Below, piece after piece: positions 1-64,000 of a stretch of 64,000 nucleotides of DNA. Position 1 is the first letter of the stretch; each line of letters starts with the position of its first letter. The position numbers and the translations under genes were made by a program. Where the stretch lies: contig OU612073.1 of NCBI GenBank assembly GCA_914767715.1, positions 558,001-622,000 of the forward strand. The letters are read 5' to 3'. Source of the DNA: Membranipora membranacea (Eukaryota; Bryozoa; Gymnolaemata; Cheilostomatida; Membraniporidae). Below the pieces are notes generated by a model. The model did no database searches, had not been told where the DNA came from, and was given only the letters and a program-made list of their open reading frames with translations.

Positions 1-251
1 AAATAGTATTTGTGTGATTGTATATCTACACATATATATATTCTTAACCAAAAAAAACAAACATTGCAATCAATTCTTCCCCTGAAGGGGCTTGATACTA
101 AGGTTTGATGCAATTTAGTTCACGTATTCTGTTAAAAAAATTCACTGCTATGTACAACATTCAAAGCGCCCAAGACCACAGGATCTATTCATCGCAGTAA
201 AAAATTCTCTGAATTGTTGGATTTATCTTTTGATGTTTGAAATTTTTCAAG

Positions 252-880
252 TACCACTGAAGACGACTGCGAGGATACCGATGATACCACCCTCAGTGAC
301 TCCTGAGCTGAATGTTATCCCTGAGGCTACACCACTGGTTCCTTTTGTCAGACCACCACTGAGCTCTAACCCCAGAGATACACCCTCAGCTGGGATTATA
401 ATAATTGATGGTGATCTCCCGGCTCCTCTGTTACCTGGTGTACTATCTGCTCCACCAGCACCAGATGGTGGAAGTGTCAATCAGGAAACTGGGTGAGACA
501 GGGAGTCATTCAGTTAGCCCTCACTAAACTTTTAAAATCTGTTATAAGACTTATAGTTTTCTTTTTTAAGACTCTCAGTCTATGCATCCAGTTGTAATTT
601 GTAAATTTATAATCTTTCTCCGCCTCAGGATTTTCCTGAATATTTAATATTTCATCCACATCATATAATGCCTTGTAGACAGAGCCAGGCAAAGAGCGGA
701 ATCATCCGGACCCAAAACAACAACGAGACGACAGCTGTACCGAGAAAGGGCAACAGGAAAACAAACAAGAGAAGGAATAGAAGGAGGAAATGCACAAAAC
801 AGAGACAGCGGGCTGGAGAATGTAGGGCCCGCAATAATAGAAAAGGATCACTGGCTAGAAACTCCGGTAAAAAAGAGTGA
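252..880 (+). CDS. Matrixin metalloprotease, last two exons of a gene starting upstream
   Basis: Two exons, 252-492 and 679-880, match the last two exons of the unit A metalloprotease (33884-34124 and 34314-34509). Exon 252-492 encodes a proline-rich linker of about 80 residues and ends at a GG/GTGAGA donor. Exon 679-880 starts after a TTGTAG acceptor, is phase compatible (2+1) and encodes about 66 residues, over a third of them Lys or Arg, with two cysteines, ending GKKE then TGA at 878-880. The catalytic part lies before the window. The linker position is typical of matrix metalloproteases, but a hemopexin domain is absent; the basic tail replaces it. This partial gene shows that another unit precedes the window. 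Confidence 0.7.
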
Positions 881-2949
881 CCGTTCGATGAGGTTGAGGG
901 AAGTTATGAAATGCAGAGACAAAGTAACCCACAAATAATACTTGAAGCTGCTGAAAACTGCTTCCCCTGAACATTGACAGAAATATAATATAATATATAA
1001 TACAATACAAATAAATATATTATTACTACATAAACTATGGCAATGGTTACGAATTTGTTTCATGATAATCTCAAGAAGTTTTAAAATGAAATAAATCTTA
1101 ACAACTCCGACCCCTATTATATGATCACATATTGTGTTACAGAATAAACTATCTAAAAGATTCCACCACCTGATAATTTCTATATTCAAAACTCCTGGTA
1201 ACAGATATCTCGGTAACGCAAGTTATCCCCCCTGATAACAGTGTACTAGCAGATAAATAAGTCATCACTAACCGAGTTTAAGCTCGGCAGAGGCTTTGGA
1301 GGAGTTATCACTCTTCTCCCTTTTCACTCTTGGTTATTACTAACATGAGCCAACGTAATTATGATCAACCATATACACTGTTATCATTCCATGGTAGTTT
1401 TAAGATAGCAGTAATACTACTCCGCTCTTATATAAAAAGTCACCATCAAGTTGTTCATATAGGTTTGACTTTAGACCACATACCCGGAACATTGTGATAT
1501 CACAAAGTTCCTGGTAGGCCTATAGCACAATGTTCCGGGTAGCTGTTCTACCTGTGGTCACGAGGTAAAACAGCTTTGGTAAGAACGTTAAACAATAATC
1601 TTAAGAGATCCAAGGCCAGACTTATAACAGGGGCCCTTATTGTATGATGGAATAACATGTACTGTATTGGTGACTGGAATAGGACAAACATAGTCTGTAT
1701 CCTTACAGTATTATCACAATGTGTTAACACTGTAAGAATACAGGCTAAAATCTATTATATATTATTTTAATTCTATCCATCTAACCAACCAATAGATGGT
1801 CTCAGCTGTATTAAGTGTTATATTAGTACAGCACAACACCTGATCACCTTGTTCTATGAGACTGTGTATCCTATAGCAGAGTTTTAGTCATCAGTTACTT
1901 CCCTAACAGTCAGATTATTATTATATTGTGACCTGAAGATTTAAGATGACAGCCTTTGAGAGACTCTCCTGAATTTTGAAGGCCGAGTCAGTCAGTGATA
2001 TTATACAAATCTTAACTTTGATACAGAGATATCATGTAGACTAGTAGTGTACATTACTTGTATAGACTGGTATCATATAGCCATGAACTGAGAGGCTCTC
2101 AGCTCTGTGTTATTTATCTGTGTATAATATATATTATAATGCCTGTATGGAGTCTTATACTTTTTACTGTGCTGCAGATCAGCATTAACTATTCATCGAT
2201 ACTCTTCTATCCTGAAAAGTTCATTTTATACCTTTTACTGAAGGACAATTTATACAGTATAACATACATCATGGTACTTGTCTACTCATACATAATGAGA
2301 AGATAACTACAAATAACTTGTTAAGTTCTGACCAGTTTTATTAATCTGGTCTGATTTCGGTCTGATTATCTCTATATTATTCATATTTATTTATTAATAG
2401 AGGTTTTCTTAGTAGTGTACAGATAACAAAAAGGAATTCTATTATAGGTAACTTGTTGACCTCTGAAAACAGGAAACAAAAACATATCACGCTTACTACC
2501 AAAGTTAAACACTGAGTTAATTATAATTAGTAACATGTGACAATACTTGTTATGAGTTATGAGGTAAAAAAGTATTGAAGAATAATAAGATCGGATAATA
2601 ATGTTGCAGTTAATAAGAAATATATGAAAGAATGCTAAAGATATAAATGTTCAATCTATGAGTTTCATATTCCTGGTAAATTAAAAGTCAGGAGATTATT
2701 ACTACACACATAGACATCAGACTATCTACGCCTATAATTATAATGTATCAATCAGTGGAGATGATGAAAGAGCTTAATGGGACCGCTTTCTTTGATAGAA
2801 AAAAAATAAAAGAATGCTGTTATACCCAGTTGTTACAACGAAGCGGCAGTTGCTGTGGATCAAGTCATGTAAATAACAATTAAGATGATCATGATGGGTT
2901 AAAAAATAAATGACATTCCCGAAAAATGTGCATTGGCTCCTCTGGTTTG
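881..2949. other. Intergenic, no gene seen
   Basis: No supported exon. It contains small hairpins: a CCGAGTTTAAGCTCGG stem-loop near 1279, an inverted pair of a CCCGGAACATTGTG-like sequence at about 1486-1541 followed by a second inverted pair (AGCTGTTCTACCT and AGGTAAAACAGCT), and a 1695-1745 stem with CTGTATCCTTACAGT arms. Segments 1580-2045 and 2390-2700 are absent from unit B. These look like degraded MITE-type sequences. Confidence 0.5.
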
Positions 2950-3262
2950 GGGGTGGGGCAGTTGTAGGAAGTAGTAATATACTGGGCTATCTTCAATTTC
3001 TTTAGAAGTTTGCCAAAGTGTTGGGAGGTGAATTCATCCCCATGATCTGACAGTATGTATATTTCTGTGCCCAGATGGGTGGGACATCATTGTCTGTCTT
3101 TTTATTATGGCTTTTGAACAATGACTGGCAAACTTGACTGAGTAATGATCTGTTAGGTCCAGGCCTAATTTCCGTTCTCGGCAGCCATTCATAGTTTTCT
3201 ACTGGCAAGCCATTCATCTTAGCCAGGCTCAGAGCCTTGCGGAATTCATCATAATCAGGCAC
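2950..3262 (-). pseudogene. Retroelement integrase fragment
   Basis: Read on the minus strand in two frames, the segment gives the motifs LDLTDHYSVKFASH and then SDHGDEFTSQHFGKLL, which resemble the core of retroviral/Ty3-gypsy integrases (an Asp in a D-H-G-x-E-F context followed by a short helix). The frame changes between the two motifs, so it is a dead relic. Unit B keeps a more decayed version at about 35865-36110. No LTRs, gag or reverse transcriptase were recognised nearby. Confidence 0.55.
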
Positions 3263-3284
3263 AGGGCCAAGCAGAGAACGCAGA

Positions 3285-3480
3285 GAACTTAAAACCTTCT
3301 ACAGCGACAGCCCCTCCCCGGCCGCTGCAGGAGGACTTAATCCCTTCTACAGTTACAGCCCCTTCTCAGGTCTGCAGGAGGACTTAAAACCTTCTACAGC
3401 GACAGCCCCTCCCCGGCCGCTGCAGGAGGACTTAATCCCTTCTACAGTTACAGCCCCTCCCCAGCCCTGCAGGATTTACC
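3285..3480. repeat. Short tandem repeat, about 4 units of 45-55 bp
   Basis: Copies of a unit of the form GGACTTAAAACCTTCTACAG followed by CGACAGCCCCTCCCC and GCTGCAGGA are repeated about four times, alternating between GCGACAG and AGTTACAG variants, so a longer two-unit period of about 110 bp is also visible. Unit B has a single unit at about 36128-36182, so the array expanded in A or collapsed in B. Confidence 0.75.
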
Positions 3481-5985
3481 TGCTGCTAATAAATCTGACT
3501 GCCTTTACTTTGAATTAAACTTGGCATACCAGCTATTTTCGGAACCAGATGAATTCCTCTGGCACTTCGTCATAGTCAAAAAAGACTTTTGTCAGTAACC
3601 TATAGCCCTAGAAATAATTTATTTCTGCAGAGATTGCGGTCTGGCATGCTGTTGGAGACTGCTGCAGAATATCTTAGTGTATGTTGTGTCTCTGTTGGCC
3701 TTTATAGGTATGAACAATCCGCTGGTAATAATGGACTGTCTCAACTTGTTTTGATAGACATTTTTATTACTTTTCCTATTTTTTATAAATAATTTGATGG
3801 GGTTACTGACCATGAGTATCAAATTTAGATCGATATTTACAAACTAGAATCATGTGAGAACAACCATCATCAACCTCATACTTGGTACGCCCAGCGCTAG
3901 CCGTGCTATACATGCAAAGATTGAGTTTCCCCACCATCAGTCAGGTTGGCAATCCACTATTTTACCATCTGCCATCTACCACATATTCCTATAAAACGAA
4001 GGAACAAAACATATCTTTCCACACACAACAACTGCATTGAAAAAACGAGAAAGTGAATTTGTGACTAAAATATAATGATTTAACGATTAATGTGCGTTCT
4101 GATCATTCGGCGGAGTATGTTCTGGGTTCGCTGTGTCATATTTGAAGACTTTGCTGTGAGTAATAATTGATAAAACAACTTGATCAAATCCACTTTGGAG
4201 AAATTACCCGATCAATTTTATGTTTTGTTTTACATTCTTTGTTCTTTTTTTTCGGGCTCACAAATCGGATAATTATTTTTCTCTTTCTATCATTGACCTG
4301 TCTGATTTTTGGATTAAATCATTACTATCAATATATTCTCCTCACTCATCCTTAACTCTCAACTTGGCTGTCTATCTACATTCGAGACAAACCATCACAG
4401 GCGATTCTCTGACAAACCGATCTGAAATAATGCTCGCTTTATCGAGACGAGTCAGATTACCGAAGTGCTAACTGCCAACTCATTAAGTTGTTTTTCATGT
4501 TGGATGCTCAGTTATGACTCTGATAGGAGATGGCTTAATCAGTCTTACCTGAGAGAATACAAACTTCACAATTTAATCACAGCCAAGCTGGCCCTCCTTG
4601 TTTACAAAGAACAATAGCCACTAATTAGCAAACGTGTGATCCTGTTTTTTTCATTGCTATATACCAGCCAAAGGTTTTCCAATCAATAAACTCAATAATG
4701 CTGATGTTCTTGTGCAAGTGTGAGGACCATATATTTGACATAAAGACCAAATCAGGGAGAATTCTCCCTGGCCAAATAAAGTAGTCCCTGCTCCATGGTA
4801 TTATGTTCCTAAAGTGTGAAGTTGTCTCCACTATGTTAATTAAACAAACTTGAGTGAAAACTTTCAAGCCGCACCCATATTGTTTCCTTTTCATAGTGAA
4901 ACTGTATCCAGCTTCCTGATAACAAACTTGTAGCAGTCTGCGCATGTGCGAACTGTTGAGGCATACGTTCGTCTCTGCAGCATAGGGCTTGAAATAATTC
5001 ACCTAGTCTGAGTACCAAAATTGGGAAAACAATGGAAACCCATATTTTGGAAATATTTTGGCCTAAATGGAACACTGGTTTTGATATCTCGTAACCTTGA
5101 ACCCTGGGAGTTGCCTTTCTTGATGGAAGGCAGCGCCACCACTCCTATGCTGCAGAGATAGACTATGTCACAAGGCTATCCTGCAAGCAGAATGAACTTG
5201 TAGAGTGAGCTGAATTTTGCATTCTCCAAAAGAATTAGCCATTTTTATATAGTGTATATAATATGAACCTTGAATTCTAGTCAATGTGTTGGCTACAATA
5301 GAATACTTCTGCAGAATATCATACATATCATAAACATACCTGTAGGAAACAACTGATCTTCATTAGTAAATGAAGGTGAGCTTCTCTTCATTTTGACCTT
5401 ATTATTTATTTATATCAAACAGGGAAACTTCACTTCACTTTAACTTTGCTTTCTTTGGAAATGTCCATAGGACTACTGCATTTCCTGACTTTTGGCTTTG
5501 TATGGGTGGGTATTGGGGCTGCGAAGGATGGAAGCTTTCTCTTGTTTCTTATAATACTCTTATCAATTTTGGTCAACATTTCTTTCAACAGCCCAAGGAG
5601 TCCCTCTAACTCCTTGGACAGCTCAGTCCTTTTTACTCATACTGCAAACAGTTACTGATAGTAGGGAAGAGATGATTACTCCAAATGCGTGCGGAATAGG
5701 CTCTAAAGTTGTCTTGTCATCTTGAGGTTTCAAACTCCCTGTCTCCAGTGAGGGTGGGATCCCCCTCCCTGCTGTCTCCACTATCAACAATGAACTAAAC
5801 CTTTAGGCTTAGTTCATTGCTATCAGTAACCGTTTGCAGTATGAGAATTGTGTTCACCTGCATGTTAACCTGCATGTGTGCAGGTTAAAAACTCCAGCCT
5901 CTCCAGCTGTGACTTGAAGGAACCTATTTAGACATTGTCCGTCGATCGGCCAAGGTTAAATTGTAAATTAAATAGAACAGCTATG
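3481..5985. other. Intergenic, no gene seen
   Basis: No supported gene; open frames here are short and not conserved in frame with unit B (36183-38030). Noted structures: an 18-bp perfect palindrome CAGGGAGAATTCTCCCTG near 4752 (also in B near 37162), and a stem-loop near 5785-5825 with arms containing CAATGAACTAA and TTAGTTCATTG. Confidence 0.5.
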
Positions 5986-5989
5986 TACA

Positions 5990-6175
5990 GACTAGGGGAT
6001 CAACAGTGGGCAGGTTGAAGGTAGTATATTCCAGTCCTTAGCAGTTTCAATAAAGAAGGATCGACGGCACACCTGCATTGGAAGAGCTTTGGAAGTTTGA
6101 GATGTTCTAAGAGACCAGTGGTGCTTGTTTTCTTGTCATTACGTCGTATTCCGCAGATGCATCCTCGCTAGGACT
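5990..6175 (-). mobile_element. LINE relic, reverse transcriptase C-terminal region (short)
   Basis: Shorter, more decayed counterpart of the unit B LINE relic at 38030-38335, recognised by homology to that copy. On its own it encodes only fragments. Confidence 0.5.
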
Positions 6176-6728
6176 AGAACTGGATTATGATCTAGACTCT
6201 CTAGTTGCCAATCACACTAAGAATCGAGTAACGCAGATTTGCGAAGACAATGAGCATTTTATATATGATTACCTAGCACAATGCCCCTCAGGCAAGCTCA
6301 GTGTTATTATACCTTGGTACTCAACTACGAGTAAAATGGGAGTTGCCTTCTCTTCATATAAGACTGGGCAACTCCAAAGCAAAAAATGGGGACTGTTTGA
6401 ATTTTGCTATTTATTCAATACAACAACACACACAGACTGTATAGTGTTTTGATAGATACAATATAGTCTTTTTTGTAAAGTGTTACAACATACCATGTCA
6501 AGATACAATCGTGATCTGAATAGCACCACCAATAACATCGATTGGTATACTTTTTACTCACAGGAGCCAATTTACATGGTTGAATAATTTGTTATTCAGA
6601 TTCAGACATTGTGTAGTTAAGTTATATATACTGATACACTGTCATCTCTTCTACATATATTCCCTTACTAATTGGTGCTGACACAACACTATGTCATCTA
6701 ACACTAATGTGAAGAATTCAGCAAGGGA

Positions 6729-6967
6729 GTCTTTCAATTAGAAAGAGCTATGCTTCACTGAAGCAAGTTATCACCATCCCATCGCTCAAAATCATCACTC
6801 ACCCAGTCTTTCAATTAGACAAATTCATTCCCAAATCGCTCACTCAGAGTGTATATAGTTCCATCATTGACTGAGTGATTTGAAAGCGAGAGCCTAGCCA
6901 GTGTCTCTCATTCACTGAGTGAGCGATCAGATCGCCGCCATTTTGGCTGTTTCTAATTGAAAGACTA
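6729..6967. mobile_element. MITE with terminal inverted repeats
   Basis: Starts with AGTCTTTCAATTAGAAA and ends with its inverse TTTCTAATTGAAAGACT. An internal copy of the terminal motif lies near 6803, and a second inverted pair (CGCTCACTCAGAGTG and CACTGAGTGAGCG) lies inside. No coding capacity. Unit B has the same element at about 39797-40026, so insertion predates the duplication. No clear target-site duplication was seen. Confidence 0.75.
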
Positions 6968-7103
6968 GACAGATCAGACAGATCACATTCTCTTCAAAGA
7001 TTAAAAATAACTTGAATTTTTTAGGACATGAAGAGTTAGATCCAGAGTAAGCATCCGTCAGTCAGGTTAAAGAATGCTTTTTTGTAAGTTGGGGATCCTG
7101 CAG

Positions 7104-7169
7104 GGAGTACGGGTCTCACACAATACGAAGAAAGATTGAAGCTAGCCACAGAAGAGAATATGTCAGAAG
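7104..7169 (+). CDS. ROCO-caspase gene A, putative first coding exon
   Basis: After a CCTGCAG acceptor-like sequence the segment reads S-T-G-L-T-Q-Y-E-E-R-L-K-L-A-T-E-E-N-M-S-E and ends at GAAG/GTAAGG (phase 1). That phase joins perfectly to the N-cap exon at 8709, the shared codon becoming GAT (Asp). In unit B the second codon is ATG (40167), giving a natural start MSLTQY; in A the same position is ACG. So either A has lost its initiator, or the exon is internal and translation begins further upstream. The amino-terminal peptide is not one I recognise. Confidence 0.45.
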
Positions 7170-7400
7170 GTAAGGGTTATATGAGGGGAGTATGATACCT
7201 AACATAATCAGTTTATAATCGTGATTCACTATGAGACAGACTTTATACTGGTGTAACACAGAAGTTATAATAGCCCTGTTTGACCCCACCTTATACGCCA
7301 CAAAACGAACACTGAAGACGTTGGCCTAACCCTATGAGGTGCTATTTTATTGAGCAGAAAATCAACAATAATGTTAATCTTTTATGGCACCAAATATGAA

Positions 7401-8134
7401 GAAACATTAACTAGGACGGCTGCATTGTCAAATATCTGTGTCAGATTCTGACATGGGGTCAGAAAATATTGACCTTCTGAATGTGAAACTCAACCAACTT
7501 TCATTTGAGGAATTTCCCTTCTATTATCAAAGAAGGAAGGCAGTAAATACTGTTTTTTTTATTCCTCACCTATTTCCGCTCTGTCCTGTTCGGGTAGCGG
7601 GTGCCTGCTTGAGGCCTAGCTCTATCAAACTTCTCCATCTAATCCTGTCCTGAGCATCCTCTTCATTGAGGAAACATCATTGGAGATCCTTCCTGATTGT
7701 ATCCTTCCATCTATGCTTTGGGCGTCCCCGATTTCTCCTTCTATCCACTCTCATCTCATGTACTCTTCTGAGGTCATCATCTTCCTCTCTTCTGCACACA
7801 TGCCCAAACCACTGCAACCTTCTTCTTCTCATCAGGTCTAACACACTCATGACATTTGCTTCTTGCCTTATACTTTCGTTGGTTTTATGCTTCTCAAGAC
7901 TAATTCCAAGAAAGTATCGCAACATTCTCATCTCACATACCCCGAATCTTTCAGCAAGATAATCTGTCAATGGCCATGTTTCAGATGAAAAAACATTAAC
8001 TAGGTAGTAGGGCGGCTGCATTGTCGAAAATGTCTGAAGTCTGATTCTGACTAGCTGCTGAATGTGAAAAGCTCAAAAAATTTTTATTTTAGGAAATTCT
8101 TTCATATTATCAAAGAGGGAAGGCAAAACATGAG
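7401..8134. repeat. Direct repeat of about 150 bp flanking a LINE
   Basis: Segments 7401-7548 and 7986-8134 are diverged copies of one sequence (both contain ATTAACTAGG, CGGCTGCATTGTC, CTGAATGTGAAA and a TATTATCAAAG-GGAAGGCA stretch). The LINE fragment sits exactly between them. The same arrangement exists in unit B (40455-40608 and 41050-41200). It looks like a very long target-site duplication, or a tandem duplication into which the LINE inserted. Confidence 0.65.
7556..8005 (-). mobile_element. 5'-truncated LINE, 3' end of ORF2
   Basis: The minus strand encodes a C-terminal non-LTR retrotransposon segment: SSETWPLTDYLAERF, CEMRMLRYFLGISLE, RRRLQWFGHVCRREEDDDLR and RRNRGRPKHRWKDTIRKDLQ, typical of the region after the reverse transcriptase. 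An in-frame stop follows, then NEEDAQDRIRWRSLIELGL in the same direction. A T-rich run at 7551-7561 is the A-rich 3' tail on the minus strand. Upstream domains are missing, consistent with incomplete reverse transcription. It lies in the first intron of the ROCO gene and is shared with unit B. Confidence 0.85.
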
Positions 8135-8249
8135 TTAATTAATTCGTATTCACAAACCCACTCCTTACATCAAAATTGCTCATTTCAGCAACTCAATGAG
8201 CCATCAAAGGCTGTAACCTGTCAACACATGATTTGATTTGTCACTGACA

Positions 8250-8560
8250 TATATTATATAGATGAGGGGAACATATCTGACCCTGAACAAGTGTTTTGTT
8301 ATTCATGTATGGATGCTGGACCGCATTTCTCATCTTTGATTGGTCTACAAGTCCAGCATCTATTATAGTTGTGCTCTTGTAAAATTTTGCCTGAGTTTTA
8401 AGTTTGTTACTGGGACATCAATGAATGCATAACGTAAAAGCTGCCAGATTTTTAGCATTGTCCAGATTCTGACCCAAAGTTATATGCTGATGGCATATCT
8501 CCACAAATAGCCATGTTATGTATTTTAACACCTATCCATAAATTCATATCAATGGTGTTG
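8250..8560. repeat. Dispersed intronic repeat, copy in ROCO gene A
   Basis: About 300 bp containing AACATATCTGACCCTGA, GGACCGCATTTCTCATCTTT and ATGGCATATCTCCACAAATA. Related copies lie in the metalloprotease intron of each unit (about 32515-32815 and 63395-63695) and in ROCO gene B (41325-41612). All four are in the same orientation. Not recognised as a known family. Confidence 0.7.
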
Positions 8561-8708
8561 ATGATTCGAACACCTTCAAGGTGATTTGGTGTGTTATAAA
8601 ATAGCGCAAAAAGTGATTTGCATCAACTCTGCTACATCAATGTATGAAGGGCTCATCTGCATATATAATAGCATATAATCAGATGTTATTGTTATATATA
8701 TTATATAG

Positions 8709-8961
8709 ATAAGTACAAGGTATGGTTCAGACATACCGGGGAGGAGGTGATAGAGAAGATAGCAGATTTCCCAGACTGCAGAGAGATGACAGTGAGAGAT
8801 ATCGAGTTATCTAAGGGAGATAACTCTATCACTGATCTCTGTATCCACTCCCCACAGTGTATCCCTGACTGGATATCCAATGTAGCCCCTGATCTCATAC
8901 AGCTGAGACTGGATTTTATTGATGAGGAATCACTGGGGGAGGATCGAGTACATTGGGAGAG
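8709..8961 (+). CDS. ROCO-caspase gene A, LRR N-terminal cap exon
   Basis: Exon between a TTATATAG acceptor and an AG/GTAAAT donor (phase 1 in, phase 2 out). It encodes about 84 residues beginning DKYKVWFRHTGEEVIEKIAD, with IELSKGDNSITDLCIHSP, then an incipient leucine-rich segment (CIPDWISNVAPDLIQLRL) and ends EDRVHWER. Its last codon is completed by the first base of every LRR cassette (AG+A, Arg). Differences from unit B are clustered: the IADFPDC segment versus a longer variant, and the residues after QLRL. No named domain is recognised; position and pattern suggest the N-terminal cap of the LRR solenoid. Confidence 0.75.
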
Positions 8962-10194
8962 GTAAATTATCTTATTGGTACCCTAATTATTTTATACTGT
9001 AAATGTGAACTCTTTTAAACATATAGTATGGCACACCTGACCTAGTCTTTCACTACCTTCAGGATGGTGGTTCAAATGAAGTATATCGAAAATTAAGTCA
9101 AATTCTACAATGTAGAATAAGCTTGTCAGGAATGACAGTATCTGTGTGTAGTCTTGTTATCTGACACACTTATGATGATAGTATGAGGAACAGACAGTGG
9201 GTGTGATATTGTAAAGCAAGTCATCTAGCAGGGCTGTATCCATGGGTTCAGAAATTGTAGGTCCAGGCGGGGTGGGTGCTGTGAGCCTTCCCGCCAGGGG
9301 GCATAGGGGCCTCGCTCAGAAAATTTTGAAAATTCAGAGGCAGTTTTAAGGCATTCCAGCCCTTTTGGAGCAGAAAATTGACAAAATAAAGTATATTGTC
9401 CTAGACAAGATTTTAGAGTAATAACAATCGTTTTTTGTGAGAAATTTTTCGTTGACATTCTGATTTTATTGACCACCACAGATAAGGCTTCTGGGATGAG
9501 ATGCCATGAACTAGTCAACATTGACATTAGACAATCTCATGGGGAATGGACGAGATAACTGATGAGTCCCCTCAAAATATCCGCACAACAGAAATAAGAA
9601 AAAGAAAGAAAAGAAAAAAGTTAATAAAATGCGTTAAAGAGTTAATAAATGCGGAGACACAACTCCAAATTACTAAAATATTCACTGTCAAATTGGAACT
9701 ATAATGGATGCGCTCACTATTCAATATTTGTTTTAAACTTTAAGTGATAGTTTCACAATGTATGATGGTAATTGGTCGTAATACTGCATATATTTACGAT
9801 GCTGTAGATTGAATGCTATCATCTTAAAAATGAATGTCTTATACTTATAATGAATCAGCTGATCTTGTGGTTGGGGACATCCCTCTTTTGTTAACTGTTT
9901 ACAAACAGCTACTACATAGTGATTTGTGGTTGCATAATGAATGCTATAAATCATCCTTTGATGTATGCGGTAGTAGAGCTATTGACAGTGATCAGGGTGC
10001 ACAATACACTGTTGCATTCAATAACTTTATCATGCATGCTCAGATTTTTTTGAAAGTTCTCATGATGAGGTATAACTTACTTGCAGGGCTGGACCCTTAC
10101 CGTACCCCAAATTTAGCACAGGCTACATGATAAACCATGATAAATTTGTGTTCGACAAGAGGAGATAACTCTTATTTAAAACAGGGCACAGAAA

Positions 10195-10231
10195 AGTGTC
10201 AGATGTCGTGTAATACACGACATCTGACACT
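10195..10231. repeat. Perfect 18-bp inverted repeat with 1-nt spacer
   Basis: Arms AGTGTCAGATGTCGTGTA and TACACGACATCTGACACT are exact reverse complements separated by a single A. It is present unchanged in unit B (about 43261-43297). It lies inside the hAT element and may be the trace of a palindromic end or double-strand-break repair. Confidence 0.9.
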
Positions 10232-10644
10232 CATCTACAGCAGTATTATTCAAGTATTTCAGGTTGGTTAACAATGAAGAGAAATAAACTAGTTTTCTAT
10301 CATCACCCGACCAAAATACATACAGAGGAAAGCACAAAATGTTAGGTAACCTAAAGTCAGGGGGGTATCCTTCAACTTTTGGTTGGTAGGGCCAAGCGGC
10401 CACACAACCCAGCTGGGGGGTTTGGGGGGCGCTGTAAGCCCCCCAACGGGGTCAGGGGCGGAGCCCCGGAAGCCAGAGCTTTTAAGGCGAAATTATCGCA
10501 CAAGAACACTATTATTTGCATTACAAGGCCATCTTCTGGTTTGGGTTTATGTTTGAGTTTTATTGTAACTGTCTATACCAATTATTCTTTATATTATGCC
10601 AACAAAAATATTGATATATCCATAACTATCGAAACGACCAAGCC

Positions 10645-11298
10645 TTACTTATACACCGCAATGGAACTTTCTCTACTTGGATGACACTGAACAAAATCTC
10701 TGATGACAGATTGAATGTCCAGTGTATCCGTTTTGTTCTTGTGAACATGTAGCAGTAATATATGTTTTATTCTATCCTGCATCATTGATGTACGCCCAGC
10801 TGTCTTGAGCCTACTGAGAGCAAAGAATGAGCGCTCACTAGACGCATTTGTGGCGGGTAACACTACAATCAGTTTCAAAATTTTGAATATGATAGGATAT
10901 AATGACTTGTTTATTATGAGGTTATTTTTATAAGACGCTATCACAGTTGTGATATCGTCTTTCACAATGTCGTCGTCCTTCTTATAAACCCTCAATTCGG
11001 CCTCAAGATCAAAGCTATCAAAGCCATAAGCATCACATATTGTGGATGTGGGTGTGGCAGGATTTGCACCAGAGCAAAGGAGCAACTCGATCTGCAAGAG
11101 CAATTCGATGCCCTTCTGCTCGAACCTGGCTTTGATGCCGTTTATGGCCTGGTCAAAAACCTCCATATAAAGCTGGTGACTTTTCTCTTTTATGGATAAC
11201 ATCACACCAGTCCCATTACAGTCGTCTAACCGGACAGGTGTCCTTCTCACTCGGCCTTCCTTTGGCGGATCAACATCTGACAAATATACACAGAGCAC
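10645..11298 (-). CDS. hAT transposase, C-terminal fragment (217 codons open)
   Basis: The C-terminal half contains LKLIVVLPATNASSERSFFA followed by SRLKTAGRTSMMQDRIKHIL and LLLHVHKNKTD, which is the hAT dimerisation domain signature (P-x-x-x-A-x-S-E-R-x-F, then L-R-x-x-M and the L-x-L-L-x-x-H helix). The N-terminal half (RRTPVRLDD, MEVFDQAINGIKARFEQKGI) resembles the region after the TTF-type zinc finger in ZMYM/P52rIPK-like hAT transposases. The frame begins with a GTG and is open further upstream to about 11360, then hits a stop, so the zinc finger and catalytic N-terminal part are missing. Almost identical to the copy at 43711-44364. Confidence 0.85.
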   Translation of the reverse strand: MLCVYLSDVDPPKEGRVRRTPVRLDDCNGTGVMLSIKEKSHQLYMEVFDQAINGIKARFEQKGIELLLQIELLLCSGANPATPTSTICDAYGFDSFDLEAELRVYKKDDDIVKDDITTVIASYKNNLIINKSLYPIIFKILKLIVVLPATNASSERSFFALSRLKTAGRTSMMQDRIKHILLLHVHKNKTDTLDIQSVIRDFVQCHPSRESSIAVYK

Positions 11299-12476
11299 AG
11301 CTTTTATCGTGAGGTTGATGAAACAATGCCATATAGCATAAGCTTGGTAGCAATTTATTGATTACGCCACATGAAGTTGAACAATGACACCAAATTCTGG
11401 CTATCCTTACAACTACTCTCCTAAGCATTGACATGTCTATCAATTTGTGCTATTAGCTGAATCCCATGAGGCAGCATGGATAGTTACATCCTCGATGCCG
11501 GGGCACTTCTGCTCAGTTGGACAGGGAGGGTAACTTTCCACTTACATTTGAATCTATTGTCCAATGGATCTGCCAACAGTAAACTCTCAACCTCACTTTG
11601 GTTGGTTAGTCTAGAGAAGATGTGGAAAATGAACTCAGTCTCAGTGTGGGCATAATTTGGTAGGAATAGGAAGGAACTGCCAGTTTAGTCATGAAAATTT
11701 TTGCTTTGCATGTACCAGCTCACCTGTAGATGAATGCTTGAAGCTTTTTCCTTGCAGAACTTGCAGAAGTTGCTTTAAATAAGCTGGATGTATCCTCCAT
11801 TTTTGCAACAACTTTATAAGAATGCCTATATGCCTTATATGACCTTAACCTGATCATGGTTGTTTGTTCTGCTTATTAGTGCTGAATCCAAACAGTGATC
11901 GAAGCAATAACACATGTAATGTTAAACCAAGTATTTTTCCTGTATAAGCCGACCATGGGCTATACTTACTCAGTTACATGGCTATTATAGTGAGATGTGA
12001 TTTGAGAATATGGTTATGATATTTGTCTATTGTGCCCTGAGGGCGTTATGGTCCGGTAAAATTACATATCTTCATGTAACCAGATCTACATTTACCATAA
12101 AATACCACATAATGTCCCAAACTATCAGACCAAATTTATTGCACAAAATATTTGGAGTTGTTTTTGTTATCATGCGGCATATAAGATGATAATCTGTATA
12201 AGAAGAAAATGCACCGTAAACTGACATGGAAAAATGAGAACTTTTGGAATTACATCAAATACCTAAATGGTTAGGCTTGCTGGAAGTTGAGCAAATAACA
12301 ATCAAACCAAGCAGTATTAATTTAGTATTTCAGGTTGGTTAAAAATAAATGGGCTCCATTTAATGAAAAGCCCAGATTGACGGAAACAAAAGTACCTGAT
12401 ATTTTCATGTTTTTATCTCACTCTCAGGATTCCTCACCTATATATACATTGTGTATAATGTGATGTTATATTGTAG

Positions 12477-12617
12477 ATTATCACAGTTAGATCGGCTTCA
12501 GGTGCTGGATATAAGTGAGAATAGTGCACTAGGAGCTGTACCAGAGGTAGTGTATAATCTGACACAACTTACTGAGCTGAGACTAGAGGGGTGTGGGATC
12601 ACAGAGATAAGTGACAG
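12477..12617 (+). CDS. LRR cassette exon A1
   Basis: 141 nt, flanked by TTGTAG acceptor and GACAG/GTATGT donor, phase 2 at both ends, so it can be skipped or repeated without breaking the frame. Encodes 47 residues, two leucine-rich repeats: LDRLQVLDI-SENSA-LGAVPEVVYNL and TQLTEL-RLEG-CGITEISD. The variable beta-strand residues are SENSA and RLEG. Confidence 0.88.
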
Positions 12618-13287
12618 GTATGTGAGAGTATCTTATACAGTCAGATAGTATACTTATATATCATCATGGTTGTTTGTTCTGCTTATTAGTGCTGAATCCA
12701 AACAGTGATCGAAGCAATAACACATGTAATGTTAAACCAAGTATTTTTCTTGTATACGCCGACCATGGGCTATACTTACTCAGTTACATGGCTATAATAG
12801 TGAGATGTGATTTGAGAATATGGTTATGATATTTGTCTATTATGCCCTGAGGGCGTTATGGTCCGGTAAAATTACATATCTTCATGTAACCAGAGCTACA
12901 TTTACCATAAAATACCACATAAAGTCCCAAATTATCAGACCAAATTTATTGCACAAAATATTTGGAGTTGTTTTTGTTATCATGCGGCATATAAGATGAT
13001 AATCTGTATATAGAAGAAAATGCACCGTAAACTGACATGGAAAAATGAGAACTTTTGGAATTACATCAAATACCTAAATGGTTAGGCTTGCTGGAAGTTG
13101 AGCAAATAACAATCAAACCAAGCAGTATTAATTTAGTATTTCAGGTTGGTTAAAAATAAATGGGCTCCATTTAATGAAAAGCCCAGATTGACGGAAACAA
13201 AAGTACCTGATATTTTCATGTTTTTATCTCACTCTCAGGATTCCTCACCTATATATACATTGTGTATAATGTGATGTTATATTGTAG

Positions 13288-13428
13288 ATTATCACAGTTA
13301 GATCGGCTTCAGGTGCTGGATATAAGTGAGAATAGTGCACTAGGAGCTGTACCAGAGGTAGTGTATAATCTGACACAACTTACTGAGCTGAGACTAGAGG
13401 GGTGTGGGATCACAGAGATAAGTGACAG
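13288..13428 (+). CDS. LRR cassette exon A2
   Basis: Identical to cassette A1 over its 141 nt, including the variable residues SENSA and RLEG. A1 and A2 are therefore the youngest duplication or a recently converted pair. Phase 2-2. Confidence 0.88.
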
Positions 13429-14098
13429 GTATGTGAGAGTATCTTATACAGTCAGATAGTATACTTATATATCATCATGGTTGTTTGTTCTGCTTATTAG
13501 TGCTGAATCCAAACAGTGATCGAAGCAATAACACATGTAATGTTAAACCAAGTATTTTTCTTGTATACGCCGACCATGGGCTATACTTACTCAGTTACAT
13601 GGCTATAATAGTGAGATGTGATTTGAGAATATGGTTATGATATTTGTCTATTATGCCCTGAGGGCGTTATGGTCCGGTAAAATTACATATCTTCATGTAA
13701 CCAGAGCTACATTTACCATAAAATACCACATAAAGTCCCAAATTATCAGACCAAATTTATTGCACAAAATATTTGGAGTTGTTTTTGTTATCATGCGGCA
13801 TATAAGATGATAATCTGTATATAGAAGAAAATGCACCGTAAACTGACATGGAAAAATGAGAACTTTTGGAATTACATCAAATACCTAAATGGTTAGGCTT
13901 GCTGGAAGTTGAGCAAATAACAATCAAACCAAGCAGTATTAATTTAGTATTTCAGGTTGGTTAAAAATAAATGGGCTCCATTTAATGAAAAGCCCAGATT
14001 GACGGAAACAAAAGTACCTGATATTTTCATGTTTTTATCTCACTCTCAGGATTCCTCACCTATATATACATTGTGTATAACGTGATGTTATATTGTAG

Positions 14099-14239
14099 AT
14101 TATCACAGTTGGATCAGCTTCAGGTGCTGGACATCAGTTTTCACAGGGAACTAGGAGCTGTACCGGAGGGAGTGTATAATCTGACACAACTTACTGAGCT
14201 TAGAATGTATGACTGTGGGATCACAGAGATAAGTGACAG
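14099..14239 (+). CDS. LRR cassette exon A3
   Basis: Same framework as A1 but first-strand residues SFHRE and second-strand residues RMYD, and VPEG instead of VPEV. The flanking introns match those of A1 and A2 almost base for base, so change is concentrated inside the exon. Phase 2-2. Confidence 0.88.
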
Positions 14240-14907
14240 GTATGTGAGAGTATCTTATACAGTCAGATAGTATACTTATATATCATCATGGTTGTTTGTT
14301 CTGCTTATTAGTGCTGAATCCAAACAGTGATCGAAGCAATAACACATGTAATGTTAAACCAAGTATTTTTCTTGTATAAGCCGACCATGGGCTATACTTA
14401 CTCAGTTACATGGCTATTATAGTGAGATGTGATTTGAGAATATGGTTATGATATTTGTCTATTATGCCCTGAGGGCGTTATGGTCCGGTAAAATTACATA
14501 TCTTCATGTAACCAGATCTACATTTACCATAAAATACCACATAATGTCCCAAACTATCAGACCAAATTTATTGCACAAAATATTTGGAGTTGTTTTTGTT
14601 ATCATGCGGCATATAAGATGATAATCTGTATATAGAAGAAAATGCACCGTAAACTGACATGGAAAAATGAGAACTTTTGGAATTACATCAAATACCTAAA
14701 TGGTTAGGCTTGCTGGAAGTTGAGCAAATAACAATCAAACCAAGCAGTATTAATTTAGTATTTCAGGTTGGTTAAAAATAAATGGGCTCCATTTAATGAA
14801 AAGCCCAGATTGACGGAAACAAAAGTACCAGATATTTTCATGTTTTTATCTCATACTCAGTATTCCTCACATATATACATTGTGTATGACGTGATGTTTT
14901 ATTGTAG

Positions 14908-15048
14908 ATTATCACAGTTAGATCAGCTCAAGATGCTGGACATCGCTGGTAACATTGACCTAGGAGCTGTACCGGAGGTAGTGTATAATATGACACAACT
15001 TACTGAGCTGAGAATGTGGGGGTGTGGGATCACAGAGATAAGTGACAG
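14908..15048 (+). CDS. LRR cassette exon A4
   Basis: Variable residues AGNID and RMWG; framework differences are LKML for LQVL and YNMTQ for YNLTQ. Last cassette before the long intron that leads to the LRR-Roc exon. Phase 2-2. Confidence 0.88.
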
Positions 15049-17416
15049 GTATGTGAGAGTATCTTATACAGTCAGATAGTACATTTATATATCATTATGA
15101 TTCTTGATTTTGTATTAGCTTAGCCTGAGCTGTATTTTCTCCTATACCCGGCTGTGAATAATATGGAAATATTCCCTGATGGCAAGTTTCACCGTATCAC
15201 ATTTTTTGCAAACCAGATTTAAATTTACCCTTAGACACCCATCTATTCAAAATATAAACAAAATATTTGTGTGTGCAAAATTATTAGGAGTTGTCTCATA
15301 TTTATCACAGATACTTCATAAACGATCACAGATACTTCACTCTTTATTCAATATTAATATTAGAGAATATAGTTGTCACATCATGAACCAGTGATATCAT
15401 GAATAGCTTATTCGCTTTCGGCCCATCGTTATCAATAGCTGTGTACAGGTGCTTAGTTGGCTATTTATCTTGTTAGTTCTATTTCAGTATATCAATTATT
15501 GTTAGTATTGTAATCAAAATCATCGCTCAGGCCAAGCAATAAAAATCTCGAAGCCCAACCTTTCCATTCTTGATAAAATACCTCTTTTTTTTTATTGGAA
15601 TTTTATCATAACATGAACGTGAATTTAATGCCATCACGAATAATTTCAGGCAGCTCTGTCATGTGATATATGGTTATGCGGTTGATGTAGCCTCCAGTTT
15701 TTATCTTCCAGTCAGACAGTCATTACCACTATGCCTTGACTTCATTACAGCCCTCCGTACAGTTGTTCTCTTTGTTGTGTCCTGCCGCGATTTCAGATCA
15801 GTCTCTCAGTTTTTTTATGTATCGTTAAGTTGCATCCTTATATCTGGGCCTAGGTCTAACCTGACTTTCCCTCTCATGGCTTTGGGAGTACAGTTTATGT
15901 CCAGGAAGCCGAACATTGTTCATCAAGTTTACGTCGGAACGATCTCAGCTTTCTCTCTATGAGAATGAAATAAGCTATACCAGACAGGAAGGCATTGGAG
16001 CACAATCCACGGTCTCAATATACCTTATCTTATCACATCATCCGGTATTCGTCACGCCTCTCAGTTCTCTCATCATGTAGGCATTTTGCTTCTTAACTTG
16101 TGTCCTCTATATCGTCCAGCCTTCATCTCCATGTATATATACGTATATATGATATATACATCGCCTTATACTCAACGCTGTGTATCTTTGGCTCTGGTGG
16201 CAACAACGCACTGTCATCAGTAAAAAACATCTCTCTTACTAGAATAGGTATCTGGCGGGGGGGGGGGGGGGGCGAGCTATTGTCTTGTAGCAGTGAGACA
16301 CTAAAGAGATCTGCCTAATGCATTGTTCTGTATGCGAATCCCTTCTTGTGTATCCTTAAATGCAAATTTTAGTTCAGTGTAAGCTGGTTAATTTCGGACT
16401 TCATAATTGGGAACTCCCGTTGATTCAAACAATGAAAATTGGTCCCTCCAGCCAGATGTCAGTGCATTCTATTGTCACTTAATTCAGACTCGGCTTAATT
16501 AGGCCGTATTTTTGTGGTCTCCAGAGGTTTGAATAAAGTGAACTGCACTGCATAGCTGTCAGATATATTCACAATAGTGTGGATGCGAGCAATCCTTATA
16601 GCTCAACACCACAGCAAAATCTTAGGAGGGAACTCTTGAGGGTACCTAAGTTCTACAATAATGGTAAAAGTTAATGTATATTTGTAATGTGACAATTTGA
16701 GCACTAAATTTAATTTAACCAATGCACAATACAGGGTATGGATATAAGTGATCATATTAAATTATTTTGAGATTTGGGATTTACTACTATTGTAGCGATT
16801 TATACACAGAATTAAAACTGGCTTACACATACTACACTACACTAATAAATAAATTAAGTTTGTGATACATTTGGCTTTAATTGTTTTACACATTTTTTGG
16901 GAAAGTTGAGTCTCTCTACTATCTTCTGCCTGGATAGATATATATGTATATAATATGATCAATTTGTTTGTCCTTGTTTGGGGTCTGCTCATTGTCAGCC
17001 CAAATGTCGTTTTAATCCAGAAAAGTCACTGAATTTAGGTCAAGATCTAGGTCTAACCTTATATTTTCAGAATGAAATATTATCACAGGTTATTGCTTGA
17101 ATAGATATTATAGTGTTTATATAAATATAGCTGTGGTTTTCATGCACTCTTTTGGGATATTGAATTTGATTATGATACCTCAATGTCTTTAGGTATTCCT
17201 CACGTATAGAGGGGTTAATTCATATCCCATTGGCATCCTTTATTGTTTGGTGGGTGTTGCACATGTGGCAATGATGATATCAATATTGTGAACACCAAGA
17301 ACATAAATCAGTAATCACTTGAGTAAAAATATTAAATAAACCAGGAATACCATAAAAACAAATATAGTTTTGAAATGTGTAAATCTACCCTGAATAAGTA
17401 TTGTATTGTATTGTAG
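15049..17416 (+). other. Long intron before the LRR-Roc exon (unit A)
   Basis: No supported exon. Contains a run of about 17 G at 16256-16272 that is only GGGG in unit B, and A-only DNA at about 16540-16975. An open stretch at 15663-15962 is conserved in B (50200-50499) but the whole intron is equally conserved, so it is not evidence of coding. Confidence 0.6.
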
Positions 17417-19429
17417 ATTGTCAGATCTCACTGAGCTTGAGGAACTGCATATAGGAGGGAATGAGTTCATCACACTCCCTACAGCAATTCTCAAATTAAC
17501 GAAACTGAAGACACTGTACCTTGGCTTTAACAGGAGTCTGCAGTCATTAGATCCCCGTCTGTTACTTCTACCTGCTCTGGAGAAGCTGGACTGTGTATAC
17601 TGTGAAGCTCTGACATCTCCACCTTATGCAGTCTGTCAGCAGGGTCTGCAGGCTGTAAAACAGTATTACACAGATCTCAAACAAACAGGAGGAATAAAAC
17701 TTCTAATAGTCTCTGCTGCAGTGATAGGAAACAGGATGGCAGGTAAAACTAGTCTGATAAACAGTCTGAAAGCCCGAGAACGTAAACTCACGTATCGTAA
17801 CACGGAGGGAGAGTATGATGACACAACAGAGGTGTTCAAAATAGAAGAGATTGAAATGGGAGATTCACAGTTAAAGATCTTTGACTTTGGAGGTGACAGA
17901 ATATATCACTTGACGTATGTTATTACAATCCGTAATAATTACATTCCAATAGTCGTTGTGAATATGGAAGAGTTTGATCAGCTATCTACGTCTAAGGGTT
18001 GTAAGGAAGCAGTGAGAATTTTAGCACTAGACTACATATCTCACCTTTATACATCAAGCCCTCGGCTTGACTCTCCCTTCGTTGTTCTCACACACAAAGA
18101 CAAACTCAGCCCTGCAAAGTTTGAAAGCAGAGCAACTGAGCTCTCTGATTCTCTCAAAACGCTCTGTTCAGAAATGATGGAGGAGGAAAGGCACTTCTCA
18201 AAAGGAAAATCCGAGTTTTGCAAAATTCTTATCTTCTCAAAGGACAAGCAAATTATCTCCCCTCAAGATATATTCACACTGGGCCAGGATGATGTAAACA
18301 ATGAGGTCATCCTTCGCATTCTCTGTCAGCTTCAGATGAGAGCAGAACCATTCTTCACTACCATCCCCAAACTTTGGGAGCTTCTTCTTCTATTCTTTGA
18401 CAGTATGGCACATTTGCCATTCATTCTTCTTGTTGAGGTGAAACAGAGATTCCCTGGTGATGCCGGCTTCACAGTGCTACGCTACATGCATAACATTGGT
18501 AGAATTCTGTGGTTTGAACATGATGAGATCTTGAGAGGATTTGTTTTCCATAAGCTGACAGAGGTGACGGACATGATCGCTTTACTGTTTCATCACAGGT
18601 CAGCTGACCTATGGAAGTCTCATATCAATGCTCAGCCAAACTTCATCTCATTTGAAAATGAAATGATACAAAAGAGCAAGTATCAAAAGCTTGTAAGAGA
18701 GTTTATACAGACAGGAGTTATCGACGAAGCTGTGCTGGTCACGGTGATCAGTAGTAGAAGTTTTCCCCGCGAACCGGCCATAATCACTACTAAAGTCATT
18801 CAAACTACTGTGTGGACCTATTCATACATCACCGCGGAACACATACATTGTTCCATACTTCTCTAAAGGCTCAATGGATCTGATCCCAACAGACATCAAG
18901 CTGCTTCAGCTACGTGTAGACATTTCATTCAAAGGTCTGTCCCCTCCCTCTTATATATACAGCCTACTCACCTGCCAGTTTCTAGCTCCATTCACAGACC
19001 CCGGTCTTCGGCTTAGAACGGCTAAGAACGGAGCCATGGTACATCATGGTAACACAGTGAGTCGAGTAGTGCACAGCAGTAGAGACCGTAAGGTTAGTGT
19101 ACTCGTAGACACCCCAGCAGCACATATAGATTCCTCCTGGAAACAACTGATTGACCACACAGACTCTATCATCAATCACCTGCTCTCTATCTGGGTCGCA
19201 GCTCGACCTATATGTGAGTTCTACTGTGCTCACTGTCTGTATCTACACGAGTCTGAGCCTGAGATAGAAGTAGATCCAGACTGGTATTCTCCTCTGAACC
19301 ACAATGAGAGGGATAAGCCTCTATCTCACCTGCTGAGAAGACTGCCTTCTAATGCTGACCCTGTGAGCTGCTGTAACGACCAAACGAATGGTGGACAACT
19401 CCGAGTACCAAGACCTCTGAGGTTTCCAT
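17417..19429 (+). CDS. ROCO-caspase gene A: LRR-Roc-COR exon(s)
   Basis: After a TATTGTAG acceptor (phase 2) about 75 residues form three more leucine-rich repeats (NEFITLPTAILKLTKLKTL; LLLLPALEKL). A Roc GTPase follows: P-loop GNRMAGKTS at 17727-17753, switch motif DFGG at 17883-17894, and THKD (G4 position) at 18090-18101, as in LRRK-type Roc domains. A COR domain follows (LRYMHNIGRILWFEHDE, LRGFVFHKLTEVTDMIALLF). The frame ends at 18866 but the COR clearly continues in another frame (PRNTYIVPYFSKGSMDL). This is either a one-base frameshift near 18781-18795 or a 52-nt intron 18744-18795 (ACG/GTGATC ... CTAAAG/TCATTC) that restores frame. Exon ends CCAT/GTAAGT at 19429 (phase 1). Role: GTP-switched dimeric signalling module. 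Confidence 0.88.
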
Positions 19430-19686
19430 GTAAGTACGCAGATCAAACACAAACTTTGTTACCAATACAAAATTGTTTTTTCTGATATTTCATGATGAAA
19501 AAGGTAATTATCAGCAAAATGGAATTTTTGTTCTCTTATTTGAATAAATCCCTCTGATTTCTGGTTAACACATTTTTTCGATTGCAGATATATAAAACCT
19601 TGCTAGGATTTGCCATCTGTTGTGACTTCCAATTGATTCAATCATTTGGTTAGAGAAATATGACAGTGTAATTTTTTCTCTGATAG

Positions 19687-20132
19687 GTTTATCACTGACA
19701 GAAGCAGATAAAGATGAAGTCAGCACCTATATATCCACTCTACAGCCACAGGACACACCAGCTCTTCTGGGTCTGTACAGTTATATCAGGATTAGGTTTA
19801 GGGATAAGTTTATACCTTCACTTCTGTACATAACAGCATATATTTGTCATATATTATAATTTCACTTCATTGGGCTTGAGCAGATTATAGGTCAACTTAA
19901 CTTATTATAACTTGTATTAATTAGGATAAATTTATTTAATTGTCTCCCCACAGCTGTACAACCAGAGGAGACACACAGAGCAGTAGCAGCTGGTGGAGAG
20001 AATGTCAGAAATGATATACAGAATAATGAGGAAGCTGTAGATGAGATCATAGAGCTGATGACATCACAACCTCCAATAATCGACCTACCGCTGGTCATCA
20101 GTGACTCACAGGAAACTAACTCACAGGAAACG
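19687..20132 (+). CDS. ROCO-caspase gene A: linker exons
   Basis: Two exons, 19687-19770 (TGATAG acceptor, phase 1 in, CTGG/GTCTGT donor, phase 1 out) and 19954-20132 (CCACAG acceptor, ACG/GTAAGT donor, phase 0 out). They encode about 88 residues: LTEADKDEVSTYISTLQPQD, then an acidic, Gln/Asn-rich stretch (RNDIQNNEEAVDEIIELMTS). No domain recognised. It connects COR to the caspase and may be a flexible or helical spacer; its aspartates could be cleavage sites, which is speculation. Confidence 0.7.
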
Positions 20133-20381
20133 GTAAGTTGTCCTTCTATTACTACAGACTTCAGGTGAATTATATAAGTTTATACAGCTTATATTCATGA
20201 TGATCCATTGCTTGATTACAGTTAGTTGTAAGTAAAACTGAACTCGTCTCTTTGTCTGCATGGACAAATATTTTATTCTAGATGATCATTTTGATTAAAC
20301 ACCATTTTTATATATATCATACAAGGTAAAGGTTAAATATACGTGTTCTGAATATTATCAATATCCCCTTCCCTAATTTAG

Positions 20382-20965
20382 ATGAGATATAAGATGACTA
20401 AGACAAGAGGTCGAGCTCTCATATTATCTAATAAGTATGAGTACACTAATCAACGAGGTCAACAAGTCTGGAGAGCGGGTGCTGACATTGATCATGAGAA
20501 TATGAAGAATATGCTGGAGAACTTTGGGTTTGTTGTGAATGGAGAGTATAAAAACTACACTTCAGAGGTAACCCATTCAATATAATCCATTACTATAATG
20601 TGAACAAGAAATGCACCAGATTGAAAGATTGAGCTTTCATGTATTTCACGGAACCCGGCAACATTATTCATGAAGGCTGTCACATTCCCTCAATTTTCTT
20701 ATAAAATAAACATGTTTGTTTATAAAGGATATGGTGACCGAGATTCACAGAGAGACCCAGCTGGTAGACCAGACAGGCCAGTCGGTATACAAAGATCTAG
20801 GAATGTTTGTACTGGTTATCACTAGTCATGGCGCTGAAGGAACTGTTGTCGGATCTGATCACAAACACATCAAACTCACTGATATCTATCAGTCATTATC
20901 TGCTCAAAACTTCCCGGCTATGAAAGGAAAACCAAAACTCCTAATAATACAAGCCTGTGCCGGAG
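20382..20965 (+). CDS. ROCO-caspase gene A: caspase p20 exons
   Basis: Exons 20382-20567 (phase 0-0) and 20728-20965 (phase 0 to 1). First exon: KTRGRALILSNKYEYTNQRG, ADIDHENMKNMLENFGFVV, the start of a caspase p20 (strand 1, R-G loop, D-x-x-N-M-x-x-x-L-x-x-x-G-F). Second exon: YKDLGMFVLVITSHGAEGTV with the catalytic His at 20827-20829, and KPKLLIIQACAGG with the catalytic Cys at 20956-20958. The pentapeptide is QACAG rather than the usual QACRG, losing the Arg next to the catalytic Cys. Both catalytic residues are present, so protease activity is plausible. This is the effector part of a single LRR-Roc-COR-caspase polypeptide, since all exon phases are compatible. Confidence 0.9.
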
Positions 20966-21212
20966 GTTAGTACGTCTGCTACAATTAAAGAATTATGACA
21001 AGCAGAAACAACAGGTACTGTTTGTATCTGACATCAATGTAACATAACCAACAATGCAAATCCTTGAGACAGAAGTTAGAATCTATCATAATTATTATTA
21101 TTATTATTATCATATAATTATTGCCGACATGTTATGAGCTATCAGACGTTTTGTACCAACAATGTCTCATCAATATTTCGTGTCATATCCTGTGATGAAT
21201 TTCTATTTGCAG

Positions 21213-21775
21213 TTAACAGAGAGATGATGACAGACTCGATAAATGACACAGCTGTTGATCAGCAGTATAACAGACAGGAGGTGACATCACAGACAGCAGA
21301 TTATGGACATGTAGACTCAGAGCCCAGTGATATCTCTGTGGCTAATCTGTTTGTCATGCAAGCAAGCTTTGATAGTAAGTGACATCTGAGCCTATCTGCC
21401 ACAGACTGAAAGTTTACCGCCTTTTCACAGCAGTATAGATGCAAAATCTCAAAAAAGAAGAGGGATGAGTTTGCACATTGCGGATTATCATCTCTCAGAA
21501 TTTTTGTGAAATATTTCCTAAACTAGTACCCTTTTGATTGTTCAGTTCAGTTGTACAAGTTAATATAAACTGACTCAAAACTGTTGATATCACATTCAAC
21601 TGTTATTCTATACATCTCTTTGATATGTTCAATCATTCTAATCTGTTGAAAATTTTCCTCTTCAGCATTTGTGTCAATAAGATCGACAGATTTGGGATCT
21701 CAATTCATCAGAGCTGTGGTTGTGACTTTCTACAAGTATGCTCATAAACAACACCTACAGACTCTGGGGAATATG
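21213..21775 (+). CDS. ROCO-caspase gene A: inter-subunit linker and p10 start
   Basis: Exons 21213-21374 (TTGCAG acceptor, phase 1-1) and 21666-21775 (TTCAG acceptor, ATG/GTAAGT donor, phase 1 to 0). The first gives the linker (VNREMMTDSINDTAVDQQYN, DYGHVDSEPSDISVANLF) with several aspartates suitable for autoprocessing. The second gives FVSIRSTDLGSQFIRAVVVT, matching the p10 core S-x-R-x-x-x-x-G-S-x-F, followed by the helix YKYAHKQHLQTLGNM. Confidence 0.85.
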
Positions 21776-22043
21776 GTAAGTTTCTTATATAGAAATATGT
21801 TTCATTTCTGCTCTACAGTAAATGATATGATAGTCTGATATATCAGACTGGGTATCATTCCGATCAGAGAGTTGTCCCAAAGCTTTTTTATCATCCCGGT
21901 ATATAAGACGTGTCAATTGGAATAATTCAAACGAACACGTGTTAGTTGTGGTTGCTGTGGTTGCTGTAGTGACCTTGGCGTGGCGTGGTTACAAATATTG
22001 TATTCAGTTATTGAGCCTATGGGTATTATTTCTGTCTTGACAG

Positions 22044-22556
22044 ATCCAGAAAGCTGTCAGTAAGAGCAGCGTGCAGAGAACTGATGAACTCAGGCAGATA
22101 GTGTCACCTCAGGATAGAGAGAAGGCGTATGTAGCTCAGATGCCTAAGATAACCAGTACTATGTGTAACAGACCACTCTACCTAGAACCAGGAATAGATA
22201 TGAGACATCTAGGAGAGCATCCAGCTAGTGTTACTACTGATGTCAGAGATCCTAATCCTCCCCAGACTACGATCTCCTGGCTCGCTGGTATAAATAATAC
22301 ATTGATAATCTACTTAGCAATCAACTCTCAAACTTATCATGTGCAGTTATACTTCAGTCACTCATAAAACTTACCCTTTATTTAGGCCAGTAGAGCTGCG
22401 CCAATCACATGTTATTTCATACAATCAGTCAATAATGTGATTAAGTTAAATGAAACATTTTCTCGTGTATTTATAGATGATGTAGTGACAACACGTGGAG
22501 GAGGAGGAGCTACAACCTCACAGAATATCAGAAAATGGAGAATAGACAGGACATGA
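22044..22556 (+). CDS. ROCO-caspase gene A: p10 end and C-terminal tail
   Basis: Exons 22044-22287 (phase 0 to 1) and 22477-22556 (phase 1 to stop TGA at 22554-22556). The first contains a helical stretch and AQMPKITSTMCNRPLYLEPG, the typical end of a caspase p10 (P-x-x-x-S-T-x-x-x-x-L-Y-L-x-P-G), then about 35 residues of polar tail. The last exon encodes 26 residues with a GGGGA run, ending KWRIDRT. No further domain. The terminal exon closes the gene; no clear canonical polyadenylation hexamer was found close to it. Confidence 0.8.
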
Positions 22557-23670
22557 GTCTTTTTCTTAACTCAGCACATTAAACTATCAGGAGAGTAAAG
22601 TTGAGACCAACTGTGTGATACTTATTCTTATCTCTCACATTTTATAAGTGACAATGTTACAATCACTTAGTTTATCAGTACCATTTGACGAACATTGAAT
22701 TATCTACATAATTTATAGGATGTTGATATTTTCTTTATTTAATAACAGAATGTTTACAGAAGGTACACTTGACATGCATCATCAGTATGTCATGTTATTT
22801 CTCAGAATACTGTATTTATTATCCATCAGGATTAAGTTCTACAAAATAGTTTTATCTTTTTTTATGATTGAAGTATGTAATGTGTGTCCACCATGTACAT
22901 TATATTGATTTTATCAGAAGTTATTTTCCCACTGCAAGAGAGAGGACAACTACAGTTCTTGAATTTTGCTGAATACATCAGTTTGCTGAGAAGCTTTCAG
23001 ACATACATTTAGAGGTCCAAAACAATCCTATCAAGATTAATACAAGTTAAAGCTGTTATATCATCATATCTGACTCTAATATTACATGTCTTTTCTACTA
23101 ATGGTGAGCAGAATTATCAGTTATGTGATTTTTGACGTACGATTATTTCACCAAAGATAACTTTGATATATTGCTAGTTATAATGTCCACTCAATTTATT
23201 TTACTTATGACTCAATATCATGACACACATCTCCTGAAACCTCCATCAAATACTTTTCTTTGATTTTTTTTAAATGTATTTAATAGCCTTCAACAACATG
23301 TCAGGTCTTTAAACAATTTGAAGGCATCCGGACAACAGACATTCCTTTGTTTCAGTAATCAGTTGAACGGTCTATGGCTTCCATTTTTCTTCTTTTGTAT
23401 ATTTTAATATTTTTTTGCTTCCTCCGGCACAATTGGAAGAACATCACTAAAGTGATTATTATTGTTGTCAATAAATGTTTTAAAACAAATGACCATGATA
23501 AGTAATAAAAGTAGGTCATTTTCAATCACCACAATGCCTCAGTAATGTATAAGCTGCTTCAGTGCAGGATGAGCTATTGACTGAAGGTCTATGACATTAG
23601 AAAATTGCTGGTATCACTTACAGACTTTTGGAAAAAATACTTGGCACACCAGTGAAGTAAATCATAGTTC
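22557..23670. other. Intergenic, nothing recognised
   Basis: Includes the presumed 3' UTR and flank of the ROCO-caspase gene. No exon, repeat or mobile element was recognised. Absent from unit B. Confidence 0.5.
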
Positions 23671-23795
23671 CTAGCTGCAGTCTACCGACTACTGGGCTCA
23701 ATTGACGTCCCAGGTGTGCACCGACCCGCCTGCCAACTGGGAGCAAAATGGCGCCAAATATGGCGGCCGGGCCCTTAAGGCAACCTTATTTCTCA
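23671..23795 (+). mobile_element. SINE fragment (3' body of the tRNA-derived family)
   Basis: Matches in order the tail of the SINE found reversed at 30975-31202: CTGCAGTCTACCGACTACTG, CCCAGGTGTGCACCGAC, CGCCTGCCAACTGGGAGC and CTTAAGGCAACCTTATTTC. The tRNA-like head is missing here. Confidence 0.65.
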
Positions 23796-23837
23796 GTCTT
23801 CAGACAGAGACAGACAAAAACACAGTCTGCCGTATCA

Positions 23838-23895
23838 TGCCTGTCTTCTAGCTCAACAAAGCTTGACCTAGAAGACAGATATGATACTGCAGCCT
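23838..23895. repeat. Inverted repeat / hairpin, about 24-bp arms
   Basis: Arms containing CCTGTCTTCTAG and CTAGAAGACAG, extended by GTATCAT and ATGATAC at the outer ends, around a short loop with ACAAAGC. Probably a MITE remnant or hairpin left at the edge of the caspase relic. Confidence 0.7.
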
Positions 23896-23940
23896 GTGCT
23901 TCTTACTCAGACATGATCACACTGAGCTATCAGATATAGG

Positions 23941-24770
23941 AATATGCTGGCGAACTTTGGGTTTGTTGTGAATGGAGAGTGTAAAAACTACTCATCACAG
24001 GTAAAACCATGCACATTGTATTTTATTTATTTGTCACTTTCGGTAATTTTAGAGAATCACCCCTATAATCAAACTTTTTTAAGTTGCTCTAAGTTAATCT
24101 AAGAGCTTTTATGTCGTTTCACAAGAACTGCCAAATACCATTGATGTATGTTTGTATGTATGTTTGTATTTTTGTTCCTCCTAAAATCGACAGTGCGATG
24201 TACCGGAGTGAATTCCACTAGAAAAACAAAATTAAGTCAGTAAAATACATCTGCGAGCACTTGTTTTTTGGTGTGAGGAGTTATCTTCCTACGCTTCACG
24301 TGTACATACTTGTTCTTACTAACGACAGCCCTACCTATGAATATTGAATACAGCACAGTGGTCATTCTCATTACCTACTAAAGAAGGTAATTTTACAGGC
24401 GCAGGGTATTTAGCATTTGTAAGAATCTGATCTAGTGTATGGACACCCCTGGTGGCAAAATTGATACATGGCATAAGGTTGAACTCAGAACAGAAAAATT
24501 CTAGTGGAATTCTATTGAAATCACCTACTAGTAGGATTTTGCTATTGGTATACTTGATGAAGCCTGTCCCCGTCACTGATTTGTGTATATAAATGTACAT
24601 GTCGTTAATAAAGGATATAGTGACATAGATTCACAGAGACACTCAGCTGGTAGTCCAGACGGGCCAGTCGGTATACAAAGATCTAGGAATGTTTGTACTG
24701 GTTATAACAAGTCATGGTGCAGAAGGGACTGTGATGGGATCCCACACAGGATTGACTGAAATGCGGAAAT
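23941..24770 (+). pseudogene. Broken caspase exon copies from a ROCO-caspase paralogue
   Basis: Two fragments related to p20 exons of the gene just upstream. 23941-24002 encodes NMLANFGFVVNGECKNYSSQ and still ends at CAG/GTAAAA. 24615-24770 matches the second p20 exon (GQSVYKDLGMFVLVITSHG, catalytic His retained) but has an in-frame TAG after D-I-V-T and loses homology before the catalytic Cys. Between them lies unrelated DNA including a LINE endonuclease relic. It is the residue of a partial local duplication; the region is absent from unit B. Confidence 0.85.
24331..24600 (-). pseudogene. LINE apurinic endonuclease domain fragment
   Basis: Minus-strand frame of 89 codons with SKILLVGDFNRIPLEFF, FATRGVHTLDQILTN and GNENDHCAVFNI. 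These are the GDFN, TRG-x-x-x-LD and SDH-like (here NDH) motifs of the AP-endonuclease domain of non-LTR retrotransposons. The Ser of the SDH motif is replaced by Asn; no neighbouring reverse transcriptase in the same orientation was seen. Confidence 0.8.
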
Positions 24771-27700
24771 TACAATTATAGCATTTTTTATCACTGAATG
24801 TGTCCTACATATGGAAATTTGATATGTATTTTATAAAACCACCTCCAAAGCTATGTTCATAAGTAATCTGGATCAGGTTGGTGATTATCAATGAAGTGAT
24901 AGTAATGTCAACTGAGGTGCATTGCAAAACAAACTCCGACAAAATCAGTCTGCTAAAATGATTATGTAATAGACAATCACTCTATTTAGAAGTACTCAGC
25001 CACCAACTTTGGCACCAAGAAAGGCTGGCTGGTATTGCAGCCGGAATTGAAACAAATGAAAGATTTTTTTCGTGTAACATGCAGTTTTATTGTAGTGCAA
25101 CAGAACAAATAAAAATTCTCAAACATTGCTATATAAACAACGAGTCTTCAAGATTGCGGATCATTTTATTATTTACCACGATTGTCACAATCAAGCAATT
25201 CGATATAAAACCTAATATAATAATTATAATTGTCTTGCCTGTATTACAAAAGTTCACAGGTGCCATATATATGATACATAATAAAAAAAGTCATCTCGGT
25301 GTTATTTATTGTGACTATCGGTAGAGTGTAGGTGCAAAATAACCGTCAAAATGTTACTATAATCAAACGGATTATATACGTTAATTTATAAAGAAACGTA
25401 CACTACACTGTAAGTATGTGGTAGGCGAGATTAAAGCTTGTTTCACTGCTGTGTTTATGAGACAATATTGATCAACCCTAATGGTGTAAAATGTTTACAG
25501 GAGGAAATTTATTGCTTGCTCGATGTTACTTGACGGTGGCCCGACCTTGATTAGCAAAAATTGATGAGAGGTAAAATTGAGTCATCCTCAAACTAGATAA
25601 AACTAAATTCTAGCTAATATTTAATCCTCCAGGGTAGCGTTACTACAAAAACTCCCGCATTGACGGCTGTATTTTCAGACTCCTGGTAAAAATATGATAC
25701 AGATCAAAAAAGTCTTCCATTAGGCAGCTTCAGTCCACAGAGACAGCTATTCTCAGCAATCGCAGAACTTGGTAGAGGGAAACCTAAAATTAAACGTTAA
25801 ATTAACATTATTATCTGCATGCAGTCTAATATTTCGAAAGCACCCCCTATATTTGATGAACAGGCAGAGAGAGCTCCAAGCCACACATGCAGGTATGGGT
25901 CTCATCAGTTTATATGTAGGATGATATCGGCAGTTGTGGGTAGGGATGGAACAAGATTTTGGATGAACCAGAAATGTAACTAAGTTAATTTACACAAGTT
26001 ACTGTTGTCTGACTTGATTCTATGATTGACTTTGTATAGAGGATGAGGTACTAGTGATGGTGCACTGAAGGTGTGTACTATGTAAGGGTCGATTTCAAAT
26101 TCATCATCTTGGATCTGGCCTATTACATATCCGATTAGGTTTGTGGTTGGATCCAATGCCAAATATCCGAAATTCAACTCCTAGCATCCAACCCTTGGTG
26201 TGGGCATGCTCAGCGATATTGTGACCAGGATTGAACAATTTTACTTGTCTTCAAAAAATAGTATTTATATAAGTTATAATGCAGTTTGAGTTTGAAGTAC
26301 TGAATGGTAGTTTGATTTCAGACATGCGGCCACGGGATAAGTTAAGTTTCACAATAATACTTCTTTCTTTTGTTCTCACCTGACTATTCTTCACCATAAT
26401 ATATAAATATGCAGCATAACATCAGCACACATATACCCCAAACCAGAGCTAGAACTCTGGTAACCACCTGAAATATAAAATATATAATATGGAGGGAATC
26501 ATTTGTTACTGTCTATTAATTGATTTAGTGGTTTGTTTTAGGCCAACCTTAGAATGTAAGGGACTTCTGTGGGTGGGAAGGGTATAAGTCAGATGGATTT
26601 ACTATAAGTAGTCTGTTTAGTAACTCCACGCGCTACTGCGTATGGTGCTTATTTCGGGCCATGCAACCGACACAACAGATTTTTAGGAGTAAATGGACCG
26701 GTGGGTAGGGCACTCACGTATTAGAGGTATTTTGACCATTTTTGTGATAAAATACCTGCTGTCAACCCTCTATTTCAGGGAAATTATGTTGGCAGAATGG
26801 TCTTGATCATGGAGCAAGAGCTATAATCAATATCTACTTCCACCTTGTGATCATTCAGGGATTATGAGCCAACTGAGATAGGTCTTCAACATATCACCTG
26901 CGGCATGGAATGCCAAAAGTTACCAAAATTACCTCAACATAAATAGTCTCCTTCCCATGTAACTTTGTGGATGATCATGATCATGCATGAAGCATTTTCC
27001 TTGCATGGTATGGTGAAAGTAACCCGATCGGCATTCACTCACAGATTGAATTAACTTTTGGTGACACTCAGTTCTACAAGTACCAATAACAACCAAATTC
27101 ATCGCCAAGCTACTTCAAAAATGATGGCGTTTGATTTTTGAGGTAGGTTGCCAATAATTGAACATCGTTATATATTAGTTGTTCAGCTATTGATGAATTA
27201 AGGGAGCTCAATGGGTACAAATGAAAAGCTGCAGATCTTTCATAAAATATAATTCAAGCGTGTTGACACTATTTACCTTACTACCAATCAACTCAAGCTT
27301 TTTTCACATTTTACGGGAATTTTTTTAGATTTTTGACTGAGTCAAATTACCATCACTTTTGCTTGTTAGACAGGCATATTGTATAGTGTTGAGCACTGCA
27401 GACAAAACAGTGGCATTTCCTGTGAGTAACCAGTGAACATCTGATATCTTCGCTACCACACATCTAAAATGGCAAGTAGCATGGATATGGACAATCGATG
27501 TGACCAAATAAATGCCACTTCTCAGCGTTGTGTTTATAGATATAGTGTCAAGGCAAAGAGCAGCGAGGAGGCTGCGGTTTTTTGTGCAAATAGTATTTTA
27601 CTCGAGGGATGTCCATTGCAAAAAATTATTAGGGCATGATGCACTATGAGCTGTCTAATAAACAAATTCTGTGAGCCGAATCCCAAGACTAGAATCTCCA

Positions 27701-28852
27701 TGGCGAAGTCAAGGACCTGCTATGTCAGCTTTAATGCATGATCGCAGAAGACACATTCACTAAGGCTCTCCCACAATTATCAAAGCGCAGTCGGTGTTTG
27801 CTAAAGTCAAAAGGATCTAAAATAGACACACAGAACATAGTTTCAAATACGGTAAATGTGAACTCTCAGTTGAATATATCTGCAGTATTTGTTCCCATCA
27901 TTCAACTGCAGTGGTTTCTTCCTTGTTTGTGACAGCACCATCGAGCTTTGTGATTTATTATTAAATGCAAGTAAGGTAGCACTTGTCGCTGCTTAAATGA
28001 AAAGAAATGAGGCCGCAAAATGTTAAGAATATTAGACATCCCCAAACACCAGTTTTGAATAAGGCTAGGATGTATAATAAGCTACCCACCAAAATTCAGC
28101 TCACTAAGTGGTGTTTTCAGTTGCTTCGCTGTGTGGTCATTTGTGAAGGTAGTCCCTTGTCTTTCCTGCTCTTCTGAAATAAAGTCTAACACTAGCTGGA
28201 ATGTTGGAAATGTTTTAGTAGTACACATGTTGCAAAATATAGGATGTTTCTACAGAACTGAGCACATGTCAATGGCAATATCAGAATTTATATGTGCTAT
28301 TACATAGACATATATCATAAGCATATAAAGAGTTTTTGTAAGTATAAGACATCATAATATACACAATTCTGATAAAACCATGTGCTTTCACAATGTTTGT
28401 ATACAATAAGTAGCCAATAAAACAAGAGCAGCAAGCCACGCCTCTACTAGCAATCTGCGCCTCGACCTACCCTGCTATGTGGCTAACAAGCTCTTCCCAG
28501 AGAAACACACAAACATTCACTATTTGAACATCACGTGACATAATCTCAAAGCTACAAATTGCTTTTTCATAGTTTTCGCATAGTTTTTACAGAGCAAGAT
28601 ACCATATAGAGGGCACAACTCTGTATCTCTTGCTCTGGTGACATCAGGGAGGGTGACATTGGTGACATACTCCCCAAAGTGTGCGGATTTGTTATTAATA
28701 GTTATCCTCTCTTGTCATTATTAGCTGATTTTTATTAACAGTTTATGCAGGGGATATCCCATTTCCCCTTTCCAAAGTTGCAATCAGAACCCAAACTAAA
28801 CTCATTGTTCTTGCACATGCGCAAATCCAAGTTACGCATGATGCATACTTTG
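24771..28852. other. Gene-poor region, present only in unit A
   Basis: Nothing firmly supported. A minus-strand frame 25980-26177 (NFGYLALDPTTNLIGYVIGQ) faintly resembles the core of GNAT acetyltransferases or another conserved exon but stands alone, without clear splice partners. The region is deleted in unit B together with the caspase, so no comparison is available. Confidence 0.4.
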
Positions 28853-30231
28853 CCTTACGACACCTGCTTTGTGGCAATGATAGCCTAGTTTATCAGTGAT
28901 CTACATGCCCAGTCAGATCACGAGAGTCAGTATGAAATAACGCTGATGTTGATCGTCACATATTGGATGGAAATTCAAAACATCGAGGAATTACTCTCTG
29001 GAAAAAATCAAAGGAGTAAAAGGTTTACTCCTTAAAATTTTGGATGTGTCCCAAGCTCCCTGCTGTTACACAAATCAAAAATGTCCATCCTCAGATCGCG
29101 ATAAACATTAAATCAACAACAAAATGCTTACAATTTGGCGTCTGGAGACCGTATTCAAAATATATTTGCGTCATTTGGTCGTATAGACCGTTCCATATAA
29201 GATAAAGTTGTAAGTACTATTCCAACTAATCGATCACCTTTGCTGATTCACAAAAGGTTTGAAACACATTTTATTTAGCTGCGAATCTCTTCAAGACATT
29301 TTTTTAAAAGTTAATATAAATATTACTTAAACCGTTCTTCAACATGCACTAGAACCGGAAATCATGCTATATATCGGTGAGTACATTTCTGCTTCTCTTT
29401 ATCACCCATAGACTTAGTATAGTTTATTTAGGTAAAAGTATCACCCAATATAGCCATTAGCCTGTTTTGTCAAGCTTTGTTCGTTGGGTGTCAAGACAGG
29501 CTACACCCAATATATAGGAGGCAAGTGATGATAAAAGATTATTTTATAAGAACTACAGATGAAAGATTAGTTGTGCACCATTAGATACTTTGCTGTATCT
29601 CCAGTATACCTTTGGAGGGTTTAATCTAACATTGGGCTATCGATAATCAGCATAATCCAGTAAAATGTTAATGAGTGTATTGAATCAGTAAAAGTTACCT
29701 GTAACGCTACAAGTATCACGTCCATTGTTGATATCTGCACCATGCTATTACAAGGGAATTCTATTAAAATTAAGGTAAGAAATTTATTTTACCGTATATG
29801 TTCAAAGAAATGATGTACAGGGCCTCTTTAATCTGCTCGATTCTCAGGAACAAACTTCTTTCTTGACTTTAAATTTGAGCGGATTACTTGTATTTGAAAT
29901 GGCAATAATTGGTCTGAACGAAACAGAAGACTGAGTTAGCTAACTTTTAGTAAGTATGTAGTTTAGGTAGGGGAGACCGGCAGACACCAAGCCATCAGAA
30001 TGAAACCTTAGACTTGTGTATTGACCTCATGGCCTGCTTAATGAGAACCGAGCCATTTGCTCGGCACAAAACATCAGTAACTAAATCACTTGATGGATCC
30101 TCCATTACAGATTTGGAGATAATTTTCTATTCATATACAAGCAGCTCATTAAACTATGATGAACAACCAGTATGATATGATATGATATGTATGATAATCT
30201 CGTTCTAAACCTGTACTCTTGTCTTTTGTAG
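28853..30231 (+). other. 5' region of metalloprotease gene A
   Basis: Well conserved with B (58360 onward) from CCTTACGACACCTGC to about 29918. The first coding exon is preceded by a TTTTGTAG acceptor, so at least one noncoding 5' exon is expected here; a possible donor is ATATCG/GTGAGT near 29376. A fold-back with arms GCCTGTTTTGTCAAGCTTTG and GTGTCAAGACAGGC lies at 29460-29507. Confidence 0.4.
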
Positions 30232-33200
30232 ATGAAACAGAAAGCTGAGGACAGGAAAAGCATGATCTTGACCTCTGTACTGATTATCACATTAACCCTG
30301 ATACAGAATATAACTTCATCTCCTCTGTCTGCAGGTGGGTATGAGAGAAGTCTGTTCAGACCGCAAATCCTTACTTGAATTCTTCTCCCTCGAAACAAAA
30401 TTACGGTAAATTTTACTTCTACATCTGATTCTGATGTGACATTACTTCTCATGACCAGTGATACAGGCCACGCTGATATCAAGACTTCACTAGTCTAGCA
30501 TGGGTATCTCTGATGTTTAGAGTCAATCTAGTGTGAGTACCTAACATGTACTCGCCGTTGTAGACTTTTACTGACATCGTGTGTGTCCAATTTTTCCCCA
30601 ACGATTGAATGAACAATGGTACCTCAGCTCATTAGCTCCACATATCACTGACAGCCATTTCCCTTATTACAGATGAAATTTTAATATGTGGGAAACAAAA
30701 CTCAATGGGAGAAACTAATGGGCATATCCTGGTAATCCTGGTCTCTTTAGTTCACAGATCATCACCTCAATTAGCTTGACATGACAAAGCTTTGTTCAGT
30801 GTTCTCCCCCCCCCCCCCATCCCCACCGAACACAGCTTGTCAAGACAGGCTTCATCTCAATGTACTATGCAGCTATGGTGTAAACTGCTGAGTAAGACAT
30901 CAGGATTTTAATGTTTCCTCTGCTACTTCACTACAATCACGATTGGTTGATTAAAAATTGGTTGATTCAATTCAGGTGTCTTATCACTCGCCCATCCCGA
31001 AGAATAGGCGGCGAAATATAAGTGCCTTAATGGCAAGGCCGCAATAGCTGCGCCAGGTTGCTCTCAGTTTGCAGGCAGGTCGGAGCACACCTGGGGGCCA
31101 ACCAAATCCCAGTAGTCAATGGACTGCAGTGGGATTCGAACCCACGACCTTCAGTATTTTCACGCTGAAGGACCGGCTCTAACCGACTGAGCCACCTCCT
31201 ACTATTACTTATTATATCCCGGAAATAAATCATGATACTGCGGCCCTTATCACATCTCCTCCTATTATTACAGACAAGAGGGAAGTTATAAATCATGGCA
31301 GCAGTGACTTTGATATGAGAAGACGACTACAGAGGAGTGCAGGATTGGCTGCTGCTGACTTTGCTGGAGACTCGATCGGTTAGCATAATTTTTTTACATT
31401 TATTGCATATTTATTCTGGTAGTAAATAAGTCTAGGAACATAAAACATATATGAAAACAATTACTTAAATGTACAACAATAAAACTGCACCCTCCTCACT
31501 GTCTGCTTTCGATTAACGTTCGGCCACTGCGTCAAACAGGGATGGATAAACATAACATCAAACTGTGGAGGGGCGACCACCACGTCGACACATGCTGGTC
31601 AAGCGCACATTTTGTATGTGTGAACATGTCGAGGACCATCAGAGATTAGACATATGTATATTTTTTCTCAGATAATATTGCCAATGCTGCCATTCTTGCC
31701 CAACGATTCTTTCAAGGCTTGTATCCTTCATTATTTCATATACTATCTCTCTGTATATCTGATCTATATGTCTGATGTATATATCTGATCTATATGTCAT
31801 AGTATAGATCATTAGGTTAATGCTAGTCTTAGCGCTCGAACAGTGCCGTGGATAGCTGATAGAAGCATTTCACTACCAACAAAAATAATACAATGCCACA
31901 ACCAATGTCCGTAGCACAGTTTGAGTACGTAGGTTATGACTCAAGTTTATTTCTTACACTAACACGGAGATGTTGCAAAAGAAGAATGCATAGTGCTCCC
32001 GCAATTAAATGCCCTTATTTGGTAAGTGATGATTTTTTGTGCTAGTAGCCGAGTATTTCATTAGCAGAATTGTGTTTAAACTGTGCCTGTTAACAATCCC
32101 AGACTGATCTTTCGATGAGTCTGTAAATGAAGTGATCAGATTCCTTTCAATGCAGTGTATGATTTTTTAGGTAATCCAGAGAATAAAACGTGGAGTTGTC
32201 CCTCTCAGCTGAGTGAGCCATGTACCTTCACAATGCCTGTCACTATAGAGATCACAGAATACTGGTATAACACAGAGAAGATACCAGAGCCCACTCAGAG
32301 AGAGCTAGTTATGCAAGCTGCTAAGGTGAGACATATGTCAACAAGTTGTTCTTAATTTGCTTTAATTATATAAACTTTTAGAAAACCTCAATAAATGAAT
32401 ATGTGTGTTGTGTTTGTCAGATACGAGTTATCCTGCGTCCTGATCCTGACCCGATAAACATATAAGGATATAAAATTATCATCAGAAGATGGGTTCCTTG
32501 TTTATTGATCTGTAACGCTGATATATATTATATGGATGACATGAACATATCTGACCCTGACCAAGCATACGGTTATTTGTGCACGGTTGCTGGACCGCAT
32601 TTCTCATCTTTGATTGGTCCACAAGTTCAGAATCTAATATAGCTGACCCTTGTAAACTTTTGTCAAGCAGTTTGCCTGAGTTTTTGAAGGTTGTAACTGG
32701 GAGGTCAACCAATACAGATTTTTAGCTTCTGAAACAAAGCCTTATACTGATGGCATATCTCCACAAATAGCCGTATTATGTATTTTACCACTGAGACATA
32801 GATTCATATCAATGATCTGTAAATAAATGATTAGTACTGCTTACAGAAATGGGAGGCAGTTACTGGTAATCTCAGGTTTGACTGGGTAACTCCTGGTCAG
32901 AGAGCTGATATAGAGGTGTTCTTCGCTTTCATAGATGGACAGCACAAGGTTGTGGGTAAGGCGTCCGACCCGAGCCCTGACTCCCCTCAGGCTACCTGGG
33001 TCCGGTTAGATGATCAGGAAAACTGGAGTACAGAGGAACTCCCAACTGGCTCCGACGGTATTTATAGTTAATACTTAGACTAAATTATAAGATTGTAATT
33101 GCCCTAACATTGATTATGCACGTGACTCCAGCGAAAAACAGTTCTACACTTACTCATGAGTAGATACGCCTGTAGAATCAAACATTCTCCGGTAGACTAT

Positions 33201-34509
33201 TTCACTCTATGATCAGACAACTGCACTCTTATATAGCTTGTCTTTTTCTCTGATCAGAATATTCGCTGCCGATGACTTTGTTACATGAGTTTGGACACGC
33301 TATCGGTTTGAGACATTCAGATAACGATGATGATGTGATGTATGTACAGCTCATTGAGGATAAAAGGCCTATACTGAGCATCGGAGATGTCTAGGCTGCT
33401 CAAAGGTTCTATGGAAGCTTTCGTGTCGGTGAGAGAAAAGTGTTTTCTTAATGCAGCATTGCTCACTTAACTTAAGCAAAGAGAGCACAATCATCTGATA
33501 TATAGAGTGTTTGTTTTAAACTTTAGGCCATACTTGATTGGAGTATTGGCGATAATGTATAGATATAATCTGGAGATACTAAATTAGAAACAAGTAGAGG
33601 GGAAGTGTAACATAGATATAGTGTGTTGGATGAAATAGTATTTGTGTGATTGTATATCTACACATATAAATATTCTTAACCAAAAAAAACAAACATTGCA
33701 ATCAAATCTTTCCCTGAAGGGGCTTGATACTAAGGTTTGATGAAATTTAGTTCACATATTCTGTTAAAAAAATTCACTGCTATGTACAATAATCAAAGCG
33801 CCCAAGACCACAAGATCTATTCATCAGAATAAAAAATTCTTTGAATTGTTGGATATATCTTTTGATGTTTGAAATTTTTCAAGTACCACTGAAGACGACT
33901 GCGAGGATACCGATGATACCACCCTCAGTGGCTCCTGAGCTGAATGTTATCTCTGAGGCTAAACCACTGGTTCCTTTTATCAGACCGCCACTGAGCTCTA
34001 ACCCCAGAGATACACCCTCAGCTGGGATTATAATAAGTGATGGTGATCTCCCGGCTCCTCTGTTACCTGGTGTACCATCTGCTCCACCAGCACCAGATGG
34101 TGGAAGTGTCAATCAGGAAATTGGGTGAGACAGGGAGTCATTCAGTTAGCCCTCACTAAACTTTTAAAATCTGTTATAAGACATATGGTTTTCTTTTTTA
34201 AGACTCTCAGTCTATGCATCCGGTTGTAATTTGTAAATTTATAATCTTTCTCCGCCTCAGGATTTTCCTGAATATTTAATATTTCATCCACATCATAATA
34301 TAATGCCTTGTAGACAGAGCCAGGCAAAGAGCGGAATCATCCGGACCCAAAACAACAACGAGACGACAGCTCTACCGAGAAAGGGCAACAGGAAAACAAA
34401 CAAGAGAAGGAATAGAAGTAGGAAATGCACAAAACAGAGACAGCGGGCTGGTGAATGTAGGGCCCGCAATAATAGAAAAGGATCACTGGCTAGAAACTCC
34501 GGTAAATAA
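30232..34509 (+). CDS. Secreted matrixin (MMP-like) metalloprotease gene A, with in-frame stop
   Basis: Exons, all phase compatible: 30232-30334, 31274-31378, possibly 31672-31716, 32171-32325, 32847-33057, 33258-33428, 33884-34124, 34314-34509. Exon 1 starts at ATG and encodes a signal peptide (MILTSVLIITLTLIQNI). Exon 2 ends in a short prodomain with MRRRLQRSAGL (also a basic cleavage-site candidate). The 45-nt exon needs a GC donor (CAAG/GCTTGT) and would add NIANAAILAQRFF. The catalytic domain runs from MPVTIEITEYWYN through AAKKWEAVTGNLRFDWV and ADIEVFFAF to the zinc motif HEFGHAIGLRH (33284-33316) and Met-turn VMY. A TAG at 33392-33394 interrupts just before the conserved end AAQRFYG. 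A proline-rich linker and a Lys/Arg-rich tail (stop at 34507) follow instead of hemopexin. No PRCGVPD cysteine switch was seen; WSCPSQ may substitute. The gene crosses the unit boundary. Known family role: extracellular protein cleavage. Confidence 0.82.
30773..30855. repeat. Fold-back repeat with poly-C centre
   Basis: Arms AGCTTGACATGACAAAGCTT and GAACACAGCTTGTCAAGACA (inverse relatives) surround a run of about 14 C. The same design recurs at 29460-29507, 61647-61725 and, more decayed, 54925-54990. Probably a small MITE family. Confidence 0.55.
30975..31202 (-). mobile_element. tRNA-derived SINE in metalloprotease intron A
   Basis: On the minus strand it begins AGGAGGTGGCTCAGTCGGTT with an RNA polymerase III A box (TGGCTCAGTCGGTTAGAGC) and a B box (GGTTCGAATCCC) about 45 nt further, then a unique body containing CCCAGGTGTGCTCCGACC and GCCATTAAGGCACTTATA. 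The head resembles a tRNA but the anticodon arm does not fold cleanly and the body is shared with other loci, so a SINE is favoured over a tRNA gene. Confidence 0.8.
32515..32815. repeat. Dispersed intronic repeat, copy in metalloprotease gene A
   Basis: Same repeat as at 8250-8560 (AACATATCTGACCCTGA, GGACCGCATTTCTCATCTTT, GGCATATCTCCACAAATAGC). It lies in the intron between the exons 32171-32325 and 32847-33057. Confidence 0.7.
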
Positions 34510-37500
34510 GAGTGACCGTTCGATGAGGTTGAGGGAAGTTATGAAATGCAGAGACAAAGTAACCCACAAATAATAATTGAAGCTGCTGAAAACTGCTTCC
34601 CCGGACATTGACAGAAATATAATATAATATATAATACAATACAAAAAATATATTACTACATAAACTACGGCAATGGTTAAGCATTTGTTTCATGATAATC
34701 TCAAGAAGTTTTATAATAAATTAAGTCTTAACAACGTCGCCAACCCCTATTATATGATCACATATTGTGTTACAGAATCAACTATCTAAAAGATTTCCAT
34801 CACCTGATAATTTCTATTTTCAAAACTCCTGGTAACAGCTATCTTGGTAACTCAGGTTATCCCCCTGATAACAGTGTACTAGCAGATAAATAAGTCATCA
34901 CTAACCGAGTTGAAGCTCGGCAGAGGCTTTGGAGGAGTTATCACTCTTCTCCCTTTTCACTCTTGGTTATTACTAACATGAGCCAACGTAATTATGATCA
35001 ACCATGTACACTGTTATCATTCCATGGTAGTTTTAAGATAGCAGTAGTACTACTCCGCTCTTATATAAAAAGTCACCATCAAGTTGTTCATATAGGTTTG
35101 ACTTTAGACCACATTTGTGTTATCACAAAGTTCCGGGTAGGCCTATAGCACAAAATCCCGGGTAGCTGTTCTACCTGTTGTTATGAGGTAAAACAGCTTT
35201 GGTAAGTGTACATTATTTGTATAGACCATAGAGTTATCCCCCTAACTCTATGGTATAGACTGATATTAGGTACTGGAAGACTCTCAGCTCTACGTGATTT
35301 ATCTGTGTAATATATGTTAGCATATCTGCATGGAGTCTTATATTTTATACTGTGCTGCAAATCAGCTTTAACTATTCCCCAATACTCTTATACCCTGAAA
35401 AATTCATTTTATACCTTTCACTGAAGGACAGTTATACAGTATAACATACATCTTGGTACTTGTCTACTCTTACAAGATGAGAAGATAACTATAAATAACT
35501 TGTAAAGTTCTGACCTGTTTTATTTATCTGGACTGATTTTGGTCTGAATATCTTTATATTATTGTTATACTTATACACATAGACATCAGACTATCTACGC
35601 CTATAATTATAAATGTATCTATCAATGGGACCGCTTCTTTGATAGGAAAAAAAAGAATGCTGTTATACCCTGTTGTTAAAATGAAGCAGTGGTAAAATCA
35701 GCAGTTGCTGTGGATCAAGTTATGTAAATAACAATTAAGATGATCACGATGAGTTGATAATAAATAACATACCCGAGAAACAGGCATTTTCTCTCCTGAT
35801 GGAAGGAAGGGGGAGGGGGGTTGTAGGAAGTAGAAGGATACTGGGCTATCTTGTTGTATTTCTGTAGAAGTTTGCCAAAGTGTTTGGAGGTGAATTCAGC
35901 TCCATGATCTGACAGTATTTATATTTCTGTGCCCAGATGGGTGGTACATCATGATAAAATTGTCTATCCTTTTATTATTGCTGTTGAACAAAGACTGGCA
36001 ATCCTGATTGAGTTGTGATCTGTTAGGTCCAGGTCCAACTTCCGTTGTTGGCAGTCATTCCTTGTTATCTACTGGCAAGCCATTCATCCTAGCCAGGCTC
36101 AGATCCTTGCGTAATGGGAGAACGCAGGGAACTGAAAACCTTCCACAGTTACAGCCCCTGCTCAGCTCTGCAGGATTTACCTGCTGCTTATAAATCTGAT
36201 TGCCTTTACCTTTACCTTTACTACAATTTAGATCGGGATTTTAAAACTAGAATCATGTGAGAACAACCATCATCAACCTCATATTTGGTACGCTTAGCGC
36301 TAGCCGTACTACACATGCGAAGGTGGAACTGCTAGCCACTAACATTAAGGTTGGCAATCAACTATATACCATGCGGCATCCACCACACTTTCCTATAAAA
36401 CAGAGTAATAAAATATATCTTTCCACACACAACAACTGCATTGAAAAGTGAGAAAGTGAATTCGTCATTAAAACAAAATGATTTATCGATTAATGCGCAT
36501 TCAGATCATTCGGTGGCAGAGTATGTTCTGGTTTCGCTGTGTCATATTTTAAGACTTTGCTGTAATTAATAATTGACAAAACAACTTGATCAAATCCACT
36601 TTTGAGAAATTACCCGGTCGATTTTTATGATTTGTTTTACAATCTTTGTTCTTTATTTCTCTTTTTTTTGGGGCAACAAAATTGGACAATTATTTTTGTT
36701 TTTCTATCATTTGACTTTGTGACTTTTGGATGAAATCATTAATATAGATATATTTTCTTCACTCATCCTTAACTCTAAACTTGGCCGTCTACCTACATTC
36801 GAGACAAACCATCACAGGCGAATCTCTGACAAACTGATATGAAATAACGCTCACTTTATCGAGACGAGTCAGATAACCGAAGTGCTAACTGTTGACTCAT
36901 TAAGTTGTTTTTCATGTTGGATACTTAGTAAGGACTCTGATAGGAGATGGCTTTATCAGTCTTACCTGAGAGAATACAAACTTCACTATTTAATCACCGC
37001 CGAGCCAACCCTCTATGTTTACAAACAACAATAGCCACCAGGCTGAAGTAATTAGCAAACATGTGATCCTGTGTTTTTCATTGCTGTACACCAGCCAGCC
37101 AATAATTTTGATGTCCTTGTGCAAGTGTGATGACCAAATTTTTTGAAATAAATACCAAATCAGGGAGAATTCTCCCTGAGTCCCTGACCAAATAAAGTTG
37201 TCCCTGCTCCCTGGTATTATGTTCCTAAAATGTGAAGTTGTCTTCACTATGTCAATTAAACAAACTTGAGTGATAACTATCAAGCAATCCCCATATTGTT
37301 TCCTTTTTTCGTAGTGAAACTGCATCCAGCTTCCTGATAACAAACTTGCAGTGAGCTGAATTTCGCATTCTCCAAAAGAATTAGCCATTTTAATACAGTA
37401 TTTATAATATGAACCTTGAATTCTAGCCAATGTGTTGGCTACAAAAGAATACTTCTGCAGAATCTCATACATAATATACACATAACTGTAGGAAACTGTA

Positions 37501-38029
37501 GGATCTTCACTAGTAAATGAAGGTGAGCTTCTCTTCATTTTTTTTGACCTTATTTATTATAACAAACAGGGAAACTTTACTTTAACTTTTCTTTCTTTGG
37601 AACTGACCATAGGACTATTGCATTTCCTGACTTTGGGCTTTGCGTGGGTGGTTGGTTTATTGGGCTGTGAAGGATGGAAGCTCTCTCTGTTTCTTAAACT
37701 CTGATCAATTTTTGTCAAAAAAAATCTTTCAACAGCCTCCTACCTAAGGCTAAGTCCTTTTTTTTCACAATCCTCATACTACACACAGTAATGGTAGTAG
37801 AGAAGAGAAGATTATTCCAAATGCGTGTGGAATAGACTCTTAAGTTGTTTTGTCTTCTCCACCAGGGAGTCTCCACTATTAGTAACTGTTTGTCGTACGA
37901 AAATTGTGTTCACCTGCAAGTGTGCGGGTTAAAAACTCCGGCCTCTCCAGCTGTGATTTGAAGGAACCTATTTAGACATTGTCCGTCGATCAGTCCAGTT
38001 CAAAACCGTAAATTAATTTGAACAGCTAT
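34510..38029. other. Intergenic, unit B, no gene seen
   Basis: Counterpart of A 881-5985 with many indels. Holds a decayed integrase relic (about 35865-36110, minus), a single copy of the tandem-repeat unit (36128-36182), and a hairpin at 35225-35253 (CCATAGAGTTA and TAACTCTATGG). Confidence 0.5.
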
Positions 38030-38335
38030 GTACAGACTAGGGGATCAACAGTGGACAGGTTGAAGGTAGTATATTCCAGTTCTTATCAGTTCCAAAGAAG
38101 AAGGATCGACGGCACACATGCGTTGAAAGAGCTTCAGAAGTTTGAGATGTTCTCTGAGTCCAGTGGTGTATGTTTTCTTGTTGTTCCGTCTTATTCCGCA
38201 GATAGGGCGCGTAGGCCTCCTTTGCACGGCTTCAAGTCTGGTGGCCAGACTATCACTCACAAGAGTCGCATGCTGCCGAAGCGTATTTGGGCAGTTAAAA
38301 GATATTTTGACAAATGTATCAGAGTATGCCAAACA
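38030..38335 (-). mobile_element. LINE relic, C-terminal reverse transcriptase region
   Basis: Minus-strand frame with LATRLEAVQRRPTRPICGI, then TYTTGLREHLKLLKLFQRMC. This L-E-x-V-Q-R-R-x-T-R followed by L-x-x-L-x-L-x-L-x-x-R is the usual C-terminal end of non-LTR reverse transcriptases. It is longer and better preserved than the A copy at 5990-6175. Confidence 0.75.
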
Positions 38336-39355
38336 GAGAGAGCTTCCATCTTTCTCCTAGAGACTCTGAAACACAAATATGTAATATTGAATATACAACA
38401 GGAGGGTACCGTAGCCTGGACATGTTGCTGGGTGGTTGGGGGTCATGGTAAGTTAATTAAACAATAAGTGTGATTGTATAATGACCTGCGAGGTCAGTGC
38501 AGGTCTGATTCATAGTTCTAATTATTGTATGTTATAACATTTATTGTAGCCTTGACTGGAATGGGACCAACTTGACGGCACGCATATATATCAGGACTAA
38601 GCTCCCATCAGACTTTAAACTGGTAATTCAGTGTAGGACTCGGACTCATTGTGATCAGGGAGAATACTCCCTGGTGGTGTGATTCAGACTGGTGCTCATA
38701 CAACCTTCTCCTGGCCTCCACCAATATAATATGAGAAACATGTCTGATTAACAAAGGTAAGAGTGACATATAAGTACTACTTTGGACTGTTCCCTGTATT
38801 GTTAAGATAATTGTTTGATATGATTCGGCAAACCGGCAATAACCGAAGTTTTGGAGTTTAGGATAACCGATGTCAGATTCCAATCAACACGATACCGTCA
38901 GTAGAACAGGCTCACCTGAAATCATGGTTACCAGTAACTAATTTAGACAAGAAATATCCACATCAGGATGAAGCTATCAGTGGAGTGTCAAGTCTTCTCC
39001 TCTAACTTCCAGCCTTTAGATGAATCTACAAGTAACATCATCCTCACATCAGTAATATAGCCGTCTTGACCAGGAGACTCGTTGTCCACTATACAGCCTA
39101 CGAAGAATCCATTTACCATTCCCGCCTTCTTGTTTTTGTCTGTTTCTTTGTTGTAGCATTCAAAATTTTGTGGGTTCATTTAGTTACTTTTTAGTTTGAG
39201 AGTTGATAATATGGTAGATTAGCTATGGATATGGTAATATTGTAGCTACAAAAGTATGATATAGTTCCTCAGTATGAAATATTAGTATCCTGTTCCATCT
39301 GGTCTCCGCTGTTTGTTTGACTGCTTTCTGGCTGAGTCGTGTTATCAAGGAGTAA
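38336..39355. other. B-only insertion with an unrecognised small ORF
   Basis: Absent from unit A. A minus-strand frame 38988-39179 (63 codons) contains AGMVNGFFVGCIVDNESPGQ and DGYITDVRMMLLVDSSKGW, which looks protein-like, but I recognise no family and see no splice partners. It may be an exon carried by a mobile element or chance. Confidence 0.35.
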
Positions 39356-39796
39356 CTCCTTTGTGTTATTATACCTTGGTACTCAACTACGAGTAAAATG
39401 GGAGTTGCCTTCTCTTCATGTAAGACTGGGCAACTCCAGAGCAAAAAATGATGACTGTTTGTATTTTGCTATTTTTTCAATACAACAACACACACAAACT
39501 TTATAGTGTTTTGATAGATATAATATAGTCTTTTTGTAAAGTATTGCAACATACCATGTCAAGACACAATCGTGATCTGAATAGCACCACCAATAACATT
39601 TATTGGTATACTTTCTACTCACAGGAGCCAATTTACATGGTTGAATAATTTATTATTCAGATTCAGACATTGTGTAGTTAAGTTATACATACTGATACAC
39701 TGTCATCTCTTCTACATAGACTCATTCCCTTACTGATTGGTGCTGACACGACACTATGTCATCTACCATTAATGTGAAGAATTCAGCAAGGGGGTC

Positions 39797-40026
39797 TTTC
39801 AATTAGAAATTGCTATGCTTCACTAAAGCAAGTTATCCAGCACATTGCTCAAAATCATCACTCTCTCAGTCTTTCAATTAGACAAATTGTTTCCAAGATC
39901 GCTCACTCAGAGTGTATATAGTTTCTTCATTGACTGAGTGATTTGAAAGCGAGAGCCTAGCCAGTGTCTCTCATTCACTGAGTGAGCGATCAGATCGCGA
40001 TTTTGGCTGTTTCTAATTGAAAGACC
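39797..40026. mobile_element. MITE, unit B copy
   Basis: Counterpart of 6729-6967: left end GTCTTTCAATTAGAAAT, right end TTTCTAATTGAAAGAC. Slightly shorter than the A copy. Confidence 0.7.
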
Positions 40027-40166
40027 AGACAGATCAGACAGATCACATTCTCTTCAAAAATTAATATAACTTGAATTTTTAGGACAGTAAGAATACGATT
40101 CAGAATAAGCATCCCTCAGTCAGCTCAAAGAATCCTTTTTTGTAAGTTGGAGATCCTGCAGGGAGT

Positions 40167-40227
40167 ATGAGTCTCACACAGTATAGAGAAAGACTGAAGC
40201 TAGCCACGGAAGAGACTATGTCAGAAG
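40167..40227 (+). CDS. ROCO gene B, putative first exon with ATG
   Basis: Reads MSLTQYRERLKLATEETMSE and ends GAAG/GTAAGG (phase 1), compatible with the N-cap exon at 41768. The ATG aligns with ACG in unit A. Directly upstream, GATCCTGCAG could alternatively be a splice acceptor, so the ATG may not be the true initiator. Confidence 0.5.
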
Positions 40228-40454
40228 GTAAGGGTTATATAATAGGAGTACGATACTTAACATAACCAGTTTATAATCGTGATGCATTATGAGACAAACT
40301 TTATACTGGTGTAGCATGGTAGTGATTATAGCCAGATCCCCTGTTTCACCGCTCCTTATACGCCATAAAACAAACACCGAAGATCTTCGCGTTATCCAAT
40401 GAGGTACTATTTTATTGCGCAGAAAATCAACAATAAGGTTCTTCTTCTATGGCA

Positions 40455-41200
40455 CCAAATATGAACAAATATTTACTAGGACGGCAGCATTGTCGAATAG
40501 AGTGTCAGATTCTGACATGGGGTCAGAAATTATTGACCTTCTGAATGTGAAACTCAACCAACTTTCATTTGAGGAATTTCCCACATATTATCAAAGAGGG
40601 AAGGCAGAAAAACTGTTTTTTTTTATTCCTCACCTATACTCACCTATCTCTGCTCTATCCTGTTCGAGTAGCGGGTGCCTGCTTGAGGCCTAGCTCTATC
40701 AAACTTCTCCATCTAATCCTGTCCTGAGCATCCTCTTCATTGAGGGAACATCATTGGAGATCCTTCTTGATCGTATCCTTCCATCTATGCTCTGGGCATC
40801 CCCGATTTCTCCTTCTATCCACTCACTTCTCATGTACTCTTCTGAGGTCATCATATTCCTCTCTTCTGCACACATGCAAACACTGCAACCTTCTTCTTCT
40901 CCTCAGGTCAAACACACTCATGACATTTGCTTCTTGCCTTATACTTTCGTTGGTTTTGTGCTTCTCAAGACTAATTCCAAGACAGTATCGCAACATTCTC
41001 ATCTCACATACACTGAATCTTTCAGCAAGATAATCTGTCAATGGCCATCTTTCAGATGAAAAAACATTACCTAGGCAGTAGGGCAGCTGCATTGTCGAAA
41101 ATGTCTGAAGTCTGAATCTGACTAGCTGCTGAATGTGAAAAGCTCAAAAAAAATTTATTTTAGGAACTTCTTTGATATTATCAAAGAGGGAAGGCAAAAC
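40455..41200. repeat. 150-bp direct repeat flanking LINE, unit B
   Basis: Copies at about 40455-40608 and 41050-41200, as in unit A, with the LINE fragment between. Confidence 0.6.
40615..41075 (-). mobile_element. 5'-truncated LINE, unit B copy
   Basis: Same LINE 3' fragment as at 7556-8005: LTDYLAERFSVCEMRMLRY, LGISLEKHKTNESIRQEANV and VCRREEYDDLRRVHE on the minus strand, with small deletions (for example in the RLQWFGH segment) that break the frame, and a poly-T tail at about 40615-40624. Confidence 0.8.
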
Positions 41201-41324
41201 ATGCGTTAATTAATTCATGTTCACAAACCCACTCCTTACATCAAAATTGCTCATTTCAGCAAGTCAATGAGCCATCAAAGGCTGTAACCTGTCAACACAT
41301 GATTTGATTTGTCACTGACATATA

Positions 41325-41612
41325 TTATATAGATGAGGGGAACATATCTGACCCTGAACAAGAGTTTGGTTATTCATGTATGGATGCTGGACCGCATTTC
41401 TCATCTTTGATTGGTCTACAAGTCCAGCATCTATTATAGTTGTGCTCTTGTAAAATTTTGCCTGAGTTTTAAGGTTGTTACTGGGACATCAATCAATGCA
41501 TAACGTAAAAGCTGCCAGATTCTGACCCAAAGTTATATGCTGATGGCATATCTCCACAAATAACCATGTTAGGCCTATGTATTTTACCACCGATCCATAA
41601 ATTCATATCGAT
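41325..41612. repeat. Dispersed intronic repeat, copy in ROCO gene B
   Basis: Counterpart of 8250-8560, with a small deletion near 41515 relative to A. Confidence 0.65.
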
Positions 41613-41767
41613 GGTGTTGATGATTCGAACACCTTCAAGGTGATTTGGTGTGTTATAAAATAGCGCAAAAAGTGATTTGCATCAACTCTGCTATATCAAC
41701 GTATGAAGGGCTCATCTGCATATATCATAGCATATAATCAGATGTTATTGTTACATATATTATATAG

Positions 41768-42026
41768 ATAAGTACAGGGTATGGTTCAGACATACCGGGG
41801 AAGAGGTGATAGAGAAGATACCTTACATCGATCCCGTTATGTACAGAGAGATGACAGTGAGTGATATCGAGTTATCTAAGGGAGATAACTCTATCACTCA
41901 TCTCTGTATCTACTCCCCACAGTGTATCCCTGACTGGATATCCAATGTAGCCCCTGATCTCATACAGCTGAGACTGAGGGATATTGATGAGGAGTCACTG
42001 AGAGAGGATCGAGTACATTGGGAGAG
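41768..42026 (+). CDS. ROCO gene B, LRR N-terminal cap exon
   Basis: Acceptor TATATAG, donor AG/GTAAGT, phase 1 to 2. Two codons longer than the A exon: the variable part reads IPYIDPVMYREM where A has IADFPDCREM, and QLRLRDIDEESLRED where A has QLRLDFIDEESLGED. The rest, including KGDNSIT and CIPDWISNVAPDL, is conserved. Confidence 0.75.
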
Positions 42027-42294
42027 GTAAGTTATCTTATTGGTACCCTAATTATTTTATACTGTAAATGTGAACTCTTTTAAACATATAGTATGACACA
42101 CCTGACCTAGTCTTTCAGTACCTTCAGGATGGTGGTTCAATTGAAGTATATCGAAAATTAAGTCAAATTCTACAATGTAGAATAAGCTTGTCGGGAATGA
42201 CAGTATCTGTGTGTAGTCTTGTTATCTGACACACTTATGATGATATTATGAGGAACAGACAGTGGGCGTGATATTGTAAAGCAAGTCATCTAGC

Positions 42295-45200
42295 AGGGCT
42301 GTATCCATGGGTTTAGAAATTGTAGGTCCAGGCGGGGTGGGTGCTGTGAGCCTTCCCGCCAGGGGGCATAGGGGGCCTCGCTCAGAAAATTTTCAAAAAT
42401 CAGAGGCAGTTTTAAGGCATTCCAGCCCTTTTGGAGCGCAAAATTGACAAAATAAAGTATATTGTCCTAGACAAGATTTTAGAGTAATAACAATCGTTTT
42501 TTGTGAGAAATTTTTCGTTGACATTCTGATTTTATTGACCACCACAGATAAGGCTTCTGGGATGAGATGCCATGAACTAGTCAACATTGACATTAGACAA
42601 TCTCATGGGGAATGGACGAGATAACTGATGAGTCCCCTCAAAATATCCGCACATTAGAAATAAGAAAAAGAAAGAAAAGAAAAAAGTTAATAAAATGCGT
42701 TAAAGAGTTAATAAATGCGGAGACACAACTCCAAATTACTAAAATATTCACTGTCAAATTGGAACTATAATGGATGCGCTCACTATTCAATATTTGTTTT
42801 AAACTTTAAGTGATAGTTTCACAATGTATGATGGTAATTGGTCGTAATACTGCATATATTTACGATGCTGTAGATTGAATGCTATCATCTTAAAAATGAA
42901 TGTCTTATACTTATAATGAATCAGCTGATCTTGTGGTTGGGGACATCCCTCTTTTGTTTACTGTTTACAAACAGCTACTACATAGTGATTTGTGGTTGCA
43001 TAATGAATGCTATAAATCATCCTTTGATGTATGCGGTAGTAGAGCTATTGACAGTGATCAGGGTGCACAATACACTGTTGCATTCAATAACTTTATCATG
43101 CATGCTCAGATTTTTTTGAAAGTTCTCATGATGAGGTATAACTTACTTGCAGGGCTGGACCCTTACCGTACCCCAAATTTAGCACAGGCTACATGATAAA
43201 CCATGATAAATTTGTGTTCGACAAGAGGAGATAACTCTTATTTAAAACAGGGCACAGAAAAGTGTCAGATGTCGTGTAATACACGACATCTGACACTCAT
43301 CTACAGCAGTATTATTCAAGTATTTCAGGTTGGTTAACAATGAAGAGAAATAAACTAGTTTTCTATCATCACCCGACCAAAATACATACAGAGGAAAGCA
43401 CAAAATGTTAGGTAACCTAAAGTCAGGGGGGTATCCTTCAACTTTTGGTTGGTAGGGCCAAGCGGCCACACAACCCAGCTGGGGGGTTTGGGGGGCGCTG
43501 TAAGCCCCCCAACGGGGTCAGGGGCGGAGCCCCGGAAGCCAGAGCTTTTAAGGCGAAATTATCGCACAAGAACACTATTATTTGCATTACAAGGCCATCT
43601 TCTGGTTTGGGTTTATGTTTGAGTTTTATTGTAACTGTCTATACCAATTATTCTTTATATTATGCCAACAAAAATATTGATATATCCATAACTATCGAAA
43701 CGACCAAGCCTTACTTATACACCGCAATGGAACTTTCTCTACTTGGATGACACTGAACAAAATCTCTGATGACAGATTGAATGTCCAGTGTATCCGTTTT
43801 GTTCTTGTGAACATGTAGCAGTAATATATGTTTTATTCTATCCTGCATCATTGATGTACGCCCAGCTGTCTTGAGCCTACTGAGAGCAAAGAATGAGCGC
43901 TCACTAGACGCATTTGTGGCGGGTAACACTACAATCAGTTTCAAAATTTTGAATATGATAGGATATAATGACTTGTTTATTATTAGGTTATTTTTATAAG
44001 ACGCTATCACAGTTGTGATATCGTCTTTCACAATGTCATGGTCCTTCTTATAAACCCTCAATTCGGCCTCAAGATCAAAGCTATCAAAGCCATAAGCATC
44101 ACATATTGTGGATGTGGGTGTGGCAGGATTTGCACCAGAGCAAAGGAGCAACTCGATCTGCAAGAGCAATTCGATGCCCTTCTGCTCGAACCTGGCTTTG
44201 ATGCCGTTTATGGCCTGGTCAAAAACCTCCATATAAAGCTGGTGACTTTTCTCTTTTATGGATAACATCACACCAGTCCCATTACAGTCGTCTAACCGGA
44301 CAGGTGTCCTTCTCACTCGGCCTTCCTTTGGCGGATCAACATCTGACAAATATACACAGACCACAGCTTTTATCGTGAGGTTGATGAAACAATGCCATAT
44401 AGCATTAGCTTGGTAGCAATTTATTGATTACGCCACATGAAGTTGAACAATGACACCAAATTCTGGCTATCCTTACAACTACTCTCCTAAGCATTGACAT
44501 GTCTATCAATTTGTGCTATTAGCTGAATCCCATGAGGCAGCATGGATAGTTACATCCTTGATGCCTGGGCACTTCTGCTCAGTTGGACAGGGAGGGTAAC
44601 TTTCCACTTACATTTGAATCTATTGTCCAATGGATCTGCCAACAGTAAACTCTCAACCTCACTTTGGTTGGTTAGTCTAGAGAAGATGTGGAAAATGAAC
44701 TCAGTCTCAGTGTGGGCATAATTTGGTAGGAATAGGAAGGAACTGCCAGTTTAGTCATGAAAATTTTTGCTTTGCATGTACCAGCTCACCTGTAGATGAA
44801 TGCTTGAAGCTTTTTCCTTGCAGAACTTGCAGAAGTTGCTTTAAATAAGCTGGATGTATCCTCCATTCTTGCAACAACTTTATAAGAATGCCTTTATATG
44901 ACCTTAACCTGACCATGAGCTCTTTACATAACAATGTTGATAATAGACCGATGAAATTCATTAGCTATCATTGAGGGCTTTGGGAAATCCAAAGTTAGCC
45001 CTAAATACCTAGCAGTTGGATAAATAAACTGGGTGATGGGTTGATGGGGATTGATGGGGGTTGATGGGGATGGGTGATGGGTTGTACTTCACTCTAAGCA
45101 AATGATCATGTCTGATCAGTGAGAGGAAATAAGCTAATGTTATTGTCATGTTGTCATTAAACTGAGTGATTATGAAAAATTGTGTAAGGGGGTCGTATGT

Positions 45201-45296
45201 TATATTGGCTTATTATGCCATTTTTGACCTTTTCTCAACTTTGATAATTATCTATTATTGGTAGGGCCAGGCCCTAGCAGCCGTGCCGTAGGATAC
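42295..45296 (-). mobile_element. hAT transposon, unit B copy with both ends
   Basis: Begins CAGGGCTGTATCC near 42296 and ends GGATACGGCCCTG at 45284-45296, which are inverted relatives. It contains the transposase fragment 43711-44364 and the same GC-rich block and 18-bp palindrome as unit A. No matching 8-bp target duplication was found at the flanks. A small tandem array of TGATGGG-type repeats lies at 45029-45085. Confidence 0.75.
43711..44364 (-). CDS. hAT transposase, C-terminal fragment, unit B
   Basis: Same 217-codon frame as 10645-11298, with only a couple of amino-acid differences (LCVYL/VCVYL at the start, KKDDD/KKDHD in the middle). hAT dimerisation signature TNASSERSFFALSRLK intact; N-terminal domains missing. 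Confidence 0.85.
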   Translation of the reverse strand: MVCVYLSDVDPPKEGRVRRTPVRLDDCNGTGVMLSIKEKSHQLYMEVFDQAINGIKARFEQKGIELLLQIELLLCSGANPATPTSTICDAYGFDSFDLEAELRVYKKDHDIVKDDITTVIASYKNNLIINKSLYPIIFKILKLIVVLPATNASSERSFFALSRLKTAGRTSMMQDRIKHILLLHVHKNKTDTLDIQSVIRDFVQCHPSRESSIAVYK

Positions 45297-45397
45297 GGCC
45301 CTGCCTAAAGTACCGATATATTTTCATGTTTTTATCTCGTGCTCAGGGTTCCCTACCTATAATTATACATTGTGTATAACGTGATGTTATATTGTAG

Positions 45398-45538
45398 ATT
45401 ATCACAGTTAGATCAGCTTCAGGTGCTAGATATAAGTCGTAACCCTGCACTAGGAGCTGTACCAGAGGTAGTGTATAATCTGACACAACTTACTAAGCTG
45501 GATATGAGTTATTGTGGGATCACAGAGATAAGTGACAG
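45398..45538 (+). CDS. LRR cassette exon B1
   Basis: 141 nt, phase 2-2, two LRRs. Variable residues SRNPA in the first strand; second strand has TKLDMSYCGI, the only cassette with K-L-D instead of E-L-R. Confidence 0.86.
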
Positions 45539-46237
45539 GTATGTTAGAGTATCTTATGCAGTCAGATAGTATACTTATATATCATCATGGTTGTTTGTTC
45601 TGCTTATTAGTGCTGAATCCAAACAGTGATCGAGGCAATAACACATGTAATGTTAAACAAAGTATTTTTTTTTGTATAAGCTGACCATGGGCTATACTTA
45701 CTCAGTTACATGGCTACAATTGTGAGATGTGATTTTAGAGTAACCTGAGAATATGGTTATGATATAAGACTATTATGCCCCGAGGGCATCATGGTCTGGT
45801 GAAATTACATTTCTCTATGAGACCAGATCTACATATACCATAAAATACCACATAATGTCCCAAACTATCAGAGTTGTTTTTGTTATCATGCGGCATATAA
45901 GATGATAACCTGTATGTGGAGGGAATTGCACCTTAGACTGACATGGTAAAATGTAAACTTTTATTATTATATCAAGTAACTAAATAATTGTGCTAGCTGG
46001 TAGTTTAAAAAAATTAAGCAAAGTTTGAACCTAGCAGTGTTATTTTAGTATTCAGGTTGGCAAACTACGGACAGAACAACAAAATAAAATATTTATTATT
46101 ACTCCCCCCTGATCCCTTCAGAGATAAAGTCAAATATTAAAGGAAACAAAAAGTACCTGATATTTTCATGTTTTTATCTCACTCTCAGTATTCCTCACCT
46201 ATATATACATTGTGTATGACGTGATGTTATATTGTAG

Positions 46238-46378
46238 ATTATCACAGTTAGATCAGCTTCAGGCGCTGGATATAGGTAATAACCCATTACTGGGAGCTGT
46301 ACCGGAGGTAGTGTATAATCTGACACAACTTACTGAGCTGAGACTGGAGAGGTGTGGGATCACAGAGATAAGTGACAG
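46238..46378 (+). CDS. LRR cassette exon B2
   Basis: 141 nt, phase 2-2. Variable residues GNNPL and RLER; framework LQALDI instead of LQVLDI. Confidence 0.86.
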
Positions 46379-46982
46379 GTATGTCAGAGTATCTTATACA
46401 GTCAGATAGTACACTTATATATCATCACGATTGTTTGTTCTGCTTATTAGTGCTGAATCCAAACAGTGATCGAAGCAATAACACATGTAATGTTAAACCA
46501 AGTATTTTTCTTGTATAAGCCGACCATGGGCTATACTTACTCAGTTGCATGGCTATAATAGTGAGATGTGATTTGAGAATATCCAGAGCTACATTTACCA
46601 TAAAATACCACATAAAGTCCCAAATTATCAGACCAAATTTATTGCACAAAATATTTGGAGTTGTTTTTGTTATCATGCGGCATATAAGATGATAATCTGT
46701 ATATAGAAGAAAATGCACCGTAAACTGACATGGAAAAATGAGAACTTTTGGAATTACATCAAATACCTAAATGGTTAGGCTTGCTGGAAGTTGAGCAAAT
46801 AACAATCAAACCAAGCAGTATTAATTTAGTATTTCAGGTTGGTTAAAAATAAATGGGCTCCATTTAATGAAAAGCCCAGATTGACGGAAACAAAAGTACC
46901 TGATATTTTCATGTTTTTATCTCATACTCGGGATTCCTCACCTATAATTATACATTGTGTATAACGTGATGTTATATTGTAG

Positions 46983-47123
46983 ATTATCACAGTTAGATCA
47001 GCTCAAGGTGCTGGACATCGGTTATAACGGTGACCTAGGTGCTGTACCAGAGGGAGTGTATAATCTGACACAACTTACTGAGCTGAGAATGCCGATGTGT
47101 GGGATCACAGAGATAAGTGACAG
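46983..47123 (+). CDS. LRR cassette exon B3
   Basis: 141 nt, phase 2-2. Variable residues GYNGD and RMPM. Differs from B4 almost only in the codons for MPM versus LWD. Confidence 0.86.
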
Positions 47124-47795
47124 GTATGTGAGAGTATCTTATACAGTCAGATAGTATACTTATATATCATCATGGTTGTTTGTTCTGCTTATTAGTGCTG
47201 AATCCAAACAGTGATCGAAGCAATAACACATGTAATGTTAAACCAAGTATTTTTCTTGTATACGCCGACCATGGGCTATACTTACTCAGTTACATGGCTA
47301 TAATAGTGAGATGTGATTTGAGAATATGGTTATGATATTTGTCTATTATGCCCTGAGGGCGTTATGGTCCGGTAAAATTACATATCTTCATGTAACCAGA
47401 GCTACATTTACCATAAAATACCACATAAAGTCCCAAATTATCAGACCAAATTTATTGCACAAAATATTTGGAGTTGTTTTTGCTATCATGCGGCATATAA
47501 GATGATAATCTGTATATAGAAGAAAATGCACCGTAAACTGACATGGAAAAATGAGAACTTTTGGAATTACATCAAATACCTAAATGGTTAGGCTTGCTGG
47601 AAGTTGAGCAAATAACAATCAAACCAAGCAGTATTAATTTAGTATTTCAGGTTGGTTAAAAATAAATGGGCTCCATTTAATGAAAAGCCCAGATTGACGG
47701 AAACAAAAGTACCTGATATTTTCATGTTTTTATCTCATACTCGGGATTCCTCACCTATAATTATACATTGTGTATAACGTGATGTTATATTGTAG

Positions 47796-47936
47796 ATTAT
47801 CACAGTTAGATCAGCTCAAGGTGCTGGACATCGGTTATAACGGTGACCTAGGAGCTGTACCAGAGGGAGTGTATAATCTGACACAACTTACTGAGCTGAG
47901 ACTGTGGGACTGTGGGATCACAGAGATAAGTGACAG
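47796..47936 (+). CDS. LRR cassette exon B4
   Basis: 141 nt, phase 2-2. Variable residues GYNGD and RLWD. Six of nine bases differ from B3 in the block encoding MPM versus LWD, while the rest of the exon differs by one silent change. Confidence 0.86.
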
Positions 47937-48621
47937 GTATGTGAGAGTATCTTATACAGTCAGATAGTATACTTATATATCATCATGGTTGTTTGTTCTG
48001 CTTATTAGTGCTGAATCCAAACAGTGATCGAGGCAATAACACATGTAATGTTAAACAAAGTATTTTTTGTTTGTATAAGCTGACCATGGGCTATATACTT
48101 ACTCAGTTACATGGCTACAATAGTGAGATGTGATTTTACAGTAACCTGAGAATATGGTTATGATATCAGACTCTTATGCCCTGAGGGCATTATGGTCTGG
48201 TGAAATTACATTTTCCTATGAGACCAGATCTACATTTACCATAAAATACCACATAATGTCCCAAACTATCAGACCAAATTTACTGTGCAAAACATTTGGA
48301 GTTGTTTTTGTTATCATGCGGCATGTAAGATGATAACCTGTATATAGAGGAAAATGCACAGTAAACTGACATGGAAAAATGAGAACTTTTGGAATTATAT
48401 CAAATACCTAAATAGTGCGGCTTGCTAGAAGTTGAGCAAATAACAATCAAACCAAGCAGTATTAATTTAGTATTTCAGGTTGGTTAAAAATAAATGGGCT
48501 CCATTTAATGAAAAGCCCAGATTGATGGAAACAAAAGTACCAGATATTTTCATGTTTTTATCTCGTACTCAGGATTCCTCACCTATATATACATTGTGTA
48601 TGACGTGATGTTTTATTGTAG

Positions 48622-48762
48622 ATTATCACAGTTAGATCAGCTCAAGGTGCTGGATATATCGAGTAACCCTGCATTAGGAGCTGTACCAGAGGGAGTGTAT
48701 AATCTGACACAACTTACTGAGCTGAGAATGCGTGACTGTGGGATCACAGAGATAAGTGACAG
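48622..48762 (+). CDS. LRR cassette exon B5
   Basis: 141 nt, phase 2-2. Variable residues SSNPA and RMRD. Confidence 0.86.
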
Positions 48763-49444
48763 GTATGTCAGAGTATCTTATACAGTCAGATAGTACATTT
48801 ATATATCATCATAGTTGTTTGTTCTGCTTATTAGTGCTGAATCCAAACAGTGATCGAGACAATAACACATGTAATGTTAAACTAAGTTTTTTTGTTTGTA
48901 TAAGCTGACCATGGGCTATATACTTACTCAGTTACATGGCTACAATAGTGAGATGTGATTTTACGGTAACCTGAGAATATGGTTATGATATCAGACTCTT
49001 ATGCCCTGAGGGCATTATGGTCTGGTGAAATTACATTTTCCTATGAGACCAGATCTACATTTACCATAAAATACCACATAATGTCCCAAACTATCAGACC
49101 AAATTTACTGTGCAAAACATTTGGAGTTGTTTTTGTTATCATGCGGCATGTAAGATGATAACCTGTATATAGAGGAAAATGCACAGTAAACTGACATGGA
49201 AAAATGAGAACTTTTGGAATTATATCAAATACCTAAATAGTGCGGCTTGCTAGAAGTTGAGCAAATAACAATCAAACCAAGCAGTATTAATTTAGTATTT
49301 CAGGTTGGTTAAAAATAAATGGGCTCCATTTAATGAAAAGCCCAGATTGACGGAAACAAAAGTACCAGATATTTTCATGTTTTTATCTCATACTCAGTAT
49401 TCCTCACATATATACATTGTGTATGACGTGATGTTTTATTGTAG

Positions 49445-49585
49445 ATTATCACAGTTAGATCAGCTCAAGGTGCTGAATATCAGTTATAACCGTGCACTAG
49501 GAGCTGTACCAGAGGTAGTGTATAATCTGACACAACTTACTGAGCTGAGAATGCGTGACTGTGGGATCACAGAGATAAGTGACAG
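49445..49585 (+). CDS. LRR cassette exon B6
   Basis: 141 nt, phase 2-2. Variable residues SYNRA and RMRD; LKVLNI for LKVLDI. Last cassette before the long intron, positionally equivalent to A4. Confidence 0.86.
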
Positions 49586-51503
49586 GTATGTGAGAGTATC
49601 TTATACAGTCAGATAGTACATTTATATATCATTATGATTCTTGATTTTGTATTAGCTTAGCCTGAGCTGTATTTTCTCCTATACCCGGCTGTGAATAATA
49701 TGGAAATATTCCCTGATGGCAAGTTTCACCGAATCACATTTTTTGCAAACCAGATTTAAATTTACCCTTTGACACCCATCTATTAAAAATATCAACAGAA
49801 TATTTGTGTGTGCAAAATTATTAGGAGTTGTCTCATATTTATCACAGATACTTCATAAACGATCACAGATACTTCACTCTTTATTCAATATTAATATTAG
49901 AGAATATAGTTGTCACATCATGAACCAGTGATATCATGAATAGCTTATTCGCTTTCGGCCCATCGTTATCAATAGCTGTGTACAGGTGCTTAGTTGGCTA
50001 TTTATCTTGTTAGTTCTATTTCAGTATATCAATTATTGTTAGTATTGTAATCATAATCATCGCTCAGGCCAAGCAATAAAAATCTCGAAGCCCAACCTTT
50101 CCATTCTTGATAAAATACCTCTTTTTTTTTATTGGAATTTTATCATAACATGAACGTGAATTTAATGCCATCACGAATAATTTCAGGCAGCTCTGTCATG
50201 TGATATATGGTTATGCGGTTGATGTAGCCTCCAGTTTTTATCTTCCAGTCAGACAGTCATTACCACTATGCCTTGACTTCATTACAGCCCTCCGTACAGT
50301 TGTTCTCTTTGTTGTGTCCTGCCGCGATTTCAGATCAGTCTCTCAGTTTTTTTATGTATCGTTAAGTTGCATCCTTATATCTGGGCCTAGGTCTAACCTG
50401 ACTTTCCCTCTCATGGCTTTGGGAGTACAGTTTATGTCCAGGAAGCGGATCATTGTTCATCAAGTTTACGTTGGAACGATCTCAGGTTTCTCTCTATGAG
50501 AATAAAATAAGCTGTACCAGACAGGAAGGCATTGGAGCACAATCCACGGTCTCAATATACCTTATCTTATCACATCATCCTGTATTCGTCACGTCTCTCA
50601 GTTCTCTCATCATGTAGGCATTTGCTTCTTAACTTGTGTCCTCTATATCGTCCAGCTTTCATCTCCATGTATATATACATATATATAATATAAATATTGC
50701 CTTATAATCAACGCTGTGTATCTTTGGCTCTGGTGGCAACAACGCACTGTCCTCAGTAAAAAACATCTCTCTTACTAGAATAGGTGTCTGGCGGGGCGAG
50801 CTATTGTCTTGTAGCATTGAGACACTCTAAAGAGATCTGCCTAATGCATTGTCTATATGAGAATCCCTTCTTTTGTATCCTTGGATGCAAATTTTAGTAC
50901 AGTGTAAGCTGGTTAATTCGGACTTCATATTTGGGAACTCCCGTTGATTCAGACAATGAAAATTGGTCCCTTCAGCCAGATCTCAGTGCATTCTAATGTC
51001 ACTTAATTCAGACTCGGCTTAATTAGGCCGAAGTTTTGTGGTCTCCAGAAGTTTGAATTTGTCTGTCCTTGTTTGGGGTCTGCTCATTGTCAGCCTAATT
51101 GTCGTATTAATCTAGGAATGTCACTGAATTTAGGTCAAGATCTAGGTCTCACCCTTTATTTTCAGAATGAAATACTATCACAGGTTATTGCTTCAATAGA
51201 TATTGTAGTGTTTATATAATAATATAGGTGTGGTTTTCATGCACTCTTTTGAGATATTGATATTGATTATGATACCTCAATGTCTTTAGGTCTTCCTCAA
51301 GTAAAGAAGGGTTAATTCCTTTACCATAAAAACAAATATTGTTTTGAAATGTGTAAATTTACCCTGAATAAAAATAACCATGTGTGGAAAGGGAAAAGCA
51401 GGTCATCTACCCGTGATAATCTACATTCTTCTCTGCAGATGCAGTTTTATAGTTTGGATGCAGCTTTGAATGTGTTCACTTTACAGAGTTTTATGTATTG
51501 TAG
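49586..51503 (+). other. Long intron before LRR-Roc exon (unit B)
   Basis: Counterpart of 15049-17416, shorter by about 450 bp. Contains a B-specific stretch just before the exon (about 51360-51495). No supported exon. Confidence 0.6.
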
Positions 51504-52632
51504 ATTGTCAGATCTCACAGAGCTTGAGGTACTGGAAATAGCATGGAATGAGTTCATCACACTCCCTACAGCAATTCTCAAATTGACTAAACTGAAGACA
51601 CTGGTCCTTGTGAATAACAAAAGTCTGCAGTCATTAGATTCCCGTCTGTTACTTCTACCTGCTCTAAAGAAGCTGGAATGCAGAGGTTGTGAAGCTCTGA
51701 TATATCCACCTTATGCAGTCTGTCAGCAGGGTCTGCAGGCTGTAAAACAGTATTACACAGATCTCGAACAAACAGGAGGAACAAAACTTCCTATAGTCTC
51801 TGCTGCAGTGATAGGAAACAGGATGGCAGGTAAAACTAGTCTGATAAACAGTCTGAAAGCCCGAGAACGTAAACTCACGTATCGTAACAAGGAGGGAGAG
51901 TATGATGACACAACAGAGGTGTTCAAAATAGAAGAGATTGAAATGGGAGATTCACAGTTAAAGATCTTTGACTTTGGAGGTGACAGAATATATCACTTGA
52001 CGTATGTTATTACAATCCGTAGTAATTACATTCCAATAGTCGTTGTGAATATGGAAGAGTTTGATCAGCTATCTACGTCTAAGGGTTGTAAGGAAGCAGT
52101 GAGAATTTTAGCACTAGACTACATATCTCACCTTTATACATCAAGCCCTCGGCTTGACTCTCCCTTCGTTGTTCTCACACACAAAGACAAACTCAGCCCT
52201 GCAAAGTTTGAAAGCAGAGCAACTGAGCTCTCTGATTCTCTCAAAACGCTCTGTTCAGAAATGATGGAGGAGGAAAGGCACTTCTCAAAAGGAAAATCCG
52301 AGTTTTGCAAAATTCTTATCTTCTCAAAGGACAAGCAAATTATCTCCCCTCAAGATATATTCACACTGGGCCAGGATGATGTAAACAATGAGGTCATCCT
52401 TCGCATTCTCTGTCAGCTTCAGATGAGAGCAGAACCATTCTTCACTACCATCCCCAAACTTTGGGAGCTTCTTCTTCTATTCTTTGACAGTATGGCACAT
52501 TTGCCATTCATTCTTTTTGTTGAGGTGAAACAGAGATTCCCTGGTGATGCCGGCTTCACAGTGCGCATTAATAAAGGTGCTACGGGCCGCCATAGTATGG
52601 CGGCCCGTAGCACCTTTATTAATGCGCATTAA
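51504..52632 (+). CDS. ROCO gene B: LRR-Roc exon truncated in COR
   Basis: Acceptor TATTGTAG, then LRRs, Roc (GNRMAGKTS, DFGG, THKD all intact) and the start of COR up to PGDAGFTV, where homology with A ends at 52562. The frame runs 23 codons into the inverted-repeat end of a DNA element and stops at 52630-52632. The rest of COR and the whole caspase are absent from unit B. The LRR part differs from A at many exposed residues (HIGG/EIAW, YLGFNR/VLVNNK, DCVYC/ECRGC), the Roc part at very few. It could encode a receptor without an effector, or be a dying copy. Confidence 0.85.
52563..52627. repeat. Perfect 32-bp palindrome of two element ends
   Basis: 52563-52594 is the exact reverse complement of 52596-52627, with one G between. 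The right arm is the left terminus of the large element; the left arm is therefore a stray inverted terminus facing it. It sits precisely at the break in the COR sequence. Confidence 0.92.
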
Positions 52633-53310
52633 TTAACATGCTAACTCGCTAAGTCGCTAATGCGCATTAGTTAACATGCTAACTCGCTAACTCGCTAATG
52701 TGCATTAATTAACATGCTAACTCACTAACTCGCAGTTAAACCTGTTTTGGGTAATGACTGTATTATCAAAGATGGGCTTTGTGATAGGCACTTACACCAC
52801 TACCATACCTGCCATGACCCTGGAACTATTTCAAACTACTTACATGGGAGATTGTGAGATGCCAATTCTTCTTGATCAATCATTGAGTCAATGAGTCAAT
52901 GTCTTAGGTCTGTTGTATTATTATTTACATCACATGTTGGTCATGTGATCGCACTCTTATGTGGAGGATACAAATGGATTGTGGCTCTTTGGTTTTGGAG
53001 TTAGTTAGTGGATCACCATGAGGAGCCTGAAGCAGACAAATTAATGAAGAAACTTATACATAGATAGTTAAATGAGTTAGGGCTGGCCAGCTATAAAGAA
53101 CCACAAGAAGAACACTTACCAGGTAACATTACTTTACAGCAAGGTATCACTCACTCATTTTGGCCAAAGTTGCATGCATGGATAGCCATGGATTTACATG
53201 CAACAGCCCATGGGAATGGGTCTTGATGGATGGCCCTAGCCTAGACTGCTCTGCAATCTTTCTATCCAACCCACAGGTCTACTCCAAAACCTGGGATTTC
53301 ACTCCAAAAT

Positions 53311-53424
53311 CCCTATTTTCACACCTCAAATAACACAGGTTGGATCACAGGTCTTCTCCAAAACCCCAGGTTTTTGGAGTAGACCTGTGATCCAACCTGT
53401 GTTATTTGAGGTGTGAAAATAGGG
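53311..53424. repeat. Long hairpin, about 55-bp arms
   Basis: CCCTATTTTCACACCTCAAA at the left is the inverse of TTTGAGGTGTGAAAATAGGG at the right; pairing continues through AACACAGGTTGGATCACAGG to a short loop near 53368, with few mismatches. Confidence 0.9.
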
Positions 53425-53512
53425 TGACTCAAAATTAGTGACTGGAGTTTTGGCAGGTCTGGTACTTCATTACAGTCAATGTTGTATGACAAATTTCCAT
53501 CAATCATTTTGT

Positions 53513-53755
53513 TATGCGCAGTTCTAAGAATGCGCAGTTTTAAGAATGCGCAGTTTTAAGAATGCGCAGTTTTAAGAATGCGCAGTTTTAAGAATGCGCA
53601 GTTTTAAGAATGCGCAGTTTTAAGAATGCGCAGTTTTAAGAATGCGCAGTTCTAAGAATGCGCAGTTCTAGAAATGCGCAGTTATAACAATGCGCATTTC
53701 TAACAATGCGCAGTTCTAGCAATGCGCATTTATAATAATGTGCAATGTTTTGTGT
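53513..53755. repeat. 16-bp minisatellite, about 15 copies
   Basis: Unit AATGCGCAGTTTTAAG repeated head to tail; copies toward the right end vary (AGTTCTAG, AGTTATAAC, ATTTCTAAC). The core TGCGCA is self-complementary and also forms the centre of the terminal subrepeats (AATGCGCATT). Confidence 0.95.
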
Positions 53756-56170
53756 ACTTTTCATTCAGTGATTACTTTAATATGTATTTTGGTTTCTCAC
53801 CTTATTCATGTTACTGTCATCTCAAGTGGATCACCCTATTCTTCCGAAGAGTAGACAACTCTCCTTTAGTTGCCATACCTTTAGATTTTGTGTGACATAT
53901 GATGTGATATTATTTCTTGGTAATAAAATCATGATGGCTAATTAAGTCCAGCTCCAAACCTCATATTACGTTTGTCTTGGTTTGATATATTGTTCCAATG
54001 TTCCGGGACCTAAATTGTTTCCGCTTACGGTTTTAATAATCTTTTATAGATATTCCATACTATGTCTCCGTTACATTAATCTTTGATAATCTTTTTCCCA
54101 CAGTGAAACCGCTGCATATAGTGTAGTGTCTAGCCTACAGAACTGTTGGGTTAGTCCAGAACATAAGACATGTCTATATACTTGGGTCGAAGTATGAAGA
54201 GAGAGTATCCAAGACTGCACAAATCCGCACAACACTTGTACAGTTTCTTCTCACAACGGGGAGAATTCTCCCTGCTCCAAAGCTAAATAATGATACTTTC
54301 AAATTTCAAATTAAACTCATTGTCATTTTATTAGGAAATAGTGTGGTGATTTTTCGGGTTGTTTATTTATTGCAAAATACCAGTTTAATGATAAATATAT
54401 ACATATGATGAAAAATTTTGTTTTAAATATAAAAATGGAGGAGGAGAAAAATTTAATTGGTTTGATAGCTTTGCTGCAGGAGTCATTGCTCTCACCATTC
54501 AGAGTAAGCTCTATGACTTTCTAAAAAGGAGAATAACAACACAGTTGGTTTCCTACAATGCATTTGGTCCAACTACTCTGATACAGCAGGGATACAGTGC
54601 TTCTTTCAAGACTCCTTTGTATTCTAAGGAGTTGTCCTCTCTTGTTCAGAGGTCTCAACTCAATAGTTGAACGATTCGTTAGATTGAATGGTAACAGAGC
54701 CAGATGGTACACTCAAAGTAGGGCTCATATAGTAAAAAGTGATCACGCACTTAGAATTTGCCTAGATGACCTTTATTATTTGTTTGTTATTTTTGCAGAG
54801 AAACTAAGCTAGGACTTACTTGAAAGACCCTACACAGTCTTTAGTGTTTCAAGCAAACTTGACTACCTGAAAATGCCAATCTTAAAATCTGTGTGTCATG
54901 TCATTGTACTGATCCAGATAGCATATCTTGACAAACTTTGTTGGTGCCCCCTCCTCAACCAACATAACCAACATCAAGGTTGTCATGACAGGCCATTAGC
55001 TGGTTTACTTACATCTTTTTTTAAGACACCGAAGTTAACGTCGATTCTGATTAGGTGCAGCCCTATAGAGATCCCCCATCTTCTCGATCACTACAGTATC
55101 ATTGTAACCCAGTGCCCTCTCAGCACCTTCGAAAGATAGACATATCCATTACTAGCAGGCAGCAAAGGCAGTGCATGCAGGCAAACAAAATTGGGGTAAA
55201 ACATAGCATAGCCTAATAATGCAAGAGATTGGCCTTAGCCTAGCTCAACTAAGTTTAAGTAATTTCTATTTATCTAAACCAAGTTCTCTCAAACTCTTCT
55301 CCTTGACAAACAGATAAAAAAAACTGAGCAATGTAGATTGAAATGGTCGCCGCCAACCAGGTTGTATTAATATATTTATCAACATACAAACAACTCACTC
55401 TCAATCCTCTGATTTGAGGTTTATCCGAACTCCACACACAATTGTCAATATATCTGCAATAAAAATTAGTATGAGGATACAACACAAATAGGTCTTTATG
55501 GCCAATGCCAATCTTATCCTTTCAGTCAAACAATACTGCTCAAGTCTCAAGATCAACTGGATACTGTATCTTTGCTGCAACGAGCTTGATTTCTGTACTG
55601 AGACTAAGCAAAGAAAATGTTTACTTACATGTACCAGTCGGTGCTTCCTGAGTAGAACTTATTGGCTTTTTTTTTCTTTTTTTGGGGTCAAGATGAGTCC
55701 TTCATCTAAAAGCAAAATAATTTTGTGTTATCAATTGGTGAAATGTCGGGTACTAATTCTGAAGTCGCATTTTCACTCTTTCTAAAATTAACAACACAAG
55801 TGGCAGCTTATAATGTAACTATGGGTTAACAACGGATAGGATCCATGATATTCATCTTGGGCAGGAACCATCTCAAAATTGAAACCTTGGTCGCCAATAA
55901 CTGTCAACAGATGTTAGTTGATATTGCAGATACCTAAAAAAATAACGTATAGCTGCTCATAGATGGCTGGAGTTGTCATCCCCTTTTCCGTGACATTGCA
56001 ACTCCAAGACGATGTCAATAAAGTAGACCTGGCTGATATTGATGACTTCTTCCTGTGACGCCAGCTACCAAACTGGGCTACTTTATTGTATTGTCAAAAT
56101 CAGTGAGGGCAAATCATTTTATCAGATGTTTTGGGAAGAGGCTGACTTGAATTTCATTATAATATTATAT

Positions 56171-56389
56171 CTATTCTGAGTCAGATTCATCTGGTGGGCC
56201 CGCTACTATGATTATTCTTTGATCGGTCTCTAGGTTGGTAATGTATTTTATCTCATGAATAAATCTTAAATTGTGACTCACCAAAAGCAGTCTTTGGATC
56301 TAATGTTGGTAGTGATAAAGGTATACCATTGTCATCATGCCTTCCATTGTTATCATTTGTACCATCGCTCTCTTCTCCATCACCATCAT
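56171..56389 (-). CDS. Unknown gene inside the large element, two C-terminal exons
   Basis: Minus-strand exon 56389-56282: acceptor TTTAAAG, 108 nt, encoding an acidic Gly/Asn/Asp-rich stretch (DGDGEESDGTNDNNGRHDD) then NGIPLSLPTLDPKTAF, ending at donor G/GTGAGT. Minus-strand exon 56205-56171: acceptor ATCATAG, phase compatible (1 to 2), encoding VAGPPDESDSE and stop TAG. The consistent splice signals and phases argue for a real gene, with upstream exons somewhere toward 58250 that I could not identify. No family is recognised; it may be the element's own transposase C-terminus or a captured host gene. Confidence 0.5.
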
Positions 56390-58128
56390 CTTTAAAATAT
56401 TACAATTGAATTATTTTTTGCAGTCCAAGGATTTCACTGGGCACAAAATTGTTATCTTGAGGACCCTAACAAACCGCTGGTCATTTTTACTGTATTGCCA
56501 ATTGTATTGACAAGGGGTTTGAGTGCAACAAATCTATGATGGTGTTCATTTTAGGATACATTTTAATATATATATTACAGTATAAAGCGGAAAATAGGGT
56601 GAATCAAGGTGTGAAGAAACTGTTTTTTTTACCAATTTACTGCGTCTATTCCCGCCAGCCGGATAATATTGGCAATTCATTATTAGGGCCCTGTTTTAAT
56701 TAAAGTTGACAAAAGCCTGGTCTTCAGTCAGGGGTTCAATAAAAATAATTAAATCTTATTGGTCAAATCCAATGCTCTCTGGGGGCAGAGGACAAATTGT
56801 ATCCGAACTGGGCTGGCCTCTACAATGACAATACTTTGACCAGATTGTTTACCAAACTTTGAACTACTAAAAGTAAAGGCTTTGACACAAAGCTCAAATC
56901 AAGGCTAAATATCTGAATACAAGGTGTGAAGACTGGGATTTTGGATGTGAAGAAGGTAAAGCTTATAAATGGCATAGTATGGTTACGGTAATGGTCCCAT
57001 CCTGACAATCCCAGGGAGGGTAGGCTACTCCCATAAAATTATCCACTAGGCTCATGTTTGTGAATGACATTGACAATCACTCTGAATACATGGGCGCCTG
57101 AAGAGAAAAAGTGATGCAATTTCCACTTACCTTGAGAAAAAGACCAAAAAAACATAAAACCAGGGGTATGTAACAAATATCTTGCTATAAAGGACAATTT
57201 GGCTGAATATTTGTGTGCGACCAGGTGGTGTGACCTGAGCATCATTGCATGAGCATTGCACTTCATTTGTTGAAACCTCTTTTTAAGCCTTTAAGAATAT
57301 GATTGGGATTGTAGGCACTCTCTGAAGTTCTAGAACTGGAACTCAATCCCTAAGTTGGCATTAGCTTTTTTAACATGCCGGGATTTACTTGTCCTCCAAT
57401 TATATATACATCCAATATATGTTGCATTAGATTAGATATTTCTAAATATCTCTCACATTGATCATGAGACGAAACCATACCAATAGAACCACAACAATGA
57501 CCCTTGCGTCTTGGCCTACAACTAACCCAACATATATATCTTCCTTAATACCTTGATTAGAGCGACATGAGCAAACCATTGACAAAAAACCATGTTTTCC
57601 AACTTAAAACATGTCCATTCACAGACAGCAGGTCACTGACAGTTGATTTGATGAGTTGCAGCCTTGTGTGTGTCTGGTTCCCTGATAACACTAGTGACAT
57701 AGGCCTATGAACAGCTTAGTAGATACTTCATTAACGCACAGTTGACACCACAATATGTAGTAGTAACTGTGCAAAATCAATCTGAGGTAGGCCTACCTAC
57801 TACTATACTATGCAAGTTGCTAATCAATATTATATCAAGGACTCCTTGTTGATCATATACTTACTCATACTTAGTTTGAAAGGTTATCATTTGAGTACAT
57901 ATAACTGATGGAATAGTCTGCAAACTTTGTCCATCATGCTCTAATGTTGTACCAAACCAGAGAGTTACTTACTTACTTGGTACTTAGCCTTACCATACTC
58001 AGTGATGAATGGTATGAGGATACAGGTGTCATTTACAATAAAACTCCATCAGCAACAACACAACAAATTACATTGCTTGGTTCAAATCATTTTTTGGTGG
58101 AGGAGTAGTAGAGCAGAGATTAGTATGA

Positions 58129-58178
58129 CCTCTGTGATTGGTCTTATTTTGAAAGTAAGACCAATCACAGAGGCCATA
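58129..58178. repeat. Hairpin near right end of the element
   Basis: Arms CCTCTGTGATTGGTCTTA and TAAGACCAATCACAGAGG around a short loop; perfect complementarity over 18 bp. Confidence 0.9.
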
Positions 58179-59424
58179 TCAAGACAGTGATAGCCCGCAC
58201 ATGCATAAAGACAGACCCAAAAATATTTCTGGAAATCTTTAATCTCTTAATGCGCATTAGCGAGTTAGCGAGTTAGCATGTTAACTAATGCGCATTAGCG
58301 ACTTAGCGAGTTAGCATGTTAGCTAATGCGCATTAATAAAGGTGCTATGGGCCGCCATACCTTACGACACCTGCTGTGTGGCAATGATAGCCTAGTTTAT
58401 CAGTGATCTACATGCCCAGTCAGATCACGAGAGTCAGTATGAAATAACGCTGATGTTGATCGTCACATATTGGATGGAAATTCAAAACATCGAGGAATTA
58501 CTCCCTGGAAAAATCAAAGGAGTAAAAGGTTTACTCCTTAAAATTTTGGACGTGTCCCAAGCTCCCTGCTGTTACACAAATCAAAAATGTCCCATCCTCA
58601 GATCGCGATAAACATTAAATCGACGACAAAATGCTTACAATGTGGCGTCTGGAGACCGTATTCAAAATATATTTGCGTCATTTGGTCGTATAGACCGTTC
58701 CATATAAGATAAAGTTGTAAGTACTATTCCAACTAATCGCTCACCTTTGCTGATTCACAAAAGGTTTGAAACACATTTTATTTAGCTGCAAATCTCTTCA
58801 AGACATTTTTTTAAAAGTTAATATAAATATTACTTAAACCGTTCTTCAACATGCACTAGAACCGGAAATCATGCTATATATCGGTGAGTACATTTCTGCT
58901 TCTCTTTATCTCCCATAGACTTAGTATAGTTTATTTAGGTAAAAGTATCACCCAATATAGCCATTAGCCTATTTTGTCAAGCTTTGTTCGTTGGGTGTCA
59001 AGACAGGCTACACCCAATATATAGGAGGCATGTGATGATAAAAGATTATTTAATAAGAACTACAGATGAAAGATTAGTTGTGCACCATTAGATACTTTGC
59101 TGAATCTCCAGTATACCTATGAAGGGTTTAATCTAACATTAGGCTATCGATAATCAGCATAATCCAGTAAAATGTTAATGAGTGTATTGAATGAGTAAAA
59201 GTTACCTGTGACGCTACAAGTATCACGTCCATTGTTGATATCTGCACCATGCTATTACAAGGGAATTCTATTAAGGTAAGAAATTTATTTTACCGTATAT
59301 GTTCAAAGAAATAATGTACAGGGCCTCTTTAATCTGCTCGATTCTCAGGAACAAACTTCTTTCTTGACTTTAAATTTGAGCGGATTACTTGTATTTGAAA
59401 TGGCAATAATTGGTCTGAACGAAT

Positions 59425-59900
59425 AATGGAACAACTTTACGGCCATTTTATTGATGGAAGAATGACCCAGGGTTTAATTTTATATCTTTCAAAAGCTTTT
59501 GATACAATAAATCACAGTGTTCTAATAAGTAAACAGATATTTTTTTCAGATATTATCCCCCTCATAGCGACTGTAGGAAAATTATCTTTTAAATAGAAAA
59601 CAGTTTGTATTGGTATGAATTAAGTCGGTTTACTGCCTGTCATGATCGGTGCTCCCTAGGGTTCGGTTCTCGGCCAGCACTATTTATAATTTATAATGTT
59701 GACCTTTTAAATGTATAACCTGATCTAAATTGAAATTTTTTTGCTGACAATCCTAATAATTTTAGCACTGAACCTGAAATTACGAAGAGCAATTTACCTC
59801 TGATAAATGAATGGTGTATCACCAACTGTCTTGTCATAAACAATGAGAATACCTTTTTGAGACCTCGAACAACATTTTTAACCAGAAGATTAACAGCTCA
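59425..59900 (+). pseudogene. LINE reverse transcriptase relic
   Basis: Plus-strand frames broken by stops encode, in order, LSKAFDTINHSVLISK, then G-A-P-stop-GSVLGQHYL (the GxPQGSxLGP motif region with a stop), then NLPLINEWCITNCLVINNEN. This is the palm-to-thumb order of non-LTR reverse transcriptases. B only: it is part of an insertion relative to A 29919-30100. Confidence 0.75.
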
Positions 59901-60589
59901 TATTCCGGAACTTTTTTAGAAGAAAGAGGAACAGCATAACTATCTATGAACATTTTAGAAGCCTGAAAAAGGAATTAGATTTAACCCTGATGATGATACA
60001 AGCACTCGGTCCAGCCATTGAGCAGAATCTAGAATTAGAGTTCTGAGGCCACGCAAGTGACAGCCAGATAGGACTCTGTGTGACATCAAGGGAATTAAAC
60101 CAGGGGTCACAGTTCTCATATTTTTGAAAAACTAAAAATCATGCCATTACAAATGCTTTGTGAATATAAAGTTTTGAAACTTTTATTTATTTCATACTCA
60201 ATTCAAAATATTTTCAATATGATAACAAACCTTGAATACAACGCTTGATCCAACAAACTTGAATTTATGAAAACCAATAACAAGCGAGGAGAGAGGTCCT
60301 TGTTAAGAAATTGCATAGGCTTGTTCAAAAAGTTCATACCGGAGGTGTGGGTAGGGCCAGAGTGCAATCATGCTAGCCTTCATGACGCCGGTAATAGCAT
60401 CAGAAAAGACCAGTCAAAACCCTTCAAGCCAAGACATAAAGTTGGTCAAATTTAGAGAGTCAATTAACTTGCCATAACCCACAGAGTTGGCGATTTGACG
60501 GCGCAATATTTGGTTGCAATTTCTGCAACACATACTAGCCTTCAGAACAATGGGGCCCAACTACCCCAAGAGAAAAAAATTCAAATGTA

Positions 60590-60650
60590 GAAACTTCGAG
60601 ACTTGAACAGTGAAGGAGATGGCTCTAACCAACTGAACCACCCCCTACTC
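60590..60650 (-). mobile_element. Degenerate tRNA-derived SINE head
   Basis: Minus strand reads GGGGGTGGTTCAGTTGGTTA then GAGCCATCTCCTTCACTG and GTTCAAGTCTCG, keeping recognisable A and B boxes of the SINE family seen at 30975-31202. Confidence 0.55.
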
Positions 60651-60719
60651 TGATCGAGCAATCCGCAGCTGTAATGTGACTAAAAAAAAGTACAACGTGG
60701 CTTGATCTCCTATGGTTAT

Positions 60720-61003
60720 ATATTTTGGCATTTTGGCAATGGTATTTTGGGATATGGTATGTTGTCCCGCATGGTATTATGTCCAATCTGGCTTTATATC
60801 CATTGGTATTTTGACACATCTGGCTTTATATCCACTGGTATTTTGACACATCTGGCGTTTTGTACAACTGTTATTTTGGCATTGGTATATTGTGCAGTGG
60901 TGTTTTCACCTATGGCATTATGGCCATGGCATTATGACAATGGCATTATGGCAATGGCATTTTGTCCCAATGGCATTTTGGCCATGGCATTATGGCCGGG
61001 TAC
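60720..61003 (+). repeat. Low-complexity TGGCATTTTG/TGGCATTATG array
   Basis: Imperfect repetition of a 9-11-bp motif (TTTTGGCATTGG, TGGCATTATGGC, TATCCATTGGTATTTTGACA) over about 280 bp. The open frame across it is a by-product of the repeat. Not present in unit A. Confidence 0.75.
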
Positions 61004-61102
61004 CTATACAAACAGCTCATTAAACTATGATGAACAACCAGTATGATATGATATGATATGTATGATAATCTCGTTCTAAACCTGAACTCTTGACTTTTGT
61101 AG

Positions 61103-64000
61103 ATGAAACAGAAAGCTGAGGACAGGAGAAGCATGATCTTGACCTCTGTACTGATTATCACATTAACCCTGATACAGAATATAACTTCATCTCCTCTGTC
61201 TGCAGGTGGGTATGAGAGATGTATGTTCAGACCGCAAATCCTTACTTGCATTCTTCTCCCTCGAAACAAAATTACGGTAAATTTTACTTCTACATCTGAT
61301 TCTGATGTGACATTACTTCTCATGATCAGTGATACAGGCCACGCTGATATCAAGACTTCACTAGTCTAGCATGGGTATCTCTGATGTTTAGAGTCAATCT
61401 AGTGTGAGTACCTAACATGTACTCGCCATTGTAGACTTTTACTGACATCGTGTGTGTCCAATTTTTCCCCAACGATTGAATGAACAATGGTACCTCAGCT
61501 CATTAGCTCCATATATCACTGACAGCCATTTCCCTTATTACAGATGAAATTTTAATATGTGGGAAACAAAACGCAATGGGAGAAACTAATGGGCATATCC
61601 TGGTAATCCTGGTCTCTTTAGTTCACAGATCACCACCTCAATTAGCCTGACATGACAAAGCTTTGTTCAGTGTTCTCCCCCCCCCCCCATCCCCACCGAA
61701 CACAGCTTGTCAAGACAGGCTTCATCTCAATGTACTATGCAGCTATGGTGTAAACTGCTGAGTAAGACATCAGGATTTTAATGTTTCCTCTGCTACTTCA
61801 CTACAATCACGATTGGTTGATTAAAAATTGGTTGATTCAAATCAGGTGTCTTATCACTCGCCCATCCCGAAGAATAGGCGGCGAAATATAAGTGCCTTAA
61901 TGGCGAGGCCGCAATAGCTGCGCCAGGTCGCTCTCAGTTTGCGGGCAGGTCGGAGCACAGCTGGGGGCCAACCAAATCCCAGTAGTCAATGGACTGCAGT
62001 GGGATTCGAACCCACGACCTTCAGTATTTTCACGCTGAAGGACCGGCTCTAACCGACTGAGCCACCTCCTACTATTACTTATTATATCCCGGAAATAAAT
62101 CATCATACTGCGGCCCTTATCACATCTCCTCCTATTATTACAGACAAGAGGGAAGTTATAAATCATGGCAGCAGTGACTTTGATATGAGAAGACGACTAC
62201 AGAGGAGTACAGGATTGGCTGCTGCTGACTTTGCTGGAGACTCGATCGGTCAGCATAATTTTTTTACATTTATTGCATATTTATTCTGGTAGTAAATAAG
62301 TCTAGGAACATAAAACAAATATGAAAACAATTACTTAAATGTACAACAATGAAACTGCACCCTCCTCACTGTCTGCTTTCGATTAATGTTCGGCCGCTGC
62401 GTCAAACAGGGATGGATAAACATAACATCAAACTGTGGAGGGGCGACCACCACGTCGACACATGCTGGTCAAGCGCACATTTTGTATGTGTGAACATGTC
62501 GAGGACCATCAGAGATTAGACATATGTATATTTTTTCTCAGATAATATTGCCAATGCTGCCATTCTTGCCCAACGATTCTTTCAAGGCTTGTATCCTTGA
62601 TTATTTCATATACTATCTCTCTGTATATCCGATCTACATGTCTGATTTATATATCTGATCTATATGTCATAGTATAGATCATAAGGTTAATGCTAGTCTT
62701 AGCGCTCGAACAGTGCCGTGGATAGCTTATAGAAGCATTTCACTACCAACAAAAATAATACAATGCCACAACCAATGTCCGTAGCACAGTTTGAGTACGT
62801 AGGTTATGACTCAAGTTTATTTCTAACACTAACACGGAGATGTTGCAAAAAAAGAATGCATAGTGCTCCCGCAATTAAATGCCCTTATTTGGTAAGTGAT
62901 GATTTTTTGTGCTAGTAGCCGAGTTTTTCATAAGCAGAATTGTGTTTAAACTGTGCCTGTTAACAATCCCAGACTGATCTTTCGATGAGTCTGTAAATGA
63001 AGTGATCAGCTTCCTTTCAATGCAGTGTATGATTTTGTAGGTAATCCAGAGAATAAATCGTGGAGTTGTCCCTCTCAGCTGAGTGAGCCATGTACCTTCA
63101 CAATGCCTGTCACTATAGAGATCACAGAATACTGGTATAACACAGATAAGATACCAGAGCCCACTCAGAGAGAGCTAGTTATGCAAGCTGCTAAGGTGAG
63201 ACATATGTCAACAAGTTGTTCTTAATTTGCTTTAATTATGTAAACTTTTAGAAAACCTCAATAAACAAATATGTGTGTTGTGTTTGTCAGATACGAGTTA
63301 TCCTGCGTCCTGATCCTGACCCGATAAACATAGAGGGATATAGAATTATCATCAGAAGATGGGTTCCTTGTTTATTGATCTGTAACACTGATATATATTA
63401 TATGGATGACATGAACATATCTGACCCTGAACAAGCATACGGTTATTTGTGCACGGTTGCTGGACCGCATTTCTCATCTTTGATTGGTCCACAAGTTCAG
63501 AATCTAATATAGCTGACCCTTGTAAACTTTTGTCAAGCAGTTTGCCTGAGTTTTTGAAGGTTGTAACTGGGAGGTCAACCAATACAGATTTTTAGCTTCT
63601 GAAACAAAGCCTTATACTGATGGCATATCTCCACAAATAGCCGTACTATGTATTTTACCACTGAGACATAGATTCATATCAATGATCTGTAAATAAATGA
63701 TAAGTTCTGCTTACAGAAATGGGAGGCAGTTACTGGTAATCTCAGGTTTGACTGGGTAACTCCTGGTCAGAGAGCTGATATAGAGGTGTTCTTCGCTTTC
63801 ATAGATGGACAGCACAAGGTTGTGGGTAAGGCGTCCGACCCGAGCCCTGACTCCCCTCAGGCTACCTGGGTCCGGTTAGATGATCAGGAAAACTGGAGTA
63901 CAGAGGAACTCCCAACTGGCTCCGACGGTATTTATAGTTAATACTTAGACTAAATTATAAGATTGTAATTGCCCTAACATTTATTATGCACGTGACTCCA
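61103..64000 (+). CDS. Matrixin metalloprotease gene B, 5' part (cut by window end)
   Basis: Exons 61103-61205, 62144-62248, possible 62542-62586, 63041-63195 and 63717-63927, in the same phases as gene A. Signal peptide, short basic prodomain (MRRRLQRSTGL) and catalytic domain up to ENWSTEELPTGSD are present and undamaged here. The zinc-binding exon would begin about 130 bp past the window end, so the HExxH motif and the codon that is TAG in A cannot be checked. Only a few residues differ from A (for example NTEK/NTDK). Confidence 0.8.
61845..62072 (-). mobile_element. tRNA-derived SINE in metalloprotease intron B
   Basis: Counterpart of 30975-31202 at the same intron position, with A box (TGGCTCAGTCGGTTAGAGC) and B box (GGTTCGAATCCC) intact. 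Confidence 0.8.
63395..63695. repeat. Dispersed intronic repeat, copy in metalloprotease gene B
   Basis: Fourth copy of the repeat of 8250-8560. In this copy the flanking frame happens to be open for about 70 codons, which should not be taken as an exon. Confidence 0.65.

Follow-up and report, generated by a model that had tools for sequence, protein, structure and literature searches.

Hypervariable LRR exon cassettes between often near-identical introns in a bryozoan gene cluster: evidence for selection on exposed residues and for exchange between cassettes

How can the exons of a tandem array differ strongly from one another where the introns between them are almost the same? The question is raised by the window, a 64,000-nucleotide stretch of the Membranipora membranacea genome (contig OU612073.1, positions 558,001 to 622,000, numbered here from its first base), in which ten LRR exon cassettes of 141 bp lie on the plus strand. 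Array A comprises A1 (12477-12617), A2 (13288-13428), A3 (14099-14239), and, as its last member, A4 (14908-15048); array B comprises B1 (45398-45538), B2 (46238-46378), B3 (46983-47123), B4 (47796-47936), B5 (48622-48762), and finally B6 (49445-49585). Each cassette is a single exon of 47 codons that encodes two 23-residue LRRs, and all ten are open, in phase 2/2, and bounded by AG/GT splice ends. The original prediction, made from the window alone, described these four A and six B cassettes as variants of a common framework. The framework and every patch string that it listed are present, although its ten variants amount to nine distinct sequences, A1 and A2 being identical.

The near identity of the introns, also part of that prediction, holds for array A, B2-B3, and B3-B4 (0.1 to 2.3% divergence) but not for three of the five array B introns. 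B4-B5 and B5-B6 differ from this set by 5 to 7% and from one another by 1.5%, and B1-B2 differs by 12 to 15% from every other intron in the window. Similarly, the proposed 811-bp unit describes array A (spacings of 811, 811, and 809 bp), whereas array B is spaced at 745 to 840 bp. The three complete array A introns (670, 670, and 668 bp, within 12618-14907) are 0.1 to 1.8% apart, and a partial intron upstream of A1 (11853-12476) starts abruptly inside the intron repeat.

Variation among the window cassettes is concentrated in two patches, codons 14 to 18 and 36 to 39 (12514-12528 and 12580-12591 in A1). Codons 14, 15, 17, 18, 38, and 39 vary most and codons 36 and 37 less, while codons 26 to 28, 30 to 33, and 40 to 47 are invariant. 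Over all 45 window pairs, the six most variable codons, which were picked for the divergence comparisons after the data had been seen, differ at 437 of 810 bases (0.54), compared with 0.063 for the remaining exon bases (351/5535) and 0.060 for the introns, a contrast in substitution density that had been anticipated. Taken as an average over these pairs, framework and introns diverge about equally, which weighs against the reading favored below. The variable bases exceeded the introns in 44 of the 45 pairs, the exception being A1/A2 with their identical exons; the rest of the exon did not do so in many pairs with divergent introns. When A2 is compared with B3, the flanking introns differ at 14/1272 bases and the exon at 20/141, and 10 of these 20 differences fall among the 18 variable bases. 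One-sided Fisher tests against introns gave 2e-14 for the variable bases and 1e-5 for the other exon bases. Silent sites of the framework are elevated as well in the window cassettes (dS 0.13), which had not been foreseen.

A genome search located 36 cassettes in six gene copies (A to F), with 4 to 10 cassettes per copy. All 36 are open with AG/GTATGT ends, and the introns around them measure ~600 to 870 bp. Since the six copies follow one another along 224 kb of a single contig and differ in cassette number, A and B cannot be explained as two haplotypes of the assembly alone. The DNA search gave at least 40 matches in the genome, and the protein search gave at least 88 (150 of 435 candidates scored), consisting of the same 40 places followed by exons of at most 52% identity, none with stops. 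Neither search of the genome revealed a library of pseudo-cassette donors beyond the at least 40 open cassettes. In the genome-wide set, 51% of the bases in the six variable codons and 6% of those in the framework differ (595 pairs), as do 7.5% of intron bases (435 pairs); codons 15 and 38 each specify 13 amino acids among 35 cassettes. D4, which carries 24 extra bases, was excluded from every codon count, and the duplicates A2 and D1 from sets of distinct cassettes. A second, distant LRR exon family with the same 47-codon module lies on contig C9 at 2.27 and 2.45 Mb, and its variable codons include 10, 12, 15, 17, 34, 36, and 39 (8 of 11 exons used; one had another length, one a splice end off pattern, and one an incomplete match).

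These patterns support diversifying selection at residues predicted to be exposed, one of the causes originally put forward. The canonical xxLxLxx pattern of LRRs was used to define a priori codon sets. With these sets, which were fixed after the cassette variability and the A/B differences were known, the terminal LRR exon of the six copies, which the original prediction had left unused, gave a pN/pS of 3.76 at 15 canonical codons versus 0.30 at the other 54. The ten a priori cassette codons gave only 1.46 because silent sites there are raised too; for patch codons picked post hoc, pN was 0.552 and pS 0.296. Codon models fitted to 33 distinct cassettes favored M2a over M1a (2dlnL of 142 with an exon tree and 294 with a star tree; omega of 6.6 and 8.3), with codons 14, 15, 17, 18, 38, and 39 in this high-omega class under both trees, although recombination violates the single-tree assumption of these models and a simple optimiser was used. 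Roc codons 70 to 360 had a pN/pS of 0.42 in the five copies without C and 0.73 with the divergent C, while the Roc part of A versus B alone carries 1 silent and 6 nonsynonymous changes and no sign of constraint. Relaxed constraint in dead copies was rejected as the whole cause of the variability, given that pN/pS was 0.38 at the 35 codons that belong neither to the patches nor to the a priori sites (33 distinct cassettes) and that 36 of 36 cassettes are open.

Silent divergence falls with distance from the patches, from a pS of 0.296 in patch codons to 0.227 at 1 to 2 codons, 0.105 at 3 to 6 codons, and 0.018 at 7 codons or more. A mutator targeted to the two patches, in the germline or somatically, with selection as a mere filter, could raise silent sites in this way. 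It would also suit the seven patch codons, in which all 21 bases vary, 11 of them with all four bases, and 32 of 69 codon states occur in a single cassette. Likewise, the 4 bases that separate C3 from D6 all belong to codons 18, 37, and 38, with flanking introns that differ at 1/682 and 3/683, and private silent bases are somewhat denser in the exons (8 over ~34.5 silent sites) than private bases in the introns (95 in 671 columns of a 26-intron set that excludes E1-E2, B1-B2, C1-C2, and D1-D2). However, most framework variants close to the patches have two states (35 of the 42 framework columns that vary are biallelic) and stand at intermediate frequency (codon 8, CTC/CTT 20/13; codon 13, ATA/ATC 14/19); they look like long-retained variation and not like recent mutations, so targeted mutation is not required. 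The excess of pN over pS in the patches also argues against it, as does the lack, in the genome searches, of any donor or template copy beyond the at least 40 open cassettes. Diversity-generating retroelements copy adenine-specific changes from a template repeat beside a reverse transcriptase. The changes here are not confined to one base, and no extra template-like copy was found among the at least 40 matches. We consider targeted mutation improbable.

Selection and exchange are both needed, given that silent sites, too, are elevated close to the patches. Selection on point mutations after a recent duplication, with no exchange between cassettes, would explain why pN/pS exceeds 1 at exposed codons and why some very recent changes, such as those between C3 and D6, are nonsynonymous and private. 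It fits poorly with the ten closest pairs, in which framework silent sites differ by 9.6% and patch nonsynonymous sites by 43% where introns differ by 0.8%. When 253 pairs were binned by flanking-intron divergence (means of 0.8%, 4%, 6%, and 10%), patch nonsynonymous divergence was 0.43 to 0.56 and framework silent divergence 0.10 to 0.13 in every bin. Since exon divergence is thus decoupled from intron divergence, selection on new point mutations alone is insufficient. An internal repeat of array D (D2-5 versus D6-9) has three inner introns that differ at only 4/683, 4/872, and 3/639 bases; D3 and D7, near-identical on both flanks, nonetheless differ at 21/141 exon bases, and D4 and D8 by an indel and more. 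D2/D6 and D5/D9 are weaker evidence because their outer flanks are not near-identical (86/649 in the upstream and 30/682 in the downstream introns, respectively). C6/D9 and C7/D10 differ at 18/141 and 20/141 bases and were excluded from the C/D sum, the introns between these pairs differing at 46/667.

The two patches also vary independently. Their distances show no correlation (rho -0.01, permutation p 0.55), and the same patch 2 sequence can turn up in different genes beside different patch 1 sequences. Divergence between A and B is a mosaic, at 0 to 1.5% over 10001-11800, 0 to 0.5% over 15308-15907, and 4 to 7% over 15908-16534; it reaches 9 and 19% in the first and second 100 bp of the terminal LRR exon, and the Roc region (17718-18477) differs at 3/760. 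Point-mutation selection without exchange is accordingly very hard to sustain. Taken together, the decoupling and the shared patches support exchange among cassettes, in keeping with the segmental gene conversion that had been suggested. Least probable of all is that the introns are the odd part, functionally constrained beside exons that show a normal copy age: this would fit introns that, in closer pairs, diverge less than the silent sites of the exons, and the 4 to 7% divergence of one A/B flank outside the arrays, but the other nonarray flanks (10001-11800 and 15308-15907), which are unrelated DNA, are as similar as array introns, and silent sites at a distance of at least 7 codons from the patches hardly vary, which makes the patches the outliers.

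Downstream of the cassettes, gene A has a terminal LRR and Roc GTPase exon (17417-18866, plus strand), open to 18866, beyond which the following part is in another frame. In copies C, D, E, and F this continuation (18865-19431, plus strand) forms part of the exon itself; it lies in a COR-like position and alone has no Pfam match. Four caspase (Peptidase_C14) exons follow on the same strand (20382-20567, 20728-20967, 21212-21379, and 21668-21775; splice ends approximate). The terminal LRR and Roc exon of gene B (51504-52564, plus strand) loses homology to A at 52564, at an inverted-repeat stretch, and copy B is therefore truncated. Since A has a frame break and B a truncation, while C, D, E, and F are open through the terminal exon, part of the variability pattern may sit in dead genes.

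The LRRs are joined to a Roc GTPase, and a caspase domain is close by in four of the six copies. LRR_4, LRR_8, and LRR_14 scored above the Pfam cut-off on a typed A3, A4, and terminal exon sequence, and the LRR query matched 280 distinct PDB sequences, mostly named LRR proteins among the 60 listed. Roc (PF08477) scored 27.5 to 33.7 bits in all six terminal exons (cut-off, 27), and COR-A (PF16095) fell in a consistent place in all four intact exons at 12.8 to 16.3 bits, below its cut-off of 35.3. PF00656 matched the joined gene A caspase exons, whose splice ends were guessed, at 3e-28; these exons carry SHG and QACAGG, which we take to be the catalytic His and Cys motifs of C14. NACHT, NB-ARC, and WD40 gave no match in the scanned terminal and joined exons (5' exons were not found). 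Structure prediction of a single cassette was poor (mean pLDDT, 50.7), and only its weak strands at 10-12 and 34-36 could be used.

We therefore favor, with a probability of roughly 85%, the reading that these are the recognition cassettes of a small LRR-Roc(-COR-like)-caspase gene cluster, shaped by selection on exposed residues together with exchange that both homogenises and reshuffles. Selection would favor new residues at the exposed positions of both xxLxLxx strands and of the loop that follows the first strand (codons 14, 15, 17, 18, 36, 38, and 39). Unequal crossing-over and short-tract gene conversion, acting inside each of the six copies and from one copy to another, would homogenise introns and framework, change cassette number, and pair the two patches anew. 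The patches may bind a ligand, the protein would be an intracellular sensor wired to the caspase, and the driver may be non-self recognition, of pathogens or in allorecognition. More tentatively, and with the odds against it, the cluster could be a germline (possibly also somatic) specificity engine, highly polymorphic between individuals, in which long homologous introns let cassettes reassort two half-paratopes that feed a Roc-caspase death switch, an LRR analogue of the HNWD allorecognition genes of fungi. The locus offers a clean natural case in which selection and gene conversion oppose each other inside a single exon, and the long flanking introns serve as an internal control.

Among known systems, ROCO proteins include LRRK, DAPK, and bacterial Roco. 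The terminal exon resembles them in its Roc domain and in a weak PDB match to 3dpu, an entry named "Rab family protein," which we take to be a Roco; it differs in a COR below cut-off, a caspase instead of a kinase, and hypervariable cassettes. Lamprey VLRs likewise derive diversity from LRR modules at the concave face (a predicted location here), but they are somatically assembled from donor cassettes, whereas no donor library was seen here and the evidence comes from one assembly. Judged by the titles listed and the beginnings of abstracts, together with PMC8195603, the mainly open-access literature yielded no comparable animal LRR case, which is weak evidence of absence. The available part of a report on the coffee SH3 NBS-LRR cluster describes positive selection only in the x residues of xxLxLxx and gene conversion between clustered paralogues (PMC3113787). 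Both features have parallels here, although the plant genes have a central NBS and no caspase, and near-identical intron-bearing LRR exon cassettes are not described in that part of the report (PMC3113787). The nearest known regime is that of the fungal HNWD receptors. For the Podospora HNWD NLRs, including het-d and het-e, three reports describe tandem repeats that stay highly identical because they evolve in concert, both inside a gene and among genes, with a few surface codons of each repeat under diversifying selection, a polymorphic number of repeats, and a link to cell death (PMC1805685, PMC4986451, PMC12222747); for fungal NLRs, the abstract of one of them reports no LRR motifs (PMC4986451). 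The same regime of concerted evolution with diversifying selection at a few surface codons is found here within one genome, with near-uniform repeats, variable repeat number, and a predicted cell-death link through a caspase. The gene family is a different one: the fungal repeats are WD40 (also TPR and ANK) with NACHT, whereas here LRR cassettes of one exon each, separated by introns, accompany Roc and a caspase, and WD40 and NACHT are absent from the scanned exons. A regime known for fungal WD, TPR, and ANK receptors, and in part for plant LRRs, thus appears in a caspase-linked exon-cassette LRR gene, and this locus is a concrete candidate for non-self recognition.

The window (C9:558001-622000, on the contig designated C9 in a 339-Mb, 18-contig genome) has a eukaryotic gene structure, with introns bounded by AG/GT. 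Its two halves are repeats of each other, with matching blocks ~29.5 to 34.5 kb apart at 82 to 98% identity, and each contains a series of 141-bp exons (cassettes A1 to A4 and B1 to B6, numbered by order in each array) followed by a terminal LRR exon that also bears a Roc GTPase domain (17417..18866 in copy A, 51504..52564 in copy B). Each cassette has 47 codons encoding two LRRs of ~23 residues, and both flanking introns are phase 2, so that gain or loss of a unit keeps the frame intact. In copy A, caspase exons lie 3' of the terminal exon (Peptidase_C14 match to the joined exons, 3e-28). A hAT transposase C-terminal fragment was also observed upstream of both arrays, at 10648-11361 and 43711-44427 on the minus strand; the A copy, which was the one scanned, matched Dimer_Tnp_hAT (Pfam) at 2.5e-07, and the B copy is a near-identical open reading frame. 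The window additionally carries tandem repeats, namely, a 16-bp unit repeated ~14 times (53514-53744) and a 48-bp unit repeated 4 times (3283-3474).

The original prediction held that the cassettes share a framework but differ in two short patches (here numbered as codons 14 to 18 and 36 to 39), with introns that are nearly identical. Every patch string it quoted was found in the window cassettes, and a codon table of the ten exons showed that variation clusters at codons 14, 15, 17, 18, 38, and 39. When substitution densities were compared over the 45 window pairs, these six codons differed at 437/810 bases and the rest of the exon at 351/5535, relative to 6.0% in the introns. The near identity of the introns held for array A, B2-B3, and B3-B4 but not for B4-B5 and B5-B6, which are 5 to 7% from those, or for B1-B2, which is 12 to 15% from all others. 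The A1 and A2 exons are identical, most likely through one recent unit duplication, because the introns following them differ at only 1/670 bases.

Searching the genome at the DNA level gave at least 40 cassette matches, and a protein search ranked the same 40 sites at the top, ahead of a distant family at ≤52% identity; these counts are lower bounds. Thirty-six cassettes form six arrays at C9:416-640 kb, one per gene copy (C, 7; D, 10; E, 5; A, 4; B, 6; F, 4), and all 36 are open with AG/GTATGT splice ends, while four further matches lie outside the arrays (C9 238-241 kb and C2 809-812 kb). Among the 35 cassettes of equal length, codons 15 and 38 each encode 13 amino acids. In seven patch codons, every one of the 21 bases varies, 11 of them across all four nucleotides, versus 42/120 framework bases, 35 of which are two-state. 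The D4 cassette (C9 472725-472889) carries an in-frame extra stretch of 24 bases at patch 1, so loop length varies too. A second LRR exon family (C9 2.27 and 2.45 Mb) shares the 47-codon module and phase at 48 to 59% identity; in the 8 of its 11 exons compared, codons 10, 12, 15, 17, 34, 36, and 39, among others, are variable and most framework codons are invariant. Since its six introns diverge by 7.3% on average, the exon/intron contrast is weaker there.

Among 33 distinct cassettes, pN/pS was 1.46 at ten codons set from the xxLxLxx pattern, 2.40 at the two codons following the conserved Asn, and 0.38 at the remaining 35. Codon model M2a outperformed M1a on distinct cassettes (2dlnL, 142 with the exon tree versus 294 with a star tree), and its positive class (omega, 6.6 to 8.3) holds codons 14, 15, 17, 18, 38, and 39; all of these results are approximate owing to recombination and a simple optimizer. 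The terminal LRR exon, which lies outside the original prediction, gave a pN/pS of 3.76 at 15 xxLxLxx codons versus 0.30 at the other 54 across six copies; these positions follow the canonical pattern but were fixed after the A/B differences were known. The Roc part gave 0.42 in five copies and 0.73 once divergent copy C was included.

Duplication followed by selection alone is unlikely to account for these data, because exon silent sites and introns should then match, but this was not the case. Across the ten pairs with the least intron divergence (0.8%), divergence was 9.6% at framework silent sites and 43% at patch nonsynonymous sites, and over 253 pairs both values barely shifted up to 10% intron divergence. 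Silent divergence is highest in the patch codons themselves (0.296) and declines away from them (0.227 at 1 to 2 codons, 0.105 at 3 to 6, and 0.018 at ≥7). Distances at patch 1 do not correlate with those at patch 2 (rho, -0.01; P = 0.55), and identical patch 2 sequences are shared by C6, B1, and F1 and by C5, D8, B5, and B6 beside differing patch 1 sequences (C5 and D8 being positional copies). Array D contains a four-unit block twice (D2-5 and D6-9), with three inner introns 0.5 to 0.6% apart. Near-identical introns flank both sides of D3/D7, whose exons differ at 21/141 bases, and of D4/D8, whose exons differ by an indel and more; D2/D6 (exons, 9/141) and D5/D9 (16/141) have a near-identical intron on one side only, the other differing at 86/649 and 30/682, respectively. 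The gene copies are mosaics, with gene C a clear chimera, because its cassettes and introns are nearly identical to those of D at several positions but its Roc part diverges (74.6% identity to A, compared with 93% for D; C9 423538-425535).

New mutation also contributes, besides exchange. Summed over five positional pairs (C1/D1, C2/D5, C3/D6, C4/D7, and C5/D8, with C2/D5 matched on the downstream side only), exons differ at 23/705 bases and the five near-identical introns at 14/3534; C6/D9 (18 bases) and C7/D10 (20 bases) were excluded because the adjoining intron differs at 46/667. In C3/D6, all four changed bases are nonsynonymous, lie within or beside the patches, and have D6 states absent from every other cassette. 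Private silent bases are somewhat denser in exons (8 over ~34.5 silent sites) than private bases are in introns (95 in 671 columns), which would fit older exons or a raised mutation rate alike.

The terminal exon is open over its full length in C, D, E, and F, unlike in copy A, where the segment following Roc is shifted to a different frame (spacing anomaly at 18477-18866), reflecting either a pseudogene or an assembly error. Copy B ends at 52564, cut by a palindromic/inverted-repeat stretch followed by 38-bp tandem units (52564-52740; a related unit lies near 58250), and no caspase part was found downstream of it. The main caspase exon 3' in C, D, and E is 97.5 to 98.8% identical to that of A; in F, the match is only 54%. 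C, D, E, and A each also carry a second caspase-like copy ~4 to 6 kb 3' of this main exon (C9 432751-432987, 489588-489823, and 541908-542057; window 23938-24763), with a stop in E and A and split between frames in D. No 5' exons of the genes were found.

Judging from the domains, the exposed residues of each LRR strand most likely touch a ligand, and variants there would most likely be favored by selection. Unequal crossing-over via the long introns most likely alters cassette number and order, and short conversion tracts most likely spread framework and intron sequence and reshuffle the two patches; we infer this exchange from sequence patterns that are themselves directly observed. The Roc-caspase part further points to a sensor that sets off death or a similar response.

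Published accounts describe Podospora HNWD genes as evolving in concert, both inside single genes and from one gene to another, with positive selection at four codons of each WD40 repeat (PMC1805685, PMC4986451, PMC12222747), and plant NBS-LRR genes as having positive selection confined to xxLxLxx residues and conversion between paralogues (PMC3113787). The cassette regime matches that of HNWD, as described there, in combining concerted evolution with positive selection at few codons. The cassette genes work like these systems but appear not to belong to either, because WD40, NACHT, and NB-ARC were absent from the exons scanned for domains. Unlike both systems, as far as these accounts portray them, the unit here is an LRR-exon cassette with homogenized introns attached to a Roc-caspase body.
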